Shown here one piece after another: positions 1-64,000 of a stretch of DNA of 64,000 nucleotides. The notes beneath the pieces were generated by a model. That model was not told the DNA's origin. It did not search any database and saw only the letters and a program-made list of their open reading frames with translations. Made by a program: the position numbers and the translations under genes. Position 1 is the stretch's first letter; every line of letters begins with the position of its first letter. Source of the stretch: Flavobacterium frigidarium DSM 17623. Lineage in GTDB: Bacteria > Bacteroidota > Bacteroidia > Flavobacteriales > Flavobacteriaceae. Location of the stretch: the NCBI RefSeq assembly GCF_000425505.1, contig NZ_AUDO01000009.1, forward strand, positions 1-64,000, read 5' to 3'.

Positions 1-298
1 ATTTTAGAATAATTCCCGCATCAGGAATGTCAAATTTCAAACAACAATCCACAAATGACAAGGATTCTTTTTGAATTGATTGCAAAACTTTAAATTTAAA
101 ATCGACACTATAACTACGGTTATTCCTAGGTGTTAATCCATCTTTACCATAATGATTATATAGCCTAACCCACTTTTTAACACTCGAAGGATGAACTTTC
201 TTTTTATTAGCTACAGACACACAGCAATTGTGCTGTTTGATAACTAATTCCACACATTCAAGTTTAAATGTGTAATCATACTTGACTTTTCTTTCCAT
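1..298 (-). CDS. IS3-family transposase OrfA-like protein, partial (runs off left edge)
   Basis: Reading inwards from an ATG at 298-296 on the minus strand, an open frame of 99 codons continues past the window edge. It starts MERKVKYDYTFKLECVELV and contains two helix-turn-helix-like segments (ANKKKVHPSSVKKWVRLY, then a YGKDGLTPRNNRSYS linker), typical of the N-terminal DNA-binding subunit (OrfA) of IS3/IS150-group transposases. The Trp-Val after the recognition helix and the DGLTPR linker are family hallmarks. The catalytic DDE part (OrfB) would lie outside the window, so completeness cannot be judged. The adjacent inverted repeat at 299-341 fits the left end of the same element. Confidence 0.85.
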   Translation of the reverse strand, partial: MERKVKYDYTFKLECVELVIKQHNCCVSVANKKKVHPSSVKKWVRLYNHYGKDGLTPRNNRSYSVDFKFKVLQSIQKESLSFVDCCLKFDIPDAGIILK

Positions 299-341
299 AA
301 AAATGCCCCCAAATAGTGTCTAACTTTTTGGGGGCAATGCA
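299..341 (-). mobile_element. Terminal inverted repeat region of the IS3-family element
   Basis: Read on the minus strand the segment begins TGCATTGCCCCCAAAAAGTT and continues AGACACTATTTGGGGGCA. This resembles ends of IS150-type elements (TG...TGCCCC..AAAAGTTAGACA). The block from 304 to 336 is itself an imperfect palindrome (TGCCCCCAAA at one side, TTTGGGGGCA at the other) and could form a hairpin protecting the transposase from outside transcription. The likely element boundary is near 341, directly abutting the terminator stem. The other end and the target duplication are outside the window. Confidence 0.65.
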
Positions 342-371
342 AAAGCGGTCGAGAGATCGCTTTTTTTATTT
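341..371 (+). terminator. Rho-independent terminator beyond the LytTR gene, at the IS boundary
   Basis: Stem AAAAGCGGTC / GATCGCTTTT (341-350 and 355-364, one G-T pair) with GAGA tetraloop, followed by a T run on the plus strand. On the minus strand the same stem is followed by a shorter TTTT, so it can also end the two-component transcript whose last stop is at 378. Confidence 0.6.
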
Positions 372-377
372 TATAAT

Positions 378-1052
378 TTACGAAAACAAATCTTGCTTCA
401 CTTTATCATAGTAACTGTCACTCACAGGAATAATTAGGTCTGACAGTAGTAAGTCTCTTCCCTTTAAACCAGTTACTTTATTTTTATTTACTATGTAAGA
501 ACGATGCACACGTATAAATTGATTTGGGTCTAGCGTTTTCTCTAATGATTTGAGCGTTTGATAACTCATTATCTTTCTTCCATTGCTGTAGAAGTTGACA
601 TATTCACTGTCGCTTTCAATATGAGTAATATCAGCCAACTTTAATTTAAAGAAATCATATCCCGATTTAATAGTTAGTGTATCACTGGCTATTAATTGTG
701 GTTGTTCACTTTTAATTTTTTGAACAGCTTGTAAAAAGCGCTGAAAAGCAATTGGTTTTAATAAATAATCAATGGCATTGAGTTCAAATCCCTCTAATGC
801 ATATTCAGAGTAAGCAGTAGTAAAAATAATCTTAGTCGAAGCTGGAATTAGCTTAGCAAAGTCTGTTCCTTTAATTTCAGGCATTTGAATATCTAAAAAA
901 ACAATTTGGATTGCTCCTTTTTTAAGAATAGTCATAGCATCTAGCGGATTCTCAAACGAACCTACCAATTCCAAAAAAAATACCTTGCTAACATAATTTT
1001 TTAAAAGTTCCCTAGCGAGTTCTTCATCATCAATTATAACACATTTATACAT
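378..1052 (-). CDS. LytTR-family response regulator
   Basis: A 224-residue cytoplasmic response regulator. The receiver domain (about 1-118) has the acidic pair D8/D9, phosphoacceptor D54 (VFLDIQMPE) and the conserved Lys in YLLKPIAF. The C-terminal LytTR DNA-binding domain (about 122-224) has the typical IESDSEYVNFYSNG and FIRVHRSYIVNK segments. The family binds pairs of roughly 9-10-bp direct repeats on one DNA face. It overlaps the upstream histidine kinase gene by 8 bp (translational coupling), so this is its cognate partner. Likely targets are the repeat pairs at 2152-2182 and 3959-3989. The assignment is firm; the stimulus is unknown. Confidence 0.95.
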   Translation of the reverse strand: MYKCVIIDDEELARELLKNYVSKVFFLELVGSFENPLDAMTILKKGAIQIVFLDIQMPEIKGTDFAKLIPASTKIIFTTAYSEYALEGFELNAIDYLLKPIAFQRFLQAVQKIKSEQPQLIASDTLTIKSGYDFFKLKLADITHIESDSEYVNFYSNGRKIMSYQTLKSLEKTLDPNQFIRVHRSYIVNKNKVTGLKGRDLLLSDLIIPVSDSYYDKVKQDLFS

Positions 1053-2061
1053 TCAGCTCCATTTTTAATTCCACATTAAAGGTATTACTATTTTCAGTAA
1101 TCCCTAGCGAATGTGCCTCTGGATATAATAATAAAAGTCTCTTTTTTACATTTGGAATTCCAATTCCTCCTACGCCATCCTTTACTATAGGTCCTTTTTT
1201 AAAGGTATTTTCGATCGAAAATAAAACAGATGTCGAAGTCGAATGAATCCTTATTGCAATAGATGATTCTTCAATGTTTTGAATATTACTATGTTTGAAT
1301 GCATTCTCTACAAAAGGGATAAGCAGCATGGGAGCGATTTGCAATTTTGGATCTTCTATAGTAAAAGAGGTCGTTATGGGGTATTCTTTACTACTCTTCA
1401 ATATGAATAGTTGAATAAAATCTTCTATATATGTTACCTCTTTTTCTATTGCAATCACTGGTTTTTCGCAATCGTACAAAACATAGCGCAGCATATCCGA
1501 TAGATACAAAATACTCTGCTGTGCCTTAGCTGAATCAATCATCGAAAGCGAATAGATATTATTTAAAGAGTTAAATAAAAAATGCGGATTGATCTGTGAT
1601 TTTAAAAATTTAAGTTCGCTTTCTATCATTTCAGATTTACTAATTATTAAAGCCTCCTCCTTTTTTTGAGCGAAGGCAAATGTTTCTAAAAAAGTAGCAA
1701 ATACATAAGAAACAGTAATTAAAAGCAAATTAATAAATATAGGGCTAGGAAGCATTTTATCCCCTCTTCCAGGTGGTGGTGGCATGCCCATTCCCCCGTG
1801 AGGCCTTATCATAATCGAAGAAATGAAAGCAGCAATAAATACTAAAACTACTGAATACAGTACAAATTGAAGATGCTTTTTATTGAAAAGAAGTTTGGGT
1901 GCCAAAACATATATTAAAACCACAATAAGAATTGCTTGACAGCTATAAGCCAGTACATTCTCTATTAAAAATTGGGTGATGTCTTTTTGGTTTAAACCAA
2001 TAATAATCAAAACTAACAACCATAATATAAGCTGAAAGATAACGCGAGTAATTTTATTCAT
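1045..2061 (-). CDS. LytS-type sensor histidine kinase (His_kinase, PF06580 class)
   Basis: A 338-residue membrane kinase with four predicted transmembrane helices (about 8-23, 38-55, 64-84, 107-128) followed by the His_kinase domain. The phosphoacceptor is H160 in INPHFLFNSLNNIYSL, and the N-box follows later as LLIPFVENAFKHS, then the GIGIPNVKKRL glycine box. There is no separate extracellular sensor domain. The only sizeable periplasmic loop, between helices 3 and 4, is the unusual HGGMGMPPPPGRGDKM, so the sensor is probably intramembrane or this loop. It is translated before and coupled to the LytTR regulator, and is divergent from the cotH-like gene. Confidence 0.93.
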   Translation of the reverse strand: MNKITRVIFQLILWLLVLIIIGLNQKDITQFLIENVLAYSCQAILIVVLIYVLAPKLLFNKKHLQFVLYSVVLVFIAAFISSIMIRPHGGMGMPPPPGRGDKMLPSPIFINLLLITVSYVFATFLETFAFAQKKEEALIISKSEMIESELKFLKSQINPHFLFNSLNNIYSLSMIDSAKAQQSILYLSDMLRYVLYDCEKPVIAIEKEVTYIEDFIQLFILKSSKEYPITTSFTIEDPKLQIAPMLLIPFVENAFKHSNIQNIEESSIAIRIHSTSTSVLFSIENTFKKGPIVKDGVGGIGIPNVKKRLLLLYPEAHSLGITENSNTFNVELKMELNV

Positions 2062-2151
2062 AGTACAAATAAATAAAATTAAAATTAATCAAATCTTGAA
2101 AACGCCACTTTTTACCTCTTTAAAAGGATTGTTTACAGAATGGCAAGTATG

Positions 2152-2218
2152 ACTCACAGATTACTTTCATGCATTCACTGAAAAAAAATAATACACTTTT
2201 ATAATTTGTTCAAATTTG
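2152..2218 (+). promoter_or_regulatory. Predicted LytTR-controlled promoter of the cotH-like gene
   Basis: An imperfect repeat pair ACTCACAGAT (2152-2161) and ATTCACTGAA (2173-2182) is offset by 21 bp. Exactly 28 bp after the second copy comes CAAATTTG (2211-2218), a near match to the TAnnTTTG -7 box, 28 bp before the ATG at 2247. The EF-hand operon promoter has the same arrangement with the same distances. Repeat pairs offset by two helical turns are the typical LytTR-regulator target, and such a regulator is encoded next door. Binding itself is inferred. Confidence 0.65.
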
Positions 2219-2246
2219 CAAGCAACAGTAAAATTAAAATACAATT

Positions 2247-3641
2247 ATGAAAAAGTTAAATATTCTGATTTTAGCAACGCTTCAACTGTTTTTAATCACT
2301 TCTTGCTCAAAAGAGGAGTCTAGCATTGATGAGGTCGAAGAAGTAGAAGTTGATGATTCCGTTTTTGAAATTCCTGATTGGACCACAGAAACCCACAGTA
2401 AAAAAGCAGACCCAAACTTTGAAGAAGTATTTGCAGACAATACTGTAAAAAGATTAGATATTGTAATAACTAGTACACGCTGGAAAAAAATGATTGCCGA
2501 TATGACTGCTACATATGGTACTTTTGGTACAAGTTCAGGAGGTCCTGGTCTAACATCATCAGACGAAGATCCTTTAATGGTTCCTGCCGAGGTATTCTAT
2601 AAGGGAAAAGAATGGTACCGTGTGGGTGTTCGTTTCAAAGGGAATTCCAGCTTGCAGTCTACCTGGTCTAGCGGAAACTTGAAATTATCTTTTAAATTAG
2701 ATTTTGACGAATACGAAGATACCTATCCTCAAATAGATAATCAGCGTTTTTACGGTTTTAAAAAATTAAGCTTAAAAAACAACTATAATGATAAATCGAT
2801 GTTACGTGAAAAAGTAGCAACCGATATTTTTAGAGCTTCAGGTTTAGTAAGTTCACATGCTGCTATTTATGAGGTTTATGTAGATCATGGCGACGGACCA
2901 ACTTATTTTGGAGTGTATACCTTAGTTGAAGAGGTAGATGATACGTTGATAGATGAATTTTCAAATAATGACGGTAATTTATACAAACCAGACGGTGCTG
3001 GAGCTAGTTTTGCTGACGGAAGTTTTACAAAGGATGTATTTGTTAAGAAAACAAATGAAGACGCTGCAGATTATAGCGATATTCAAAATTTGTTTACGGC
3101 TTTACATGCTAGTAATAGAACAACTGATGCCGCGGCTTGGAGAGCGAATCTAGAATCAGTATTTGACACAGATACATTTTTAAAATATTTAGCTGTCAAT
3201 ACGGTAATTCAAAACTGGGATACGTACGGAAGAATGACACACAATTATTTTTTATATAATAATCCAGACACCAAAAAATTATCGTGGATACCATGGGATA
3301 ATAATGAAGCATTGCAAACAGGGAATCAAGGCGGCTCCTATGCTCTAAATTTCTCAGGCCTAAGCACTACGTCATGGCCATTGATAGGATATTTGTATAA
3401 TGATGCAACCTATAAAGCGAAGTATGATGTATATGTAAAAAGTGTCATTGATAACGCTTTTAATGAAAATACTATGAAAGCTACTTATGCAAGTTATGGA
3501 GCACTTGTAAAACCGTATGCAATAAAAGAGGTTAAAGGGTATACTTTTTTAAATAGCACTGCTGAATTTCAAACAGCAATAGATGCGTTAAGCACTCATG
3601 TTACTGCTCGTACTAATGCTGTGAACAGTTATTTAAAATAA
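2247..3641 (+). CDS. CotH-like (spore-coat kinase fold) secreted lipoprotein
   Basis: 464 residues beginning with a lipoprotein signal (LQLFLITSC, lipid-modified Cys 20), so the protein is exported and membrane anchored. The body matches the CotH family: VGVRFKGNSSLQS, a K-rich strand then NNYNDKSMLREKVATDIF, GVYTLVEEVDD, GNLYKPDG, and the metal-binding-like WDTYGRMTHNYFLY followed by WIPWDNNEAL. CotH proteins of spore formers are atypical protein kinases. In Bacteroidota the family is common on the cell surface and its substrates are unknown. It is monocistronic, with a terminator at 3758-3789, and is divergent from the two-component genes. Kinase activity is not provable from sequence. Confidence 0.9.
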   Translation: MKKLNILILATLQLFLITSCSKEESSIDEVEEVEVDDSVFEIPDWTTETHSKKADPNFEEVFADNTVKRLDIVITSTRWKKMIADMTATYGTFGTSSGGPGLTSSDEDPLMVPAEVFYKGKEWYRVGVRFKGNSSLQSTWSSGNLKLSFKLDFDEYEDTYPQIDNQRFYGFKKLSLKNNYNDKSMLREKVATDIFRASGLVSSHAAIYEVYVDHGDGPTYFGVYTLVEEVDDTLIDEFSNNDGNLYKPDGAGASFADGSFTKDVFVKKTNEDAADYSDIQNLFTALHASNRTTDAAAWRANLESVFDTDTFLKYLAVNTVIQNWDTYGRMTHNYFLYNNPDTKKLSWIPWDNNEALQTGNQGGSYALNFSGLSTTSWPLIGYLYNDATYKAKYDVYVKSVIDNAFNENTMKATYASYGALVKPYAIKEVKGYTFLNSTAEFQTAIDALSTHVTARTNAVNSYLK

Positions 3642-3757
3642 AAAAAGAACGTGTGAACTAATTTCTGTACCACTTACGGATAAAGGATTGTTTGCGTTTT
3701 AAAAATACTTTTTTTGTTAGTTGTTGTAATTCACGTTGCAATTGTATTAATAAAACT

Positions 3758-3789
3758 AAAGGCGAAGGATATCCAACTTCGCCTTTTTT
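3758..3789 (+). terminator. Rho-independent terminator of the cotH-like gene
   Basis: Stem AAAGGCGAAG / CTTCGCCTTT with a 9-nt loop followed by six or more T residues, about 115 bp after the cotH stop codon. Confidence 0.8.
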
Positions 3790-3955
3790 ATTTTATAACT
3801 ACCTTAATTTTTAAATGAGATTTTAATTGAACAGTGCTCATTTTAGTGTCAACTAAAACAAAAACATCATTATTATAAAACAACAATCAAGCAATTTATA
3901 AATCCTTAAAACACTAAAACAGTTATTTGTAACAACGCATTATTTGATAGAATAT

Positions 3956-4025
3956 ACTATTCACTGAATAGTATTCCTCATTCGCTGAATACCCAAAAAT
4001 CCTTTCAATTATTAGTGCAAATTTG
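3956..4025 (+). promoter_or_regulatory. Predicted LytTR-controlled promoter of the EF-hand/YHYH/MORN/SCO operon
   Basis: Two near-identical boxes ATTCACTGAA (3959-3968) and ATTCGCTGAA (3980-3989) are offset by 21 bp. The first lies inside the perfect palindrome ACTATTCA-C-TGAATAGT (3956-3972). CAAATTTG (4018-4025) begins 28 bp after the second box and 39 bp before the ATG at 4057. Box sequence, box offset and box-to-CAAATTTG distance equal those in front of the cotH-like gene, which is strong sequence evidence for common control. Confidence 0.7.
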
Positions 4026-4056
4026 TACTCAATAACAATCACTAATTCAAAATATC

Positions 4057-4335
4057 ATGAAAAACAAAATAATGTACAGCGCCATTGCACTTATAGCAAC
4101 AGTAACTATTGGATATGCTCAACCACCACAAGGTGAAGAAGGAAAAAAACCACCTACTACAGAAGAGCTAATGAAACAAATGGATGCTGATAAAGATGGT
4201 AAACTTTCTAAGAAAGAAGTTAAAGGCCCTTTGAAAGATGATTTTACCAAAATAGATTTAGACAAAGATGGCTACATAACTGCTGAAGAATTGAAAAAAG
4301 CACCTAAGCCAGAAAGAAGAAAAGAGAGAAAGTAA
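4057..4335 (+). CDS. Small exported EF-hand calcium-binding protein
   Basis: 92 residues: a cleavable signal peptide (cleavage near Y20-A21-Q22), a Pro/Gly/Glu-rich linker, then two canonical 12-residue EF-hand loops, D43-x-D45-x-D47-G...E54 and D67-x-D69-x-D71-G...E78, and a basic tail (KPERRKERK). Both loops keep all Ca2+ ligands, so calcium binding is likely; the location is periplasm or outer surface. It is the first gene of a four-gene operon, with the next start codon 3 nt after its stop. Such proteins may buffer or sense Ca2+; the partner is unknown. The promoter carries the repeat pair at 3956-4025. Confidence 0.88.
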   Translation: MKNKIMYSAIALIATVTIGYAQPPQGEEGKKPPTTEELMKQMDADKDGKLSKKEVKGPLKDDFTKIDLDKDGYITAEELKKAPKPERRKERK

Positions 4336-4338
4336 AAA

Positions 4339-5103
4339 ATGAAAAATACAAACAATCAACATTGGGCTATCCTGCTTTTGTCCTTTGCAAGTTTAACTTC
4401 TTGCAGCAGTTCATCATCTCAGGATGACACTACAGAGGAATCAGGTAGTGCTACAGTTCCTACAGTGTTCAGTTCTAGCTACAAATCTGCAGTTACTTTA
4501 TCTTCTGACGGAACATCGGTAACTATGAAATCAAACGGAACTCCGGATCACGTTACTCCATACTGGGGAGAAGGGAATACTTTGTATGAAGCACAAACCA
4601 CAGGTCAAACGGTAAATCCAGGAACGTTACAAGCCCAAGTTTTTGTAATGACGATACCTTTGAATCCCATAGCTGCAACTACAAAGGAGGAAACTTCCTT
4701 AGGACCTATAGGTATGGCATTAAATGGTGTTGCTATTTACAATGATAGAGAAGGTGGAAATGTACCTGTAGACGCAGGAACATTGACCTCATTTGATAGA
4801 GCTGGAGCACATAGTGGTCCTGGCGGATTATATCATTATCATTTTAATGGTGATTTTACATCAGATGATGATGCCAAGTTGATCGGGTGGTTACGAGACG
4901 GTTTTCCTATCTATGGTCGTCAAGACACAAACGGAACCTATCCTTCAGACCTCGACACTAATGGTGGCCATATAGGTGCCACAGCAGAATATCCTGATGG
5001 AATTTATCATTATCATTGCTCAAATGTTAATTATATGAATTCAGGTTTTTACGTATTAAAAGCAGGAAGTTATTATGGTACGAAAGGAACATTTACTTTT
5101 TAA
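4339..5103 (+). CDS. YHYH-domain lipoprotein
   Basis: 254 residues. The lipoprotein signal ends at C22 (SLTSC), followed by a Ser/acidic tether. The YHYH domain (about 60-250) carries two copies of the name-giving motif, YHYH at 165-168 (GGLYHYHFNG) and at 223-226 (GIYHYHCSN), plus a DGFPIYG segment. The paired His residues suggest metal binding, but the family has no established biochemical role. It follows the EF-hand gene after 3 nt and overlaps the next gene by 29 bp, so the genes are almost certainly co-transcribed. Family assignment is secure; function is inferred only loosely. Confidence 0.88.
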   Translation: MKNTNNQHWAILLLSFASLTSCSSSSSQDDTTEESGSATVPTVFSSSYKSAVTLSSDGTSVTMKSNGTPDHVTPYWGEGNTLYEAQTTGQTVNPGTLQAQVFVMTIPLNPIAATTKEETSLGPIGMALNGVAIYNDREGGNVPVDAGTLTSFDRAGAHSGPGGLYHYHFNGDFTSDDDAKLIGWLRDGFPIYGRQDTNGTYPSDLDTNGGHIGATAEYPDGIYHYHCSNVNYMNSGFYVLKAGSYYGTKGTFTF

Positions 5104-5725
5104 AATTATTGGCATAGTACTTATTACACTTTGTTCAGCGTGTTTTAATAGATCAGTAAAAGAGGAGGTCATAAAACCGTCCTCTTTTGTTGTTGTTAAA
5201 ACTAAAAGCACATTAGATACTATTACATTAGAAAACAAAAAATTGCGCCTTGACAACGGAGTTTATTATCTACATAATGTTGCCTATACAGGTTATATTA
5301 AGGAGATGCACAATGCTACTCAAATAAAAAATGTTTTTCTTTTTCGAAAAGGCAAGCAAGATGGCATCTCAAAAAGCTATTACAACAGTGGGCAGTTAAT
5401 GGATAGTCGAAATTACAAGAACGGTAAAGCATATGGAAGGCATTACGGATTTTGGGAAAACGGAAATCAAAAATACGACTTCATTTATTTCAACGATAAA
5501 CGTGAAGGACTGCAAAAACAATGGTATGAATCTGGCAGTAGGTATGCTTATTTGAATTTTAAAAACGATGCAGAAGATGGCATGCAAAAAGCTTGGCGCC
5601 AAAATGGAAAACCATACATTAATTATCAAGCAAAAGAGGGTCACCGTTACGGTTTACAAAAATCTAATTTGTGCTACACCCTACTAGACGGAAAATTAAA
5701 ATTACCTACAAATGAAAGTAAATAA
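5075..5725 (+). CDS. MORN-repeat (YwqK-like) lipoprotein
   Basis: 216 residues. The N-terminus is a lipoprotein signal (GIVLITLCSAC), which fixes the start at 5075 even though it lies inside the 3' end of the YHYH gene (29-bp overlap in another frame). The body has tandem MORN_2-type repeats of about 22 residues (GKQDGISKSYYNSGQLMDS, GKAYGRHYGFWENGNQ, DKREGLQKQWYESGS, DAEDGMQKAWRQNGKPY). Databases often call this family an antitoxin (YwqK), but no toxin gene is nearby and the protein is exported, so that label is doubtful. The next gene starts 14 bp before its stop. Confidence 0.85.
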   Translation: MVRKEHLLFKIIGIVLITLCSACFNRSVKEEVIKPSSFVVVKTKSTLDTITLENKKLRLDNGVYYLHNVAYTGYIKEMHNATQIKNVFLFRKGKQDGISKSYYNSGQLMDSRNYKNGKAYGRHYGFWENGNQKYDFIYFNDKREGLQKQWYESGSRYAYLNFKNDAEDGMQKAWRQNGKPYINYQAKEGHRYGLQKSNLCYTLLDGKLKLPTNESK

Positions 5726-6344
5726 ACTGATTCTACTAATATTCGCCGCTGTATTATTCTCTTGCCAGAATAAAGAGCAGCTGAGAAAATTGCCTTACTA
5801 CAACACTTCAACTTTTACTCCAGTTTGGGAATTGCCTGAGGATGGCTCTTTTCATTCGATTAGAGATTTTAAATTAATTGATCAACAAGGGAAAGCCTTT
5901 ACCGCTGATAGTCTAAAAGGCAAAATATGTGTAGTTGATTTTTTCTTTACCTCTTGTCCTGGAATTTGCCCAAAAATGGCTAAAAACATGACTACTTTGC
6001 AAAACGACTTTCTTAATGATGATGCCGTATTATTAATTTCTCATTCTGTGACTCCAGAACAAGATAGTGTAGCTACACTAGTACAATATGCTAAAAAAAA
6101 TAATGTAAGTTATAATAAATGGAAACTGCTCACCGGTGAAAAGGAAGAAATTTACAATTTGGGAAGAAAATTTTATTTTGTCGAAGAAGACTTAGGAGAA
6201 AACAAAGATGCTTCCATCTTCTTGCATACCGAAAATTTTGTCTTAATAGATAAAAACAAGATTATTAGAGGAATCTATAATAGCTTAGACCCAACGAGCA
6301 TGCTATCATTAAAAGAAGATATCAAGGTACTCGAGCAAGAATAA
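5712..6344 (+). CDS. SCO1/SenC family lipoprotein (thioredoxin-like, copper chaperone type)
   Basis: 210 residues with a lipoprotein signal (VLFSC, Cys 18) and a thioredoxin-fold domain bearing the SCO copper/redox motif C82-PGI-C86 (FTSCPGICPKM) and the distal H172 (LHTENF). SCO proteins deliver copper to, or reduce cysteines of, the CuA site of cytochrome c oxidase in the periplasm. All three copper ligands are present. It is the last gene of the EF-hand operon, overlaps the MORN gene by 14 bp, and is followed by a strong bidirectional terminator. The operon context (EF-hand, YHYH) hints at a metal-related envelope role other than standard oxidase assembly. Confidence 0.92.
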   Translation: MKVNKLILLIFAAVLFSCQNKEQLRKLPYYNTSTFTPVWELPEDGSFHSIRDFKLIDQQGKAFTADSLKGKICVVDFFFTSCPGICPKMAKNMTTLQNDFLNDDAVLLISHSVTPEQDSVATLVQYAKKNNVSYNKWKLLTGEKEEIYNLGRKFYFVEEDLGENKDASIFLHTENFVLIDKNKIIRGIYNSLDPTSMLSLKEDIKVLEQE

Positions 6345-6383
6345 ATACTATTATTAAAAGCAGCACAAGACTTAATTAAATAG

Positions 6384-6417
6384 AAAAAGGGGACAATTTA
6401 CATTGTCCCCTTTTTTT
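6384..6417. terminator. Strong bidirectional terminator between SCO and RRM genes
   Basis: A perfect stem AAAAAGGGGACAAT / ATTGTCCCCTTTTT with a TTAC loop. It has T runs on both strands and serves the converging SCO operon (plus) and RRM gene (minus). Confidence 0.9.
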
Positions 6418-6436
6418 ATAGTTGTAAAAAAGAATA

Positions 6437-6793
6437 TTAATATCCTCCTCTGTTTCCACCACCACGGTTATCTCCACCACGGCTGTTTCCACCATAACCA
6501 CCACGAGAGTCTCCTCCACGGTTGTTATTAAAACTTCTTCTTTCTCCTTCTGGTTTTGGCTCAGATTTGTTAACCACAATTGCACGTCCTTGAACAGTCG
6601 CTCCGTTCAATTCGTCAATAGCTTTTTGAGCGTCGTCGTCATTTGGCATCTCAACAAAACCAAATCCTTTACTTCTTCCTGTAAATTTATCCGTGATAAT
6701 TTTAACTGAATCAACTGCTCCGTAAGCCTCGAAAGACTCTCTTAAATCTGCTTCCTCAATACTGAATGGAAGGCTTCCAACAAAAATATTCAT
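6437..6793 (-). CDS. Single-RRM RNA-binding protein with RGG tail
   Basis: 118 residues: one RNA recognition motif (about 1-80) with RNP2 MNIFVGSLPF at the very N-terminus and RNP1 RSKGFGFVEM around residue 40-50. A Gly/Arg/Asn-rich tail with repeated RGG/RGGY units follows. Such proteins in cyanobacteria and Bacteroidota bind single-stranded RNA and are often cold- or stress-related. It is monocistronic. Its promoter (TTG-N18-TACATTTG) is at 6819-6847, giving a short leader of a few tens of nucleotides. The low-complexity tail may promote condensation, but this is an inference. Confidence 0.93.
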   Translation of the reverse strand: MNIFVGSLPFSIEEADLRESFEAYGAVDSVKIITDKFTGRSKGFGFVEMPNDDDAQKAIDELNGATVQGRAIVVNKSEPKPEGERRSFNNNRGGDSRGGYGGNSRGGDNRGGGNRGGY

Positions 6794-6818
6794 ATGTACT
6801 TATTTATAATAATTGCAA

Positions 6819-6847
6819 CAAATGTAATCTTATTTTTTTCTAATCAA
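6819..6847 (-). promoter_or_regulatory. Promoter of the RRM gene
   Basis: On the minus strand TTG (6847-6845), an 18-bp spacer and TACATTTG (6826-6819) form a near-perfect Bacteroidota promoter, 26 bp upstream of the start codon. Confidence 0.65.
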
Positions 6848-7282
6848 CTATAAATTAGCTTATTTATGTTTTTATTTTGATTTGAAACGCTTTTTAACAC
6901 AACATACTGACTATGCAAGTACTAGAATAAACTTGAAGCACTGTTAAATCCTTGATACTGTAGCTGATAACTTAATCTAATAGCTAATGATAATGCAATT
7001 ATTTACCAGAAATAAGACACGAAATCTAAACTTTTTCTCATAGATAAGAAACAATGAATTTTGAAATTTACATCAATTCTTAAATTCATCATCAACTTTA
7101 AATTTAAAACATCAATTCACAACCATAATTACACGTTCTTTTATTGTATAATTATTCGATAGAAAGGACAGCAAATTATTAAAAAGCAGCGTTTTACCAC
7201 AATTTATTGATGCGCAAATTGCACTTAAAGCACATTCGATAAAATATTAATTAGGAGCTAGTTAATTTTTAAATAAAAAGAT
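6848..7282. other. Intergenic AT-rich region upstream of rpsP
   Basis: No convincing coding frame was found on either strand. The sequence is AT-rich with many stops. It may contain further promoter elements or a small RNA, but no conserved structure was recognised. Confidence 0.4.
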
Positions 7283-7341
7283 TATCTTTGCACCCTTAAT
7301 TAATCGAGGTCGAGTACCTCAAAATTTAATCATACAAGATT
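7283..7341 (+). promoter_or_regulatory. rpsP promoter and short leader hairpin
   Basis: A -7 box TATCTTTG (7283-7290) implies transcription from about 7297. The 45-nt leader contains a compact hairpin GAGGT-CGAGT-ACCTC (7306-7320) just upstream of the start codon. A ribosomal-protein leader motif in front of bS16 has been described for Flavobacteria. This hairpin is in the right place for it, but I could not run a covariance model. Confidence 0.5.
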
Positions 7342-7890
7342 ATGTCAGTAAAAATTAGATTACAAAGACACGGTAAAAAAGGAAAACCTTTTTACTGGGT
7401 TGTAGCTGCAGATGCACGCTCAAAAAGAGATGGTAAATACTTAGAGAAAATCGGTACTTACAATCCAAACACAAACCCAGCAACTATCGACTTAAACCTT
7501 GATAGTGCAGTTAGATGGTTACACAATGGTGCACAACCAACTGATACTGCTAAAGCAATTCTTTCTTACAAAGGAGCTTTATTGAAACATCACCTTGATG
7601 GTGGTATCCGTAAAGGTGCCTTAACTCAAGAGCAAGCTGATGCAAAATTAGCTGCTTGGTTAGAAGCTAAAAACGGAACTGTTGACGCTAAGAAAGATGG
7701 TTTATCAAAAGCGCAAGCTGATGTTAAAGCTAAAGCTTTTAAAGCAGAGCAAGACGTTAATGCAAAAAGATTAGCTGCTGCTGCACAAGCTGAAGCTGAT
7801 GCAATTGCTGCTGCTACTCCAGCTGAAGAAGTTGAAGTATCTGAAGAAGCTCCTGCTGCTGAAGAAAACAACGAAGAAACTCAAGCATAA
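7342..7890 (+). CDS. rpsP: 30S ribosomal protein bS16
   Basis: 182 residues. The conserved bS16 core (1-85: SVKIRLQRHGKKGKPFYWVV, KRDGKYLEKIGTYNPN, AVRWLHNGAQPTDT) is followed by a long Lys/Ala/Glu-rich C-terminal extension. Most bacterial bS16 proteins are 80-90 residues; the extended acidic/alanine tail is typical of Bacteroidota. It is the first gene of rpsP-rimM, the usual pairing of ribosomal protein and 30S maturation factor. Start is ATG just after the leader hairpin. Confidence 0.97.
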   Translation: MSVKIRLQRHGKKGKPFYWVVAADARSKRDGKYLEKIGTYNPNTNPATIDLNLDSAVRWLHNGAQPTDTAKAILSYKGALLKHHLDGGIRKGALTQEQADAKLAAWLEAKNGTVDAKKDGLSKAQADVKAKAFKAEQDVNAKRLAAAAQAEADAIAAATPAEEVEVSEEAPAAEENNEETQA

Positions 7891-7905
7891 ATTTAAAAAG
7901 CGAAG

Positions 7906-8430
7906 ATGCGTAAAGAAGATTGTTTCTATTTAGGTAAAATCGCCAAAAAATTCAGCTTCAAAGGTGAAGTCTTGGCTTATTTAGACACAGACGAACCTGA
8001 GTTGTACGAAAACTTGGAATCAGTGTTTGTTGAATGCAACAAACACTTGATTCCTTTTTTTATTGAAAGTAGCTCCCTACACAAAAACGACTTTTTACGA
8101 GTTCGTTTTGAAGACGTTACAAATGAGGAAGAGGCAGAAGCAATTTTAGGCAACGACCTTTACCTACCCTTAAAAATGTTACCTAAACTTTCTGGTAACA
8201 AATTCTATTTTCATGAAGTCATTGGTTTTGAAATCGAAGACCAGCGATTAGGCTTTGTGGGAGAAATTCAATCAGTGAACGATACTACAGCACAACCTTT
8301 ATTTGAAGTGATTAAAGATGGTGTCGAAATGTTTATTCCTATGATTGACCACTTCCTAATAAAAATAGATAGAGAAAATAAAAAGATCATCATGGACTTG
8401 CCAGAAGGTTTAGTCGAAATGTATCTTTAG
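7906..8430 (+). CDS. rimM: 16S rRNA processing protein RimM
   Basis: 174 residues, the usual length. The N-terminal RimM barrel (about 5-85, FYLGKIAKKFSFKGEVLAYL) is followed by the PRC-barrel domain (about 95-170, FYFHEVIGFEIED, LFEVIKDGVEMFIPMID). RimM binds uS19 during maturation of the 30S head. It starts 15 nt after rpsP and is co-transcribed with it. Confidence 0.97.
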   Translation: MRKEDCFYLGKIAKKFSFKGEVLAYLDTDEPELYENLESVFVECNKHLIPFFIESSSLHKNDFLRVRFEDVTNEEEAEAILGNDLYLPLKMLPKLSGNKFYFHEVIGFEIEDQRLGFVGEIQSVNDTTAQPLFEVIKDGVEMFIPMIDHFLIKIDRENKKIIMDLPEGLVEMYL

Positions 8431-8484
8431 AAAGCTTTAATCGGCAACTTGTTTAATCGTTTCATCGAAAAAACGCCATTCTTC

Positions 8485-9198
8485 ATGTCTCAATTCAAAT
8501 TTAAAAAATTCGCTGTAGAACAAGATCGTTGTGCTATGAAAATAGGTACTGATGGTGTTTTACTTGGCGCCTGGACTCCCATTAATACTAATCCAATTAG
8601 TGTCTTAGACATTGGTACTGGAACAGGTATTATTGCTTTAATGTTAGCACAAAGGACTAGTGCTGAGCAAATTGATGCCTTAGAAATTGATGAAGAAGCC
8701 TATGAACAAGCAGTGGAGAATTTTGAAAACTCTCCTTGGAGTGATCGTTTATTTTGTTTTCATGCAGGCTTAGATGAATTTATCGAAGAACCCGAAGATG
8801 AGTATGATTTAATTGTCTCCAACCCCCCTTTTTATAGCGAAGATTATAAAACGGATAATGAACAACGCGATTTAGCACGTTTTCAAGATGCCATGCCCTT
8901 TGAAGATTTAATCGAAGCTGCCGCAATGTTCTTGTCTGACGACGGAATTTTTTCGACCATTATTCCCTTTAAAGAAGAAGAGCAATTTATAGCTCTAGCT
9001 GTTGAAGCAGAATTATACCCCGTGAAAATTACTCGTGTAAAAGGCACTCCTACAAGCGAAATCAAACGTAGTTTATTGGCTTTTAGCCGAAATGAAATTG
9101 GTAATTTTCCAGTTGATGAATTAACTATAGAAATAAGCCGACACAATTACACTCCAGAATACACTGCTTTGACAAAGGATTTTTATTTGAAAATGTAA
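8485..9198 (+). CDS. trmN6: tRNA1(Val) (adenine-37-N6)-methyltransferase, YfiC/TrmN6 family
   Basis: 237 residues from the ATG at 8485 (MSQFKFKKFAVEQ). A TTG 36 bp upstream would add a non-conserved extension and is less likely. This is a Rossmann SAM-dependent methyltransferase: the N-terminal signature KIGTDGVLLGAW, motif I VLDIGTGTGIIALMLAQ, and the catalytic SNPPF motif typical of N6-adenine methyltransferases. It modifies A37 of tRNA-Val in the cytoplasm. It lies 54 bp after rimM, probably in the same transcript. Confidence 0.9.
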   Translation: MSQFKFKKFAVEQDRCAMKIGTDGVLLGAWTPINTNPISVLDIGTGTGIIALMLAQRTSAEQIDALEIDEEAYEQAVENFENSPWSDRLFCFHAGLDEFIEEPEDEYDLIVSNPPFYSEDYKTDNEQRDLARFQDAMPFEDLIEAAAMFLSDDGIFSTIIPFKEEEQFIALAVEAELYPVKITRVKGTPTSEIKRSLLAFSRNEIGNFPVDELTIEISRHNYTPEYTALTKDFYLKM

Positions 9199-9364
9199 TT
9201 TCTACTTCGCAACACACTTGATACTTCTTCTGGTTAAGAATATAATATTTAATCATAAAGAATTCATTACATGAATTTTGCCCTACCTATCATTCATAAA
9301 CTATCGCTACTGCAAATCTTCAATAAAAATACTTTTGTTTTAAAAATATAACAATATATAATGG

Positions 9365-9392
9365 TTTTGTTATATTTCTTTGTGTAAATTTG
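9365..9392 (+). promoter_or_regulatory. Probable promoter of the acyl-CoA dehydrogenase gene
   Basis: TTTTG (9365-9369) and TAAATTTG (9385-9392) lie 15 bp apart; the -7 box is perfect and the spacing slightly short. This gives a leader of roughly 90 nt. Confidence 0.45.
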
Positions 9393-9488
9393 TTAAGAAC
9401 TTTACTGTTATCTGGCGGATTAAACCGTTCTATTTGAAATTAACAGTACTCTTTACCCAACGCTATTTCTAAATTCAAAGATAAAACC

Positions 9489-10667
9489 ATGAAACCAGAC
9501 TTATTTCAAGCTCCAGATTATTATAACTTAGATGACTTATTAACTGATGAGCACAAACTAGTGCGCGATTCTGCTCGTGCATGGGTTAAAAAAGAAGTAT
9601 CCCCTATAATTGAAGACTTCGCTCAAAGAGCTGAATTCCCAAAACAAATTATCAAAGGTCTTGGCGAAATTGGTGGTTTTGGACCTTATATTCCTGAAGA
9701 ATATGGCGGTGCTGGTTTAGACCAAATTTCTTATGGTTTGATCATGCAAGAAATTGAGCGTGGCGACTCTGGTGTTCGCTCTACTTCATCTGTGCAATCA
9801 TCGTTAGTGATGTATCCTATTTGGAAATACGGTAACGAAGAACAGCGAATGAAATATTTACCCAAGTTAGCTACTGGCGAATTCATGGGTTGTTTTGGAC
9901 TGACGGAACCTAATTATGGATCTGATCCAGGAAGCATGATTACCAACTTTAAGGATATGGGTGACCATTACTTATTGAATGGTGCCAAAATGTGGATTTC
10001 TAACGCACCATTTGCCGATATCGCAGTGGTATGGGCAAAAAACGAAGAAGGAAGAATACACGGTCTAATCGTAGAGCGTGGAATGGAAGGCTTTACAACT
10101 CCCGAAACTCATAATAAATGGTCATTACGCGCATCATCTACAGGTGAATTGATTTTTGATAATGTAAAAATTCCTAAAGAAAATCTTTTACCTAACAAAT
10201 CAGGATTAGGAGCACCACTTGGTTGTTTAGATTCTGCTCGTTATGGCATTGCTTGGGGAGCTATTGGTGCCGCAATGGATTGTTACGACACGGCTTTGCG
10301 TTATGCGAAAGAGCGCATTCAATTTGACAAACCCATCGCCGGAACACAATTACAGCAAAAGAAATTAGCTGAAATGATTACTGAAATCACCAAAGCACAA
10401 TTATTAACTTGGAGACTAGGTGTTTTAAGAAATGAAAGTCGCGCTACAACCGCACAAATTTCTATGGCAAAAAGAAACAATGTCGACATGGCAATACATA
10501 TCGCGCGAGAAGCAAGACAAATGTTGGGCGGAATGGGAATCACTGGAGAGTACTCTATTATGCGTCACATGATGAACTTAGAATCGGTAATTACCTATGA
10601 AGGAACACACGATATTCATCTCTTAATTACCGGAATGGATATTACTGGAATTCCGGCCTTTAAATAA
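9489..10667 (+). CDS. Acyl-CoA dehydrogenase, glutaryl-CoA dehydrogenase type
   Basis: 392 residues, normal for the family. It is an FAD-dependent dehydrogenase with N-terminal helical domain (16-125), middle beta domain with CFGLTEPNYGSDPGSM and MWISNAPFADIAVVWA, and C-terminal helical domain with RIQFDKPIAGTQLQQKKLAEM. The catalytic base is E371 in ITYEGTHDIH, the position used by glutaryl-CoA dehydrogenases, which also share the SVQSSLVMYPI segment. It would oxidatively decarboxylate glutaryl-CoA to crotonyl-CoA in lysine degradation. The gene stands alone and is followed by a terminator. Confidence 0.9.
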   Translation: MKPDLFQAPDYYNLDDLLTDEHKLVRDSARAWVKKEVSPIIEDFAQRAEFPKQIIKGLGEIGGFGPYIPEEYGGAGLDQISYGLIMQEIERGDSGVRSTSSVQSSLVMYPIWKYGNEEQRMKYLPKLATGEFMGCFGLTEPNYGSDPGSMITNFKDMGDHYLLNGAKMWISNAPFADIAVVWAKNEEGRIHGLIVERGMEGFTTPETHNKWSLRASSTGELIFDNVKIPKENLLPNKSGLGAPLGCLDSARYGIAWGAIGAAMDCYDTALRYAKERIQFDKPIAGTQLQQKKLAEMITEITKAQLLTWRLGVLRNESRATTAQISMAKRNNVDMAIHIAREARQMLGGMGITGEYSIMRHMMNLESVITYEGTHDIHLLITGMDITGIPAFK

Positions 10668-10704
10668 TATAAAACTGCTATTAAGCTATTTGTTAAATTG
10701 ATAG

Positions 10705-10735
10705 AAAAAGCTTCTTGGTAACAAGAAGCTTTTTT
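10705..10735 (+). terminator. Rho-independent terminator of the acyl-CoA dehydrogenase gene
   Basis: A perfect stem AAAAAGCTTCTTG / CAAGAAGCTTTTT with GTAA loop and trailing T run, only 24 bp before the next start codon. Confidence 0.88.
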
Positions 10736-10758
10736 ATATTTACACAAAATTAGAAACT

Positions 10759-11541
10759 ATGACTATTCAGCACATCAACGACAAAATTCAGCCCCAAAAA
10801 GAACTGTTGTTGCAACACTCACTGTATAATAAAGTTAAAAGCATTCAAGATTTACAATGCTTTTTAGAAAATCACGTTTATGCAGTATGGGATTTCATGT
10901 CATTATTAAAAGCGCTTCAAGCAAAATTAACGTGCACAACAACTCCTTGGTTTGCCACTGCAAATCCTGAGACACGTTACTTGATTAACGAAATTGTTCT
11001 AGCTGAAGAATCTGATCTAAGTATCGATGGTCGTCGCCAAAGCCATTACGAAATGTACATTGAAGCAATGCAAGATTGCGGAGCAAATACAGATGACATC
11101 AAACATTTCTTAGCTGAAATTAACTCATTGCAAAACATATTTGTAGCTATCAAAACAAGTAGTTTACATCCAAATATTAAAGCATTTTTAGATTTTACCT
11201 TTCGAGTAATCGAAGAAGGAAAACCACACGAAATAGCTGCTGCTTTCACCTTTGGTAGAGAAGATTTGATCCCAAGCATGTTTACTGCAATTTTGAAGAA
11301 TTTTCAAGCTAATTTCCCTGATACTGACTTATCTAAACTAATCTATTATTTTGAAAGACATATAGAATTAGATGCAGACGAGCATGGACCTATGGCAATG
11401 CAAATGATCAACGAACTATGTGGAGACGACGCTCAAAAATGGTATGAAGTAGAACAAGTTTCGATTCATGCACTAGAGAGAAGAATTGGACTATGGAATG
11501 CAATTGAAGAAACAATTAGCATAAAAGAAGTGGTTGCATAA
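10759..11541 (+). CDS. DUF3050 family protein (haem-oxygenase-like fold)
   Basis: 260 residues matching the DUF3050 family: FLENHVYAVWDFMSLLKALQ near the N-terminus, TRYLINEIVLAEESD, FTFGREDLIPSMF, and YYFERHIELDADEHGPMA. The conserved Glu/His residues (ENHV, EESD, ERHIELDADEH) resemble a di-iron or haem-oxygenase-like helical bundle. No enzymatic activity is established for the family. It starts 24 bp after the preceding terminator, so its promoter must overlap that region. Confidence 0.85.
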   Translation: MTIQHINDKIQPQKELLLQHSLYNKVKSIQDLQCFLENHVYAVWDFMSLLKALQAKLTCTTTPWFATANPETRYLINEIVLAEESDLSIDGRRQSHYEMYIEAMQDCGANTDDIKHFLAEINSLQNIFVAIKTSSLHPNIKAFLDFTFRVIEEGKPHEIAAAFTFGREDLIPSMFTAILKNFQANFPDTDLSKLIYYFERHIELDADEHGPMAMQMINELCGDDAQKWYEVEQVSIHALERRIGLWNAIEETISIKEVVA

Positions 11542-11597
11542 AAAACATTATTTACACCCAGACGTAAATAGTAATATAAGCAATACAGGTTACCATC

Positions 11598-12317
11598 ATG
11601 AGAAAGTTCACAAACTATTTTTGCCTATTATTGACAATAACCTTGTTTTTGTCATGCTCAACCGCAAATACTAGCATTAAAAACAAGGATAATTTACAGG
11701 AAGTTAAAGAAACAATTAAATATTTGGCTTTAGGAGATAGTTATACAATTGGCGAAAGCGTATGTGAGACGTGCCGCTTTCCCGTACAACTTAAACAAAA
11801 ATTAGATAGTTCGAATCTGAATAAAAATGTTTCACTAGAAATTATCGCAAAAACGGGCTGGACAACTACTGATTTGTTAAAAGCTATAGAAGCTAAAAAA
11901 CCACCATCAAATTATGATTTGGTTACGCTACTTATAGGAGTTAATAATCAATATCAAAATAAGGATTTTAAGCTCTATGAGAAAGAGTTTGCTGAACTAG
12001 TAACTAAGGCTACTATTTTTGCAAAGGGAGATCGTAAAAATGTGATTGTACTATCTATTCCTGACTACGCTTATACTCCGTACGGGGATAAATCTGGAAA
12101 ATTTAAAACTATAACCACAGAGTTAGCAAAATATAACGCTTTTGCAAAAAAATATTGTCAGCAACGAGAAATACGCTATATCAATATTACTGATATTACA
12201 AAAGAGGGATTAAAGAATCCCAAATTAACTGCTACAGATGGCTTGCACCCATCAGAAATTACCTATTCTAAATTTGTAGATCGAATAGCACCAATTGCCT
12301 TACAAGTTATCAAATAG
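11598..12317 (+). CDS. SGNH/GDSL-type hydrolase lipoprotein
   Basis: 239 residues with a lipoprotein signal (LLTITLFLSCS) and an SGNH-hydrolase domain. Block I is ALGDSYTIGESV with the nucleophile Ser, block III is LLIGVNNQYQ, and block V is TDGLHPSE with the Asp and His of the catalytic triad. It is likely a periplasmic or outer-membrane esterase/lipase; the substrate cannot be told. It is monocistronic and followed by a bidirectional terminator. Confidence 0.9.
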   Translation: MRKFTNYFCLLLTITLFLSCSTANTSIKNKDNLQEVKETIKYLALGDSYTIGESVCETCRFPVQLKQKLDSSNLNKNVSLEIIAKTGWTTTDLLKAIEAKKPPSNYDLVTLLIGVNNQYQNKDFKLYEKEFAELVTKATIFAKGDRKNVIVLSIPDYAYTPYGDKSGKFKTITTELAKYNAFAKKYCQQREIRYINITDITKEGLKNPKLTATDGLHPSEITYSKFVDRIAPIALQVIK

Positions 12318-12320
12318 TAA

Positions 12321-12360
12321 AAAAGTCCCCAACGGTGTATTACTATTGGGGACTTTTTTT
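12321..12360. terminator. Bidirectional terminator between GDSL and ferredoxin genes
   Basis: Stem AAAAGTCCCCAA / TTGGGGACTTTT with a 13-nt loop and a T run on each strand; it separates convergent genes. Confidence 0.88.
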
Positions 12361-12376
12361 TATAAATGCAGTACGC

Positions 12377-12694
12377 TTAGTTTTCAGGAGCAAGCTCTAA
12401 TTCTAAGCCTTCCAAATCTTCGGTAATTGGGATTTGACAACCTAAACGGCTATTTGACTTCACGTAAAACGCTTCTGATAGCATCGCCTCTTCATCATCA
12501 CCCATTTCTGGTAATTGCACGTCGTTAAGAACATAACATTGACAAGAAGCACACATTGCCATACCACCACAAGTTCCTTCAACAGGAAGCTCGTATGCCT
12601 TGCATAATTCCATTATATTCATTGCCATATCTGTAGGAGCCTGTAACTCATGCACAGTTCCTTCACGATCTTTAATTTTAATTAATACGTCCAT
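12377..12694 (-). CDS. [2Fe-2S] ferredoxin (adrenodoxin/plant-like fold)
   Basis: 105 residues with the cluster motif C42-x5-C48-x2-C51 (GTCGGMAMCASC) and the fourth ligand C86 (SRLGCQIPI), the arrangement of adrenodoxin/ISC-type ferredoxins. It acts as a cytoplasmic electron carrier, probably for Fe-S assembly given the NifU-like and Mrp genes just upstream on the same strand. The 150-bp gap from the NifU gene leaves open whether they share a transcript. Confidence 0.93.
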   Translation of the reverse strand: MDVLIKIKDREGTVHELQAPTDMAMNIMELCKAYELPVEGTCGGMAMCASCQCYVLNDVQLPEMGDDEEAMLSEAFYVKSNSRLGCQIPITEDLEGLELELAPEN

Positions 12695-12846
12695 AAAATA
12701 ATTATGAGTTAGTTATTGTGAGTGGTAAGCTTAAAACGGCGCGACTTTGCAGTCATGCCTACTTATAAAACAAAACAATTTTAAGAAATAAGATTCATGC
12801 CCTTAACAGCATTACATCCTTTCCTTAAAATTGCTTTATTTCAATT

Positions 12847-13086
12847 TTATAGAATATTTACAACAGTTTCTATTTGTGGAGCAAACTTTTTAATAGTCGT
12901 TTCCACACCTGCTTTAAGCGTCATTTGGTTCACACTGCAACTAGTACAAGCACCTTCAAGACGCACTTTGACATGCTTGTCTTCTTCGATAGAAATGAGA
13001 GTAATATCACCACCATCAGATTTTAAGAAAGGTCGAATCTCTTCTAACGCTTTTTGAACTTCAATCGTTAATTCTTCTGTTGTCAT
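12847..13086 (-). CDS. NifU-type Fe-S cluster scaffold protein (C-terminal domain only)
   Basis: 79 residues comprising just the NifU C-terminal domain: RPFLKSDGGDITLI and the cluster-binding CTSCSVNQMTLK (CxxC). Stand-alone proteins of this kind (Nfu type) carry or transfer Fe-S clusters. It is directly downstream of the Mrp ATPase gene (36-bp gap), consistent with one Fe-S assembly or transfer unit. Confidence 0.92.
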   Translation of the reverse strand: MTTEELTIEVQKALEEIRPFLKSDGGDITLISIEEDKHVKVRLEGACTSCSVNQMTLKAGVETTIKKFAPQIETVVNIL

Positions 13087-13122
13087 TTTGTATATTTTAA
13101 AGATTTATAGCAATAAATCTTA

Positions 13123-14250
13123 TTATTTTTTTACCGCAGAACATCCTGCCATAGTTGTAATTTTAATGGCTTCGGTAGCAGGTAAACTATCGTTTCTTCT
13201 CACTGTCTCTTCGACAACGTTACGAGTAATAGTTTCAAACACTGAAGCTACAATTGAACCTTCTTGCATTGCTGCTGGACGACCAAAATCTCCTGCTTCA
13301 CGTATAGATTGTACAATAGGAACTTCTCCTAAGAAAGGCACATCTAAATCTTCTGCAAGATTTTTTGCTCCTTCTTGACCAAAGATATAATACTTATTCT
13401 CAGGCAATTCTTCTGGTGTGAAGTAAGCCATGTTTTCGATAATTCCTAAAACAGGAACATTGATTGCCTCAGATAAAAACATCGAAACTCCCTTTTTAGC
13501 ATCTGCTAAAGCAACTGCTTGCGGTGTACTTACAACAACTGCTCCAGTAACTGGTAACGATTGCATGATAGAAAGGTGAATGTCTCCTGTTCCTGGAGGT
13601 AAATCGATTAACATAAAATCTAATTCGCCCCAATCTGCATCAAAGATCATTTGGTTCAATGCTTTTGAAGCCATAGGACCTCTCCAAATTACTGCTTGAC
13701 TTGGAGCAGTAAAAAACCCAATAGAAAGCATTTTAACCTCATAGCTCTCAACAGGTTTCATTTTTGATTTCCCATCTACTGTAACAGAGATTGGTTTTTC
13801 ATTCTCAACATCAAACATAATTGGCATAGACGGACCATAGATATCAGCATCTAAAACACCCACTTTAAATCCCATTTTTGCTAACGAAACTGCCAAGTTT
13901 GCAGTAACTGTAGATTTCCCTACTCCTCCTTTACCAGAAGCTACAGCAACAATATTTTTGATTCCAGGAATAGATTTTCCTTTAATTTCAGCTTTTTCAG
14001 CAACTTGAACCTTGCTGTTTATTTTTATTTTTGCATCGGCAGAAACTAACTCTAAGATTGTTTTTTTTATGTCGTCTTCAGCACGTTTCTTTATATGCAT
14101 TGCTGGTGTACTTAATACTAAATCAACGACTACTTCATCTCCAAAAGTAAGTACGTTTGCAATGGCACCGCTTTCTACCATATTTTTTCCTTCTCCTGCA
14201 ATAGTTATGGTCTCTAAAGCTTTAAGAATTTCTTTTCTATCTAATTTCAT
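13123..14250 (-). CDS. mrp: Mrp/NBP35-family P-loop ATPase, Fe-S carrier type
   Basis: 375 residues: an N-terminal MIP18/DUF59-like domain (1-80) then a MinD-like ATPase with deviant Walker A G106-KGGVGKST, and LPPGTGD. In many homologues a CxxC pair follows the ENM segment and binds the cluster at the dimer interface; here the region reads GIIENMAYFTPEELPENK, without cysteines. The only Cys visible is near the C-terminus (MAGCSAVKK). It probably still loads or transports Fe-S clusters with the NifU-like partner encoded downstream. A -7 box TATCTTTG lies at 14324-14317. Confidence 0.92.
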   Translation of the reverse strand: MKLDRKEILKALETITIAGEGKNMVESGAIANVLTFGDEVVVDLVLSTPAMHIKKRAEDDIKKTILELVSADAKIKINSKVQVAEKAEIKGKSIPGIKNIVAVASGKGGVGKSTVTANLAVSLAKMGFKVGVLDADIYGPSMPIMFDVENEKPISVTVDGKSKMKPVESYEVKMLSIGFFTAPSQAVIWRGPMASKALNQMIFDADWGELDFMLIDLPPGTGDIHLSIMQSLPVTGAVVVSTPQAVALADAKKGVSMFLSEAINVPVLGIIENMAYFTPEELPENKYYIFGQEGAKNLAEDLDVPFLGEVPIVQSIREAGDFGRPAAMQEGSIVASVFETITRNVVEETVRRNDSLPATEAIKITTMAGCSAVKK

Positions 14251-14584
14251 TATAATGGACTATTATCAATTGGTATTTCAGTAAAAACAATATTTATTTA
14301 AACTGATTTCAGATTACAAAGATAAAGGATTAAGTTCTTATTGTAAAGAATTTAAATTAGATTTATTGATGTCCAAATTTGCTGCGTTTATGATAGCAAA
14401 AAACTACTAAAAACAGCCTGTGAACGAAAAGAGCACGTTTTAATAAATAATCTACTTGCAAACCTAATTGTAAGAAATAAAACTAAGGAATTATCTTAGA
14501 TCCTTATCACAATGTAATGGAAGAATTCATAGAGGCACTTACTTAAAACATCGCTTAGCTAACTACTTAGACCCAATCTACCTC
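14251..14584. other. Intergenic region with mrp promoter
   Basis: About 330 bp without coding potential. On the minus strand TATCTTTG (14324-14317) is a good -7 box for mrp. The rest is AT-rich and featureless to the eye. Confidence 0.5.
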
Positions 14585-15184
14585 TTATATTTTAACTTGG
14601 CTCCAGTTTTCACCTGATTTGATTCTTCTAATTTGCATTTCGCTAACACCAAATTGTTTAGCAATCATTTTCAACCTTGTAGTTTGATCTGGCCTAGCTA
14701 GTATTTTTTTTATTAAAATCACCTTAGTAACAGTGAGTTTCCTTCCGTTTGATGCTAGGTTGTGTTTCACCAAATTTAATCTAGCTTGCTTAACATATGG
14801 ACTATTTCTTCGATGTTCGGCCACCTCTTCTTTGGTTGCCCATTTTAGATTTTGATAGTCATCATTATCGCGTTTTCGATCTAAGTGTAAAATATGAATT
14901 TGATCTTCAGAAGTCTTTGGAATAAAATATTGGGCAACAAGTTTATAAATAAAAAGATGTTTGTTTATAATCTCTCCATCGTTGTATAATTTATATTTGA
15001 ACAATCGATACCCATCAGTCATGGCACCTTTTAATTCTCTTGCAAATTTCATATTATCTACAAAGCTTATTAATCTTCCTTTGTTAGATACTGCATAACG
15101 TAGCTTCAGTTTATCCTCAAGCACGATCTCTTTAAACTCCTCATTTGGATAGAGTCTAATCATTTTCATTTTGTCAAGTTTCAT
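14585..15184 (-). CDS. NUMOD4/HNH endonuclease-like protein
   Basis: 199 residues from the ATG at 15184 (MKLDKMKMIRLYPNE); an upstream ATG at 15232 would add 16 residues, and a start at 15169 is also possible. The N-terminal NUMOD4-like segment (RYAVSNKGRLISF) is followed by an HNH-like motif (LHLDRKRDNDDYQNLKWATKEE, with the His, Asp, Asn spacing) and a C-terminal helix-turn-helix (MIAKQFGVSEMQIRRIKSGE). This is the architecture of phage and intron HNH homing endonucleases; free-standing copies are frequent in flavobacterial chromosomes. It lies downstream of the alkyltransferase-like gene, within about 60 bp. Active nuclease status is uncertain. Confidence 0.75.
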   Translation of the reverse strand: MKLDKMKMIRLYPNEEFKEIVLEDKLKLRYAVSNKGRLISFVDNMKFARELKGAMTDGYRLFKYKLYNDGEIINKHLFIYKLVAQYFIPKTSEDQIHILHLDRKRDNDDYQNLKWATKEEVAEHRRNSPYVKQARLNLVKHNLASNGRKLTVTKVILIKKILARPDQTTRLKMIAKQFGVSEMQIRRIKSGENWSQVKI

Positions 15185-15241
15185 AAGATAAAATATTTTA
15201 AAGTTGGCGCTTTTAGAAGTTTTCATCTGCAAAAACGAACA

Positions 15242-15568
15242 TCATTCACTCATGGGTGGTTCCCAGAAATGTGTATCAAAATCAATTATTTGATTGTCTT
15301 CTACGGTAATTCCTTCACTTTCTAATAGCTGCTGCATAAGATTAGTGCCATCAAAATGAAATTTACCTGTAAGCAGCCCTTTTCTATTCACTACGCGATG
15401 TGCAGGAATGTCGGCGCGACTGTGTGAAGCATTCATTGCCCAACCTACCATTCGAGCAGATCGAGCAGCACCTAGCGCTTTTGCAATGGCACCATAAGAA
15501 GTGATTTTACCGTACGGTATTTGCTTAGCGATGACATAAACTCTTTCAAAAAAATTTTCGTCTGCCAT
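15242..15568 (-). CDS. Alkyltransferase-like protein (MGMT family without catalytic Cys)
   Basis: 108 residues covering only the DNA-binding domain of O6-alkylguanine-DNA alkyltransferase: IPYGKITSYGAIAKALG, ARSARMVGWAMN with the arginine finger, and the active-site region IPAHRVVNRKG. The usual PCHR cysteine is replaced by Ala (PAHR), so the protein cannot dealkylate DNA. It should act like ATL proteins, which flip O6-alkylguanine and hand the lesion to nucleotide excision repair. Start is ATG at 15568, a typical ATL length. Confidence 0.9.
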   Translation of the reverse strand: MADENFFERVYVIAKQIPYGKITSYGAIAKALGAARSARMVGWAMNASHSRADIPAHRVVNRKGLLTGKFHFDGTNLMQQLLESEGITVEDNQIIDFDTHFWEPPMSE

Positions 15569-15600
15569 AGTATTGTTAATGTAAGAAAGCTTTTTAATTA

Positions 15601-16239
15601 TTAAAGCTGCATGTAATACCTAATAATATTAAAAAGAGTGACGATCGCAATTACTCCCGTTATGCTCCCAATTATAGTATTCATATTTCTAAGAAGATAA
15701 TCTGCTTTAGACTCAATGTGCTGGAAAAAGCGAATATAAAAATAAAACACTAGCGTTGATCCTAGCACTACCCCACTAACAAAGGTAAATATAGCAAACG
15801 GATGGAAGGAAAACAAATCGTACGAAGACAATGTAATGGTAATAAAGACATAATAAGGAATAGGAAAGAAATTTAAGACAGACAAAAGCATGCCTAGAAA
15901 AAATCGCTTCTTTTTACTTTTCTTTTCTATTTTTGCTTTTTTCAATTTTGGCTTCTTTGCGATTAGCAAAAAATAGATAGCTAAAGCGCCAAACACCCCA
16001 AAACCTAGCTCTCGCAATAGGATCACAATATCTGGTCGTACATTGATGATATTAGCAAAAATGATTGCCAGATAAGCTTGAAAGAAAATTATAATTATCG
16101 CCCCAAAAATGAACCAAAAAGCATTTTTTGTACCTTCTTTTAAATTAACTTTTGCCGCTGTCATATTGATTAGCCCTGGAGGAATAATTCCTATTACAGC
16201 TGTGACAAAACCAAAAAACAGTGGTAAAATAAAATTCAT
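15601..16239 (-). CDS. LysE/RhtB-type exporter
   Basis: 212 residues and about six transmembrane helices. The N-terminus IIPPGLINMTAAKVNLKEG is the LysE-family signature; helices are separated by a basic loop (KKPKLKKAKIEKKSKKKR), expected to be cytoplasmic. Family members export amino acids or related small molecules; the substrate cannot be assigned. It is flanked by the trmB gene upstream on the same strand, with a 55-bp gap. Confidence 0.85.
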   Translation of the reverse strand: MNFILPLFFGFVTAVIGIIPPGLINMTAAKVNLKEGTKNAFWFIFGAIIIIFFQAYLAIIFANIINVRPDIVILLRELGFGVFGALAIYFLLIAKKPKLKKAKIEKKSKKKRFFLGMLLSVLNFFPIPYYVFITITLSSYDLFSFHPFAIFTFVSGVVLGSTLVFYFYIRFFQHIESKADYLLRNMNTIIGSITGVIAIVTLFNIIRYYMQL

Positions 16240-16294
16240 TGATTACGGTTCTAATAGTGAAAACGGCTTAATTAATACCTTAAATTACAGCGAT

Positions 16295-16972
16295 TTAATC
16301 TTTAATTTTAAATCGAATATACGTAATTGCTTTGTTAACTTGCAAATATTGTTTTTCGTAGAAAGTTTGGAATGCCGTCACTTCCTCTGGACTACCTTCA
16401 TTTACGTATACATTGTGATTTGCATACAGTACTTCATGACCTTCTCCATGCAACAGTCCTAAAGTATAACCATGCATGAATTCACTATCGGTTTTTAAGT
16501 TAACCACACCATCTTTTTTCAATATCTTTTTGTACAATTGTAAAAACTCAGAATTGGTCATTCTATGTTTTGTTCTCTTATACTTAATTTGTGGATCTGG
16601 AAAAGTAATCCAAATTTCATCCACTTCATTCTCAGCAAAAATGTGGTTTATTAGTTCGATTTGAGTTCTAATAAAGGCAACATTATTTAAACCAGTTTCT
16701 ACAGCGGTTTTTGCACCTCTCCAAAAACGAGCTCCTTTAATATCGATTCCAATGAAATTTTTATTAGGGTATCTTTCAGCTAATCCTACAGAGTATTCTC
16801 CTTTACCACAACCTAATTCTAGTACTAACGGATTGTCATTTTTAAAAAATTCGGTATTCCATTTCCCTTTTAAAGGAAATAAATCACCTACAACTTCTTC
16901 TCTCGTTGGTTGAAAAACATTTACAAATGTTTCATTTTCCCTGAATCTCTTTAATTTATTTTTGCTTCCCAC
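16295..16972 (-). CDS. trmB: tRNA (guanine-46-N7)-methyltransferase
   Basis: 225 residues. SAM-binding motif LELGCGKGEYSVGLAERYP, then FIGIDIKGARFW and the catalytic/tRNA-binding region ITFPDPQIKYKRTKHRM (the PDPW-like segment of TrmB). It methylates G46 of tRNAs in the cytoplasm. A -7 box TAATTTTG lies at 16999-16992. Length is normal. Confidence 0.95.
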   Translation of the reverse strand: MGSKNKLKRFRENETFVNVFQPTREEVVGDLFPLKGKWNTEFFKNDNPLVLELGCGKGEYSVGLAERYPNKNFIGIDIKGARFWRGAKTAVETGLNNVAFIRTQIELINHIFAENEVDEIWITFPDPQIKYKRTKHRMTNSEFLQLYKKILKKDGVVNLKTDSEFMHGYTLGLLHGEGHEVLYANHNVYVNEGSPEEVTAFQTFYEKQYLQVNKAITYIRFKIKD

Positions 16973-17117
16973 TTTTTTTCAAATATTTCGGCAAAATTAA
17001 TGAATTATATCACAAAGAATGGTTTGCCACCAAAAAAAATACTTTTTAATACAGTAACAGTAAAATCCATATTAGTTTTGTTTTCGAAAAAAAGAAAAAT
17101 AACAGCATTTTATTTAT

Positions 17118-17627
17118 CTATCGCTGTTCTAATAACGACTTTAAAAAATTGTCCTCAATAGGCGTTTTTATTTTGATAACCTCAGCCGAATTTTCGTTAG
17201 GAATTGTCATGGAAAGTACATAGTGCTTGATTTTCCATTTTTTGCCATCTTTCACTAATATACCAGAACCACGACATATTTTCATTTGCGTGCTCAGCAA
17301 CTCATCAAACCAAGCGATTTTTCCTGATTTATCTATAAAAACATGACGCTCTACTGCTGTGAAATTCCACGCCTTTCCTTTATCAAAAAATGGCTTTGCA
17401 TAAGTCATGAATTCGCTTTTGTTCCAATTCTCACCCGCATCTGTACCAATGAAAATAGCATCTGAAGTCATGCAGTCAAAATAATTTTCGAAATTAGCAT
17501 CAGCAGCTGCTTCATGCCAGCCGTCTACCAAAACGTTTATTTGCTCATCATTGCTTTCTTTTACTTTTTCGAAAATACTAAAGGAGCTAAACAGAACCAC
17601 AATAACCACAACCAATACATTTTTCAT
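17118..17627 (-). CDS. Exported NTF2-like (SnoaL/DUF4440) protein
   Basis: 169 residues with an N-terminal hydrophobic signal segment (VLVVVIVVLFSSFSIF), then an NTF2-like domain: WHEAAADANFENYFDCMTSDAIFIGTDAGENWNKSEF, FTAVERHVFID and GILVKDGKKWKIKHYVLSM. This resembles SnoaL/DUF4440 proteins of diverse or unknown function. The position suggests no partner; it is probably monocistronic. The start codon is preceded by an AGGAGGT, unusual in this window but too close to the ATG to be an optimal ribosome binding site. Confidence 0.8.
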   Translation of the reverse strand: MKNVLVVVIVVLFSSFSIFEKVKESNDEQINVLVDGWHEAAADANFENYFDCMTSDAIFIGTDAGENWNKSEFMTYAKPFFDKGKAWNFTAVERHVFIDKSGKIAWFDELLSTQMKICRGSGILVKDGKKWKIKHYVLSMTIPNENSAEVIKIKTPIEDNFLKSLLEQR

Positions 17628-17787
17628 ACCTCCTAATTTAAATTACACTGCAAACCCGAATCAAATTGCTTTTTCTAGTCACATTACAAATATAGCATTT
17701 TAACAAAATTTTATTATTAAACTTCGAAATCGCTTTCAAAGTATTTGAATTAATGTACTTTTACACCACTATTAGCAACACTTCAAT

Positions 17788-19374
17788 ATGAAACGAACAG
17801 TACTTAAAACCCTACTATTTACCCTATTATCCACTTTGTTAATCACAGCTTGCAAGAAAAACGACAGTGAAAGCCCCACAGAGCTGTCAGAACAAGAAAT
17901 TAAGGATTTAAGCGAAATTCCTTTTGACAGTACACTTGTAGCGCCCTTTTTTATCAAACATCCACAGTTAGAGAAATACCACAAAGACGTTACAAAGTTA
18001 TATGAAAAACAAGATTTTCGTTTTATGTGGTATGATCGCAATGGGATTAATGAGTTTGCTAATATACTTTATAATAAAATCAATAATTTAAGCGAAGAAG
18101 GTGTCGAAGCTAGCATTCCTTATAAGTTAGAATTCAATTCTTTCTATGAGGCACCACAGGCATCAAAAGATCCACAAATTAATGCAGAGCTTTTAACTAC
18201 TGCATTATACTTCTTCTACCTCGACAAAGTTTATCACGGAATCGATGCTGCAAAGTCAAATGAGATGGAATGGTTTTTACCTAGGGAGAAACAAACTTAT
18301 GCTGCGTATACCGATTCTCTACTAACAGATGGATCACATGTCAAAAAAGAAAAGAAAACACTTTTTAGCCAATATTACTTATTGCGAGATGCCCTAAAAA
18401 AGTATCGCGCTATCGAAAAAAAAGCTTCTTGGGATAGTATTGCAATGCCGTCCGGCTACAAGACGTTAAAAATAGGAGACAGTTTGACTGCTATCGCTCA
18501 AGTTCGCAAGCGTTTACATCTTGAAGGACTTCTTGATACCGATAGTAAAAGCGGCATGTACGATGCAGACTTAGCCGATGCCGTTGTTAAATTTAAAGCC
18601 ACTCGCGGAATCAAAGGAGACAAATTACTCTACGCGTCTACCTTAAATTACCTAAGCACTCCGTTACCTAACTTAATCAAAACTATTGTTGTTAATATGG
18701 AGCGATGCCGCTGGATATCTAAAGATATTGCTAATGCAAAAGAGGTGATCGCGGTAAACATACCTGCTTACCAACTTACCTACTTTGAAAACGGGAAAAA
18801 CGTTTTAAACCTTAATGTGGTTGTAGGGAAAACGCTTAACAAAACTGTTATTTTTAGTGCACCAATGAAATACATTGTTTTTAGTCCCTACTGGAATCTA
18901 CCACAAAGTATTATTAAAAATGAAATTGTACCAGCTATCAACAGAAATCCAAATTACTTAGCCCAACATAATATGGAATGGAATAATGGTAGAGTAAGAC
19001 AAAAGCCTGGTGCAGGAAATTCATTAGGAAGAGTAAAGTTCTTATTCCCTAATTCGAATGCAATTTATCTACACGACACTCCCTCTAAACATTTATTTAG
19101 TCGAGACAAGAGAGCTTTTAGTCACGGTTGCATTAGAGTGGAACATCCTGAAGTACTGGCCGCAACTATTATGAAAAATGACACTGCCTGGGATGCTGAG
19201 AAAATAGACGAAGCTATGCATTTAGGAAAAGAGAAGTGGTACACTTTAAAAAACAAGATACCCGTTTACATCGGTTATTTTACATCATGGGTGGATGCGA
19301 CTGGAACGATACATTTTTATGACGATGTTTACAATAGAGATCCAGCACTAGCAGCTCTCTTATTTGAAAAATAA
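17788..19374 (+). CDS. L,D-transpeptidase (YcbB/LdtD-like) lipoprotein
   Basis: 528 residues with a lipoprotein signal (TLLITACKK). Domains: N-terminal LdtD-like helical region (about 60-215), a peptidoglycan-binding segment (about 225-290, QVRKRLHLEGLLDTDSKSG), then the YkuD catalytic domain (about 305-490). The active-site motif is HDTPSKHLF...SHGCIRVEHPE with nucleophile C448. The enzyme makes 3-3 crosslinks in, or attaches proteins to, periplasmic peptidoglycan. The family is common in Bacteroidota at this size. It is followed by a terminator. Confidence 0.93.
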   Translation: MKRTVLKTLLFTLLSTLLITACKKNDSESPTELSEQEIKDLSEIPFDSTLVAPFFIKHPQLEKYHKDVTKLYEKQDFRFMWYDRNGINEFANILYNKINNLSEEGVEASIPYKLEFNSFYEAPQASKDPQINAELLTTALYFFYLDKVYHGIDAAKSNEMEWFLPREKQTYAAYTDSLLTDGSHVKKEKKTLFSQYYLLRDALKKYRAIEKKASWDSIAMPSGYKTLKIGDSLTAIAQVRKRLHLEGLLDTDSKSGMYDADLADAVVKFKATRGIKGDKLLYASTLNYLSTPLPNLIKTIVVNMERCRWISKDIANAKEVIAVNIPAYQLTYFENGKNVLNLNVVVGKTLNKTVIFSAPMKYIVFSPYWNLPQSIIKNEIVPAINRNPNYLAQHNMEWNNGRVRQKPGAGNSLGRVKFLFPNSNAIYLHDTPSKHLFSRDKRAFSHGCIRVEHPEVLAATIMKNDTAWDAEKIDEAMHLGKEKWYTLKNKIPVYIGYFTSWVDATGTIHFYDDVYNRDPALAALLFEK

Positions 19375-19397
19375 TAAAACACGCAGATACATGAAAC

Positions 19398-19430
19398 AAA
19401 AAAGACTATCAAAATTGATAGTCTTTTTTT
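19398..19430. terminator. Bidirectional terminator between transpeptidase and HPF genes
   Basis: Stem AAAGACTATCAA / TTGATAGTCTTT around a minimal loop at 19413-19414, with A/T runs on both flanks; it separates converging genes. Confidence 0.85.
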
Positions 19431-19452
19431 ATATATGCGATAGAATTAAATC

Positions 19453-19767
19453 CTAGTGTTCTTTTTGTTTTTCAAATGTAGTCACCAATGATTTTTTGAT
19501 CTTGTCAAGAGCGCCTTTAAATGCTTTCTCTACAGTATCAGCATGGTCTGTTACTACAATAGGTTGCAGCTTTGCTGGGCGAACTTCAATTAAACAACGT
19601 TTATCATTGATTCCTGGCTTTGCACTATTTTCATCACCTACGTGAACTTCGATTCTTGTAATTTTATCTTCGAATCTTGCTAAAGCAGTTTCTAATTCAG
19701 CTGAGAAATAAGCTTCTGCTCTTTCATGTCCTTCTACATTCTTATCTGTGTTAAATTGTATTTTCAT
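19453..19767 (-). CDS. Ribosome hibernation-promoting factor, short HPF/RaiA type
   Basis: 104 residues, the S30AE/RaiA domain only (short type): MKIQFNTDKNVEGHERAEAY, the central DKITRIEVHVGDEN and KRCLIEVRPAKLQPIVV, then the helix HADTVEKAFKGALDKIKK. It blocks the mRNA channel of stalled ribosomes during slow growth. A good -7 box TAACTTTG is present upstream at 19801-19794. It is monocistronic. Confidence 0.92.
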   Translation of the reverse strand: MKIQFNTDKNVEGHERAEAYFSAELETALARFEDKITRIEVHVGDENSAKPGINDKRCLIEVRPAKLQPIVVTDHADTVEKAFKGALDKIKKSLVTTFEKQKEH

Positions 19768-19793
19768 AGTGTAAAGTATTTATGTTTGTCTCT

Positions 19794-19801
19794 CAAAGTT
19801 A
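19794..19801 (-). promoter_or_regulatory. -7 box of the HPF gene
   Basis: TAACTTTG on the minus strand, 26 bp before the start codon; no well-spaced -33 TTG. Confidence 0.45.
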
Positions 19802-19924
19802 ACGAACGACAATCCAAAAAACGAAGAAATTAGTAAATAATTATGAAAATAAATGCTGTTATATCGGTGTTATCAAGGCTTTCAGCAACTTACCTCATAA
19901 TTACGCAAACATATATCAAAAACA

Positions 19925-19953
19925 AAAGCGCTATTCTTTATGAATAGCGCTTT
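19925..19953 (-). terminator. Rho-independent terminator of the prolyl oligopeptidase gene
   Basis: Stem AAAGCGCTATTC / GAATAGCGCTTT with a 5-nt loop. On the minus strand it is followed by TTTTGTTTTT; it lies about 75 bp beyond the stop at 20029. Confidence 0.8.
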
Positions 19954-20028
19954 ATACTTATTGCTTTTTCTACCTTTTAAACAAAAATCTAAATCTCTTG
20001 TCCTAAAAAATAATTAAGCTAAATTTAT

Positions 20029-22146
20029 TTATTTGCTTTTAGGCAAACTTGTGAACCCCATATTGTACAATGTAAATGCTTGAACATCGACATTTTCTTG
20101 AATGCTCGCCGCTACTGATTTACCTGCTCCATGACCTGCTTTTACATCAATTCTAATTAAGGTAGGATTTGGTCCTGTTTGTTTGTCTTGTAATTCAGCA
20201 GCAAACTTAAAACTGTGTGCTGGTACCACGCGATCGTCATGATCTCCAGTGGTAACCATTGTAGCTGGATATTGTGTTCCTGCTTTTACATTGTGCACAG
20301 GAGAATAGGCTTTAATATACTCAAACATTTCTTTACTATCTTGTGCTGTCCCATAATCATAAGCCCAACCAGCACCTGCTGTAAACGTGTGGTAACGCAA
20401 CATATCTAAAACTCCCACAGCTGGTAATGCTACTTTCATTAAATCAGGACGCTGAGTCATTGTTGCTCCTACTAACAATCCTCCATTAGATCCACCGCGA
20501 ATAGCTAAATAATCTGAAGTCGTATACTTTTGAGCAATCAAGTATTCGGCTGCAGCAATGAAGTCGTCAAAAACATTTTGCTTTTCCATCTTTGTTCCTG
20601 CGTCATGCCATTTCTTACCATACTCGCCACCACCACGTAAATTAGCAACAGCATACACACCACCATTTTCTAACCATACTGCATTTGCAATACTAAAACT
20701 TGGCGTCAAGCTAATATTAAAACCACCATAACCATAAAGCATTGTTGGGTTTTTACCATCTAGTTTCAATCCTTTCTTATGCGTAATAATCATTGGGATT
20801 TTTGTCCCATCTTTAGAAGTATAAAAAACTTGTTTAGACTCGAAATCGTCGCTTTTAAAATCAACGTTTGGTTTCTCATATACATCAGATTTTCCAGTTG
20901 CAGGATTAAAAGTATAAACACTTCCAGGAGTCGTGTAGTTTGTAAATGAATAGTACAATACTTTATCACCTGCCTTACCTCCAAAACCACCAGCTGTTCC
21001 TACCGCAGGTAATTTAATTTCGCGAACCATTTTCCCACTATAATCATATTGCTTAACCACAGAAACTGCGTCTTTAATATAAGTAGCAAAGAAATATCCC
21101 GACCCTGTAGATGGTGACAAAACATTCTCTGTTTCAGGAATAAAATCAACCCAATTTGTAGGCTCAGGATTTGCAACATCTACCGTAACAACACGCTTGT
21201 TAGGCGCATTATAATCTGTAGCGATAAACAATTTATTTCCTTTTGTTTCAATCACACTATTATCACTATTGAAATTATCTACGATTGTAACGATTGGGCT
21301 ATTTGGTGTTTTTAGACTTTTAATGTATAATTCATTTCCATACGTAGAATTTGCTGCAGAGATAACTAAATAATCACCATCCTCTGTAACATAACCTCCT
21401 ATGTAACGGCGCTTTTGATCTGCACCAAAAATTACTTTATCCTCCTTTTGAGCAGTTCCTAATTTGTGAAAGTATAATTTGTGCTCGTCCGTCTTTGCAG
21501 ATAACTCACTCCCTTTAGGTTTTTCATAACTAGAATAATAGAAACCTTCATTTCCTCTCCACGATAAGCCACTAAATTTCACGTCAACAATTGTGTCTTC
21601 TACAATTTTTTTAGAAGCTGCATCCATCATAATTACCTTTCTCCAATCACTACCTCCTTCAGAAATAGCATAAGCAACTTTTGATCCATCTTTAGAGAAA
21701 TCTAAACCTCCTAGTGATGTTGTACCATCTTTCGAAAAAGTATTTGGATCTAAAAAAACCTCTTCCTTTCCTTTACTGTCTTTTCTATAAACTACAGACT
21801 GATTTTGTAATCCGTTATTTTTCGAATAATAGGTATAGCTGCCTTCCTTTGATGGTGCTCCTATTTTTTCATAATTCCATAATTTCTCCATTCGTGCTTT
21901 TAACGCATCTCTAAACGGGATTTGGTTTAAATAACCGGAGGTTACTTCATTTTCTGCCTTAACCCAACTTGCTGTTTCTGAAGAGCGATCGTCCTCTAGC
22001 CATCTGTAAGGATCATTTACTTTTGCATCAAAATAAGTGTCCACGACATCCCCCTTAGGTGTTGCCGGGTACTTAAGTGCCTGTTGTTTTTGTGCCACTG
22101 CAACCATTGTAGGTAGTACTGCCATTATCAGAATTAATTTTTTCAT
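20029..22146 (-). CDS. Exported prolyl oligopeptidase (peptidase family S9A)
   Basis: 705 residues. The signal peptide ([16 protein letters not shown]) is followed by a seven-bladed propeller (about 70-420) and an alpha/beta-hydrolase domain. Nucleophile S553 is in [38 protein letters not shown], the Asp in [12 protein letters not shown] and the His in AGHGAGKS complete the picture. It cleaves short proline-containing peptides, probably in the periplasm because of the signal peptide. Length is standard. It is monocistronic with its own terminator. Confidence 0.94.
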
Positions 22147-22452
22147 TAGTCTTTATTTTTTCGGTTTTAATAAGCAATCGATAGCCTTATAAATGAAGGC
22201 TGCTTATTTATATGTCGGTAAGCGCTTTGTTTTGTTACTTAACTATGACTTAAAGTTGCTACAAAGAGAGGCACATTGATTGCGACCGATCGTTTTTACG
22301 CAGAGATCCACGGAGAACTCACAAAGAATCGCAGCGTTTTCATCACTATTAAAAAAGTATGATTAAACCTTTTAAGTGTCTCTACGTTACTAATTGCATT
22401 TCTTTATGTTACACTTTACACGTTTTCTCGTTACTTTCTATACATTTTACAA
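22147..22452. other. Intergenic region with degenerate 11-bp tandem units
   Basis: No gene. At 22298-22336 are three 11-bp degenerate units (ACGCAGAGATC, CACGGAGAACT, CACAAAGAATC) and a partial fourth (GCAGCG). I recall such CGCAGAG-type arrays between genes in many flavobacterial genomes. The rest is AT-rich. Confidence 0.4.
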
Positions 22453-23748
22453 TCACTTTACTGGCAACCACAATTTGCGAAATTCCCCTTCTTTATCGTA
22501 ATCTTTTGCTTGCTTCTCTATGTTAAAATAGCGGTGTTTTCTAGGATCATTTCCTACTCCGGCTAGATAAGCCCAATTCCCCCAGTTGCTACACACATCA
22601 TAATCTATTAGTTGAGACTCAAAGTAAGCTGCTCCTATTCGCCAATCCATTTGGAGTTCGTTACAAAAGTAACTTGCCACGTTCTGTCTTCCTCTATTGC
22701 TCATGAACCCCGTTTCTTTCAACTCAATCATATTTGCATTTACAAATTCTGATTCGGTGGTACCTTCTATCCAACATTTGAGTGCCGCTTCGTTTTTCTC
22801 CTTAGAATTGGGTTTATCAGCTACTATTCCTGAATACAAAAAGAATTTTGTTTGGTATTTTTTGAACATAAATCGAAAGAAGTCACGCCATAGTAATTCA
22901 AAAATTAGCCAATACGTGGAATCATTTGCTCCATGTAGTTCCTCAAATTTTTTAACCTCACTGTAAATAGTTCGTGGCGAAATACACCCCATAGCTAGCC
23001 AAGCACTAAATTTTGAAGAGTAATCGCTACCCACCATCTCGTTGCGGGTTTCTTTATAAACGGCTAATTTTTTAGACTCATAAAAGTAATAATTCAGTCG
23101 TTTCATCGCTTCAGATTCTCCTCCTTTAAATTGGATAGCCGCTCGCTTGTCTATTTTTTCGAATTCTAAGTTCAAGTCGGCCAAAGCAGGTAATTCTATT
23201 GGCGGAATTTCTGGTGACTGTATCGATTCTGGCACTTCGAATACCTCTCTTATTGTCGCATCAAGTTCTGTTTTCTTTCTAAAAACAGTGAACACATCTG
23301 GTATTTTTTTTATCGAAAAAGGGAGATCCTCGGCGTGGTACAAAGTACTTGTACTGAAAGTTTCAAGTTCGCAACGCATTTTAAAAAGCAATTCTTGAAT
23401 CTCATGTTCTACATTTTTTTCCTCAAAAGCTACTTCGCGTTTTGCAAATACTTTTTTGGCCCTATAGTGCGATACGATTTTAGGGATTTCAATCTCAGGT
23501 TTCCCTTTTAAAATAACCAAACCAGACCCAAGTTTCCTTAAATTGTCATCTAAATTTTGAATTGATTCTAATAAAAATTGCGCTCGATAACTTCCCGTTT
23601 TATCAAACCCGTATTGCGTTTTTTTAAAGTGGTCTTCATCAAAGCAATAAACTGGTACAATTTGTTCGCTTTGAGCAATTGCCTTGATAAGTGTTTCATT
23701 ATCAAATAATCGTAAATCCGTTTTAAACCAAACTATAGCCGTTTTCAT
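22453..23748 (-). CDS. Cryptochrome DASH-type photolyase family protein
   Basis: 431 residues. N-terminal photolyase alpha/beta domain (AIVWFKTDLRLFDNETL, VPVYCFDEDHF), then the FAD-binding helical domain with SKFSAWLAMGCISPRTIYSEVK, LIFELLWRDFFRFMFKKYQ, SNRGRQNVASYFCNELQMDWR and YDVCSNWGNWAYLAGVGNDPR, which are the cry-DASH signatures. Family members bind FAD and an antenna folate and repair CPD lesions in single-stranded DNA. It is the last gene of the photolyase operon; its ATG overlaps the stop of the preceding gene by 1 bp (TAATG). Confidence 0.93.
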   Translation of the reverse strand: MKTAIVWFKTDLRLFDNETLIKAIAQSEQIVPVYCFDEDHFKKTQYGFDKTGSYRAQFLLESIQNLDDNLRKLGSGLVILKGKPEIEIPKIVSHYRAKKVFAKREVAFEEKNVEHEIQELLFKMRCELETFSTSTLYHAEDLPFSIKKIPDVFTVFRKKTELDATIREVFEVPESIQSPEIPPIELPALADLNLEFEKIDKRAAIQFKGGESEAMKRLNYYFYESKKLAVYKETRNEMVGSDYSSKFSAWLAMGCISPRTIYSEVKKFEELHGANDSTYWLIFELLWRDFFRFMFKKYQTKFFLYSGIVADKPNSKEKNEAALKCWIEGTTESEFVNANMIELKETGFMSNRGRQNVASYFCNELQMDWRIGAAYFESQLIDYDVCSNWGNWAYLAGVGNDPRKHRYFNIEKQAKDYDKEGEFRKLWLPVK

Positions 23749-25283
23749 TATATTTTATTTATGTTTTTTAAATAGTAATCTGCTTGTTCTAGTAAAGCAA
23801 CCTTTGTATCAGGCTTCATTTTTTTCCAGAGTGCATATACCATACGCAACCGCGGATTTGCCTGCAATTTGTCTGCATTTTTATCAAAGAAATTCCAATA
23901 CAAACTATTAAAAGGACATGCTTTGTCTCCTGTTTTTACTGATTTTTTATAATAACAAGATCCACAATAATGACTCATTTTATCAATATATGATGCCGAA
24001 CTCACATAGGGTTTTGTACCTACAATTCCGCCATCTGCAAATTGACTCATTCCCACTGTATTTGTAATTTCTACCCATTCAATCGCATCAATATACACGC
24101 CTAGATACCATGCACTCACCTCATCAGGATCTGTACCGGCAAGCAATGCGAAATTTCCAGTGATCATTAGGCGCTGGATGTGGTGCGCATAACTATACGT
24201 CAGCGTTTGCTGAATCGAATCTCTCAAGCAGTGCATTTTTGTATTTCCGGTCCAATACCAATCTGGTAATTTTGCTTTATTGTTTAAATAATTTAGAGAT
24301 GCAAATTCAGGCATTTTCAACCAGTAAATTCCTCTCATGTATTCGCGCCAACCTATAATTTGCCTAACAAATCCCTCTAACTGGTTGTATTCGATTTCAT
24401 CGGGTCTCGCATTCCATTCTTTTATTGCACGATTAATTACTTCTTGTGGCGAAATCATTTTTAAATTCATCGAAAAAGAAAGCCTGGAGTGGTACAGAGA
24501 CCATTCTGTAGGAACCATAGCATCTTGATAACTTCCAAAAAGCGGAAGACAGTTAACCATAAAGTGCTCCATCAATTGCAACGATTGTTTTCGGCTCGTA
24601 GGCCAAAGAAAATTTTTAGCATCGACGGTTCCAATTGTCTTGATTTTTGCCCGATCAACTTCTTTCAAAATAGCAGAAAGATCATTTTCAAAAACTAATG
24701 GTTGTAATGGTTTATGCTCTTTTGGGATTTTCTTTCGATTATCACTATCATAATTCCATTGTCCGTTGACAGGAGTTTGTCCCTCCATTAAAACATCGTG
24801 CTTTTTACGCATAGCATGATAAAAATTCTCCATTATAAAGGTCAATTTGCCTTTATAAAATTCTCCTAGCTCACTGCGATTAGTATAAAAATGTTCGGTA
24901 TCAATCACATCGTGTTTAATAGAAAGTGATTGACAAAATTGCTTCAAAATTTCATCTACTCGAAATTCATCTGGAAGTTGGTATTCAAAATGTGCAAATG
25001 AATGTTTATCTATCAGCTGCTTAAGATTCTTAGCAAAATCTTGCTGGTTATCGTTATCATTGATCGATAGGTAAATTACGGCATGACCCGCATCTTCTAA
25101 TTGCTTTGCAAAGTTGCGCATCGCAGCAAAAAAACCAAGTACTTTTTGAGTATGGTGCGTAGCATAATCCGTTTCGGTACGTATTTCCATCATGACATAA
25201 GTAACTTCTTCACTGGTTTCATTAAACCAAGAATGGGCACTATTTAATTGATCTCCTAATATTAACCGAATTGTCTTTTTCAT
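23748..25283 (-). CDS. Fe-S bacterial cryptochrome/photolyase (FeS-BCP, PhrB/CryB class)
   Basis: 511 residues, typical for the class. Begins [15 protein letters not shown], the DPRP-family start. The four cysteines that hold a [4Fe-4S] cluster in PhrB are present: C352 (MHCLRDSI), C440 and C443 ([10 protein letters not shown]) and C456 ([12 protein letters not shown]). Their spacing is the one I recall for Agrobacterium PhrB. FAD site: [20 protein letters not shown]. The family repairs (6-4) photoproducts or acts as a photoreceptor. It overlaps the DUF2256 gene by 4 bp (ATGA) and the cry-DASH gene by 1 bp, so these genes are translated as a unit. Confidence 0.95.
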
Positions 25284-25423
25284 TTTGCTTTATTCATTCT
25301 ACATTTATCGCTGCAATATTTAACGTCTTCCCACACTTTTTCCCATTTCTTCCTCCATGTAAAAGGTCGCTCACAAACCACACATATTTTTGAAGGTAAA
25401 TCCTGTTTTTTAATTTTTTTCAT
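25280..25423 (-). CDS. DUF2256 small zinc-finger-like protein
   Basis: 47 residues starting at the ATG at 25423 ([12 protein letters not shown]), one base after the stop of the DUF2071 gene; a longer reading from 25480 would run into that gene and is rejected. Motif C-x2-C and later C-x3-[18 protein letters not shown] ... [10 protein letters not shown], the DUF2256 signature, presumably a zinc ribbon. DUF2256 genes are often adjacent to FeS-type photolyase genes. The 4-bp overlap with the photolyase start implies translational coupling. Function unknown. Confidence 0.88.
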
Positions 25424-25424
25424 A

Positions 25425-26144
25425 TCACAATGCAAGTTTGTGTCTTTTCCACTCGATTGCCACTGCTGAACCTTCTGCAAGAAAGACAGTATCAGGTGCC
25501 GAGTGGGTTAGATTAGCAAAAGCATCTCCATACATTCGAGAAAAATCGCAATCAATATCGTAATCGATTACGTTGTTCACTAGCCAACTAGGATGTTGCA
25601 ATCGATACTCCTCAGTGTGTGTATCGCTGGCTTTTGTATAGCCGTAATAATGTTCGAATATAAATTGTTGTAAAGAACCCTTTTCCATCTGCTTTACCTC
25701 AGTATTTGCCTTTACCGCTATTCGATTCCACTTCTTATTTAAAAGCCATTCGTACTTGATTGTCTGCTCATTATTACCTCTTTCCATTATATGTTTCGTT
25801 TCAACTACCGTGTAATGCTCCTTATACAACTTATTTGCAACCCAAGCCACTATAGGATAAGGAATGGTTTCATTAATAAAAACCACGCCTCTTTTTAGCT
25901 TTCCGTTTTCGACCCTAGAGACATAAAAACGCAAATTGATTTCTTCAAAAGTGCCAAACCAAGGAATTGGAATATTGAATAACTTCGTATCTTTAAATAA
26001 AAAGCCCACTAAACTGACATAAGCCTTTCCTTCAAACAAATCTATGTTTACTCCTGCTGGCAAATAAGGCGCTAGAACTGCTGGATCAACAGCATAATTT
26101 GCCATAATTAATTGCTCCCACTTTGCTTTTAAAAAAATTGCCAT
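25425..26144 (-). CDS. DUF2071/YqjF-family protein
   Basis: 239 residues. Family features: an N-terminal [26 protein letters not shown] segment, [29 protein letters not shown], and a C-terminal [19 protein letters not shown] region. YqjF/DUF2071 proteins have an acetoacetate-decarboxylase-like beta fold but no demonstrated reaction. It sits between two photolyase genes with gaps of 3 bp and 1 bp, so it is likely part of the same light-related response. Unrecognised partner function. Confidence 0.85.
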
Positions 26145-26147
26145 AGT

Positions 26148-27689
26148 TTAGTTTGTTAGTGCTTTACTTGATTCGTCATTTGTATTTGAAAAAGAAAGCA
26201 TTTCTTGCTTGTCTACAAATATTGGCCTTCTACTGCTGTGCTTTTTAATAATTCGTTTCCCCTCAATTTTGACTTCTTTCTTTTCTCTAAAACTCCATAC
26301 AATATCGCTTGCACTTTTTCTTGTTTCTTCGATATCAACAATAGGTTCAGGATAATCCTCTCCTATTTTGCAATCATAAAACTCTTGCTCGATAGCATTA
26401 AGTTTCCAAGGCTCGTGAATCAAAGCAGCAGGAATATTCGATAATTCAGGTAACCATTGTTTTATGAAAACTCCACCAGGATCGTGGTCCTGCGAATTTT
26501 TTATAGGACTATAAATTCTTATTGTGTTTGTTCCAGTAGTTCCTGCCTGCATTTGCAATTGAGGATAATGAATTCCCGGTTCATAATCTAAAAACTGTCT
26601 CGCTAGAAAATGGAGTTCGCGCCAGTCCTGCCATAAGTTAAAAGTGAAAAATGAAACTAACATAGCGCGCATTCTAAAATTTATGTATCCAGTTGTAATC
26701 AAGCAACGAATGCATGCATCAACAATAGGAACTCCCGTTTTACCTTCTTGCCAAGCCTTTATGTATGATTCATTTTTAGGTTTAACTAAGGCGTCATAAG
26801 CACTATTCACATTCTGAAATTCCATGCTGCATTCATCTTCAAACTTCTGAATGAAGTGACAATGCCAGTGCAATCTTGAAACAAAATTTAAAATGGCGCG
26901 TTTATTATGTGCGTTTTCATAATGCTGATTTGTATATTGATAAATCATGCGCATGCTTATATTTCCATACGATAAATAGGGTGACAATCGACTGCATCCC
27001 TTTCTACTAAGTAAAGGCTTCGAAATATGCTTGCTGTAATTTACATAGCGTTCTTTTACAAAACTATCTAGGTAGCGCCACGCGAGACTTTCGCCTCCTT
27101 TTTGGAAGTTTTTATTAGGTGTTGTAATTTCTATGGGAAGTGATTCTCCTTTAATCGAATGATAAAACGAATTATCAAGTGTCAGGAGTTTGAAATCTTG
27201 AACTGCACTCATTTTTGGAATGCCTCTCATTACTTTTTCCCAATCGTTACTCCAATTTTTACGTGACTTTAATTTTCTAATAACGCCGTGCAATTGCGAC
27301 TCTTTCCATGTAATGTCATTCTTTTTAAAAAAAGATTGCATAGCAAGATCACGATCAAAAGTAACTTTGTTACCTACTTCTTGATGAGAAAAAACAGTAT
27401 GTATGTGGTACTTGTCGTTTAGTGCAGCGAAAACAGTTTCTACTTCATTATGAAAAAAATAGAACTTCCCATTTATCGCATTCAATTTTAGCTGAAGATC
27501 CTGAATTGACTCGAATATAAAACGCCAGTGACGAACATCGGCATCAGGATATGCCATTACAGAAGGTTCAAAACAATAAATAAAAAGTAAAGGAAGTCCC
27601 GAATTTTGGGCAGCGCGCAGTGCTTCGTTGTCTACAAAACGCAAATCGCGCTTGAACCAAACAATATTTACAGCAAGCTTATTTACCAT
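26148..27689 (-). CDS. Deoxyribodipyrimidine photolyase/cryptochrome family protein (third paralogue)
   Basis: 513 residues. Photolyase N-domain ([26 protein letters not shown]) and FAD domain with [57 protein letters not shown] and [15 protein letters not shown]. It differs from cry-DASH and FeS-BCP proteins: ordinary class I-type start, and a Cys-rich ACIRCL instead of the usual aromatic in that helix. The exact clade (CPD, (6-4) or photoreceptor) cannot be set by eye. It is the first gene of the operon; its promoter box TATATTTG lies at 27764-27757. Confidence 0.9.
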
Positions 27690-28013
27690 AACGTTTCATT
27701 TTTGACGTTTTAAAAAGCTAAAAATATTTGTTTAACCTTTTTATTTATATCTTAAACAAATATAAGGAATTGTAATTTAAATTCAGTTTATTATTGGTTA
27801 AAACTATCCTTTATTAACGTTCCTTTAAGGTTATGCAAATCGAATTTATAATTACCTCTTTCACTTTAGACTTTGGGGACATTATAACATTAAAATAATT
27901 GGAAATAAATACTGATCGCTTTTATTTCGAAAACAAAAAAACCATCAAGAGCCAGCCTAAAAATAATTTAAACTAGCTCTTCATGATTTTATCTATAAAA
28001 AATTAAAAAAGAA
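27690..28013. other. Intergenic region with photolyase operon promoter
   Basis: TATATTTG on the minus strand (27764-27757) is a perfect -7 box, about 67 bp before the photolyase start. The rest is AT-rich. A weak imperfect AAGAGC / GCTCTT inverted repeat near 27948-27985 may be the TonB receptor terminator. Confidence 0.5.
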
Positions 28014-30224
28014 TTAGATACTAAAATTGATTCCTAAAACTACGTTACGACCAATGTTTGCAATCCCATCTGTTTTTAATCTCGAGAGATGCGCAATGTA
28101 TTCTTTATCAAAAAGATTGTTGGCATTTAAGTTGACATCAAAAATTGTCTTCCCAAATTTGACTGTTCCACCTAATCCTAAATTGACTAGCGTGTAACCC
28201 GCAGAACGCGTTTCAAAACCACTAACATTATCTTGGCTCAAAGTTGTACTTACATTGATAGTTGCAAAACCTGATGTTAACCAATCTTTGATGTCGAATT
28301 CTCCTCTAAAAGTGTTGTTCCAGTTGTTTGCAGGAATTAAAGGAAGGTAATCACCATCTTGTTTTTTAGCAGTAACCGATTCAAAGGCTGTTTCATAATG
28401 CAACCAATCAAGCGGATGCGGGTGAAAATGCAAACCTACTTCTCCACCATACAGTTTTGCATTGCTTTGAATGTAATTAAAAACGGCATTATCATCTATA
28501 ATTGTTCCCGCAGGCGCAGTATAAATGTAATTATCGATGTGGTTGTAAAAACCGTTTACAAAAAACTCAAAGTGATCTGTTTTGTACTCTAAATTTAAAT
28601 CTGTTTGAAAGTTTTGTTCTGTTTTCAATTCACTATTTCCTATTTCGTATCGATTTGTTCCTTCATGCACTCCATTTGAAGTCAATTCAGCCAAGTTAGG
28701 CGCTCTAAAACCCGAAGCCAAATTCAAGCGCATTGTAAAATTAGTAGCCAAATCTGTTTTATATCCTAGCGCTGCATTGAAGCTATCAAAAGATTTATCT
28801 ACTGCTTGAAAATACCCTTCTTCCCCTACTTCGCCATTTACTTCGCTACTTATTTTTCTATTGTCAAAGCGCAAACCTGCTTGTAAAGCACTGCTGCTTC
28901 CCCACTCATAATTTGCGGTTCCAAAAATCCCAAAGTCATTAGTCGTTGCATCTGGAATTAATAGTTCCTCTCCAAAATTGGTATTTGTTTGGTGCATTCC
29001 TTGTACTCCCAAAATAGTCTCAAGATTACCCATTTTAGGTAAATGATATTTTGCATTGTAATTGAACGTTTTGAGTTTCATTTGTAAACTAGCCTCATCA
29101 GAATCCTCAAATTCAGAACGATCATTTGTTACATAACCCAAGTCTACATCTAATTTTGTATTCGTAAAATAAATAATAGAATTTAAACTCAATAAGTGAT
29201 TTGACACCGCTTGTCGCGGCAGGGCTGTATTCTTGCTAGAGGATTGCGCTCCTATACCGTCTTCTGGCAAACCTAAATCTAAGTTGTTATAGTTGTAGCG
29301 AAGCACCGTAGAAAATCTAGCATTGCTATATCCAGCAGCTGTTTTAAAATCAGTTTCATTGTAACGGGTATTTGTCACACGGTCTCCTCCAGAAACGCGG
29401 TAATCAGAATGGGTATTGTAACTTCCTCTCGCTAAGAATTTCCAGTTTTCAGTAGACGTTCTTAGTCCTAAAGACGTATTGCTCCCTAAGGTATTCGAAA
29501 ATAATTTCTGATTTAGATTCGCTTTGAAAGTGTTGGCGTCAGCAAATTTTTCTGGGTTAAAATAAAGCACCCCACCTAATGCATCTGATCCATATAATAG
29601 AGATGCTGGTCCTTTAATTACTTCGACGCTCTCTATCCCTGCATCATTAAGACCCAAACCGTGTTCGTCCCCAAATTGTTGATTTTCCATACGTACTCCT
29701 TGCGAATATACTAGAACGCGGTTTCCGCTTAGTCCACGTATTACCGGCTTCCCTATTGATGTCCCTGTAGAAACTTGAGAAACTCCTGGTATTGTGGCAA
29801 GTCCTTCAATAAGTGTCGAAGTCCCTTTTTGCTGTAGGTCTTTGATTGTTTCATGCTCCACTTTCATCACGTTTTGCGACTGAATTTTATTGAAAGCTGT
29901 AGAGACAATCACCTCATCCATTTCAAATATACTTTCTTCAAGAGTGACATCAAGTGTTTCAATAGCTTCACTGTTTTTAATGGCGATATTTTGACTCATG
30001 AATCCTACATAAGTGAAGTTTATCGTGAGTCCGTTTTTAGGTAAATTATTTAAAGTATATTTTCCGTTTTCATCTGTTTTGGTTCCTTTTTGAATTGCTC
30101 CAATGTAAACAGAAACACCTTTTATAGGTTGGCTAGCACCATTTGTAACTGTTCCTGAAACTGATATTTGCGCTTGTAGCACAGCCGAAAAACCCAGTAA
30201 TAGGGTAATTATAATTTTTTTCAT
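28014..30224 (-). CDS. TonB-dependent outer-membrane receptor
   Basis: 736 residues from the ATG at 30224 (MKKIIITLLLGFSAVLQAQ, a clean signal peptide); a further upstream ATG adds eight non-signal residues. N-terminal carboxypeptidase-regulatory-like domain (about 22-105), plug (SQNVMKVEHETIKDLQQKG, KPVIRGLSGNRVLVYSQGVRMENQ, GPASLLYGSDALGGV), then a beta-barrel ending in a C-terminal aromatic-type strand (GINFSI). The size and plug resemble siderophore, haem or metal receptors rather than SusC-type polysaccharide receptors (about 1000 residues). The His/Cys-rich small protein encoded upstream suggests metal uptake; the ligand is unknown. Confidence 0.93.
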   Translation of the reverse strand: MKKIIITLLLGFSAVLQAQISVSGTVTNGASQPIKGVSVYIGAIQKGTKTDENGKYTLNNLPKNGLTINFTYVGFMSQNIAIKNSEAIETLDVTLEESIFEMDEVIVSTAFNKIQSQNVMKVEHETIKDLQQKGTSTLIEGLATIPGVSQVSTGTSIGKPVIRGLSGNRVLVYSQGVRMENQQFGDEHGLGLNDAGIESVEVIKGPASLLYGSDALGGVLYFNPEKFADANTFKANLNQKLFSNTLGSNTSLGLRTSTENWKFLARGSYNTHSDYRVSGGDRVTNTRYNETDFKTAAGYSNARFSTVLRYNYNNLDLGLPEDGIGAQSSSKNTALPRQAVSNHLLSLNSIIYFTNTKLDVDLGYVTNDRSEFEDSDEASLQMKLKTFNYNAKYHLPKMGNLETILGVQGMHQTNTNFGEELLIPDATTNDFGIFGTANYEWGSSSALQAGLRFDNRKISSEVNGEVGEEGYFQAVDKSFDSFNAALGYKTDLATNFTMRLNLASGFRAPNLAELTSNGVHEGTNRYEIGNSELKTEQNFQTDLNLEYKTDHFEFFVNGFYNHIDNYIYTAPAGTIIDDNAVFNYIQSNAKLYGGEVGLHFHPHPLDWLHYETAFESVTAKKQDGDYLPLIPANNWNNTFRGEFDIKDWLTSGFATINVSTTLSQDNVSGFETRSAGYTLVNLGLGGTVKFGKTIFDVNLNANNLFDKEYIAHLSRLKTDGIANIGRNVVLGINFSI

Positions 30225-30356
30225 CGAATGTAGATAGTGGACTTGCAAGGTTTTGCAAATCTTATTTATGAATTGTGAGTATCATTTTTATTTTTCGAAA
30301 AGCCATTAAAATCAACTATTCGCTTTAATAAGAATGATACAAAAATCGCAACTATC

Positions 30357-30384
30357 ATTTGTAACAGCATAATCTGTTACAAAT
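30357..30384. promoter_or_regulatory. Perfect 11-bp inverted repeat upstream of the TonB receptor gene
   Basis: ATTTGTAACAG-CATAAT-CTGTTACAAAT, symmetric around a 6-bp centre, 133 bp upstream of the receptor start and 52 bp after the stop of the small His-rich gene. It is followed on the minus strand by GATTTTTG, a weak -7-like box. The arrangement fits an operator for a dimeric regulator (for example a metal-responsive repressor), but no regulator gene is adjacent. Confidence 0.5.
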
Positions 30385-30404
30385 AAGAGTATCTCGTTTG
30401 TTCA

Positions 30405-30419
30405 TTCGCTTAAAGCGAA
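30405..30419. promoter_or_regulatory. Second dyad TTCGCTT-A-AAGCGAA
   Basis: A 7-bp arm dyad with a one-base centre, between the 11-bp palindrome and the stop of the small gene. The loop is too small for an RNA hairpin, so it is more likely a protein-binding site or the base of a longer structure. A half copy (TTCGCTTTAA) recurs near 30320. Confidence 0.35.
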
Positions 30420-30435
30420 AAATAAATTAAAATAA

Positions 30436-30795
30436 CTAAACTAATAATAATGGGGGACCGCGATGCGAATACAAACTACCCGAGAAGGTAATTAAGGCTG
30501 GTATTGCCTCGTGATGATAAGGAATAAGCTTATAATCGACTTGTAGCTTATAAGTAAAAGTTGCTGGAGTAATGTAATTCCCAACGGTGAAATGACATAC
30601 TTTACAAGTGTCATAATTATGATGTTGGTGTGTAATTTCAGTATGCGTAACATTGTATTTATGCTGGCATTCTTTTTGCGTAAATTGCTTTAAGACATGC
30701 TCATACATATGTAGCGATTGAAACAGCATTGAAAACAATACGGTCATCGCTAAGAAAGTGCTAATTAAAAGCGTTCTCTTTTTCATACGTTGCAA
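30436..30795 (-). CDS. Small His/Cys-rich exported protein, possible metal-binding partner of the TonB receptor
   Basis: 119 residues. A hydrophobic N-terminal segment (LLISTFLAMTVLFSMLFQ) serves as signal or anchor. Then a His-rich stretch: SLHMYEHVLKQF, QKECQHKYNV, THQHHNYDTCKVCHF and a C-terminal SLYSHRGPPLL. The CKVCHF and HQHH clusters look like metal ligands. Many Bacteroidota TonB receptors for metals are preceded by such small proteins with a terminal RGPP motif; I cannot assign a named family with certainty. Same strand as the receptor, 211-bp gap with dyad elements. Confidence 0.7.
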   Translation of the reverse strand: MQRMKKRTLLISTFLAMTVLFSMLFQSLHMYEHVLKQFTQKECQHKYNVTHTEITHQHHNYDTCKVCHFTVGNYITPATFTYKLQVDYKLIPYHHEAIPALITFSGSLYSHRGPPLLLV

Positions 30796-30888
30796 ATGTA
30801 GCTAAACCGTAAAAAGAAAACCATCTAAATTAATAAAACATGACGAATTATTAAAGTAGATGGTTCCTTCTAACAAAGTGTAAATGGC

Positions 30889-31884
30889 TTACACTAATTT
30901 TGCTGCTACTAAATATTCTGCAATTTGAATGGTATTAGTAGCTGCACCTTTACGTAAATTATCAGCGACAATCCACATGTTTACAGTGTTTTCTTGACTT
31001 TCATCACGACGAATTCTTCCTACGAATACATCATCCTTACCTTGCGCATAGATAGGCATTGGATACGTATATGTATCGTTGTTATCTTGAACAACTACAC
31101 CATCTGTGTTGTGTAATATAGTTTGAATATCAGCAACAGTAAAGTCATTGGTAAATGCAACGTTTACCGCTTCACTGTGGCCACCTACAATAGGCACACG
31201 TACAGCAGTAGCCGTTACAGCGATTGCTTTGTCGTCTAATATTTTTTGCGTTTCACGCACTAACTTCATTTCTTCTTTTGTGTATCCATTTTCTTCAAAT
31301 GAATCACATTGTGGAATAGCATTGCGGTGAATTGGGTATTTATACGCCATTTCTCCTTTTTCTCCAGCATATTCATTTTCTAACTGTTGTACTGCTTTTA
31401 CTCCCGTCCCGGTGATTGATTGGTAGGTTGAAACTACAATACGCTTGATGTTGTATTTTTTGTGCAATGGTGCTAGAACAAGAACCATTTGTATTGTAGA
31501 GCAGTTTGGGTTGGCAATGATTTTATCCTCTTTTGTCAACGAACTAGCATTGATTTCTGGAACGATCAATTTTTTAGTTGGATCCATTCTCCAAGCAGAT
31601 GAGTTGTCAATTACCGTTGTACCTACAGCTGCAAATTTAGGTGCCCATTCTAACGAAGTTTCTCCTCCAGCAGAAAATAAAGCAATATGTGGTTGCATCG
31701 CTACCGCAGTCTCTAATCCTACAACACTATAATTTTTACCATTAAAGGCTATTTCTTTACCAACTGATCTCTCTGAAGCAACAAGAATTAATTCATCAGC
31801 AGTTGTAATAAAATTTCTTTCTGCTAATACTTGTAACATCACTTCTCCAACCATACCGGTTGCACCTACAACTGCTATTTTCAT
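30889..31884 (-). CDS. asd: Aspartate-semialdehyde dehydrogenase
   Basis: 331 residues. NADPH-binding GATGMVGEVMLQVL at the N-terminus, catalytic C128 in IIANPNCSTIQMV, and the active-site His in RVPIVGGHSEAV. It reduces aspartyl phosphate to aspartate semialdehyde, feeding lysine/diaminopimelate, threonine and methionine synthesis. The promoter TTG-N19-TACTTTTG lies at 31951-31922. It is monocistronic. Confidence 0.96.
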   Translation of the reverse strand: MKIAVVGATGMVGEVMLQVLAERNFITTADELILVASERSVGKEIAFNGKNYSVVGLETAVAMQPHIALFSAGGETSLEWAPKFAAVGTTVIDNSSAWRMDPTKKLIVPEINASSLTKEDKIIANPNCSTIQMVLVLAPLHKKYNIKRIVVSTYQSITGTGVKAVQQLENEYAGEKGEMAYKYPIHRNAIPQCDSFEENGYTKEEMKLVRETQKILDDKAIAVTATAVRVPIVGGHSEAVNVAFTNDFTVADIQTILHNTDGVVVQDNNDTYTYPMPIYAQGKDDVFVGRIRRDESQENTVNMWIVADNLRKGAATNTIQIAEYLVAAKLV

Positions 31885-31921
31885 TTTTATAATTTTATAA
31901 TTGAATACTTAACTTCAAGTA

Positions 31922-31951
31922 CAAAAGTAAGTAATATTAAAACCAAAACAA
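31922..31951 (-). promoter_or_regulatory. Promoter of asd
   Basis: On the minus strand TTG (31951-31949), a 19-bp spacer, and TACTTTTG (31929-31922) form a standard Bacteroidota promoter, 38 bp from the start codon. Confidence 0.6.
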
Positions 31952-31997
31952 TTGCATTCACAAAAAATAACAAAATGTTACAAATAAAACACTTTAC

Positions 31998-32020
31998 AAA
32001 AAAAACACGTCATTGACGTG
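31998..32020 (-). terminator. Rho-independent terminator of mscL
   Basis: On the minus strand CACGTC-AAT-GACGTG is followed by a run of T residues; it lies 25 bp beyond the mscL stop. Confidence 0.75.
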
Positions 32021-32044
32021 GTTTTCATTATTATCTAGGATTTA

Positions 32045-32461
32045 TTATTTCTTTAATAAATCTCTAATTTGCATCAACAACTCTTCTTGAGATGGTCCTG
32101 CTGGAGCTGCAACCACCGCTTCTTCTTTCTTTTTAGATTTTTCAGCAGCTCTAAGTATTACGAAAATAAAGAATGCAATAATTACAAAATTGATAAGTGC
32201 TTGCACTAAGTTACCATAAGTCATTACCGCTGCACCAGCTTCTTTTGCTGCCTCTAAGCTTGCATAGTCTTGCCCATTTAAAGAGATGAATTTTGTTGTA
32301 AAATCAACACCTCCTGTAAGCAATCCAACTACCGGCATAATAATATCATCAACGGCAGAACCGATAACTTTACTAAATGCACCACCAATTACAACTGCAG
32401 TTGCTAAACTCAAAACATCGCCTTTCATTAAAGAGGCTTTAAAATCGCTAAAAAATCCCAT
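32045..32461 (-). CDS. mscL: Large-conductance mechanosensitive channel
   Basis: 138 residues. N-terminal amphipathic segment and first transmembrane helix [21 protein letters not shown], a periplasmic loop with [14 protein letters not shown], second helix [20 protein letters not shown] and a charged C-terminal bundle ([20 protein letters not shown]). It forms the emergency osmotic release channel. Length is typical. Confidence 0.96.
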
Positions 32462-32556
32462 AAGTTTCCTTTTATTAAATTTGTAAATTTTCTTATTGAG
32501 AACTAAATTAAGTTTTTTTTAACACTTTAATTTATAAAATCGACCTTTATCCAATT

Positions 32557-35001
32557 TTATCGATAAAAAACACGTTTTACCCTTTGCGAAATGCTGGTTA
32601 AGATCTCATATGGTATGGTATTTAATTTTTTTGCGATGGATGAAACAGAAGGTTTTTCACCAAAAATGATAACTGATTCTCCTTCGGTGCATTCAATATC
32701 AGTGACATCTACCATGATCATATCCATACAAACGTTCCCCAATATTTTTGCTTTTTGATCATTTACATTGATGTAGCCTACTCCGTTTCCCAAGCCTCTC
32801 GAGATTCCGTCAGCGTATCCTACAGGGATTGTTGCAACCTTTGTGATTCTCTTTGCAACAAACTTTCGCCCGTAACCTACACTTTCGCCTGCATCAATCA
32901 CTCTAACTTGCGAAATAACCGACTTTAAAGTACCCACGGTTTCTAAATACTTTTGTTCTTTAGGATCATTAGAAACACCGTACAAACCTATTCCCAAACG
33001 CACCATATTATATTGACTATCTGGAAAATTACTTATTCCAGAAGTGTTCAATATATGACGGATAGGATTTATCCCTAATTCTCGAATAATCTTAGAAGAC
33101 AATTCTTCAAATAAATTAATTTGTTTCAGGGTAAAATCACGCTGTAAAGGATCGTCACTAGTAGCCAAATGTGATAAAATACTCTTTACTTTTACTGTAT
33201 CATTGTCTTTTAATGTTGAAATAAGTTCAGCTAATGTATTTGTTTCAAAACCCAAGCGGTGCATTCCTGTATCTATTTTTATATGGATAGGAAATGCTTG
33301 TAGTTTTTTCTGTTTTGCTATTTTCAAAAATGCGTGTAATCCTTTTAAACAATAAATTTCAGGTTCTAACTGATGCTGAATAATGGCCCCAAAACTCGTG
33401 TTTTCAGGATTAAGTACCATGATTGGTGTTTTAATTCCGCCATTTTTTAACGAAATTCCTTCATCGGCAAAAGCCACACCTAGGTAGTCAACATTGTGAT
33501 GTTCTAGTAAATTGGCAATTTCGAGTCCGCCATTTCCATAACCAAACGCCTTTACCATCACCATGATTTTGACCTCTGGTTTTAATTTCGATTTAAAAAA
33601 ATTAAGATTGTAACTTATGGCGTTCAAGTTAATTTCTAAAACCGTTTCATGCGTTTTCTCCTCTAGTAAGGCAACTATTTCTTCAAACTGAAAAGAGCGC
33701 GCTCCTTTTACTAGGATAGTTTCATTTGAGAAATCGATATGCTCAAAATCAGCAATGAATTCTGCGGTATTGTTGTAAGTAATGCAATTATTGAATTTTT
33801 CTTTAAAAGCACTTATAGTATCTCCAATTCCAATTACACGATTAATGTTATTCGATATAATTAATTTGGCGACCCTATCATACAATTCTTCATTAACTAA
33901 TCCGCTTTGAAAAATATCTGAGAGAATAACTGTTTTACTTTGGAACTGCTTCTGACTTTCGAGAAAATCCAAAGCTATTTTTAAAGACTGAAAATCAGAA
34001 CTGTAACTATCATCCACCAAGGTGCAATTGTTGATCCCGTTTTTTACTTTCAATCGCATTTCGACTGGAAAAAGCAATAGCATTCTCGCTTGAATAACTG
34101 CACTTTCATAGTTCAAATACAATAAAACCATCAGGCAAGAAATGGCATTTTCGATAGAGGCCTTATCTAAAAAAGGAATTTCAAATTGCGCTTCTTTACC
34201 GTCATGAGCATAGTGAATTACAGTATGCTGGTTTACTATTTCTTTCTTGAAAACCAATACAGTCGCAGTTTCATCATTAAAACTCCAAGAAAATGTTTTA
34301 TTCCTTGGGTTAATAAAACGATCTACTGCTGCATCTTTTTGATAGATTAAAACCTCAGCATGATTAAATAGTATGAGTTTCTCCTTGATTTTATATTCAA
34401 TATTTTCGAACCCTTCATCGTGGGACGAACCAATATTTGTAAGCACTCCTATTGTGGGTTGGATTACTTTTTCGAGATTTTGCATTTCAGAAACTGTTGA
34501 AATACCTGCTTCAAAAATCCCTAAATTGTGTTTTTCATTTATAGCAACAATAGACAAAGGCACTCCTACTTGAGAGTTGTAACTTTTTGGGCTTCTAATG
34601 ACATTAAAATCAGGACTTAGTAAAAAGTTCAACCATTCTTTTACGATTGTTTTACCATTGCTTCCCGTTAATCCTATTACAGGAAATTGGAATTTATTTC
34701 GATAAAAAACTGCAAAATCCTGAAGCGCTTTAATGCTATTATCAACCACCAAAAAATTAGCTTTATCCTCAAGTCCCGCTGGAACATATTGTACAACAAA
34801 ATTTTGAACACCTATACTCATTAAGTCCTCAATGTAATTGTGTGCGTCATTATTGACTCCTACGATCGCAAAAAACAATGTCGAAGGGCTATTTTGCAGT
34901 GATCTACTGTCTATAGATATATTTTCAATTTCGTTTTCTGCTTTTAATCCCAACCATTTGGCGTTTAAAACAGCAACTATTTTTTTTAAACTTATACTCA
35001 T
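32557..35001 (-). CDS. murF-alr: Fused MurF ligase / alanine racemase
   Basis: 814 residues. The N-terminal half (1 to about 450) is UDP-MurNAc-tripeptide:D-Ala-D-Ala ligase with ATP motif GLTGSNGKT (K117) and ILSDIFQSG/VKGARSFQFE. The C-terminal half is alanine racemase with the PLP lysine K484 (MVMVKAFGYGNGG) and GNVCMDMIMVDVTD. One protein thus makes D-Ala and uses it to build the pentapeptide precursor. This MurF-Alr fusion is a known feature of many Bacteroidota, so it is not novel. It is monocistronic here. Confidence 0.95.
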   Translation of the reverse strand: MSISLKKIVAVLNAKWLGLKAENEIENISIDSRSLQNSPSTLFFAIVGVNNDAHNYIEDLMSIGVQNFVVQYVPAGLEDKANFLVVDNSIKALQDFAVFYRNKFQFPVIGLTGSNGKTIVKEWLNFLLSPDFNVIRSPKSYNSQVGVPLSIVAINEKHNLGIFEAGISTVSEMQNLEKVIQPTIGVLTNIGSSHDEGFENIEYKIKEKLILFNHAEVLIYQKDAAVDRFINPRNKTFSWSFNDETATVLVFKKEIVNQHTVIHYAHDGKEAQFEIPFLDKASIENAISCLMVLLYLNYESAVIQARMLLLFPVEMRLKVKNGINNCTLVDDSYSSDFQSLKIALDFLESQKQFQSKTVILSDIFQSGLVNEELYDRVAKLIISNNINRVIGIGDTISAFKEKFNNCITYNNTAEFIADFEHIDFSNETILVKGARSFQFEEIVALLEEKTHETVLEINLNAISYNLNFFKSKLKPEVKIMVMVKAFGYGNGGLEIANLLEHHNVDYLGVAFADEGISLKNGGIKTPIMVLNPENTSFGAIIQHQLEPEIYCLKGLHAFLKIAKQKKLQAFPIHIKIDTGMHRLGFETNTLAELISTLKDNDTVKVKSILSHLATSDDPLQRDFTLKQINLFEELSSKIIRELGINPIRHILNTSGISNFPDSQYNMVRLGIGLYGVSNDPKEQKYLETVGTLKSVISQVRVIDAGESVGYGRKFVAKRITKVATIPVGYADGISRGLGNGVGYINVNDQKAKILGNVCMDMIMVDVTDIECTEGESVIIFGEKPSVSSIAKKLNTIPYEILTSISQRVKRVFYR

Positions 35002-35220
35002 TTTAAATTCGATTAATTATCAAAATACAGCTTATCGTGACCTTGCAACATACTTATCTTAATCACGAAGATTACTAACTCTCTCTTGATAAATATTGTT
35101 TCAAAGATACGATATATTAGAAAATGGACGCTAATGTCGTTATCGTTCTCGCTATTGCAAAAGTGCTGTGGCTTGAGAAAATGTGTTAACTAGATGAAAA
35201 AGATTAGTTCTTAATTTTAG

Positions 35221-35228
35221 TATATTTG
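35221..35228 (+). promoter_or_regulatory. -7 box of the 35251 membrane-protein gene
   Basis: TATATTTG, 22 bp before the start codon; no clear -33 partner. Confidence 0.45.
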
Positions 35229-35250
35229 TTACAACAAGACACTATTCACG

Positions 35251-35859
35251 ATGCTTAAAAAAATACTACCTGCTGTATCCTACATTTTTCATCCCATTTT
35301 CATATCGCTATACGCGACACTGTTCTACCTTTTTTCGAATAATTCCAGCTTTATCAATAACGAAAAAATTTTCATTGTATCTCAAGTTGCCATCATAACA
35401 GTTTTGGTCCCTATGTTATTTTTCTTTGTGTTAAAGTCGACCAAAATGATTAGCTCTTATAAAGTGCCTACTGCATCAGAGCGGAAAATTCCCTTAGTAA
35501 TTCATTGCTTTTTACTCATCTTGATATTAAAAAAAACCATTACTATCGAACGCTATGCTGAGTTACATTTTTTTATGCTAGGTGCGCTAACTAGTACACT
35601 TATAGCTTTAATACTCGCCTTTTTTAAACGAAGAGTTAGTTTGCACATGATAGGCATTAGCGGTCTGACCATATTTGTGATTGGTTTAAATCTACATGAT
35701 CAAATTTCATATACGATAGCCATAGCATTGTTAGTGCTTATGAATGGAATTATTGCTTCTTCAAGATTGGCACTAGGAGACCATAGCGAACGTCAGTTAA
35801 TTTTAGGGAGCTTGATAGGTGCCCTACCCCAGATGTTACTGCTGTACTTGTGGTTATAG
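35251..35859 (+). CDS. Six-helix membrane protein, PAP2-like C-terminus
   Basis: 202 residues and about six transmembrane helices (FHPIFISLYATLFYLF; IVSQVAIITVLVPMLFFFVL; IHCFLLILILKK; FFMLGALTSTLIALILAFF; MIGISGLTIFVIGL; YTIAIALLVLMNGI). The segments SLHMIGISG and ASSRLALGDHSERQLILGSLIG recall the His/Arg motifs of PAP2-type phosphatases, but the canonical motif is incomplete. It probably belongs to a conserved Bacteroidota membrane family of unknown function. Its 3' end overlaps the converging barrel gene by 6 bp. Confidence 0.65.
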   Translation: MLKKILPAVSYIFHPIFISLYATLFYLFSNNSSFINNEKIFIVSQVAIITVLVPMLFFFVLKSTKMISSYKVPTASERKIPLVIHCFLLILILKKTITIERYAELHFFMLGALTSTLIALILAFFKRRVSLHMIGISGLTIFVIGLNLHDQISYTIAIALLVLMNGIIASSRLALGDHSERQLILGSLIGALPQMLLLYLWL

Positions 35860-36579
35860 GATATAAAAAATCAAACCTACATTAAGGGCTTTCATATCAA
35901 TACTTTTATCTGCAATGGATGCCGTTTTAAACATGGAATTTAAACCGTAATACACATAAACGTTGACTGTATTGTACCCTGCGGAAGCGTAGATACCATA
36001 TAAAAATTTATTAAAATCTTTATTTCCTTTTATGATTGCATTTGTAGTATCATCTGTAAAAACAGACCTATCGTGCAATAAATAGCTGAACTTTACCCCT
36101 CCGTAGATTCGCCAAAACTTATGGCTTTCATAGGTTGATGTTCGCCATCTAAATTCGACTGGAACATCTATTAATAATTGCGAGAATTTGTTAGTGCTGT
36201 AATCTCCCGTATTTACTGTATATACTGGATTATTACTATCGCCTGTAATGGCTAAATTTTGAATGTAGTTATTATAGGTGATTCCCAACCCCGTTGCGAT
36301 AGCGATAGTGCGATCTTTATTGATAGGCATATCGCGTAAAAACCCACCCGAAAAACCCGTAGAGAACTTATTTTGAGATAAATCTGTTGGTTTTTGTTGC
36401 AAGGTGTTGTAAGTGAATGCAAAAAAAAACTGATCTTCGCGGTATAATGAATCGATACGAATCAGTTCGATTTTTTCCTCTTCTTCGATATCCTGAGCGT
36501 AAGAATGCCAATTTGTTAAAGCAAAAAAGCTAAGTACAATTAACTTTTGGAGAGTATTTCTAGTTATAATCAATCGCAT
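35854..36579 (-). CDS. Outer-membrane beta-barrel protein (porin/PorT-like family)
   Basis: 241 residues from the ATG at 36579 (MRLIITRNTLQKLIVLSFF...), which gives a compact signal peptide ending at SYAQD; a start 27 bp upstream is less natural. The mature protein has alternating hydrophobic strands (FFFAFTYNTLQ, FRWRTSTYE, GVKFSYLLHDRS, VNVYVYYGLNSMF) and ends in a beta strand (LNVGLIFYIL), as in outer-membrane barrels. It shows the fold type, but I do not recognise the specific PorT subunit of the T9SS in it. Converges with the 35251 gene. Confidence 0.75.
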   Translation of the reverse strand: MRLIITRNTLQKLIVLSFFALTNWHSYAQDIEEEEKIELIRIDSLYREDQFFFAFTYNTLQQKPTDLSQNKFSTGFSGGFLRDMPINKDRTIAIATGLGITYNNYIQNLAITGDSNNPVYTVNTGDYSTNKFSQLLIDVPVEFRWRTSTYESHKFWRIYGGVKFSYLLHDRSVFTDDTTNAIIKGNKDFNKFLYGIYASAGYNTVNVYVYYGLNSMFKTASIADKSIDMKALNVGLIFYIL

Positions 36580-36732
36580 GAGTGTATCTGGTTGTGAAGT
36601 AAACATTATCGCTATACAAATATATGTTTTTTGATACGTTTAATAACGCTAAATGATACGGCGACATTGTTTGTAATGAGAAATTTTTAAGAATTCACCA
36701 ATAGCGAAGGGAAGCATGACTTAGTTTACTCG

Positions 36733-36791
36733 TGGCATTGCATGCCTTAGCCTTTTTTGTTTTATAGCTTAGCCAAACTAAAAAGTTTGAC
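36733..36791. repeat. 59-bp direct repeat, copy 1
   Basis: Starts TGGCATTGCATGCCTTAGCC and ends with ACTAAAAAGTTTGAC. It carries two internal hairpins: GGCAT-TGC-ATGCC near the left end and CAAACT-AAAA-AGTTTG near the right end. It matches copy 2 with a single visible substitution (AGCC versus AACC in the middle). Confidence 0.85.
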
Positions 36792-36852
36792 TTTTTCTAA
36801 AAGGATTAACTCCGTTGATCCCAGAGGGGGCGTCTCACAAAGAAACAATGCT

Positions 36853-36911
36853 TGGCATTGCATGCCTTAGCCTTTTTTGTTTTATAGCTTAACCAAACTA
36901 AAAAGTTTGAC
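36853..36911. repeat. 59-bp direct repeat, copy 2
   Basis: Second copy, with its start offset exactly 120 bp from copy 1. The 61 bp between the copies contain GATCCCAGAGGGGGCGTCTC and are not repeated. It has the same two hairpins as copy 1. Confidence 0.85.
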
Positions 36912-36923
36912 ACGCTTTAAAAC

Positions 36924-36951
36924 AAAAAATGCTCCCCTTTCAGGAAGCATT
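36924..36951 (-). terminator. Rho-independent terminator of tRNA-Ser
   Basis: On the minus strand AATGCTTCC / GGGAGCATT (one G-T pair) with a 6-nt loop and a T run, 9 bp after the tRNA end. Confidence 0.78.
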
Positions 36952-36960
36952 ATTTCTTTG

Positions 36961-37045
36961 CAGAGAGAAAGGGATTCGAACCCTCGATATGTTGCCATAT
37001 ACACGCTTTCCAAGCGTGCGCCTTCAGCCACTCGGCCACCTCTCT
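36961..37045 (-). tRNA. tRNA-Ser (anticodon GGA)
   Basis: 85 nt class II tRNA on the minus strand. The acceptor arm AGAGAGG pairs with TCTCTCT (one G-T), the D arm is GCCGAGTGGCTGAAGGC, and the anticodon stem-loop CACGC-TTGGAAA-GCGTG gives GGA (reads UCC/UCU). The long variable arm is TATATGGCAACATATC and the T loop is TTCGAAT. The CCA is not encoded. It has its own terminator. Confidence 0.95.
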
Positions 37046-37113
37046 AATTTGGTTTGCAAATAACACTAAAAAAATGAGCTTTAGCAATAAATATTAAGTA
37101 AATTTTGACAGCT

Positions 37114-38010
37114 TCACTTTTCTATATTTCCATTGTGTAAAAGGATTTTTTTGAAAGCTGTAATAAACAAACTCACTGCTTTTTTTTGGTAATCATTATT
37201 TAAGGTTAGTATGAACGAACTTCTAGCTGTCTCAACGCCATCTAACTTTACTGCTTTTAAATTATCCCACCCTTTTAAAGCCATTGCTGTAACAACGGTA
37301 GCCCAATCACTATTTTCTATTATTTGTAATAACGGGTGTATAGCATTTAACTCAATAGGAATTGTAGGATGCATATTGTTTTTTTCGAATAGTTTGTCTA
37401 GAAACTCTCGTGAATTAAAACCCTGTGAAGGTAGAATCAATGGAATGTTTTCTAAATCACGAAAAGGAATCTTGGCTAACTTGGCCAAAGGATTTGATTT
37501 GGCTACAGCCATAACCAACTCTGAGTCAAATAAAGCTATCGATTTAATAGCAGGGTTAATTTGATTTGCAGAAATAACTAAAACCAAGTCGAGTTCGTTA
37601 TTCAATAATTTTTGCTCCAGCGGTTCAGTAGCGCCATATTCAACAATAATACGTAGCTGTGGGTATTTTTTAGCAAAGGTTTGCACCACTGGCAGCACCA
37701 AAACCCCAAAGATATAAGTCACGCCTATTCGTAATTCTCCCCCTATCATAGCATTTAAATCATCAATTGCCTGCTGACCTGATTGTACATCATTGAGTAT
37801 TTGCTTGGCATGTTTTAAAAATACCGTACCTGCCTCTGTTAATTGGATTTTCTTAGCATTTCTTAAAAACAAGGGCATCCCCAACTCTTCTTCTAATTTT
37901 TTAATTTGTTGCGATAATGCTGACTGAGTGACAAAACAAAGCTCAGCCGCTTTTGTAAAATGCAGCACTCTCGAGGCTGTAATAAAATAATGCAATTGCT
38001 GAATTTCCAT
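37114..38010 (-). CDS. LysR-family transcriptional regulator
   Basis: 298 residues. N-terminal winged HTH (MEIQQLHYFITASRVLHFTKAAELCFVTQSALSQQIKKLEEELG) and a periplasmic-binding-like effector domain (about 90-295). It is divergent from an MFS transporter gene with only 90 bp between them, the classic arrangement for a LysR regulator and its target. The gap contains TTACT-N10-AGTAA, a T-N11-A type LysR box. The inducer is unknown. Confidence 0.93.
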   Translation of the reverse strand: MEIQQLHYFITASRVLHFTKAAELCFVTQSALSQQIKKLEEELGMPLFLRNAKKIQLTEAGTVFLKHAKQILNDVQSGQQAIDDLNAMIGGELRIGVTYIFGVLVLPVVQTFAKKYPQLRIIVEYGATEPLEQKLLNNELDLVLVISANQINPAIKSIALFDSELVMAVAKSNPLAKLAKIPFRDLENIPLILPSQGFNSREFLDKLFEKNNMHPTIPIELNAIHPLLQIIENSDWATVVTAMALKGWDNLKAVKLDGVETARSSFILTLNNDYQKKAVSLFITAFKKILLHNGNIEK

Positions 38011-38021
38011 TTTAATAAGTA

Positions 38022-38041
38022 TTACTAATCATTATCAGTAA
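38022..38041. promoter_or_regulatory. Probable LysR box between the regulator and MFS genes
   Basis: A dyad TTACT-N10-AGTAA, which satisfies the T-N11-A core of LysR sites. It lies 12 bp before the regulator start and 59 bp before the MFS start. Confidence 0.5.
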
Positions 38042-38100
38042 AATTATTAATTTTTCTAATGATTTCAAAATGACGAAATTTGTAGTAAATAAAATCAGTT

Positions 38101-39336
38101 ATGTTTAAAGCACTTCAATCTCGAAATTTTAAATTGTTTTTCTACGGGCAATCAGTCTCTGTGATTGGTACCTGGTTGCAAAAAACTGCAGTTAGTTGGA
38201 TGGTGTATAGCATTACCGGCTCGGTATTTTTATTAGGACTGGCTACTTTTCTAAGCATGATTCCGTCTTTATTTCTTGCACCCATCGCAGGAAGTATCAT
38301 CGGGCGCTACGATAGACACCGATCAATGATTGTACTGCAATCCTTAGCGATGCTACAAGCTGGTGCTATGGCCGTCTTAATCTATTTAAAAATATACAAT
38401 ATCACATTTATTTTGGCTTTAAGCCTGATTCAAGGTTTAATAAATGCTTTTGACATGACTTGTCGTCAAACTATGATGGTGGATATCGTCGACGATCCAA
38501 AAGATTTACCTAATGCTGTGGCGCTAAATTCAACCTTAACTAATTTTGCCAGAATTTCTGGACCCGCTTTAGCTGGGATAATTTTACATCAATATGGAGA
38601 AGACATTTGCTTTATTGGTAATTTCCTGAGTTATATTCCAGTTTTGATTTCGCTATCATTAATGCGCATCGAAAAAGCACCTAAATCACTTCATAAAATT
38701 AAAATGATTGATGATTTGGTTGCTGGGTTGAATTATGTTAAAAAAGAAGGTGATATGGCTCGAATGTTATTGATGCTTACTTGCAGCAGTTTATTTGTAA
38801 TATCATTCAATACCCTAATGCCTGTTTTTGCCAAGGATATTTTTAATGGAAATGCGCAAACGTTTAGTTGGTTTGAAAGCGCAGCAGGAATAGGTTCGAT
38901 TGTGTCGGCTATCTATTTGGCCAACCTGAAATCTACTGCAAACATTAATAAAATTATGGTAGCTGCCAGTATTTTATTGGGAACAAGTATTTTCATTTTA
39001 GCACTATCAACCAATTTATTTCTAACGCTAATTTGTATGACTGCAAGCGGAATTGGAATGATGGGACAAACGTCTTCGATAAACATTTATATTCAAACGC
39101 AAAGCAGCTCTCAAATGAGATCAAAAAGTATTAGCTATTACATGATGGCTTATCAAGGAATGATTCCCGTAGGGAGTTTAATTATAGGATATTTGTCACA
39201 CATCATTGGTACAAGAAGTACTGTGGCATTTCAAGGTTTGATATGTTTAATCTCGGTAGCCGTTTATGTTTACTATGAAAAACACAGAAAATCTCAACTG
39301 GCGTTGTCTTGCCCTTTAGTGTATAAAGTTAAGTAA
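38101..39336 (+). CDS. MFS transporter (DHA1/enterobactin-exporter-like, EntS type)
   Basis: 411 residues and about 12 transmembrane helices. Family segments FKLFFYGQSVSVIGTWLQKT, SWMVYSITGSVFLLGLATF, GRYDRHRS (loop 2-3 motif) and DMTCRQTMMVDIVDDPKDLPNAVAL with FARISGPALAG. These proteins export small molecules (drugs, siderophores). It is likely controlled by the divergent LysR regulator. No siderophore genes are nearby. Confidence 0.88.
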   Translation: MFKALQSRNFKLFFYGQSVSVIGTWLQKTAVSWMVYSITGSVFLLGLATFLSMIPSLFLAPIAGSIIGRYDRHRSMIVLQSLAMLQAGAMAVLIYLKIYNITFILALSLIQGLINAFDMTCRQTMMVDIVDDPKDLPNAVALNSTLTNFARISGPALAGIILHQYGEDICFIGNFLSYIPVLISLSLMRIEKAPKSLHKIKMIDDLVAGLNYVKKEGDMARMLLMLTCSSLFVISFNTLMPVFAKDIFNGNAQTFSWFESAAGIGSIVSAIYLANLKSTANINKIMVAASILLGTSIFILALSTNLFLTLICMTASGIGMMGQTSSINIYIQTQSSSQMRSKSISYYMMAYQGMIPVGSLIIGYLSHIIGTRSTVAFQGLICLISVAVYVYYEKHRKSQLALSCPLVYKVK

Positions 39337-39345
39337 CCTAATAAA

Positions 39346-40377
39346 TTAAAGTGCTATTTCACCACGCAGTGATCGCTCAAAAATACTTTGAAACTCCTTA
39401 GGATTAATATTATGACCCAGAAGATACATTAACTTAGTTATAGCGGCCTCAGTAGTAATATCCCTGCCTGAAATCACTCCTATTTCCTTCAAGACTGTAC
39501 TAGTTTCATACTGTCCCATATTGACGCTTCCACCTGAACATTGGGTTACATTGATAATGTGTAGTCCGTCTAAAATAGCTTTCTTAATGAGATCTAGAAA
39601 CCAATCCTCTGTGGGTGCATTACCCGAGCCGTAAGTTTCGAGAACGATCCCTTTTAAATCTTTAATGGCTAAAATCGCTGATAAAACGGCTTCGCTCATT
39701 CCAGGAAACATTTTTATAATAGCCACATTAGTATCCATTGTGGTATGCACTTTTAAACTTCCAGTAGTATTAGGAGCCAAAAATAATTCGGAATTCAGTT
39801 TTAAATGCACGCCTGATTCTACTAGCTCAGGATAGTTAGGCGAAGTAAAGGCTCTAAAGTGTTCAGCGTTTATTTTTGTAGTACGGTTACCACGGTACAA
39901 TTTATATTCAAAATATAAGCATACTTCAGTAATGACTGGTTTTCCATCAGTAATTAAAGAAGCAATTTGAATCGCAGTAATTAAATTCTCTTTAGCATCG
40001 GTACGCAAATCCCCAATAGGCAATTGCGATCCTGTAAAAATCACAGGCTTAGCTAAATTTTCAAGCATGAAGCTTAATGCAGACGCAGAGTACGACATGG
40101 TATCAGAACCATGAAGCACAACAAAACCATCAAATTGTTCATAATTATCCTCTATAACAGTGGCAATATTGCACCACTGCGCCGGATTCATATTAGAAGA
40201 ATCGATAGGCTCATCAAAAGAATAGGTTTCAATCGCGCAATCTAATTGTTTTAGTTCGGGGATCTTTTGCAACAGCTTATTGAAATTGAATGCTTTTAAC
40301 GCACCTGTTTCAAAATCTTTACTCATTCCAATCGTTCCTCCGGTATAAATCAATAAAATTTTAGCTTTCTGACTCAT
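39346..40377 (-). CDS. ansA: L-asparaginase, type I
   Basis: 343 residues, the length of cytoplasmic type I enzymes. First catalytic Thr in ILLIYTGGTIGMSK and second in VLHGSDTMSYSASAL, then FTGSQLPIGDLRTDAKEN and VLETYGSGNAPT. No signal peptide. It hydrolyses asparagine to aspartate and ammonia. It overlaps the upstream acyltransferase gene by 17 bp and is probably co-transcribed from tatD. Confidence 0.94.
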   Translation of the reverse strand: MSQKAKILLIYTGGTIGMSKDFETGALKAFNFNKLLQKIPELKQLDCAIETYSFDEPIDSSNMNPAQWCNIATVIEDNYEQFDGFVVLHGSDTMSYSASALSFMLENLAKPVIFTGSQLPIGDLRTDAKENLITAIQIASLITDGKPVITEVCLYFEYKLYRGNRTTKINAEHFRAFTSPNYPELVESGVHLKLNSELFLAPNTTGSLKVHTTMDTNVAIIKMFPGMSEAVLSAILAIKDLKGIVLETYGSGNAPTEDWFLDLIKKAILDGLHIINVTQCSGGSVNMGQYETSTVLKEIGVISGRDITTEAAITKLMYLLGHNINPKEFQSIFERSLRGEIAL

Positions 40378-41524
40378 CTTTATATTTCAATTTGTTGAAA
40401 ACTGGATTAGCATACATGTCTAATATTCCTTGTAAAGCTACAGGATTCTCCCCATCAATACGCATTTCAAGTCTTCGTTCAAAAAGTGATTTCTCATTTT
40501 CTGTATACAAATGTGCAAATTCATTTGTCTTGGTTACAATATCATAAGCGATATAATTTGTTGGCCATAGCTTATAGTTCTTTAGAATCGAATGGTCGAT
40601 CTCTTGTGCTAATGCTTGTATCTGCTTGTTTGTATTGTCAAATTCGCTTTTTATAGCATCTAGTTCAGTATCTAAAACATCACCTACATGAATGTGAATC
40701 TTCTTTTTCTGACCTAAGATTCCACTTAGTAGCGTCATGAAATCTTCATTTTTCTCCTTGATGTATATTTCGTTCTTAGATTCTGCCATTAACTGCGGAA
40801 TTTTCAAAACATCTGTAGGATCGTATTCATACGAAATAGAAACAGGAACTACTTTAATTTTCTTGAAGTAATCCATTAAGTTTGCTTCATCAGATCCCAT
40901 CGCAAGCATTTTTAAAACACCAGGATTGGTTGCATCGTCACCATCTTTTGTGCGGCCCTCACGTTGTGCAATCCAAACTGATCTCGTTTCATGCTGAATT
41001 AAATGCCCTATATATTCTGATAGTAACTTAGAGCTAGACAACATTTCACGTGGTGTCAATCCTCTTTGAACTAAGAAATTTCTATTCATCTTAGCCAATG
41101 TATTCAAGAAATCCTTTTTAACAAGATTGTCTCCAATTGCAGAAGCTGTCATAACTAACCCTTTTTCGAACAAGCACACATTTAATAATGTAGTGTCTAA
41201 AACGATATCTCTATGGTTAGAAACAAATAAATAGGCCTCACTTTTTTCTAATTTTTCGAAACCTGAAGTGGTTAAACCTTCAGAGCTTTTCTCTAAAACT
41301 TTTTGAATAGTATAGTAAATAAAATTACATTGAAAATCACGTATAGAGTGTGTTTTTCTTAACTGCTCCTTCCAAACCTCATCATCGGTATCAGGAAATG
41401 TAAAGCCCATCATCGCCTTCATCATGGGATGATTTATTACACTTGTAATGGCCTGATTGATCTCAGAATCATAAAATGGCCTAATAGCGTCAAATTTTTG
41501 CATTTTGGTTATTTTAGGTGGCAA
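40361..41524 (-). CDS. 1-acyl-glycerol-3-phosphate acyltransferase-like protein
   Basis: 387 residues, longer than classical PlsC (about 240). The acyltransferase motif SNHRDIVLDTTLLN supplies the HX4D catalytic pair; FLVQRG and IWIAQREGRTKDG-like segments (here SVWIAQREGRTKDG) match motifs II and III. Members of this longer clade occur in Bacteroidota with unclear acyl substrates. No transmembrane segment is obvious. It lies in the tatD-acyltransferase-ansA operon; the ansA start is inside its 3' end. Confidence 0.85.
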   Translation of the reverse strand: MPPKITKMQKFDAIRPFYDSEINQAITSVINHPMMKAMMGFTFPDTDDEVWKEQLRKTHSIRDFQCNFIYYTIQKVLEKSSEGLTTSGFEKLEKSEAYLFVSNHRDIVLDTTLLNVCLFEKGLVMTASAIGDNLVKKDFLNTLAKMNRNFLVQRGLTPREMLSSSKLLSEYIGHLIQHETRSVWIAQREGRTKDGDDATNPGVLKMLAMGSDEANLMDYFKKIKVVPVSISYEYDPTDVLKIPQLMAESKNEIYIKEKNEDFMTLLSGILGQKKKIHIHVGDVLDTELDAIKSEFDNTNKQIQALAQEIDHSILKNYKLWPTNYIAYDIVTKTNEFAHLYTENEKSLFERRLEMRIDGENPVALQGILDMYANPVFNKLKYKDESES

Positions 41525-41563
41525 ATGAACAAAAAAAATATCAATTTATAATGAATTCTATAT

Positions 41564-42331
41564 TTAAATACCAAAAATTACTTTGGAATTTTGCGTAGTG
41601 ATTTCCGCTATCTCCTCTTCTGATATTTTATAAATAACTGCAAGTTTTTCAATAATATTGCTAAGATAACTACTTTCGTTTCGTTTCCCTCTAAAAGGCA
41701 CGGGAGCAAGATAAGGCGCATCAGTCTCTAACACAATATGTTCTATTGCGATTTGGTCTAAAAACTGATCTATTTTTCCGTTTTTAAAGGTTACAACGCC
41801 GCCTATCCCCAACTTCATATTATAAGAGATCGCTTGTAAAGCTTGCTCATGAGTTCCCGTGAAACAGTGAAAAACACCAAATAAATCAGGTCCTTTTTGT
41901 TCTTCAAGAATTTCAAATACCTCGTCAAATGCCTCTCTACAATGAATAACAATAGGCAATTTGTGTTGTTTTGCTAATTGAATCTGTTTTCTAAAGGCAT
42001 CCTGCTGCTGTGGCAAATGTGTTTTATCCCAGTACAAATCGATTCCTATTTCACCTACAGCATAAAATTTTCGCTCGCTCAATTGTTTTTCAACATGAGC
42101 TAGCTGCACTTGATAATCTTCTTTAACATATGTAGGATGCAAGCCCGCCATCAAGTAAACAGCATCAGGATAACTTGCTTCTAGCGCATACATGGCTTCT
42201 GTAGTTTGAGAGTCAATTGCTGGAATAAAAAATCGAGAAACACCTGCTTTTATCGCACGTTGTATCATTTCGTCACGATCTTGATCAAATTCATCTGAAT
42301 ATAAATGGGTGTGCGTATCTGTAATTATCAT
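41564..42331 (-). CDS. tatD: TatD-family metal-dependent DNase
   Basis: 255 residues from the ATG at 42331 (MIITDTHTHLYSDEFDQD); an ATG 21 bp upstream would add seven unlikely residues. It is a TIM-barrel metallohydrolase: DTHTHL metal site, EIGIDLYWD, VIHCREAFDEV, GVFHCFTGTHEQ and LETDAPYLAPVP. It likely acts as a 3'-5' exonuclease in DNA repair. First gene of the operon; a -7 box TAACTTTG is at 42357-42350. Confidence 0.94.
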   Translation of the reverse strand: MIITDTHTHLYSDEFDQDRDEMIQRAIKAGVSRFFIPAIDSQTTEAMYALEASYPDAVYLMAGLHPTYVKEDYQVQLAHVEKQLSERKFYAVGEIGIDLYWDKTHLPQQQDAFRKQIQLAKQHKLPIVIHCREAFDEVFEILEEQKGPDLFGVFHCFTGTHEQALQAISYNMKLGIGGVVTFKNGKIDQFLDQIAIEHIVLETDAPYLAPVPFRGKRNESSYLSNIIEKLAVIYKISEEEIAEITTQNSKVIFGI

Positions 42332-42349
42332 AGTATTTATTTGAAAATG

Positions 42350-42357
42350 CAAAGTTA
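42350..42357 (-). promoter_or_regulatory. -7 box of tatD operon
   Basis: TAACTTTG on the minus strand, 18 bp before the chosen start; no TTG at the expected distance. Confidence 0.45.
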
Positions 42358-42373
42358 GTATTTTGAATTACTC

Positions 42374-42408
42374 TTTGTTTTAATTGTTGCTAATTTAGGT
42401 TATATTTG
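42374..42408 (+). promoter_or_regulatory. Promoter of the retropepsin-like gene
   Basis: TTTG (42374-42377), a 23-bp spacer and TATATTTG (42401-42408), 17 bp before the start codon; it is divergent from the tatD promoter. Confidence 0.55.
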
Positions 42409-42425
42409 AGAATCACTATTTCCTT

Positions 42426-42863
42426 ATGAAAGATTTACACGAAGTTTTGAAAAAAGAAAACTATAAAAAAGTACGATTTACAATCACTAAAACGCAGCAT
42501 TTACTTATTACAGCTAAGATTAATGGTGTTAAAGGAAAATTCATTTTAGACACTGGAGCATCGAACAGCTGTATTGGTTTTGAAAGTGTAGCGCTATTTC
42601 AGCTTAACGCCAAGGACTCAAAAACAAAAGCATCTGGAGCAGGGGCCACAGGTATGACCACGCAATCTGCATCTGACTTTAATTTGCAATTGGGTTATTG
42701 GAAAAACCAAAATATTGAATTGGTAATATTTGATTTATCTCATGTAAACGAAGCTTTGCTAGCACATAAAGCTAAGGCGGTTCAAGGAATTATAGGAGCA
42801 GATGTTTTACTAAAAGGAAAAGCAATTATTGATTATTGCAACAACTATTTGTATTTGCAGTAA
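42426..42863 (+). CDS. Retropepsin-like aspartic protease domain protein
   Basis: 145 residues. The motif GKFILDTGASNSCIGFES contains DTGA, the catalytic aspartate of retropepsin-like proteases, flanked by typical beta strands; a second half QGIIGADVLLKGKAIIDY matches the flap/dimer strand GxDxL. Only one Asp-Thr-Gly motif means it works as a homodimer, like retroviral proteases. No signal peptide, so it is probably cytoplasmic. The substrate is unknown. Confidence 0.85.
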   Translation: MKDLHEVLKKENYKKVRFTITKTQHLLITAKINGVKGKFILDTGASNSCIGFESVALFQLNAKDSKTKASGAGATGMTTQSASDFNLQLGYWKNQNIELVIFDLSHVNEALLAHKAKAVQGIIGADVLLKGKAIIDYCNNYLYLQ

Positions 42864-42900
42864 ACAATAATTGCCTTCTTATATTGCAATTGCAACAAAA

Positions 42901-44547
42901 TTACATTTTAATAGATTTAGTATTGTCAGCCAAATTGAGTTTGTAGATTGCAGTGCCTATTGTACCGTAATTACCGGTTTTATCAATGATAATTTGATCA
43001 TAGATGCAGGCTGTTGTTTCTCTTTTAGTAAGTAAATTATAAATACCTACTTTATTTTTATTTTTTACGATGATCATGTTATTGAATTCACCCGTAATGT
43101 CATCGTATTTTGTTTCTAAAACTTCTTTTCCTAACATATCTAGCACCCCTAATTTTGCTTTGTCTTTAAACAGCAAGAAATTACATTTTCTAACTGTGTT
43201 GTAGTACGAATTTCTAACATCTAACGAAACGATAGGTGTAATTAAATCATAGCCTTTTGCTGTTATCTCGCGAGAACCTTTATCTAGTATTGTGTATTTA
43301 TTATCTTTTTTAGCTAGGTATATATAATTGCTAGAATAGTTTTTAAACAGTACTTTTTCAATAGACTCATATTCACATGGCGCAATTAATTTTCCATATG
43401 AATCCAATATTCCAAACTTATCCTTCTTCTTGACGATCAGCGATTCTTTATCAACGATAATTGCATCGTATTCACAAGTTACAATTTCGTGTGGGCTTCC
43501 ATTATTTACTTGTATCATTCCACATTTATCGCCTTTCCTAGTTGTTAAGCTATTAGAGTACGAAGTGTTTATAAAATCATATTCAAAGGGTAACGAAATC
43601 TCCCCATTTGCTGTAATACAACCGTACTTTCCGTCTTTATTAATTGCTAAATAAGAACCGTCATTATACCTAGAAACTCTAATGTTTTGATATTCGATAG
43701 GAACGATTATATTTTCGTTCTCATCTATGATACCCATTTTATCATTTAGCTTGACGATGAAGTTTTTACTATCTCTAATTGTATGCAGTTCTTGATACCA
43801 ATCTTTAAGAACCGCTTTATTGTCAATTGTAATCAAGTTATACCCCTTGTGATTGTTTACTTTATACAAGTTGTCATTTCTAATCTTACTGAAACTTTTA
43901 TATTCACAAGAAATCACAAATTGATCGCGTAATAAGCTATAAACTCCTTTAAGCGAATTCTTTTTATCACGTATTAGATAGTAATTATCTATACCTTCAA
44001 AACGGGAGATTTCACCCCACTCAAACGGAATCAATACCTCATTGCTTCTATTTAAAAGTCCGTAATACCCTGATTTGGCTCTTGCCAAAAAAATATCGTT
44101 GCCAAGATGTTTTAAAGTAGCATACATCATTGGAATCTCCCAAATTTCCTTATCAATATTGTAGAGCCCATAGTTAGCTCCAATTCCCATACAAAAAGCA
44201 TTATCTCCACTCACTTTGTTATAGATTTGTCTAGAAAAAAGCATGGGTAAAATCATCTTACCGCGCTTCGAAATTCCGTATTTTCTATCACTTGATCTGT
44301 ACTTACTATAAACCCATTTAGTATCCTCATTTATTTTATCACTTGAAAGCCTATTGTATGAATCAGAAACATTAACAACCTCCTCAGCCTCCATTACTTC
44401 ATAAACTTCGTCATCATCTACACGTATTGTTTCTTTAATTGTTGCTTCTTTTTTATCCTTTTTCTTCTTTTGAGCGAATGCAAAGTTTGCGTTAGTCAAC
44501 AAAATGGCAAGGGTTAAAACTTTAATACAATTTTTTAAGTCTATCAT
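42901..44547 (-). CDS. Exported WG-repeat protein
   Basis: 548 residues with a signal peptide (LTLAILLTNANFAFAQ), an acidic/Lys-rich spacer, then about ten WG-type repeats (pattern KYGI...G.I..P..Y..I: RKYGISKRGKMILPMLF, DKMGIIDENENIIVPIEY, GKYGCITANGEISLPFEY, DKFGILDSYGKLIAPCEY). The repeats form beta-rich surfaces of unknown binding function. It is probably periplasmic or surface exposed. It lies just downstream of the sucAB terminator and thus has its own promoter. Confidence 0.9.
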   Translation of the reverse strand: MIDLKNCIKVLTLAILLTNANFAFAQKKKKDKKEATIKETIRVDDDEVYEVMEAEEVVNVSDSYNRLSSDKINEDTKWVYSKYRSSDRKYGISKRGKMILPMLFSRQIYNKVSGDNAFCMGIGANYGLYNIDKEIWEIPMMYATLKHLGNDIFLARAKSGYYGLLNRSNEVLIPFEWGEISRFEGIDNYYLIRDKKNSLKGVYSLLRDQFVISCEYKSFSKIRNDNLYKVNNHKGYNLITIDNKAVLKDWYQELHTIRDSKNFIVKLNDKMGIIDENENIIVPIEYQNIRVSRYNDGSYLAINKDGKYGCITANGEISLPFEYDFINTSYSNSLTTRKGDKCGMIQVNNGSPHEIVTCEYDAIIVDKESLIVKKKDKFGILDSYGKLIAPCEYESIEKVLFKNYSSNYIYLAKKDNKYTILDKGSREITAKGYDLITPIVSLDVRNSYYNTVRKCNFLLFKDKAKLGVLDMLGKEVLETKYDDITGEFNNMIIVKNKNKVGIYNLLTKRETTACIYDQIIIDKTGNYGTIGTAIYKLNLADNTKSIKM

Positions 44548-44576
44548 TTAATTAGGTTTTGATGAATAATAAAACT

Positions 44577-44614
44577 AAAAAAACCTTAAACAAATGAATG
44601 TTTAAGGTTTTTTT
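44577..44614. terminator. Terminator of sucAB operon
   Basis: Stem AAACCTTAAACA / TGTTTAAGGTTT with a 6-nt loop; T run on the minus strand and also on plus. It lies 27 bp after the sucB stop. Confidence 0.85.
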
Positions 44615-44640
44615 AGTTTTTGCAATATAAGGATAAACTA

Positions 44641-45870
44641 CTATAGTTCAAAAGCTTTCTTAGGATTGTTGTCTAAAAGCAACTCCATTGGATTTTCTAG
44701 CGCTTCTTTAACAGCAACTAAGAAACCTACAGATTCTTTACCATCAATGATTCTATGGTCATAAGAAAGTGCTACGTACATCATAGGGTGAATTTCTACT
44801 TTACCGTTTACAGCAATAGGACGCTCAATAATATTGTGCATACCTAAGATTCCTGATTGTGGTGGATTGATAATAGGAGTAGATAGCATAGAACCAAATA
44901 CACCACCATTAGTGATTGTAAAAGTTCCACCAGTCATATCATCAACAGTAATTTGACCATCACGTGCTCTAATTGCTAACCTTTTGATATCAGCCTCAAC
45001 ACCACGGAAAGTTAAATTTTCTGCATTACGAACAACAGGAACCATTAAGCCTTTTGGACCTGATACTGCGATAGAGATATCACAAAAATCGTAAGCAATT
45101 TTATAATCACCATCCATCATAGAGTTAACATCTGGATATAATTTTAATGCTCTAGTAACCGCTTTAGTAAAGAAAGACATGTATCCAAGACCTACACCAC
45201 CATGTTTTGCTTTGAATTCATCTTTATACTGATTACGAATTGTGTTGATAGGCGTCATGTTTACTTCGTTGAAAGTAGTTAACATAGCCGTTTCGTTTTT
45301 GGCTGCAACTAAGCGTTCAGCTACTTTACGACGCAACATTGATAATTTTGTACGCTCTTGACCACGGCTTCCACCTGTAGGAGTTCCCATTGATGGTACT
45401 GCATTTACAGCATCATCTTTAGTAATTCTACCGTCTTTACCAGTTCCTGTTACAGCTGCTGGAGCGATATTTTTTTCGTCTAATATTTTTCTTGCTGCTG
45501 GAGATGGTGTTCCTGTAGCATAAGTTGCTGTTGGAGCTGGAGCCGCTGCTACTGGAGCAGGAGCTGCTTTTGGTGCTTCGGCAGCTGGAGCTGCTGCTGC
45601 AGGTGCCGCAGCTGCTGAACCTTCTGGTTTTGCTGCTGCTGTATCAATATGACAAACTACTGCCCCTACTGCTACTGCGTCACCTTCTTCTGCTTTTAAA
45701 GTGATAATTCCGCTTGCTTCTGCTGGTAATTCAAGGGTCGCTTTATCTGAATCTACTTCAGCAATTGCTTGGTCTTTTTCAACATAATCTCCGTCTTGTA
45801 CTAACCATGTTGCAATTTCAACTTCTTTTATAGATTCCCCTGGTGATGGGACTTTCATTTCTAAAATCAT
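44641..45870 (-). CDS. sucB: 2-oxoglutarate dehydrogenase E2 (dihydrolipoyl succinyltransferase)
   Basis: 409 residues. Lipoyl domain (1-80) with the lipoylated Lys in [13 protein letters not shown], an Ala/Pro-rich linker (85-115), the E3-binding segment ([27 protein letters not shown]), and the catalytic core ending [15 protein letters not shown] with His/Asp. It transfers succinyl groups to CoA in the TCA cycle. It is preceded by sucA with an 82-bp gap containing a stem-loop. Length is as expected. Confidence 0.97.
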
Positions 45871-45883
45871 CTTTTTTTTGTTT

Positions 45884-45935
45884 AAGGTTTGAATTGTTTA
45901 AAGTTCAAAGCGCATTTAATGTCACTTTAAACCTT
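45884..45935 (-). other. Inverted repeats between sucA and sucB
   Basis: Two nested stems: GTTTAAAGT (45896-45904) with ACTTTAAAC (45924-45932) across a 19-nt loop, and AAGGTTT (45884-45890) with AAACCTT (45929-45935), which compete. They could tune translation or stability of sucB, or be a partial terminator. No strong T run follows. Confidence 0.5.
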
Positions 45936-45952
45936 AAACTTTAAACTAATTT

Positions 45953-48730
45953 TTATCTAAATAAATCTTTATCGAATACCATTTTAATAGCATCTGCATG
46001 TCGGCGTTTTGCTCTTGTATAACTTCCTGATGCTGGCGCTGAGTAGGCTTTTAATGAAGCTAATCTCCATTTTACCAAGTTGAAGTTCATTAACATAAAG
46101 CTATACGCTCCCATGTTTTTTGGTTCTTCTTGAGCCCAAACATAATCATCAGCATTTGGATAAAGTTCAATAATTGCTTTCATCTCCTCAACTGGAAGTG
46201 GGAATAACTGTTCGATTCTTACAACTGCAACATCATTACGGCCGTTGTTCTCTCTCTCAGCAATGATATCATAGTAGAATTTTCCTGTACAGAAAACTAA
46301 TGTTTTTACATCAGCTTTGTTTACAGTAGTATCGTCTATTGTTTCTTGGAAACTTCCGTTTTCAAACTCTTCAATTGTTGATACACATCTAGGATCACGC
46401 AACAAACTCTTAGGTGTAAACACGATTAACGGTTTACGGAATTTTGTTTTCATTTGTCTTCTCAACAAGTGGAAGAAGTTAGCTGGTGTTGTACAGTCAG
46501 CAACAAACATATTGTGTCTTGCACAAAGTTGTAAGTAACGTTCCATTCTAGCCGATGAATGCTCTGCTCCTTGTCCTTCATATCCGTGTGGCAATAGTAA
46601 AACAATACCATTTTGACTGTTCCATTTGTCTTCTCCACAAGAGATGTACTGGTCAATCATGATTTGTGCACCGTTAGAGAAATCTCCAAATTGTGCTTCC
46701 CAGATCGTTAATGTATTTGGGTTTGCTAATGCATATCCATAATCAAAACCTAGCACTCCATACTCAGATAAAAGTGAATTGTATATATTGAAATTTCCTT
46801 TTTTACCTTCAAGATTGTTAATAAGTACAACTTCCTCTTCAGAGTCTTCTACTTTTACAACTGCATGACGGTGTGAGAATGTACCACGCTCAACGTCTTG
46901 CCCTGAAATACGTACATCAAAGCCTTCTTGCAATAAAGAACCGTAAGCTAAGTGCTCAGCCATTCCCCAGTCTAATTTATTCGTTTCGAAAAACATTGTT
47001 TTTCTATCGTTGATTAGCTTTTGAATTTTATTGATGAATTTTTTATCTGAAGGTAAATTGCAAACAGCATTAGCAACTTCAGTAAGTCCTTCTCTTGAAT
47101 ATGATGTATCTACATCTTCAAGCATAATTTTATTAGAAACCTGCTCAAATCCTAACCACTCATTTTTCATGAACGGCGTGATCACTGTTAAATCTTTTTT
47201 ACGAGAAGCTTCAAGATTTACTTCCATTTTTGCTTTGTACTCTTTTTCAAGTCCGTTTACAAAAGTAGCATCTATAACACCCTCTGATAATAATTTTTCA
47301 GCATAAAGATCTCTTGGATTCTTGTGCTTTGCAATTATTTTATATAAAACTGGTTGTGTAAAACGAGGCTCATCACCTTCATTGTGACCGTATTTTCTAT
47401 ATCCTAATAAGTCAATAAATACATCACGACCAAACTGCATTCTGAAATCTAAAGCAAAATCGATTGCGTGAACAACTGCTTCAGGATCATCAGCATTAAC
47501 GTGTAATACTGGAGACAAAGTAACTTTGGCAACATCTGTACAATACGTTGACGAACGAGCATCAAGGTAGTTTGTTGTAAAACCAACTTGGTTATTAATT
47601 ACAATATGAATTGTTCCTCCCGTTTTGTATCCGTCGAGTTGTGCCATCTGGATAATTTCATAAAGCAATCCTTGCCCTGCAATTGCAGCATCACCGTGAA
47701 CAGCGATTGGCAATACCTTAGAAAAATCATTTGGGAAATATTTATCTTGTTTTGCTCTAGTAATTCCCTCAATTACTGCACCTACTGTTTCAAGGTGAGA
47801 AGGGTTAGGCGCAAGATTGATATTGATTTTTTTACCTGTACTTGTAATTTTATCAGCAGTGAGACCTAAATGGTACTTTACATCACCGTCAAAATATTCT
47901 TGATCGTAATCTTTTCCGTCAAACTCCCCAAAGATATCTTGAGTTGATTTACCAAAAATATTAGCCAAAACATTCAAACGACCACGGTGAGCCATTCCCA
48001 TTACAAATTGTTCTACACCACGCTCAGCTGCTTTTTCAATTAATGAATCAAGTGCTGGAATGATAGACTCTCCTCCTTCTAATGAAAAACGTTTTTGTCC
48101 TACATACTTAGTATGCAAGAAATTCTCAAAAGAAACTGCCTGGTTTAACTTATCAAGAATCGTTTTTTTCTCTTCAGGTGAAAAGTTAGGTTGATTATCG
48201 TTTACTCCTACTTTGTTTTGAATCCATTTAACAATCTCAGGTTTCCTGATGTACATATACTCTACACCAATGTGTTGACAGTATGTTGTATCTAAGTGTT
48301 TAATGATATCGCTTAATGTTGTGGGTGCTATACCGATGATTTTGGCTGCATCAAAAACAGTATTTAAATCTGCTGATGTAAGTCCAAAATTTGTAATATC
48401 AAGATTAGGTTCGAATGTCCTTCTATCTCTTACTGGGTTTGTTTTAGTAAATAAATGTCCTCGAGAGCGGTAGCCTTCGACTAATTTTAATACATCAAAC
48501 TCCTTTTGAAGTTTTTCAGAAATTTTAGAGTAGTCAACTGAGCCTGAGGCTACTTCGTTAACTATATGTTGTACAGGGTTTTCACCATTGTACGTTTCCA
48601 TTCCAAAGTCGAAACCTTGAAAAAAAGCTCTCCAGCTCGGCTCAACGCTGTCTGGGTTCTCTAAGTACTGATCGTATAATTGTGCAAAAAATTCTGTATG
48701 TGCTGCGTTTAAAAATGAAAACCTGTCCAT
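45953..48730 (-). CDS. sucA: 2-oxoglutarate dehydrogenase E1 component
   Basis: 925 residues. N-terminal motif FLNAAHTEFFAQLYDQYLENPDSV, ThDP-binding GMAHRGRLNVLANIF, GDAAIAGQGLLYE, GYRKYGHNEGDEPRFTQP, and the transketolase-like C-terminal half with RDPRCVSTIEEF. It decarboxylates 2-oxoglutarate with thiamine diphosphate. Upstream on the minus strand is TACTTTTG (48776-48769). First gene of sucAB. Confidence 0.97.
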   Translation of the reverse strand: MDRFSFLNAAHTEFFAQLYDQYLENPDSVEPSWRAFFQGFDFGMETYNGENPVQHIVNEVASGSVDYSKISEKLQKEFDVLKLVEGYRSRGHLFTKTNPVRDRRTFEPNLDITNFGLTSADLNTVFDAAKIIGIAPTTLSDIIKHLDTTYCQHIGVEYMYIRKPEIVKWIQNKVGVNDNQPNFSPEEKKTILDKLNQAVSFENFLHTKYVGQKRFSLEGGESIIPALDSLIEKAAERGVEQFVMGMAHRGRLNVLANIFGKSTQDIFGEFDGKDYDQEYFDGDVKYHLGLTADKITSTGKKININLAPNPSHLETVGAVIEGITRAKQDKYFPNDFSKVLPIAVHGDAAIAGQGLLYEIIQMAQLDGYKTGGTIHIVINNQVGFTTNYLDARSSTYCTDVAKVTLSPVLHVNADDPEAVVHAIDFALDFRMQFGRDVFIDLLGYRKYGHNEGDEPRFTQPVLYKIIAKHKNPRDLYAEKLLSEGVIDATFVNGLEKEYKAKMEVNLEASRKKDLTVITPFMKNEWLGFEQVSNKIMLEDVDTSYSREGLTEVANAVCNLPSDKKFINKIQKLINDRKTMFFETNKLDWGMAEHLAYGSLLQEGFDVRISGQDVERGTFSHRHAVVKVEDSEEEVVLINNLEGKKGNFNIYNSLLSEYGVLGFDYGYALANPNTLTIWEAQFGDFSNGAQIMIDQYISCGEDKWNSQNGIVLLLPHGYEGQGAEHSSARMERYLQLCARHNMFVADCTTPANFFHLLRRQMKTKFRKPLIVFTPKSLLRDPRCVSTIEEFENGSFQETIDDTTVNKADVKTLVFCTGKFYYDIIAERENNGRNDVAVVRIEQLFPLPVEEMKAIIELYPNADDYVWAQEEPKNMGAYSFMLMNFNLVKWRLASLKAYSAPASGSYTRAKRRHADAIKMVFDKDLFR

Positions 48731-48768
48731 AATATTTATTGAATATACTTTTTGTTAAAATAGTTTGA

Positions 48769-48776
48769 CAAAAGTA
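48769..48776 (-). promoter_or_regulatory. -7 box of sucAB
   Basis: TACTTTTG on the minus strand, 38 bp upstream of the sucA start codon. Confidence 0.5.
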
Positions 48777-48847
48777 CAATAATCAACTAAGTTTACATTT
48801 ATTTTAAGTTACTTTTATGTGTTAAAATGTTAAAAATTTAGATAGTT

Positions 48848-49402
48848 ATGACAAATTACCCTTTCTTCAGCCAATTTAAATACATTATACTTAGTGCAAG
48901 CCTTGTATTATGCAGTGCTTTATCTGCACAACAACAACCGTTTAAAAAACAATCGCAAAGTGATTTTTGGGATAAAGTGCAATTTGGAGGCGGTTTAGGA
49001 TTAGGTTTTGGTTCTGGCTACACTGATATTTCAATTGCTCCTAGCGCCATTTATAATTTCAATCCCTATGTTGCTCTAGGTATTGGCGCACAGTACAGCT
49101 ATGTAAGTCAAAAAGATTTTTACACTTCTAATCTATATGGTGGAAGCCTAATTGCATTAGTGAACCCAATTGAACAAATCCAACTTTCAGTTGAATTAGA
49201 GCAACTTCGTGTTAATGTGAGCGTTGATGACGATTTTAACAACAGCAGTAACACACGCAACTTCTGGAACACTGGTTTATTTGTAGGTGCCGGTTACCGT
49301 ACTAATAATGTTACTATAGGAGGTCGTTACAATGTTTTGTACAATGAAAATGATGCTGCTTACAGTAGTGCATTTATGCCTTTTGTAAGAGTATATTTTT
49401 AA
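48848..49402 (+). CDS. Small outer-membrane beta-barrel protein
   Basis: 184 residues. The signal peptide region (YIILSASLVLCSALSAQ) is followed by alternating strands (GGGLGLGFGSGYTDISIAPSA, VALGIGAQYSYVSQ, QIQLSVELEQLRVNV, GLFVGAGYRTNNVTIGGRY) ending FMPFVRVYF, a typical barrel terminus. It resembles a family that databases sometimes name alpha-ketoglutarate decarboxylase, probably a label copied from neighbouring sucA rather than a function; nothing in the sequence is enzymatic. Divergent from sucA; the stop abuts that of the convergent neighbour. Confidence 0.8.
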   Translation: MTNYPFFSQFKYIILSASLVLCSALSAQQQPFKKQSQSDFWDKVQFGGGLGLGFGSGYTDISIAPSAIYNFNPYVALGIGAQYSYVSQKDFYTSNLYGGSLIALVNPIEQIQLSVELEQLRVNVSVDDDFNNSSNTRNFWNTGLFVGAGYRTNNVTIGGRYNVLYNENDAAYSSAFMPFVRVYF

Positions 49403-49753
49403 TCAATAGTTGTTTTTAAACCACACTTTTTGCCATTCTCTTTTTAAAAGTAAATAAGTTACTTGTTCTGCTAGGACAACAAGATCAGATCCGTCAAGTT
49501 TTTTAACCTCTTCCTCTGCAACGTCGATAATGTACAGCAGGTTTAGGTATTCTGCAAATTTGTACATGATCATGCGGTAGATTTTTTCATGCAATTGAAT
49601 TTTGAGTTCCTCAGGAGAAATGCTCATGGGAAAATCAATACCTTCATTTGCTAGATTGAAATCTTTATTTATTTGGATAATTAATTTTAAATATAGCGAT
49701 TGTTCTTGTGCTTCAACAAGCAACAAATCTGTATTAATAGGGGCTACAAACAT
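49403..49753 (-). CDS. Conserved hypothetical protein
   Basis: 116 residues, all helical in appearance (LLLVEAQEQSLYLKLIIQINKDFN; MSISPEELKIQLHEKIYRMIMYKFAEYLNLLY; EQVTYLLLKREWQKVWFKNNY). No motif I recognise, no signal peptide. Its stop codon touches the stop of the converging barrel gene with no space. The polyprenyl synthetase gene lies upstream on the same strand, 64 bp away, so co-transcription is possible. Codon use resembles neighbours. Confidence 0.7.
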   Translation of the reverse strand: MFVAPINTDLLLVEAQEQSLYLKLIIQINKDFNLANEGIDFPMSISPEELKIQLHEKIYRMIMYKFAEYLNLLYIIDVAEEEVKKLDGSDLVVLAEQVTYLLLKREWQKVWFKNNY

Positions 49754-49817
49754 ATATTTTGGATCTTTAAAACAGCAGTTTTATTTCTTGTAATGCAATT
49801 TATTTTCGAAAAGAAAA

Positions 49818-50792
49818 TTACACTTTTCGGCCCATTAGGTTTTCACCAAAAGCTTTCAGTATTTCTTTTTTCTCCTTACTAATATCCATTCGATCTAAAG
49901 TTTCAAAAGCTTTAAACGTAAAATCTTGCATCGCTTGCTGTGTCGCTTTACTAGCTCCAGAGGTATTAAAGATCTCTTTTACTATTTCGATTTTAGCAGT
50001 ACTATCTGTAGGTTGGGTTGCGAATAACGTTTTCAACTTATCTGATACATCATCCGATGAAAACTCCATTGCTTTAAGGTACAAATAGGTTTTTTTGTTT
50101 TCGATGATATCACCGCCAACTTGTTTCCCGAAGGTTTCAGGATTCCCAAAAGCATCAAGATAATCATCTTGCAATTGAAAAGCCAAACCTAAATAGAGAC
50201 CAAACTCATAAATTAAACAAGCATTCTCTGTCGTAGTTCCCGCAACAAGCGCCCCCATTTTCATGGCTGCTGCAACAAGGACTGCTGTTTTATACTCTAT
50301 CATTTTTAAATACTCAGCAATGGTAACATCATCGCGAGTTTCAAAATCGACATCCCACTGTTGCCCTTCACATACTTCTAGAGCCGTTTTGCTAAATAAC
50401 TTTGCTAACTCCATAAAAACTGGAGCTTCGTATTGTTCAAAATATTGATATGCTAGGATCAACATCGCATCACCAGACAAAATCCCCGTGTTTAAATCCC
50501 ATTTTTCATGGACTGTCACTTCACCTCTACGCAAAGGTGCTTCATCCATAATATCATCATGCACTAATGAGAAATTATGAAAAACTTCTACCGCCATTGC
50601 AGCTGGCAAAGCCTTTTCATAATTAACATCAAAAACTTCTGCAGCCATTAATGTCAGAACAGGTCGAATTCTCTTTCCTCCTAAGTCTAAAATATAAATT
50701 ATAGGATCATATAAGTTTTTAGGTTCGCGAGATATTGACTGCGCTTTCAAATAGCTAATGAAGAAATCTTGATATTGATTGATAGCATGCAT
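49818..50792 (-). CDS. Polyprenyl synthetase (GGPP/FPP-type)
   Basis: 324 residues. First aspartate-rich motif LVHDDIMDEAPLRRG and second LQLQDDYLDAFGNPE (DDxxD), plus GGKRIRPVL and FHNFS. The chain-length determining region before the first motif (MAVEVFHNFSLVHDD) has bulky aromatics, as in enzymes making medium chains. It condenses IPP with allylic diphosphates for carotenoids, quinones or polyprenyl carriers; the exact product is uncertain. Confidence 0.93.
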   Translation of the reverse strand: MHAINQYQDFFISYLKAQSISREPKNLYDPIIYILDLGGKRIRPVLTLMAAEVFDVNYEKALPAAMAVEVFHNFSLVHDDIMDEAPLRRGEVTVHEKWDLNTGILSGDAMLILAYQYFEQYEAPVFMELAKLFSKTALEVCEGQQWDVDFETRDDVTIAEYLKMIEYKTAVLVAAAMKMGALVAGTTTENACLIYEFGLYLGLAFQLQDDYLDAFGNPETFGKQVGGDIIENKKTYLYLKAMEFSSDDVSDKLKTLFATQPTDSTAKIEIVKEIFNTSGASKATQQAMQDFTFKAFETLDRMDISKEKKEILKAFGENLMGRKV

Positions 50793-50888
50793 AAAAATAA
50801 TTTTCGGCTAATTTACAGCATTCAAATCTCATTACAAACTTGCAGTCTTAACTAAATGTTAAAATAAACAAAAAACAATGGAAACTAT

Positions 50889-50919
50889 TTTGGTTCCTAA
50901 AGTTTCCTGTCTACATTTG
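50889..50919 (+). promoter_or_regulatory. Promoter of the YceI-family gene
   Basis: TTTG (50889-50892), a 19-bp spacer and TACATTTG (50912-50919), a textbook Bacteroidota promoter 32 bp before the start codon. Confidence 0.7.
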
Positions 50920-50951
50920 CACAAAAAATTAACATATCGAAACTTTACATT

Positions 50952-51494
50952 ATGGCAGCAACTTTACAATTAAATACTACAAAGTGGTCATTAAATTCCA
51001 ATCAATCAGATGTACTTATTAAAGCAAGACACTCTATAATAGCTTACATATCAGGATCACTAAACAAATTTAAGGGTTCGATAGACATGCAAAACAATGA
51101 GGTTGAGGATGCTTGTATAGAATTTAATTTAGATGTAAAAAATCAGGAGTCAACTTTAAAAAATATTGACAGTCCTCTATATATAAATGATTATTTAGAT
51201 AGCAATACGTTTCCAAATATTACTTTTAAATCGACCTCTTTTCAAAAAATCAGCTCAAACATTAACTTTTTAAAAGGAAACCTTACCGTGAACAATATTA
51301 CTAAAACTGTAGAGCTAGATGCGCAATTAATAAACATAACAGTTCAAAACGGTACTAAAACAGCAATTTTTGAAATATCTGGTTTAATTAAACGTAAAGA
51401 TTTTGATTTAGTCGCAAATGCTTACAATCATACGAATGGCATTTCGCTTGGACAAGATATTACTTTAACTGCTAACCTTGAGTTTGTTATCTAA
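50952..51494 (+). CDS. YceI-family lipocalin-like protein without signal peptide
   Basis: 180 residues, beginning MAATLQLNTTKWSLNSNQSD with no hydrophobic leader, so it is cytoplasmic; most YceI proteins are exported. Domain features: VLIKARHSIIAYISGSLNKFKGSI, DSPLYINDYLDSNTFPNITFKSTSF, GNLTVNNITKTVELDAQLI, RKDFDLVA. YceI folds bind isoprenoid chains. The polyprenyl synthetase gene is divergent next to it, which may be meaningful. It has its own promoter. Confidence 0.88.
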   Translation: MAATLQLNTTKWSLNSNQSDVLIKARHSIIAYISGSLNKFKGSIDMQNNEVEDACIEFNLDVKNQESTLKNIDSPLYINDYLDSNTFPNITFKSTSFQKISSNINFLKGNLTVNNITKTVELDAQLINITVQNGTKTAIFEISGLIKRKDFDLVANAYNHTNGISLGQDITLTANLEFVI

Positions 51495-51660
51495 ACAAAT
51501 GAACTTAACTAGCTAAATAAGTCTAGCATTATAAAAATCGCCTAATAAAATAAAGTAAAATACTACGCATTAGCACAATACATGCAAATTTTATAACTTT
51601 TGAGTAATAAATTAACAACGAGACCTCCTTATTAGCTGTTTCTTTGTAGAATAAAAATAA

Positions 51661-52260
51661 ATGAAAGAGAAAATTATAGCAAAAGCAAGTGAGATGTTTA
51701 TAAAGCTAGGCTTTAAAAGCATTACTATGGACGATATTGCCGGAGAGATGTGCATTTCTAAAAAAACGATATATAAATATTTTTGCAATAAAGAACTGTT
51801 AATCGAAGAGAGCACAAAGCTACTACACAAGGAAGTCCATGAAAATATCGAATCTATTGTGCAACAAAATTATAATGCAATTGAGGAGAGTTTTAAAATA
51901 AGAAATAAATTTAGTGAAATGTTTCACTCAATAGTTGACTCATCTCCCCTATTTCAATTAAAAAGACATTACCCCGAGATTTACGAAAAAGTAATGCTTA
52001 CAGAGATACAGGAGTGTTCGATGTGTTTTGAGAAGAACATTTTAAAAGGAATACGAGATGGCCATTACCGCGAGGATCTCAATGTAGCAAGTTATGTAAA
52101 GTTTTACTATATGCTTATTTTTAGCATCAATGGTGATACAAGTTCTGATAAAGAAACAAAAGGACTAGAGCTTGAAGCATTAGAATATCATACGAGAGCT
52201 ATGGCAACAACTAAAGGAATAATAGAACTAGAAAAACACTTACTAAACCCAGAAATATAA
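51661..52260 (+). CDS. TetR/AcrR-family regulator of the efflux operon
   Basis: 199 residues. N-terminal HTH MKEKIIAKASEMFIKLGFKSITMDDIAGEMCISKKTIYKYFCNKELL, then a helical ligand domain. It is the first gene of an operon: its stop overlaps the ATG of the TolC-like gene by 1 bp (TAATG). Cotranscription with efflux genes suggests autoregulation and drug-responsive derepression. Confidence 0.94.
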   Translation: MKEKIIAKASEMFIKLGFKSITMDDIAGEMCISKKTIYKYFCNKELLIEESTKLLHKEVHENIESIVQQNYNAIEESFKIRNKFSEMFHSIVDSSPLFQLKRHYPEIYEKVMLTEIQECSMCFEKNILKGIRDGHYREDLNVASYVKFYYMLIFSINGDTSSDKETKGLELEALEYHTRAMATTKGIIELEKHLLNPEI

Positions 52261-53600
52261 TGAGAAAACTACTTTTTATTACATTCTTGACGATGGCAGT
52301 TACCAGCCGAGCACAAGAAGTAAAAACCCTAACGCTAAAACAAGCCATTGAGTACGCCTTAGTGAATAAATCAGATGCTAAAAAAGCGCAACTGAAAATT
52401 GAAAATAGTGGTTACCAAATTGAAGAGGTACGTTCTAGAGCTTTACCGCAAATTGCTGCTACGGGAAGCTTGAACTACAACCCAATTTTGCAAACAAGCG
52501 TTATTGATGGTGCTGGTTTTGGACAACCGGGGACAATCATTCAAGCAACTTTTGGACAAAAATGGATTTCAACAGCAGGAGTTTCGCTTACGCAAAACTT
52601 ATTTGACCAAGCAGTTTTCACTGGTTTAAAAGCGGCAAAAACCACACGAGAATTTTATATTATCAATGCACAATTAACAGAGGAACAAGTTATTGAGCGT
52701 GTTGCAAACAACTACTATTCGGTATACGTTAAGAGACAAAACTTAACCGTTTTAGATAGTACGTACAACAATACAGTGAAAGTCAAAAACATCATCCAAG
52801 GGCAGTACGACAATGGTTTAGCCAAAAAAATTGATCTTGATCGTACTTTAGTTAAAATTTCAAATATAAAAACCCAACGTCAGCAGGTGCTTAACGCAGT
52901 ACAACTGCAAGAGAACGCATTAAAATTTTATATGGGAATGCCAATAGAAACAGCAATTGAGATTCCAGTAGCACAATTTGAAGTTACACCACAAGCGTTC
53001 ACAGAAAATCCTAATACAGCAAATAGAACCGAATATTTGTTACTGAAAAAACAGCAGCAGTTGTTAGAGTTTCAAAAGAAAGCGGTATTAGCTGCATACT
53101 ATCCTACCCTATCTTTATCTGCAGGCTATAATTATATTGGGCAAGGACCTGAGATGCCATTAGGCGCTAGACCTTCTCAAGGAGTATACTGGTCTGATTA
53201 TTCTGCAATAGGACTTAATCTATATGTGCCTATTTTTACTGGATTTAGCACCCGTTCAAAAGTGAGACAAGCTGACGTTGATTTAAGATCTCTTGAAGAA
53301 GACTTAATAGATACTAAGCTCTCATTAGATTTAGATTATGCTAACGCAAAAACACAAATAGAAAATAGCATTGTTACTATTAATAACCAACAAAGTAATG
53401 TAAAACTAGCACAAGAAGTTCTTGATAATACTAAGAACAATTATGTGCAAGGATTAACTAGTTTAACTGAAGTGCTTGATGCAGAAAATGCAAATACCGA
53501 AGCAAAAAAAAACTATACTGCTGCAGTGCTTGACTACAAATTAGCCGAAATACAATTAATAAAATCAAAAGGAGAACTTAAAACACTTATAAATAACTAG
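52260..53600 (+). CDS. TolC-family outer-membrane efflux protein
   Basis: 446 residues with a signal peptide (LLFITFLTMAVTSRAQ), then two repeated outer-membrane efflux domains with long coiled-coil helices (EVKTLTLKQAIEYALVNKSDAKKAQ; ...YVQGLTSLTEVLDAENANTEAKKNYTAAVLDYKLAEIQL). It forms the trimeric outer-membrane channel of the efflux pump; next comes the adaptor gene (gap 1 bp). Confidence 0.94.
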   Translation: MRKLLFITFLTMAVTSRAQEVKTLTLKQAIEYALVNKSDAKKAQLKIENSGYQIEEVRSRALPQIAATGSLNYNPILQTSVIDGAGFGQPGTIIQATFGQKWISTAGVSLTQNLFDQAVFTGLKAAKTTREFYIINAQLTEEQVIERVANNYYSVYVKRQNLTVLDSTYNNTVKVKNIIQGQYDNGLAKKIDLDRTLVKISNIKTQRQQVLNAVQLQENALKFYMGMPIETAIEIPVAQFEVTPQAFTENPNTANRTEYLLLKKQQQLLEFQKKAVLAAYYPTLSLSAGYNYIGQGPEMPLGARPSQGVYWSDYSAIGLNLYVPIFTGFSTRSKVRQADVDLRSLEEDLIDTKLSLDLDYANAKTQIENSIVTINNQQSNVKLAQEVLDNTKNNYVQGLTSLTEVLDAENANTEAKKNYTAAVLDYKLAEIQLIKSKGELKTLINN

Positions 53601-53601
53601 T

Positions 53602-54666
53602 ATGAAAAAGAAAATTACCATAGCACTAATAATTGTCGCAGTTCTTGCGGTAATAGGGTATATCTTAGTTAGCAACAAAGAAGCAAACAAAGCTAAAACG
53701 GATATTGTAGCACAAAAAAATGCTTCGGTATCAGTGAAGACAACAGCTGTAAAAACAGAGAACATTTCGTTAGATTTTGTTGCCAATGGAAATTTCGAAC
53801 CTACTCAAGAGCTAACCTTTTCTGCAGAAAAATCTGGAAAAGTTGTACGTATTTTAGTTGATGAAGGTGACTATGTAACTGTAGGCCAAACATTAGTAAT
53901 CGTTCGTAGTGATGTAGTTGATGTGAATGCGCAAACTGCAAAAGCAACATACAATAATGCACAAGCAGACTACGCTCGTTATGAAAATGCATTCAAAACT
54001 GGTGGGGTAACAAAACAACAATTAGATCAAGCTAAACTAGCGTTAACTAATGCTGGAGCAAATTTAAAACAAGCCAATATCAATGTAGGTGATACCCGCG
54101 TTAAAGCGCCAATAAGAGGTTTTATCAACAAAAGGTATATTGAACCAGGATCAATCTTAACAGGAATGCCTGCAAGTGCGATGTTTGACATTGTGGATGT
54201 GTCTAGTTTGAAATTAAGGGTAGCTGCAAACGAAACTCAAGTCGCTAGTTTAAAAGTGGGGAATTCAGTGGATGTAACTGCAAGTGTTTTCCCAGATAGA
54301 AAATTCACGGGTAAAATTACCTTTATTGCAGCAAAAGCAGATGAGAGCTTGAACTTTCAGGTCGAAATCGAAATTGCAAACAGTAAAGAAAACAATATTA
54401 AAGCCGGTATGTACGGTTCAGCAAATTTTGAATCAAATCAAAAACAAGAATTAAAAGTTGTTCCAAGAAACGCCTTCGTAGGTAGTGTAAGTAGCAATCA
54501 AGTATTTGTAGTCGAAAACGGAAAAGCAAAACTTAAAAAAGTCACTGCAGGACGAATTTTAGGTGAAAAAGTAGAAATTGTAGATGGTTTATCTGATGGG
54601 GAACTTGTAATCACAACAGGTCAAATCAATTTACAAGATGGAAGTTTAGTAGAAATTATCAAATAA
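53602..54666 (+). CDS. RND efflux periplasmic adaptor (membrane fusion protein)
   Basis: 354 residues. N-terminal membrane anchor (IALIIVAVLAVIGYILVS), lipoyl-like hairpin (SAEKSGKVVRILVDEGDYVTVGQTLVIV), coiled coil (QTAKATYNNAQADYARYENAFKTGG), beta-barrel (DTRVKAPIRGFINKRYIEPGSI) and membrane-proximal domain. It links the RND permease to TolC. It belongs to the operon TetR-TolC-MFP-RND. Confidence 0.95.
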   Translation: MKKKITIALIIVAVLAVIGYILVSNKEANKAKTDIVAQKNASVSVKTTAVKTENISLDFVANGNFEPTQELTFSAEKSGKVVRILVDEGDYVTVGQTLVIVRSDVVDVNAQTAKATYNNAQADYARYENAFKTGGVTKQQLDQAKLALTNAGANLKQANINVGDTRVKAPIRGFINKRYIEPGSILTGMPASAMFDIVDVSSLKLRVAANETQVASLKVGNSVDVTASVFPDRKFTGKITFIAAKADESLNFQVEIEIANSKENNIKAGMYGSANFESNQKQELKVVPRNAFVGSVSSNQVFVVENGKAKLKKVTAGRILGEKVEIVDGLSDGELVITTGQINLQDGSLVEIIK

Positions 54667-54729
54667 TTTCAATCGCGAGCAAGCTATTGCATTTTTTAAA
54701 ATTAAAGCGATTAAACAAAAGAAAAACAT

Positions 54730-57700
54730 ATGAAATTAGCAGAAATATCCATTAAACGACCGTCCTTAATTATTGTACTTTTTACAATTTTGACTCTTGG
54801 AGGACTGTTCAGTTATAGTCAATTAGGCTATGAATTGATTCCGAAATTTGAGCAAAATGTAATTACAATTTCGACCATTTATCCAGGAGCTTCTCCGAGT
54901 GAGATCGAAAACACGGTTACTAAAAAAATAGAAGACGGAATTGCCTCTCTTGAAAATATCAAAAAAATTGATTCAAAGTCATACGAGAGCTTATCTATTG
55001 TATCCATAACCTTGACATCAAATGCAAAAATTGACGTTTCGATGAATGATGCACAAAGAAAAATCAACCAGTTACTGAGTGATTTACCGGATGATGCCGA
55101 AACTCCTTCGTTAACTAAATTCTCTTTAAGCGATTTACCAATTATGACCATTGGTGCAAAAGGAAAAATGGATGAAGCCGCCTTTTATGACTTGATCGAT
55201 AAAAAGATTGCTCCTGTTTTATCTCGTGTAGAAGGTGTTGCTCAGGTAGATATAATTGGTGGTCAGGAACGTGAGATTCAGGTAAATCTTGATGCCAATC
55301 GCATGCAAGGTTACAACCTTTCAATTCCTGAAGTACAGCAAATGATTCTAACATCTAACTTGGATTTCCCTACCGGAAACATTCAAACACGTGATCAAAA
55401 AATATTGATTCGTCTTGCCGGTAAGTACAAAAGCGTTCAAGAATTAAGAGATTTAGTTATTTCTTCAAAAGGTGGAATCGAAATAAGATTAAAAGACATC
55501 GCAGATGTTCAAGATGACCAAAAAGTTGCAGAGAAAATTTCGAGAGTCGATCAGCAGAGCGCCATCATTTTGCAAATAATTAAACAATCTGACGCGAATG
55601 CTGTAGCAGTAAGTGAAGAACTTGTAAAAAGTATTCAACTACTAGAAACAGATTATAAGACAAATTCTTTACAATTAGACATCGCAAAGGACAGTACTGT
55701 TTATACGCTTGAAGCAGCAGATTCTGTACTACACGATTTACTTATTGCAGTTGTTTTAGTGGCACTTGTAATGTTATTTTTCTTGCACAGTATTCGTAAC
55801 TCATTAATTGTAATGGTTTCAATACCTGCATCATTAATTGCCACTTTCATCGGTATTTATTTATTGGGATACACGCTAAACTTAATGAGTTTATTAGGAC
55901 TTTCACTCGTGGTGGGTATTCTGGTCGATGATGCCATTGTAGTATTAGAAAATATTTACAGGCACATGGAAATGGGAAAAAACCGTGTCCGTGCAGCCTA
56001 TGAAGGAACTGCAGAAATTGGTGGTACAGTAACTTCAATTACCTTAGTAATTGTAGTAGTGTTTTTACCTATTGCTATGAGTTCAGGATTAGTATCAAAT
56101 ATTATTACGCAGTTTTGTGTTACAGTTATTATATCAACATTGCTTTCTTTGTTGGCTTCATTTACAATTATCCCTTGGTTGTCTTCTCGTTTTGGAAAAT
56201 TAGAGCACATCAAAGGGGACAACCTTTTTGGTAAAGTTATCTTAGGCTTCGAAAGTTACCTTACTCGATTCATTAACTGGATATCAAGATTATTGACGTG
56301 GTCACTGGATCATTATAAAACAACATTAGCTATAGTATTGCTAGTTTTCTTTAGCTCAATAGCACTTATACCTGCCGGATTTATAGGAGGTGAGTTTTTT
56401 GCAGCATCTGATAGTGGTGAGTTTTTAGTTCAAATCGAAATGCCAAAAGACGCTTCCTTAGAACAAACGAACTTCATGACTCAAAAAGCAGAAAAGTTTT
56501 TAAGTAAAGAAGAATACGTTTTTAGCCAGATTACTATAGTAGGGCAAACATCTGAAGGTTTAGGTGCATCACAAGCAACAGCATACAAAGCCGAAATCAA
56601 TGTTAAAATGATTGATCAAAGTGAGCGTTCTGACGCTGCATCTGTTTATGCTGCAAAAATCAAACGTCAATTAGAAAAGGTACTTATTGGGGCTAAAGTT
56701 AAGACAGTACCCGTAGGTATTTTAGGAACGGCAGAAAATGCTACATTGGGACTAATTGTAACTGGTCCATCTGTAGAAAGTGCAATGAAATTTGCAAAAA
56801 TGGCTGAAGCTGAATTACGCACTATCCCCGGAACTACTGAAATTAAATTAACAGTAGAGGATGGAAATCCAGAAATTAACGTTCAAGTTGATCGTGATAA
56901 AATGGCCGCGCTAGGATTGACACTTCAAACAGTTGGTTTGACAATGCAAACTGCTTATAGTGGAAATACAGATGGAAAATTTAGAGCAGGTGAATATGAG
57001 TACGACATTAATATCAAGTACAATGCCTTCAATAGAAAGAATATAAATGATGTAAGTAATTTAATCTTCATTAATAATATGGGACAGCAAATTAAGCTAT
57101 CTCAATTTGCTACAATTACTGAAGGATCTGGACCTAGCCAATTAGAGCGTAGAGACAAAACAGCATCTGTAACAGTACAAGGTCAAAACGTGGGTGTTGC
57201 TTCTGGAACTATTGTAACGCAATGGCAAGAAAAATTAGATAAACTTGAAAAACCTACAGGTGTAAATTACATTTGGGGTGGGGATCAAGAGAATCAAAGT
57301 GAAGGTTTTGGAACTTTAGGAATCGCTTTACTAGCGGCAATTATTTTAGTGTACCTTATTATGGTAGGTTTATATGATAGTTTTGCACACCCGTTTGTCG
57401 TTCTATTTGCAATACCACTATCATTTATTGGAGCATTATTAGCATTAGCATTGACTAACAATACCTTGAACATCTTTACCATATTAGGTATTATCATGTT
57501 GATTGGTTTAGTTTGTAAAAATGCGATTATGTTAGTCGATTACACTAACCAACGACGAGCGGCAGGTGAAAGCATTAGAGATGCACTTATTCAAGCAAAT
57601 CATGCTCGTTTAAGACCTATTTTGATGACTACCATTGCCATGGTTTTTGGTATGTTCCCAATTGCATTAGCATCTGGAGCTGGAGCTGAATGGAAAAATG

Positions 57701-57879
57701 GACTTGCTTGGGTTATTATTGGAGGATTGATAAGTTCATTATTCTTAACCTTAATTGTTGTTCCGGTGATCTATGAAATCATGGAGAAAATAATCGCTAA
57801 ATTTAGTAAAGGCGAAAAAGTAGATTATGAAGCCGAAATGGTCGCTGACTACGAACATAAGGAATTGAACGAACATTAA
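54730..57879 (+). CDS. RND-family multidrug efflux permease
   Basis: 1049 residues, typical of HAE1-type pumps. Twelve transmembrane helices with two large periplasmic loops. The N-terminus reads MKLAEISIKRPSLIIVLFTI. The proton-relay aspartates are visible in VVGILVDDAIVVLENIYRHM, and the second half has GLVCKNAIMLVDYTNQRRAAG and RLRPILMTTIAMVFGMFP. The adaptor and channel genes are in the same operon, so this is a complete tripartite pump. The substrate range is unknown. The terminator follows at 57908-57945. Confidence 0.96.
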   Translation: MKLAEISIKRPSLIIVLFTILTLGGLFSYSQLGYELIPKFEQNVITISTIYPGASPSEIENTVTKKIEDGIASLENIKKIDSKSYESLSIVSITLTSNAKIDVSMNDAQRKINQLLSDLPDDAETPSLTKFSLSDLPIMTIGAKGKMDEAAFYDLIDKKIAPVLSRVEGVAQVDIIGGQEREIQVNLDANRMQGYNLSIPEVQQMILTSNLDFPTGNIQTRDQKILIRLAGKYKSVQELRDLVISSKGGIEIRLKDIADVQDDQKVAEKISRVDQQSAIILQIIKQSDANAVAVSEELVKSIQLLETDYKTNSLQLDIAKDSTVYTLEAADSVLHDLLIAVVLVALVMLFFLHSIRNSLIVMVSIPASLIATFIGIYLLGYTLNLMSLLGLSLVVGILVDDAIVVLENIYRHMEMGKNRVRAAYEGTAEIGGTVTSITLVIVVVFLPIAMSSGLVSNIITQFCVTVIISTLLSLLASFTIIPWLSSRFGKLEHIKGDNLFGKVILGFESYLTRFINWISRLLTWSLDHYKTTLAIVLLVFFSSIALIPAGFIGGEFFAASDSGEFLVQIEMPKDASLEQTNFMTQKAEKFLSKEEYVFSQITIVGQTSEGLGASQATAYKAEINVKMIDQSERSDAASVYAAKIKRQLEKVLIGAKVKTVPVGILGTAENATLGLIVTGPSVESAMKFAKMAEAELRTIPGTTEIKLTVEDGNPEINVQVDRDKMAALGLTLQTVGLTMQTAYSGNTDGKFRAGEYEYDINIKYNAFNRKNINDVSNLIFINNMGQQIKLSQFATITEGSGPSQLERRDKTASVTVQGQNVGVASGTIVTQWQEKLDKLEKPTGVNYIWGGDQENQSEGFGTLGIALLAAIILVYLIMVGLYDSFAHPFVVLFAIPLSFIGALLALALTNNTLNIFTILGIIMLIGLVCKNAIMLVDYTNQRRAAGESIRDALIQANHARLRPILMTTIAMVFGMFPIALASGAGAEWKNGLAWVIIGGLISSLFLTLIVVPVIYEIMEKIIAKFSKGEKVDYEAEMVADYEHKELNEH

Positions 57880-57907
57880 TTCAATTACAGTATTAGATAT
57901 ATCAAAC

Positions 57908-57945
57908 AAAGAAACCCGTTCTTAATCGAACGGGTTTCTTTATAT
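57908..57945 (+). terminator. Rho-independent terminator of the efflux operon
   Basis: A perfect 14-bp stem AAAGAAACCCGTTC / GAACGGGTTTCTTT with a 6-nt TTAATC loop; the trailing U-rich tract is short. Confidence 0.88.
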
Positions 57946-58374
57946 CTAGTCGCGAAAGTATTAAAGTGAAGAACGAACTTTAAGCAACAGCTATTTTGGT
58001 CTCAAATTAAAATCAGTAGTAACAATACCATAATCATCTACACTGACCATCCTACAAGTATTGCTGACAAACACATTTACAAGCTGTGCCTCTACATCAA
58101 TTTTCCGTATGCCAATTTTTTTTACCTAAATACAATCTGTAAAAATGTTTCCACTTTTTTCATTAAATAAATTGGTACTAAACTATTCTGATTTCAATCC
58201 TAAATATTACTAGTTTTAGAAAGTATAATTAAGAATGTGATTTTGCTGTGTCATTTTTGATTGACTTTGCTCTTAAATTTTGTCATCAATTATGAATGAA
58301 TATCTAAATGTTTAGATTGATCTTGGAGTTAGATTTATAGTGTTATAAAAAATATTTAAAAAGAATATGAGGTA

Positions 58375-58403
58375 TAAAAAAAGCCCTCATATAAATGAGA
58401 GCT
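58375..58403 (-). terminator. Rho-independent terminator of the small MORN gene
   Basis: On the minus strand AGCTCTCAT-TTAT-ATGAGGGCT (one U-G pair) followed by seven T residues, 25 bp beyond the stop at 58428. Confidence 0.85.
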
Positions 58404-58427
58404 CTATTATGAATTCTTTGGTTTTAA

Positions 58428-58775
58428 TTAATCAATATTAACCAAGTTGTCTTTTTTAGAGTTTTTAACTGATGCAACTCTATTATCTGCATAAACTACT
58501 TCGTTTACAGCTAGGTTGTTGTAAAACATCCATTTTCCAACTTTTTCGCCTTTGTCATACTCAGCTGTAGCTGTTTTATTTCCGTTCATATCAAAAGAGA
58601 CCCAAGTTCCTTGTAATTTTCCATTTTCATAGAAACCCTCTTGTTGTACTTGCCCATTATCATATAAATATGTCGCTTTTACTAAGTTTCCTATTGCTTC
58701 TAATTTCGGTTGTTTGTTTTGTGCCATTACTACACTTGAAATTAAAACTGCTGCAATCATTATATACTTCTTCAT
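58428..58775 (-). CDS. Small exported MORN-repeat protein
   Basis: 115 residues with a signal peptide (YIMIAAVLISSVVMAQ), then two MORN_2 repeats (YLYDNGQVQQEGFYENGKLQG and FDMNGNKTATAEYDKGEKVGKWMFY). Same repeat class as the 5075 protein but shorter. No toxin partner is visible, so the YwqK antitoxin label often given to such proteins is not supported. It is monocistronic. Confidence 0.85.
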   Translation of the reverse strand: MKKYIMIAAVLISSVVMAQNKQPKLEAIGNLVKATYLYDNGQVQQEGFYENGKLQGTWVSFDMNGNKTATAEYDKGEKVGKWMFYNNLAVNEVVYADNRVASVKNSKKDNLVNID

Positions 58776-58949
58776 CTTTTAAGGTTTTAATTGTTATCTA
58801 CACAAATATAAGAAGGTATTTACAATTAAAAAACAATTTGGTAACAATTTAATAACATTGAATGAAAACTTAACATTGGAAAAAGAATTTGAAAAACAAT
58901 TAAGTATTAAAAAAAACATCACAGACAATTCATTGTTCATAAATAGTCC

Positions 58950-58957
58950 TAAATTTG
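58950..58957 (+). promoter_or_regulatory. -7 box of aspS
   Basis: TAAATTTG, 48 bp before the aspS start; a TTG lies 14 bp upstream of the box, a bit closer than usual. Confidence 0.45.
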
Positions 58958-59005
58958 CAGCCAAGATCATCTGCGAAAGGATGGAACAATCTAAAATAGT
59001 AAATA

Positions 59006-60760
59006 ATGTATAGAAGTCATAATTGTGGCGAACTTAATGCCTCACACATCAACACCGAAGTAACTTTAGCTGGATGGGTTCAAAAATCACGTGATAAAGG
59101 ATTTATGAATTGGGTCGATTTAAGAGACCGTTATGGTATCACACAATTAATATTTGATGAAGGTCGTACAGATAAAACGGTATTCGAACAAGCAAAAACA
59201 TTAGGCCGCGAATTTGTAATTCAAGTAAAGGGAACCGTTATAGAACGTGAAGCAAAAAATAAAAATATTGCAACAGGTGAAATCGAAATTTTAGTTACTG
59301 AACTAACTATCTTGAACGCAGCATTGACTCCTCCATTTACTATCGAAGATGAAACTGATGGTGGAGAAGATATTCGAATGAAATACCGTTACCTAGACAT
59401 TAGACGTAATCCTGTAAAAAACAGCTTACTCTTTCGTCATAAAGTAGCGATGGAGGTTCGTAAATACTTATCTGATTTGGATTTCTGTGAAGTAGAAACA
59501 CCGTACTTAATCAAATCTACGCCTGAGGGAGCTAGAGATTTTGTGGTTCCTTCTCGAATGAATGAAGGACAATTTTATGCACTACCACAATCACCACAAA
59601 CTTTCAAACAATTATTGATGGTAGGTGGAATGGACAAATATTTCCAAATCGTGAAGTGTTTCCGTGATGAAGATTTACGTGCAGACAGACAACCAGAATT
59701 CACACAAATCGATTGCGAAATGGCATTTGTAGAACAAGAAGATATTTTGAATATTTTTGAAGGACTGACACGTCATCTACTAAAAGAAATAAAAGGAGTT
59801 GAGGTAGATAAATTTCCACGTATGACCTATGAGCATGCTATGAAAACCTACGGAAACGACAAACCAGACATCCGTTTTGGGATGGAGTTTGGAGAATTAA
59901 ATGAATTTGCACAACACAAAGAATTCCCAGTATTTAATGCAGCTGAATTAGTTGTGGGAATTGCAGTTCCAGGAGCAGGAAACTACACACGTAAAGAAAT
60001 CGATGCTTTGATCGAATGGGTAAAACGTCCGCAAGTAGGCGCATCAGGAATGGTGTATGCTAAATGCAACGAGGACGGAACATTCAAATCATCCGTTGAT
60101 AAATTTTACGATCAAGATGACTTAGCCAATTGGGCAAAAGTAACTGGAGCGAAACCAGGAGATATGATCTTTGTACTTTCTGGACCAGCTGATAAAACGA
60201 GAGCACAATTAAGTGCATTAAGAATGGAATTAGCAACACGTCTAGGATTGAGAAATCCAGCTGAATTTGCACCACTATGGGTAGTAGACTTCCCTCTACT
60301 AGAATTTGATGAGGAGTCTGGTCGTTACCACGCAATGCACCATCCATTTACATCTCCTAAACCAGAAGACATGCACTTACTTGATAGCGAACCTGGAAAA
60401 GTAAGAGCAAATGCTTATGATATGGTCTTAAATGGAAACGAAATTGGAGGAGGATCGATTCGTATTCACGATAAAGCAACACAACAGTTAATGTTTAAAT
60501 ATTTAGGGTTTACAGAAGATGAAGCCAAAGCACAATTTGGATTCTTAATGGATGCATTCCAGTTTGGGGCACCACCACATGGAGGTTTAGCTTTTGGATT
60601 AGATAGATTAGTAGCGATATTAGGTGGGCAAGAAACTATTAGAGATTTTATTGCTTTTCCGAAAAATAATTCAGGAAGAGATGTAATGATTGATGCTCCC
60701 TCTGCTATTGATGCAGTACAATTAAAAGAACTACACATTGATTTAAACATAAATAAATAA
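59006..60760 (+). CDS. aspS: Aspartyl-tRNA synthetase
   Basis: 584 residues. N-terminal OB-fold anticodon domain (about 1-105, [26 protein letters not shown]), class II catalytic core ([29 protein letters not shown] motif 2), the bacterial GAD insert domain (about 285-415), and motif 3 [18 protein letters not shown]. Cytoplasmic. Length is normal; the start at 59006 lies about 50 bp downstream of a TAAATTTG box. Confidence 0.97.
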
Positions 60761-60831
60761 GCGAAAACGCTGAAAATCAATTATTTTTATAAAAAAATTC
60801 ACAATAATAGCATTCGTATGATATTAAATCT

Positions 60832-60839
60832 TACATTTG
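60832..60839 (+). promoter_or_regulatory. -7 box of cold-shock gene
   Basis: TACATTTG, 29 bp before the start codon. There is no long structured leader as in E. coli cspA. Confidence 0.55.
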
Positions 60840-60868
60840 CCTTATTATAAATTATTATTACTATTACA

Positions 60869-61063
60869 ATGCGTACAGGTACAGTTAAATTTTTCAATGA
60901 GTCTAAAGGTTACGGATTCATTACAGACGAAGAAACAGGAAAAGACATTTTTGTTCACGCTTCAGGAATCAACGCGGAAGAATTACGCGAAGGTGACAGA
61001 GTTAGCTATGAAGAAGAAGAAGGAAGAAAAGGGAAAGTTGCTGCGAAAGTAGCAGTTATCTAA
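60869..61063 (+). CDS. Cold-shock domain protein (CspA family)
   Basis: 64 residues, a single cold-shock domain: TGTVKFFNESKGYGFITD with RNP1, KDIFVHASGI with RNP2, and a basic C-terminus GKVAAKVAVI. It acts as an RNA chaperone. It has its own -7 box and terminator. A frame-shifted overlapping reading (60837) is not real. Confidence 0.95.
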   Translation: MRTGTVKFFNESKGYGFITDEETGKDIFVHASGINAEELREGDRVSYEEEEGRKGKVAAKVAVI

Positions 61064-61094
61064 GCAAAATATTTTTTGCCAACGAATGTCAAAG

Positions 61095-61125
61095 CGTTTC
61101 GATTTAATTCGAAACGTTTTTTTTT
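61095..61125 (+). terminator. Rho-independent terminator of cold-shock gene
   Basis: Stem CGTTTCGA / TCGAAACG with a 6-nt loop followed by nine T residues. Confidence 0.88.
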
Positions 61126-61237
61126 GGTTCAAACTGAAAATTTAGACGCTTTAAAATGAAAATTAAAACAGTTATTTATAATCGTTAAAAATTACAACAT
61201 TATAGGATTTCGACACCCACTTAATTAAAGTTTTGGC

Positions 61238-61268
61238 TTGTGTTTTAATTCCTTGAAACCTATCTTTG
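61238..61268 (+). promoter_or_regulatory. Promoter of the nuo operon
   Basis: TTG (61238-61240), a 20-bp spacer and TATCTTTG (61261-61268), 30 bp before the nuoA start. The same TTTG provides the TTG that could be misread as an upstream nuoA start. Confidence 0.7.
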
Positions 61269-61298
61269 TTGCTTATTTTAGCACAAAAATCATTAATT

Positions 61299-61664
61299 AT
61301 GCAATCTGATCAATTAAGTTACATCCCAATTTTAATGCAGTGTTTGTTAGCTGTAGGATTTGTTGTGGGAACAATTATTGTTTCTGGAAAATTAGGTCCA
61401 AAAAGAAAGTCAGAAACCAAAGATAGAAACTTTGAGTGCGGTATCGAATCTGTTGGTAACGCGCGTATCCCTTTCTCTGTAAAATACTTTCTTGTTGCCA
61501 TCTTATTTGTTCTATTTGATGTAGAGGTGATTTTTTTATATCCTTGGGCGATCAACTTTAAAGAGTTAGGAATGGAAGGAATGGTTAAAATGGTAATTTT
61601 CATGATGCTCCTTTTGGTGGGGTTTTTCTACATCATCAAGAAAAAAGCATTGGAGTGGGAATAA
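61299..61664 (+). CDS. nuoA: NADH-quinone oxidoreductase subunit A
   Basis: 121 residues from the ATG at 61299 (MQSDQLSYIPILMQCLLAVGF); a TTG at 61266 lies within the promoter box and is rejected. Three transmembrane helices (LMQCLLAVGFVVGTIIVS; YFLVAILFVLFDVEVIFLYP; MVIFMMLLLVGFFYII) and the family segment RNFECGIESVGNARIPFSVKYF. Membrane arm subunit next to the quinone site. First gene of the nuo operon. Confidence 0.95.
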   Translation: MQSDQLSYIPILMQCLLAVGFVVGTIIVSGKLGPKRKSETKDRNFECGIESVGNARIPFSVKYFLVAILFVLFDVEVIFLYPWAINFKELGMEGMVKMVIFMMLLLVGFFYIIKKKALEWE

Positions 61665-61739
61665 CAACTACCGCATAGTATCAATTTTAGATTTGGCTAA
61701 AAGCCAAAATTTAAAGCTTACAATTCAAAATTAAAGAAA

Positions 61740-62288
61740 ATGAGTAATTCAAATACAAATATGGTTGCCGCACCAGATGGCGTTGTTGGAGAAGGATTCT
61801 TCGCAACAAAGCTTAATGATGTTGTAGGTTTAGCTAGAGCAAATTCATTGTGGCCACTACCGTTTGCAACTTCTTGTTGCGGGATTGAATTTATGGCAAC
61901 AATGGCATCTCATTACGATTTAGCACGATTTGGTTCTGAGCGTGTGAGTTTTTCTCCTCGTCAAGCAGATATGTTAATGGTGATGGGAACTATCTCTAAA
62001 AAGATGGCCCCTATTTTACGCCAAGTGTACGAACAAATGTCAGAGCCACGTTGGGTAATCGCTGTTGGAGCTTGTGCTTCCTCAGGAGGTATCTTTGATA
62101 CGTACTCTGTATTGCAAGGAATTGACAAAGTAATCCCGGTTGATGTTTACGTACCAGGATGCCCACCAAGACCAGAGCAAATTGTTGATGGTGTAATGAA
62201 ATTACAAGAATTAGTAAAAACAGAATCTGTAAGAAGAAGAAGTTCTCCTGAATACCAAGAGTTACTTGCTTCATACAATATCAAATAA
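61740..62288 (+). CDS. nuoB: NADH-quinone oxidoreductase subunit B
   Basis: 182 residues. Hallmark [19 protein letters not shown] contributes the tandem cysteines of iron-sulfur cluster N2, with others in VGACASSGG and [17 protein letters not shown]. Peripheral arm, next to the quinone site. nuoC follows after 5 bp. Length is normal. Confidence 0.97.
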
Positions 62289-62293
62289 TTGAG

Positions 62294-62815
62294 ATGGCTG
62301 TAGAAAATAACGATATTCAAGAAAAATTAACAGCAACATTTGGAGAAGCTGTATCTAATTTTCATCAAGATAGAGACATCTTTACTCTAGAGATTACTGC
62401 AGATGTAAATACTGCTGTCATCTTGTTCTTAAAAAATGATCCTGCTTTGCGTTTTCATTTCTTAACCGATTTATGTGGCGTACACTATCCAAAAAACACA
62501 GTCGACAGACAGTTTGCAATTGTTTACCACATTCACAATTGGTATGACAACAAACGAATTAAAATAAAAGCATTTATCAATGGGGATAAACCAGAGATAA
62601 AATCAATATCAAAAATATTCTTGAGTTCAAACTGGATGGAGAGAGAAACTTATGATTTTTACGGTGTAAATTTCATTGGTCACCCTCAATTAAAGCGAAT
62701 TTTGAATATGGACGAAATGATTTCTTTTCCAATGCGAAAAGAATTTCCTCTAGAGGATGGCGGACGTACAGATAAAGACGATCGTTTCTTTGGAAGAACA
62801 GTAGACAATTGCTAA
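62294..62815 (+). CDS. nuoC: NADH-quinone oxidoreductase subunit C
   Basis: 173 residues with the 30-kDa subunit pattern: FLTDLCGVHYPKN, SISKIFLSSNWMERETYDFYGVNFIGHPQLKRI and MRKEFPLED. Separate from nuoD, unlike the nuoCD fusion of E. coli. It sits in nuoA-B-C-D order, as expected for complex I in Bacteroidota. Confidence 0.96.
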   Translation: MAVENNDIQEKLTATFGEAVSNFHQDRDIFTLEITADVNTAVILFLKNDPALRFHFLTDLCGVHYPKNTVDRQFAIVYHIHNWYDNKRIKIKAFINGDKPEIKSISKIFLSSNWMERETYDFYGVNFIGHPQLKRILNMDEMISFPMRKEFPLEDGGRTDKDDRFFGRTVDNC

Positions 62816-62847
62816 AAACTCAATATATAATTTTTCACATTCTATAA

Positions 62848-64000
62848 ATGTCAGAACTATTATTACCACCAGAGCATCGTTATGCTAGAATAATCAAAGA
62901 GAAGCTAAATGAAGATGGAAGCGAACTTTCAATCTTAAATTTAGGTCCTACTCACCCTGCTACACACGGTATTTTTCAAAATATCTTATTAATGGATGGG
63001 GAGCGAATTTTAGAAGCTGAACCAACTATTGGTTACATACACCGTGCTTTTGAAAAAATTGCCGAAAACCGTCCGTTTTACCAAATTACGCCTCTTACTG
63101 ACCGTATGAATTATTGCTCCTCTCCTATCAACAATATGGGATGGTGGATGACATTAGAAAAATTATTAAATATTGAAGTACCTAAACGTGCGCAGTATTT
63201 AAGAGTAATTGTAATGGAATTGGCAAGAATTACCGATCATATTATTTGTAACTCCATCTTAGGAGTAGATACGGGAGCGTATACTGGTTTTCTTTATGTA
63301 TTTCAGTTTAGAGAGAAAGTTTACGAAATCTATGAAGAAATTTGTGGTGCTCGTTTAACAACAAATATGGGACGTATAGGTGGCTTTGAAAGAGACTGGT
63401 CTCCAGAAGCTTTTAGAAAGCTAGACGTTTTCTTAGAAGAATTTCCAGCAGCTTGGAAAGAATTTGAAAACTTATTCGAAAGAAATAGAATTTTCATCGA
63501 TAGAACCGTTAATGTAGGAGCAATTACGGCTGAGCAAGCCATGTCTTATGGATTTACAGGCCCTAACTTACGTGCTGCAGGTGTAGATTATGATGTACGT
63601 GTTGCACAACCTTACAGTTCGTACGAAGATTTTGATTTTATAGTTCCTGTAGGAAAATCGGGAGATACTTACGATCGTTTTTGCGTTCGTAATGCCGAAG
63701 TTTGGGAAAGTTTAAGCATTATTCGCCAAGCATTAGAGAAAATGCCAGCCGGTAATGACTACCATGCAGAAGTTCCTGACTACTACCTTCCTCCAAAAGA
63801 AGATGTTTATACAAACATGGAGTCTTTAATCTATCACTTTAAAATTGTTATGGGAGAAGTTCCTGTTCCAGTTGCAGAGATCTACCATCCTGTTGAAGGT
63901 GGTAACGGAGAATTAGGATTCTATTTAGTGACCGATGGAAGCCGTACACCATATAGATTGCACTTTAGAAGACCGTGTTTTATTTATTATCAAGCATACC
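62848..64000 (+). CDS. nuoD: NADH-quinone oxidoreductase subunit D, partial (runs off right edge)
   Basis: Open from the ATG at 62848 (MSELLLPPEHRYARIIKEKL) to the edge, 384 codons visible. Family motifs: LNLGPTHPATHGIFQNI, TIGYIHRAFEKIAENRPFYQ, DRMNYCSSPINNMGWWM, GARLTTNMGRIGGFERDW. The conserved C-terminal GDSRTPYR-like segment appears as TDGSRTPYRLHFRRPCF, so only the last 20-30 residues are missing. 49-kDa subunit, part of the quinone-reduction site. Separate from nuoC. Confidence 0.95.
   Translation, partial: MSELLLPPEHRYARIIKEKLNEDGSELSILNLGPTHPATHGIFQNILLMDGERILEAEPTIGYIHRAFEKIAENRPFYQITPLTDRMNYCSSPINNMGWWMTLEKLLNIEVPKRAQYLRVIVMELARITDHIICNSILGVDTGAYTGFLYVFQFREKVYEIYEEICGARLTTNMGRIGGFERDWSPEAFRKLDVFLEEFPAAWKEFENLFERNRIFIDRTVNVGAITAEQAMSYGFTGPNLRAAGVDYDVRVAQPYSSYEDFDFIVPVGKSGDTYDRFCVRNAEVWESLSIIRQALEKMPAGNDYHAEVPDYYLPPKEDVYTNMESLIYHFKIVMGEVPVPVAEIYHPVEGGNGELGFYLVTDGSRTPYRLHFRRPCFIYYQAY

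Follow-up and report, generated by a model that had tools for sequence, protein, structure and literature searches.

Paired boxes before cotH and an EF-hand operon as candidate operators of a neighbouring LytS/LytTR system in Flavobacteriaceae

The window, by which is meant the whole 64-kb stretch of DNA analysed, carries on one strand the genes for a LytTR response regulator and a LytS/YpdA-type membrane histidine kinase, and on the other cotH followed by an operon whose first gene encodes a small EF-hand protein (Table 1). It begins at a contig end within an apparent transposase-type helix-turn-helix ORF (positions 1-300, minus strand, by eye). Domain matches confirm the regulator and kinase that a first-pass annotation had placed beside cotH, both Pfam domains of the regulator being above cut-off. 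Residues D54 and K99 of the regulator, and H160 of the kinase within NPHFLFNSLNNI, are invariant in seven aligned orthologs. The best NCBIfam match of the regulator is BtsR (YehT; equivalog NF008677), yet it is not a member, scoring 132 bits against a curated cut-off of 246. The membrane segments of the kinase were judged by eye, as was the proline-rich loop between them in the 32 sequences listed.

Table 1. Genes and candidate regulatory elements of the locus, in window coordinates
Feature	Position	Strand	Basis
LytTR response regulator (receiver + LytTR DNA-binding domain)	378..1052	-	Pfam Response_reg 5.2e-20, LytTR 2.8e-20
LytS/YpdA-type membrane histidine kinase	1045..2061	-	Pfam His_kinase (PF06580) 1.2e-21
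TTTATTTG, predicted -7 box of kinase gene	2066..2073	-	4 nt before ATG
Distal box, cotH promoter, degenerate ACTCACAGAT	2152..2161	+	sequence
Proximal box, cotH promoter, ATTCACTGAA	2173..2182	+	exact match; pair before cotH in 8/11 kinase-positive genomes
CAAATTTG, predicted sigma-A -7 box of cotH	2211..2218	+	TAnnTTTG class, exactly 28 bp past proximal box
cotH, CotH-family protein, putative lipoprotein (by eye)	2247..3641	+	Pfam CotH 9.3e-68
Distal box, EF-hand operon promoter, ATTCACTGAA	3959..3968	+	exact match
Proximal box, EF-hand operon promoter, ATTCGCTGAA	3980..3989	+	exact match
CAAATTTG, predicted sigma-A -7 box of EF-hand operon	4018..4025	+	TAnnTTTG class; 28-bp gap
Small EF-hand protein, exported (by eye)	4057..4335	+	Pfam EF-hand_5 2.3e-13, two stretches
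YHYH-domain protein, putative lipoprotein (by eye)	4339..5103	+	Pfam YHYH 4.6e-21
MORN-variant-like protein, putative lipoprotein (by eye)	5075..5725	+	weak Pfam MORN_2 5.1e-06
SCO1/SenC-family protein, putative lipoprotein (by eye)	5712..6344	+	Pfam SCO1-SenC 1.5e-28

The products of cotH and the operon look exported, judging by eye from their signal or lipoprotein N-termini. The MORN_2 match is below its cut-off (26.5 versus 29.6 bits) and the place of the MORN-like gene in the gene order is conserved. The SCO protein keeps a CPGIC motif in its translation, and a comparison of nine aligned copies of the YHYH protein shows its two YHYH motifs in every one. A structure model of the YHYH protein had a mean pLDDT of 36 and was not used, and the search for a solved structural relative of it gave none with an E-value better than 0.03. 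That the function is metal sensing or metal handling is a guess.

The first-pass annotation had reported, upstream of both cotH and the EF-hand gene, a pair of boxes of the form ATTCRCTGAA followed by CAAATTTG. Boxes and CAAATTTG copies lie where it had placed them, and the offset of 21 bp from box to box and the gap of 28 bp from box to CAAATTTG are exact at both promoters. The distal cotH box is as degenerate as it had described (7/10); the copy at 3959, rightly positioned, had been rated 9/10 and in fact matches ATTCRCTGAA in full, the lower figure holding against its neighbour box. Exact copies of ATTCRCTGAA occur in the window at 2173, 3959 and 3980 only, and single boxes with up to two mismatches are not enriched there (148 matches versus 164 expected). 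The full arrangement, box-N11-box-N28-YANNTTTG with up to three mismatches, has two matches in the 3.63-Mb genome, exactly these promoters, and its reversed control has none in the same genome; a looser pattern for the repeat alone finds one more, on contig C10, with two mismatches and without a -7 box at gap 28. Of the box first proposed the repeat stands, while its core is now shortened to TTCACTGAA(AA) and CAAATTTG is reassigned to the promoter. The operator core becomes TTCACTGAA-N12-TTCACTGAA, placed 28 bp ahead of a Bacteroidota sigma-A-type box of the TAnnTTTG class, which is CAAATTTG in this window and commonly CATCTTTG.

The first-pass annotation had proposed looking for the repeat in related genomes and seeing whether it accompanies the kinase/regulator pair; this search, carried out in the genus and the family, came out as it had expected. 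In the genus set of 299 genomes, own genome included, clear kinase orthologs (62-72% identity, at least 428 bits, the next matches having 164) are present in seven, again counting its own, and the other 292 are kinase-negative. The EF-hand, YHYH, MORN and SCO genes adjoin the kinase in all six relatives, and cotH lies between the kinase and the EF-hand genes in the genome of the window, in one of the six and in the later-found G798. All seven loci have TTCACTGAA-N12-TTCACTGAA, with 0-4 mismatches in 18, before the EF-hand gene and, where present, cotH, and the box 28 bp past the repeat is CAAATTTG, CAACTTTG, CATCTTTG, GAAATTTG or GATATTTG. The repeat with TTTG is found at one mismatch or less in six of the seven kinase-positive genomes (in the seventh at two) versus one of the 292 others, G105, which has an exact repeat beside unrelated genes. 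At two mismatches 25 of the 292 match, which is about the level of the reversed control (24 matches, own count). Relatives of the YHYH protein with more than 55% identity are in all seven kinase-positive genomes and in none of the 292 others, 12 of which have weaker relatives (40-46% identity). In G798, a close relative whose locus L312 stands outside the counts of 33 loci and 51 promoters below, the best cotH box pair has five mismatches. At locus L034 of G047 two versions of the EF-hand/YHYH/MORN/SCO operon follow each other in tandem; of the three box pairs there, one stands close to the kinase and has no obvious -7 box.

A profile search of 397 genomes of the family gave clear kinase orthologs in 25, from 19 genera (at least 355 bits, the next match, L203, having 252; the region of the latter was fetched and excluded from the ortholog counts). 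Dokdonia pacifica and Wenyingzhuangia aestuarii were added from among the matches listed in a pattern scan of named genomes, and L070 and L072 were treated as duplicates of contigs of G047 and G402, so that the comparison covers 33 loci: the window, six from the genus, 24 from the family and the two named. An EF-hand, YHYH or cotH match lies within about 3 kb, on the far side of the kinase, in 31 of them, the exceptions being L191 and L071. The first-pass annotation had taken a lack of conservation before orthologous genes as what would speak against its proposal; over the 300 bp that precede the kinase gene, 18, 26 and 32 of the 33 loci have a box pair at offset 21 with up to two, three and four mismatches, counted over 18 positions, L188 being the sole locus without one. 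Offset 42 is next best with 4, 8 and 14 loci, its excess being due to triple boxes, and every other offset from 10 to 45 has at most 1, 3 and 7. The controls at up to four mismatches gave 83 of 9900 for random windows of the 33 loci and 12 of 3300 for letter shuffles. Among 266 genomes of the order, many of them of the same genus, there is no clear kinase ortholog outside the family; the best matches in other families have 226, 212 and 210 bits, and the regions of two of these three contain no repeat within three mismatches.

The tie to the kinase is also seen at cotH. Its orthologs occur in 37 of the 397 family genomes, and of the 30 loci fetched the repeat stands directly before cotH in eight of the 11 from kinase-positive genomes versus none of the 19 from kinase-negative ones. 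Those eight repeats have 0-3 mismatches and lie 64-70 bp before the ATG, whereas the best that the kinase-negative loci offer have 6-9; in the other three kinase-positive genomes cotH follows an EF-hand gene with its own box pair (2, 4 and 4 mismatches). When kinase-negative genomes were searched de novo for any 21-bp repeat upstream of cotH or of the EF-hand gene ahead of it, one in 19 had such a repeat, which is background level. Of these 19 kinase-negative loci (for example L291, L300 and L303), 15 have an EF-hand gene before cotH, without the repeat, and in a few kinase-negative cotH loci a different common stretch (CACAAGTT...) seems, by eye, to be present upstream.

The target set extends beyond the kinase locus and stays in the same gene families. 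The 22-letter motif TTCACTGAAAA-N10-TTCACTGAAAA, with up to three mismatches, has 50 matches in 25 of the 31 kinase-positive genomes (its reversal has nine), and in the six genomes without it the pairs upstream of the kinase have 3-4 mismatches. By our own sorting 23 of the 50 are at the kinase locus, and seven are elsewhere, before cotH (L261, L265, L269) or EF-hand or YHYH genes (L263, L264, L266, L270), L270 being a whole second operon. Three more precede a gene for a Cthe_2159 protein (L262), a VTC/DUF4956/cotH-like group (L271) and an arylsulfotransferase-like gene (L268), the sites of L271 and L268 being without a convincing -7 box. To the remaining 17 no regulon-type gene is assigned; five of these were inspected and set aside. 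A further target away from the kinase is a YHYH gene (L267) from the genus scan for the repeat with TTTG. Two of the sites, L265 and L269, share a contig with the kinase, at distances of 17 kb and about 93 kb, and the others are on other contigs or far off. Box pairs at L263, L264 and L267 stand before EF-hand or YHYH genes that are followed by genes for DUF6702-like proteins, a possible further family of the regulon, though two of the three matches are below or near the curated cut-off. Pattern-scan matches inspected and set aside were L064, L272 (two pairs before two surface-protein-like genes), L273, L274, L275, L276 and L277.

For the promoter element, 51 promoters were hand-picked from 52 regions, L188 being dropped for want of a pair and L268 and L271 left out. 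In 35 of the 51 the proximal box is followed at exactly 28 bp by the pattern.A..TTTG, and in 27 by YA..TTTG; every other gap looked at is found in 0-3. The two promoters of the window and L267, whose search pattern already held TTTG at this gap, are not independent as to the gap, and apart from them the figure is 32 of 48. The pattern is absent at that gap from 16 of the 51, and from the left-out L268 and L271 too. In the transcription-start map of F. psychrophilum, as given in extracts of PMC9723704, TAnnTTTG is named as the -7 box of sigma-A and lies roughly between -12 and -5; by that rule transcription is predicted to start near 2223 for cotH and near 4030 for the EF-hand operon, with the 9-bp boxes at about -49..-41 and -70..-62. 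CAAATTTG has the A and the TTTG of this box and differs in having C at its first position, and it is best read as a sigma-A -7 box, and so as promoter rather than as a third part of the operator. Where a -33 element would lie the 51 promoters show only weak spacer preferences, as might be expected of an activator-dependent promoter.

According to extracts from two papers, LytTR sites consist of two repeats of 9-11 nt with spacers of 11-13 nt and no common sequence (PMC4847170), and some are 9-12-9 just upstream of the promoter (PMC6193735). The repeats here, being 9-12-9, have the LytTR operator geometry of the former extract. The distance from repeat to -7 box is 28 bp versus the 33-34 bp implied by the promoters described in the latter, where the repeats end about 10-11 bp before the -35/-33 element. 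Of 96 other LytS-type kinases, 18 have near-identical 10-mers at offset 21 in their upstream regions, a few of these being simple repeats, with eight at offset 42 and at most four at other offsets; before the other ORFs of those loci offset-21 repeats number 30 in 601 (5.0%), versus about 1-3% at most other offsets. These repeats differ in sequence (for example at L095, L129 and L137), so that LytS/LytTR systems in Bacteroidota seem to be marked by 21-bp repeats whose sequence varies from case to case, and their occurrence before other LytS-type kinases ties such repeats to LytTR regulators rather than to another factor. The box itself is not shared by paralogous LytS kinases: five of 99 upstream regions have a pair within four mismatches, and these include one simple repeat (L089) and three of a related GTGAAC-type repeat (L095, L105, L110).

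The reading that best accounts for the boxes, their spacings, their tie to kinase-positive genomes and the same-family targets away from the kinase is that both promoters are targets of the adjacent LytS/LytTR system and that it activates a module of exported-looking genes, for which, on sequence evidence, a probability of about 0.86 is given; the paired boxes are very probably the binding sites of the neighbouring regulator. As parts of this explanation we infer the regulator as binder, activation, the signal and autoregulation. On an envelope signal the membrane kinase, through His160, would phosphorylate Asp54 of the regulator, monomers of which would each bind one TTCACTGAA(AA) box. As the offset of 21 bp between the two boxes (three in several loci) amounts to two helical turns, the boxes would lie on one face of the DNA, and their place beside sigma-A promoters with a recognisable -7 and a weak -33 element would let the regulator recruit RNA polymerase. 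The regulon would comprise the exported-looking CotH, EF-hand, YHYH, MORN-like and SCO proteins. The new small regulon predicted by the first-pass annotation is supported, including targets away from the regulator gene; it extends through the family and takes in YHYH, MORN-like and SCO genes besides cotH and EF-hand genes.

Repression of the cotH and EF-hand promoters by the same system, instead of activation, is unlikely: the sign is not fixed by sequence and boxes ending near -41 could hinder the polymerase, but they precede the core promoter, their distance to it is constant and the -33 region is weak, as in the activated LytTR promoters that extracts of PMC4227749 and PMC6193735 describe. 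A lower probability still is given to a different transcription factor, with the near-palindromic TTCA-C-TGAA box holding a dimer and the kinase and regulator being mere neighbours. The 9-mer is indeed nearly its own reverse complement, and several pairs match with 2-3 mismatches on the opposite strand too; against this, the conservation extends on the 3′ side, where positions 10 and 11 are A in 41 and 44 of the 51 promoters for the distal box and in 29 and 30 for the proximal one, the 5′ side being less conserved, and the offset is that of LytTR regulators, box presence tracks the kinase gene, and 21-bp repeats of different sequence stand before other LytS-type kinases too. It is highly improbable that the two promoters are alike through recent copying of one from the other; they are separated by 1.8 kb and agree, by a count made by eye, at 20 of 40 positions of the spacer, yet the same boxes and gaps recur elsewhere in other genomes and genera with other spacers, which refutes copying as the full explanation. 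Chance resemblance, against which the first-pass annotation had invoked the identical arrangement at two places, might be suggested by the single box being no commoner than expected in the window, and is made untenable by the conservation across genomes and by the full pattern occurring in its own genome at these two promoters alone.

Besides BtsR, three known systems come closest to the one proposed here. AgrA of S. aureus answers to a quorum-sensing signal, and its targets are other than those here. In extracts of PMC4227749 its sites are pairs of direct repeats that lie immediately before promoters whose spacers are suboptimal, the promoter-proximal repeats being centred near -60; the pair here is, by prediction, centred near -55. 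The YpdA/YpdB system of E. coli, with its target yhjX, resembles the present one in combining a LytS kinase with a LytTR regulator, and in a direct repeat bound by YpdB monomers and a very small regulon, as far as extracts of PMC4847170 tell; the YpdB repeat, GGCATTTCAT, is unrelated, and the present system has several promoters, its targets belong to other families and its promoters are of the Bacteroidota type. The LytTR Regulatory System (LRS), including the LRS-like operons of Bacteroides, is described in portions of PMC6193735 as having 9-bp repeats with a 12-bp spacer upstream of the promoter and, in Bacteroides, the -7 box TATCTTTG, both being points of likeness. Differences, by the same portions of PMC6193735, are that the LRS regulator pairs with a membrane inhibitor and no kinase and that the repeats of Bacteroides have an 11-11-11 layout, stand 11 bp ahead of the -33 box and differ in sequence. 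The TAACTGA heptamers of Beggiatoaceae, with up to 43 direct copies, mostly near start codons in the excerpt of PMC4679880, were considered and look different.

No published description of the regulon was found among the matches listed in the open-licence literature (titles and abstract starts), and the analysis supports a regulon that is real, conserved, of a known kind and, on the literature searched, undescribed. Transcription-factor sites in Bacteroidota are, in our judgement, poorly mapped, and what is gained is a precise candidate operator (box, offset and distance to the -7 box) with a candidate regulator and targets across at least 19 genera, by which the roles of CotH, YHYH and small EF-hand proteins become testable as one regulated module. 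A broader reading, possible but rather doubtful, is a family-wide envelope response of Flavobacteriaceae in which the LytS-like kinase, with its proline-rich loop, responds to a metal or another signal in the envelope by turning on CotH-family, EF-hand, YHYH and SCO genes nearby and elsewhere, and in some genera those for DUF6702, Cthe_2159 or VTC/DUF4956 proteins. Were it true, bacterial CotH-type proteins outside spore formers would, to our knowledge, have their first dedicated regulator. Judging by the excess of 21-bp repeats upstream of other LytS-type kinases, operators could be proposed by the same method for many LytTR systems.

The kinase gene has a promoter feature of its own. In 27 of 31 orthologs its ATG is preceded, at exactly 4 nt, by a T(A/T)nnTTTG box, and on this arrangement the kinase mRNA is predicted to be leaderless, with transcription in the window starting at the ATG itself (2061). 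Boxes with up to two mismatches are found at +71, +92 and +113 from the kinase start codon in eight loci, and many other loci have some of them.
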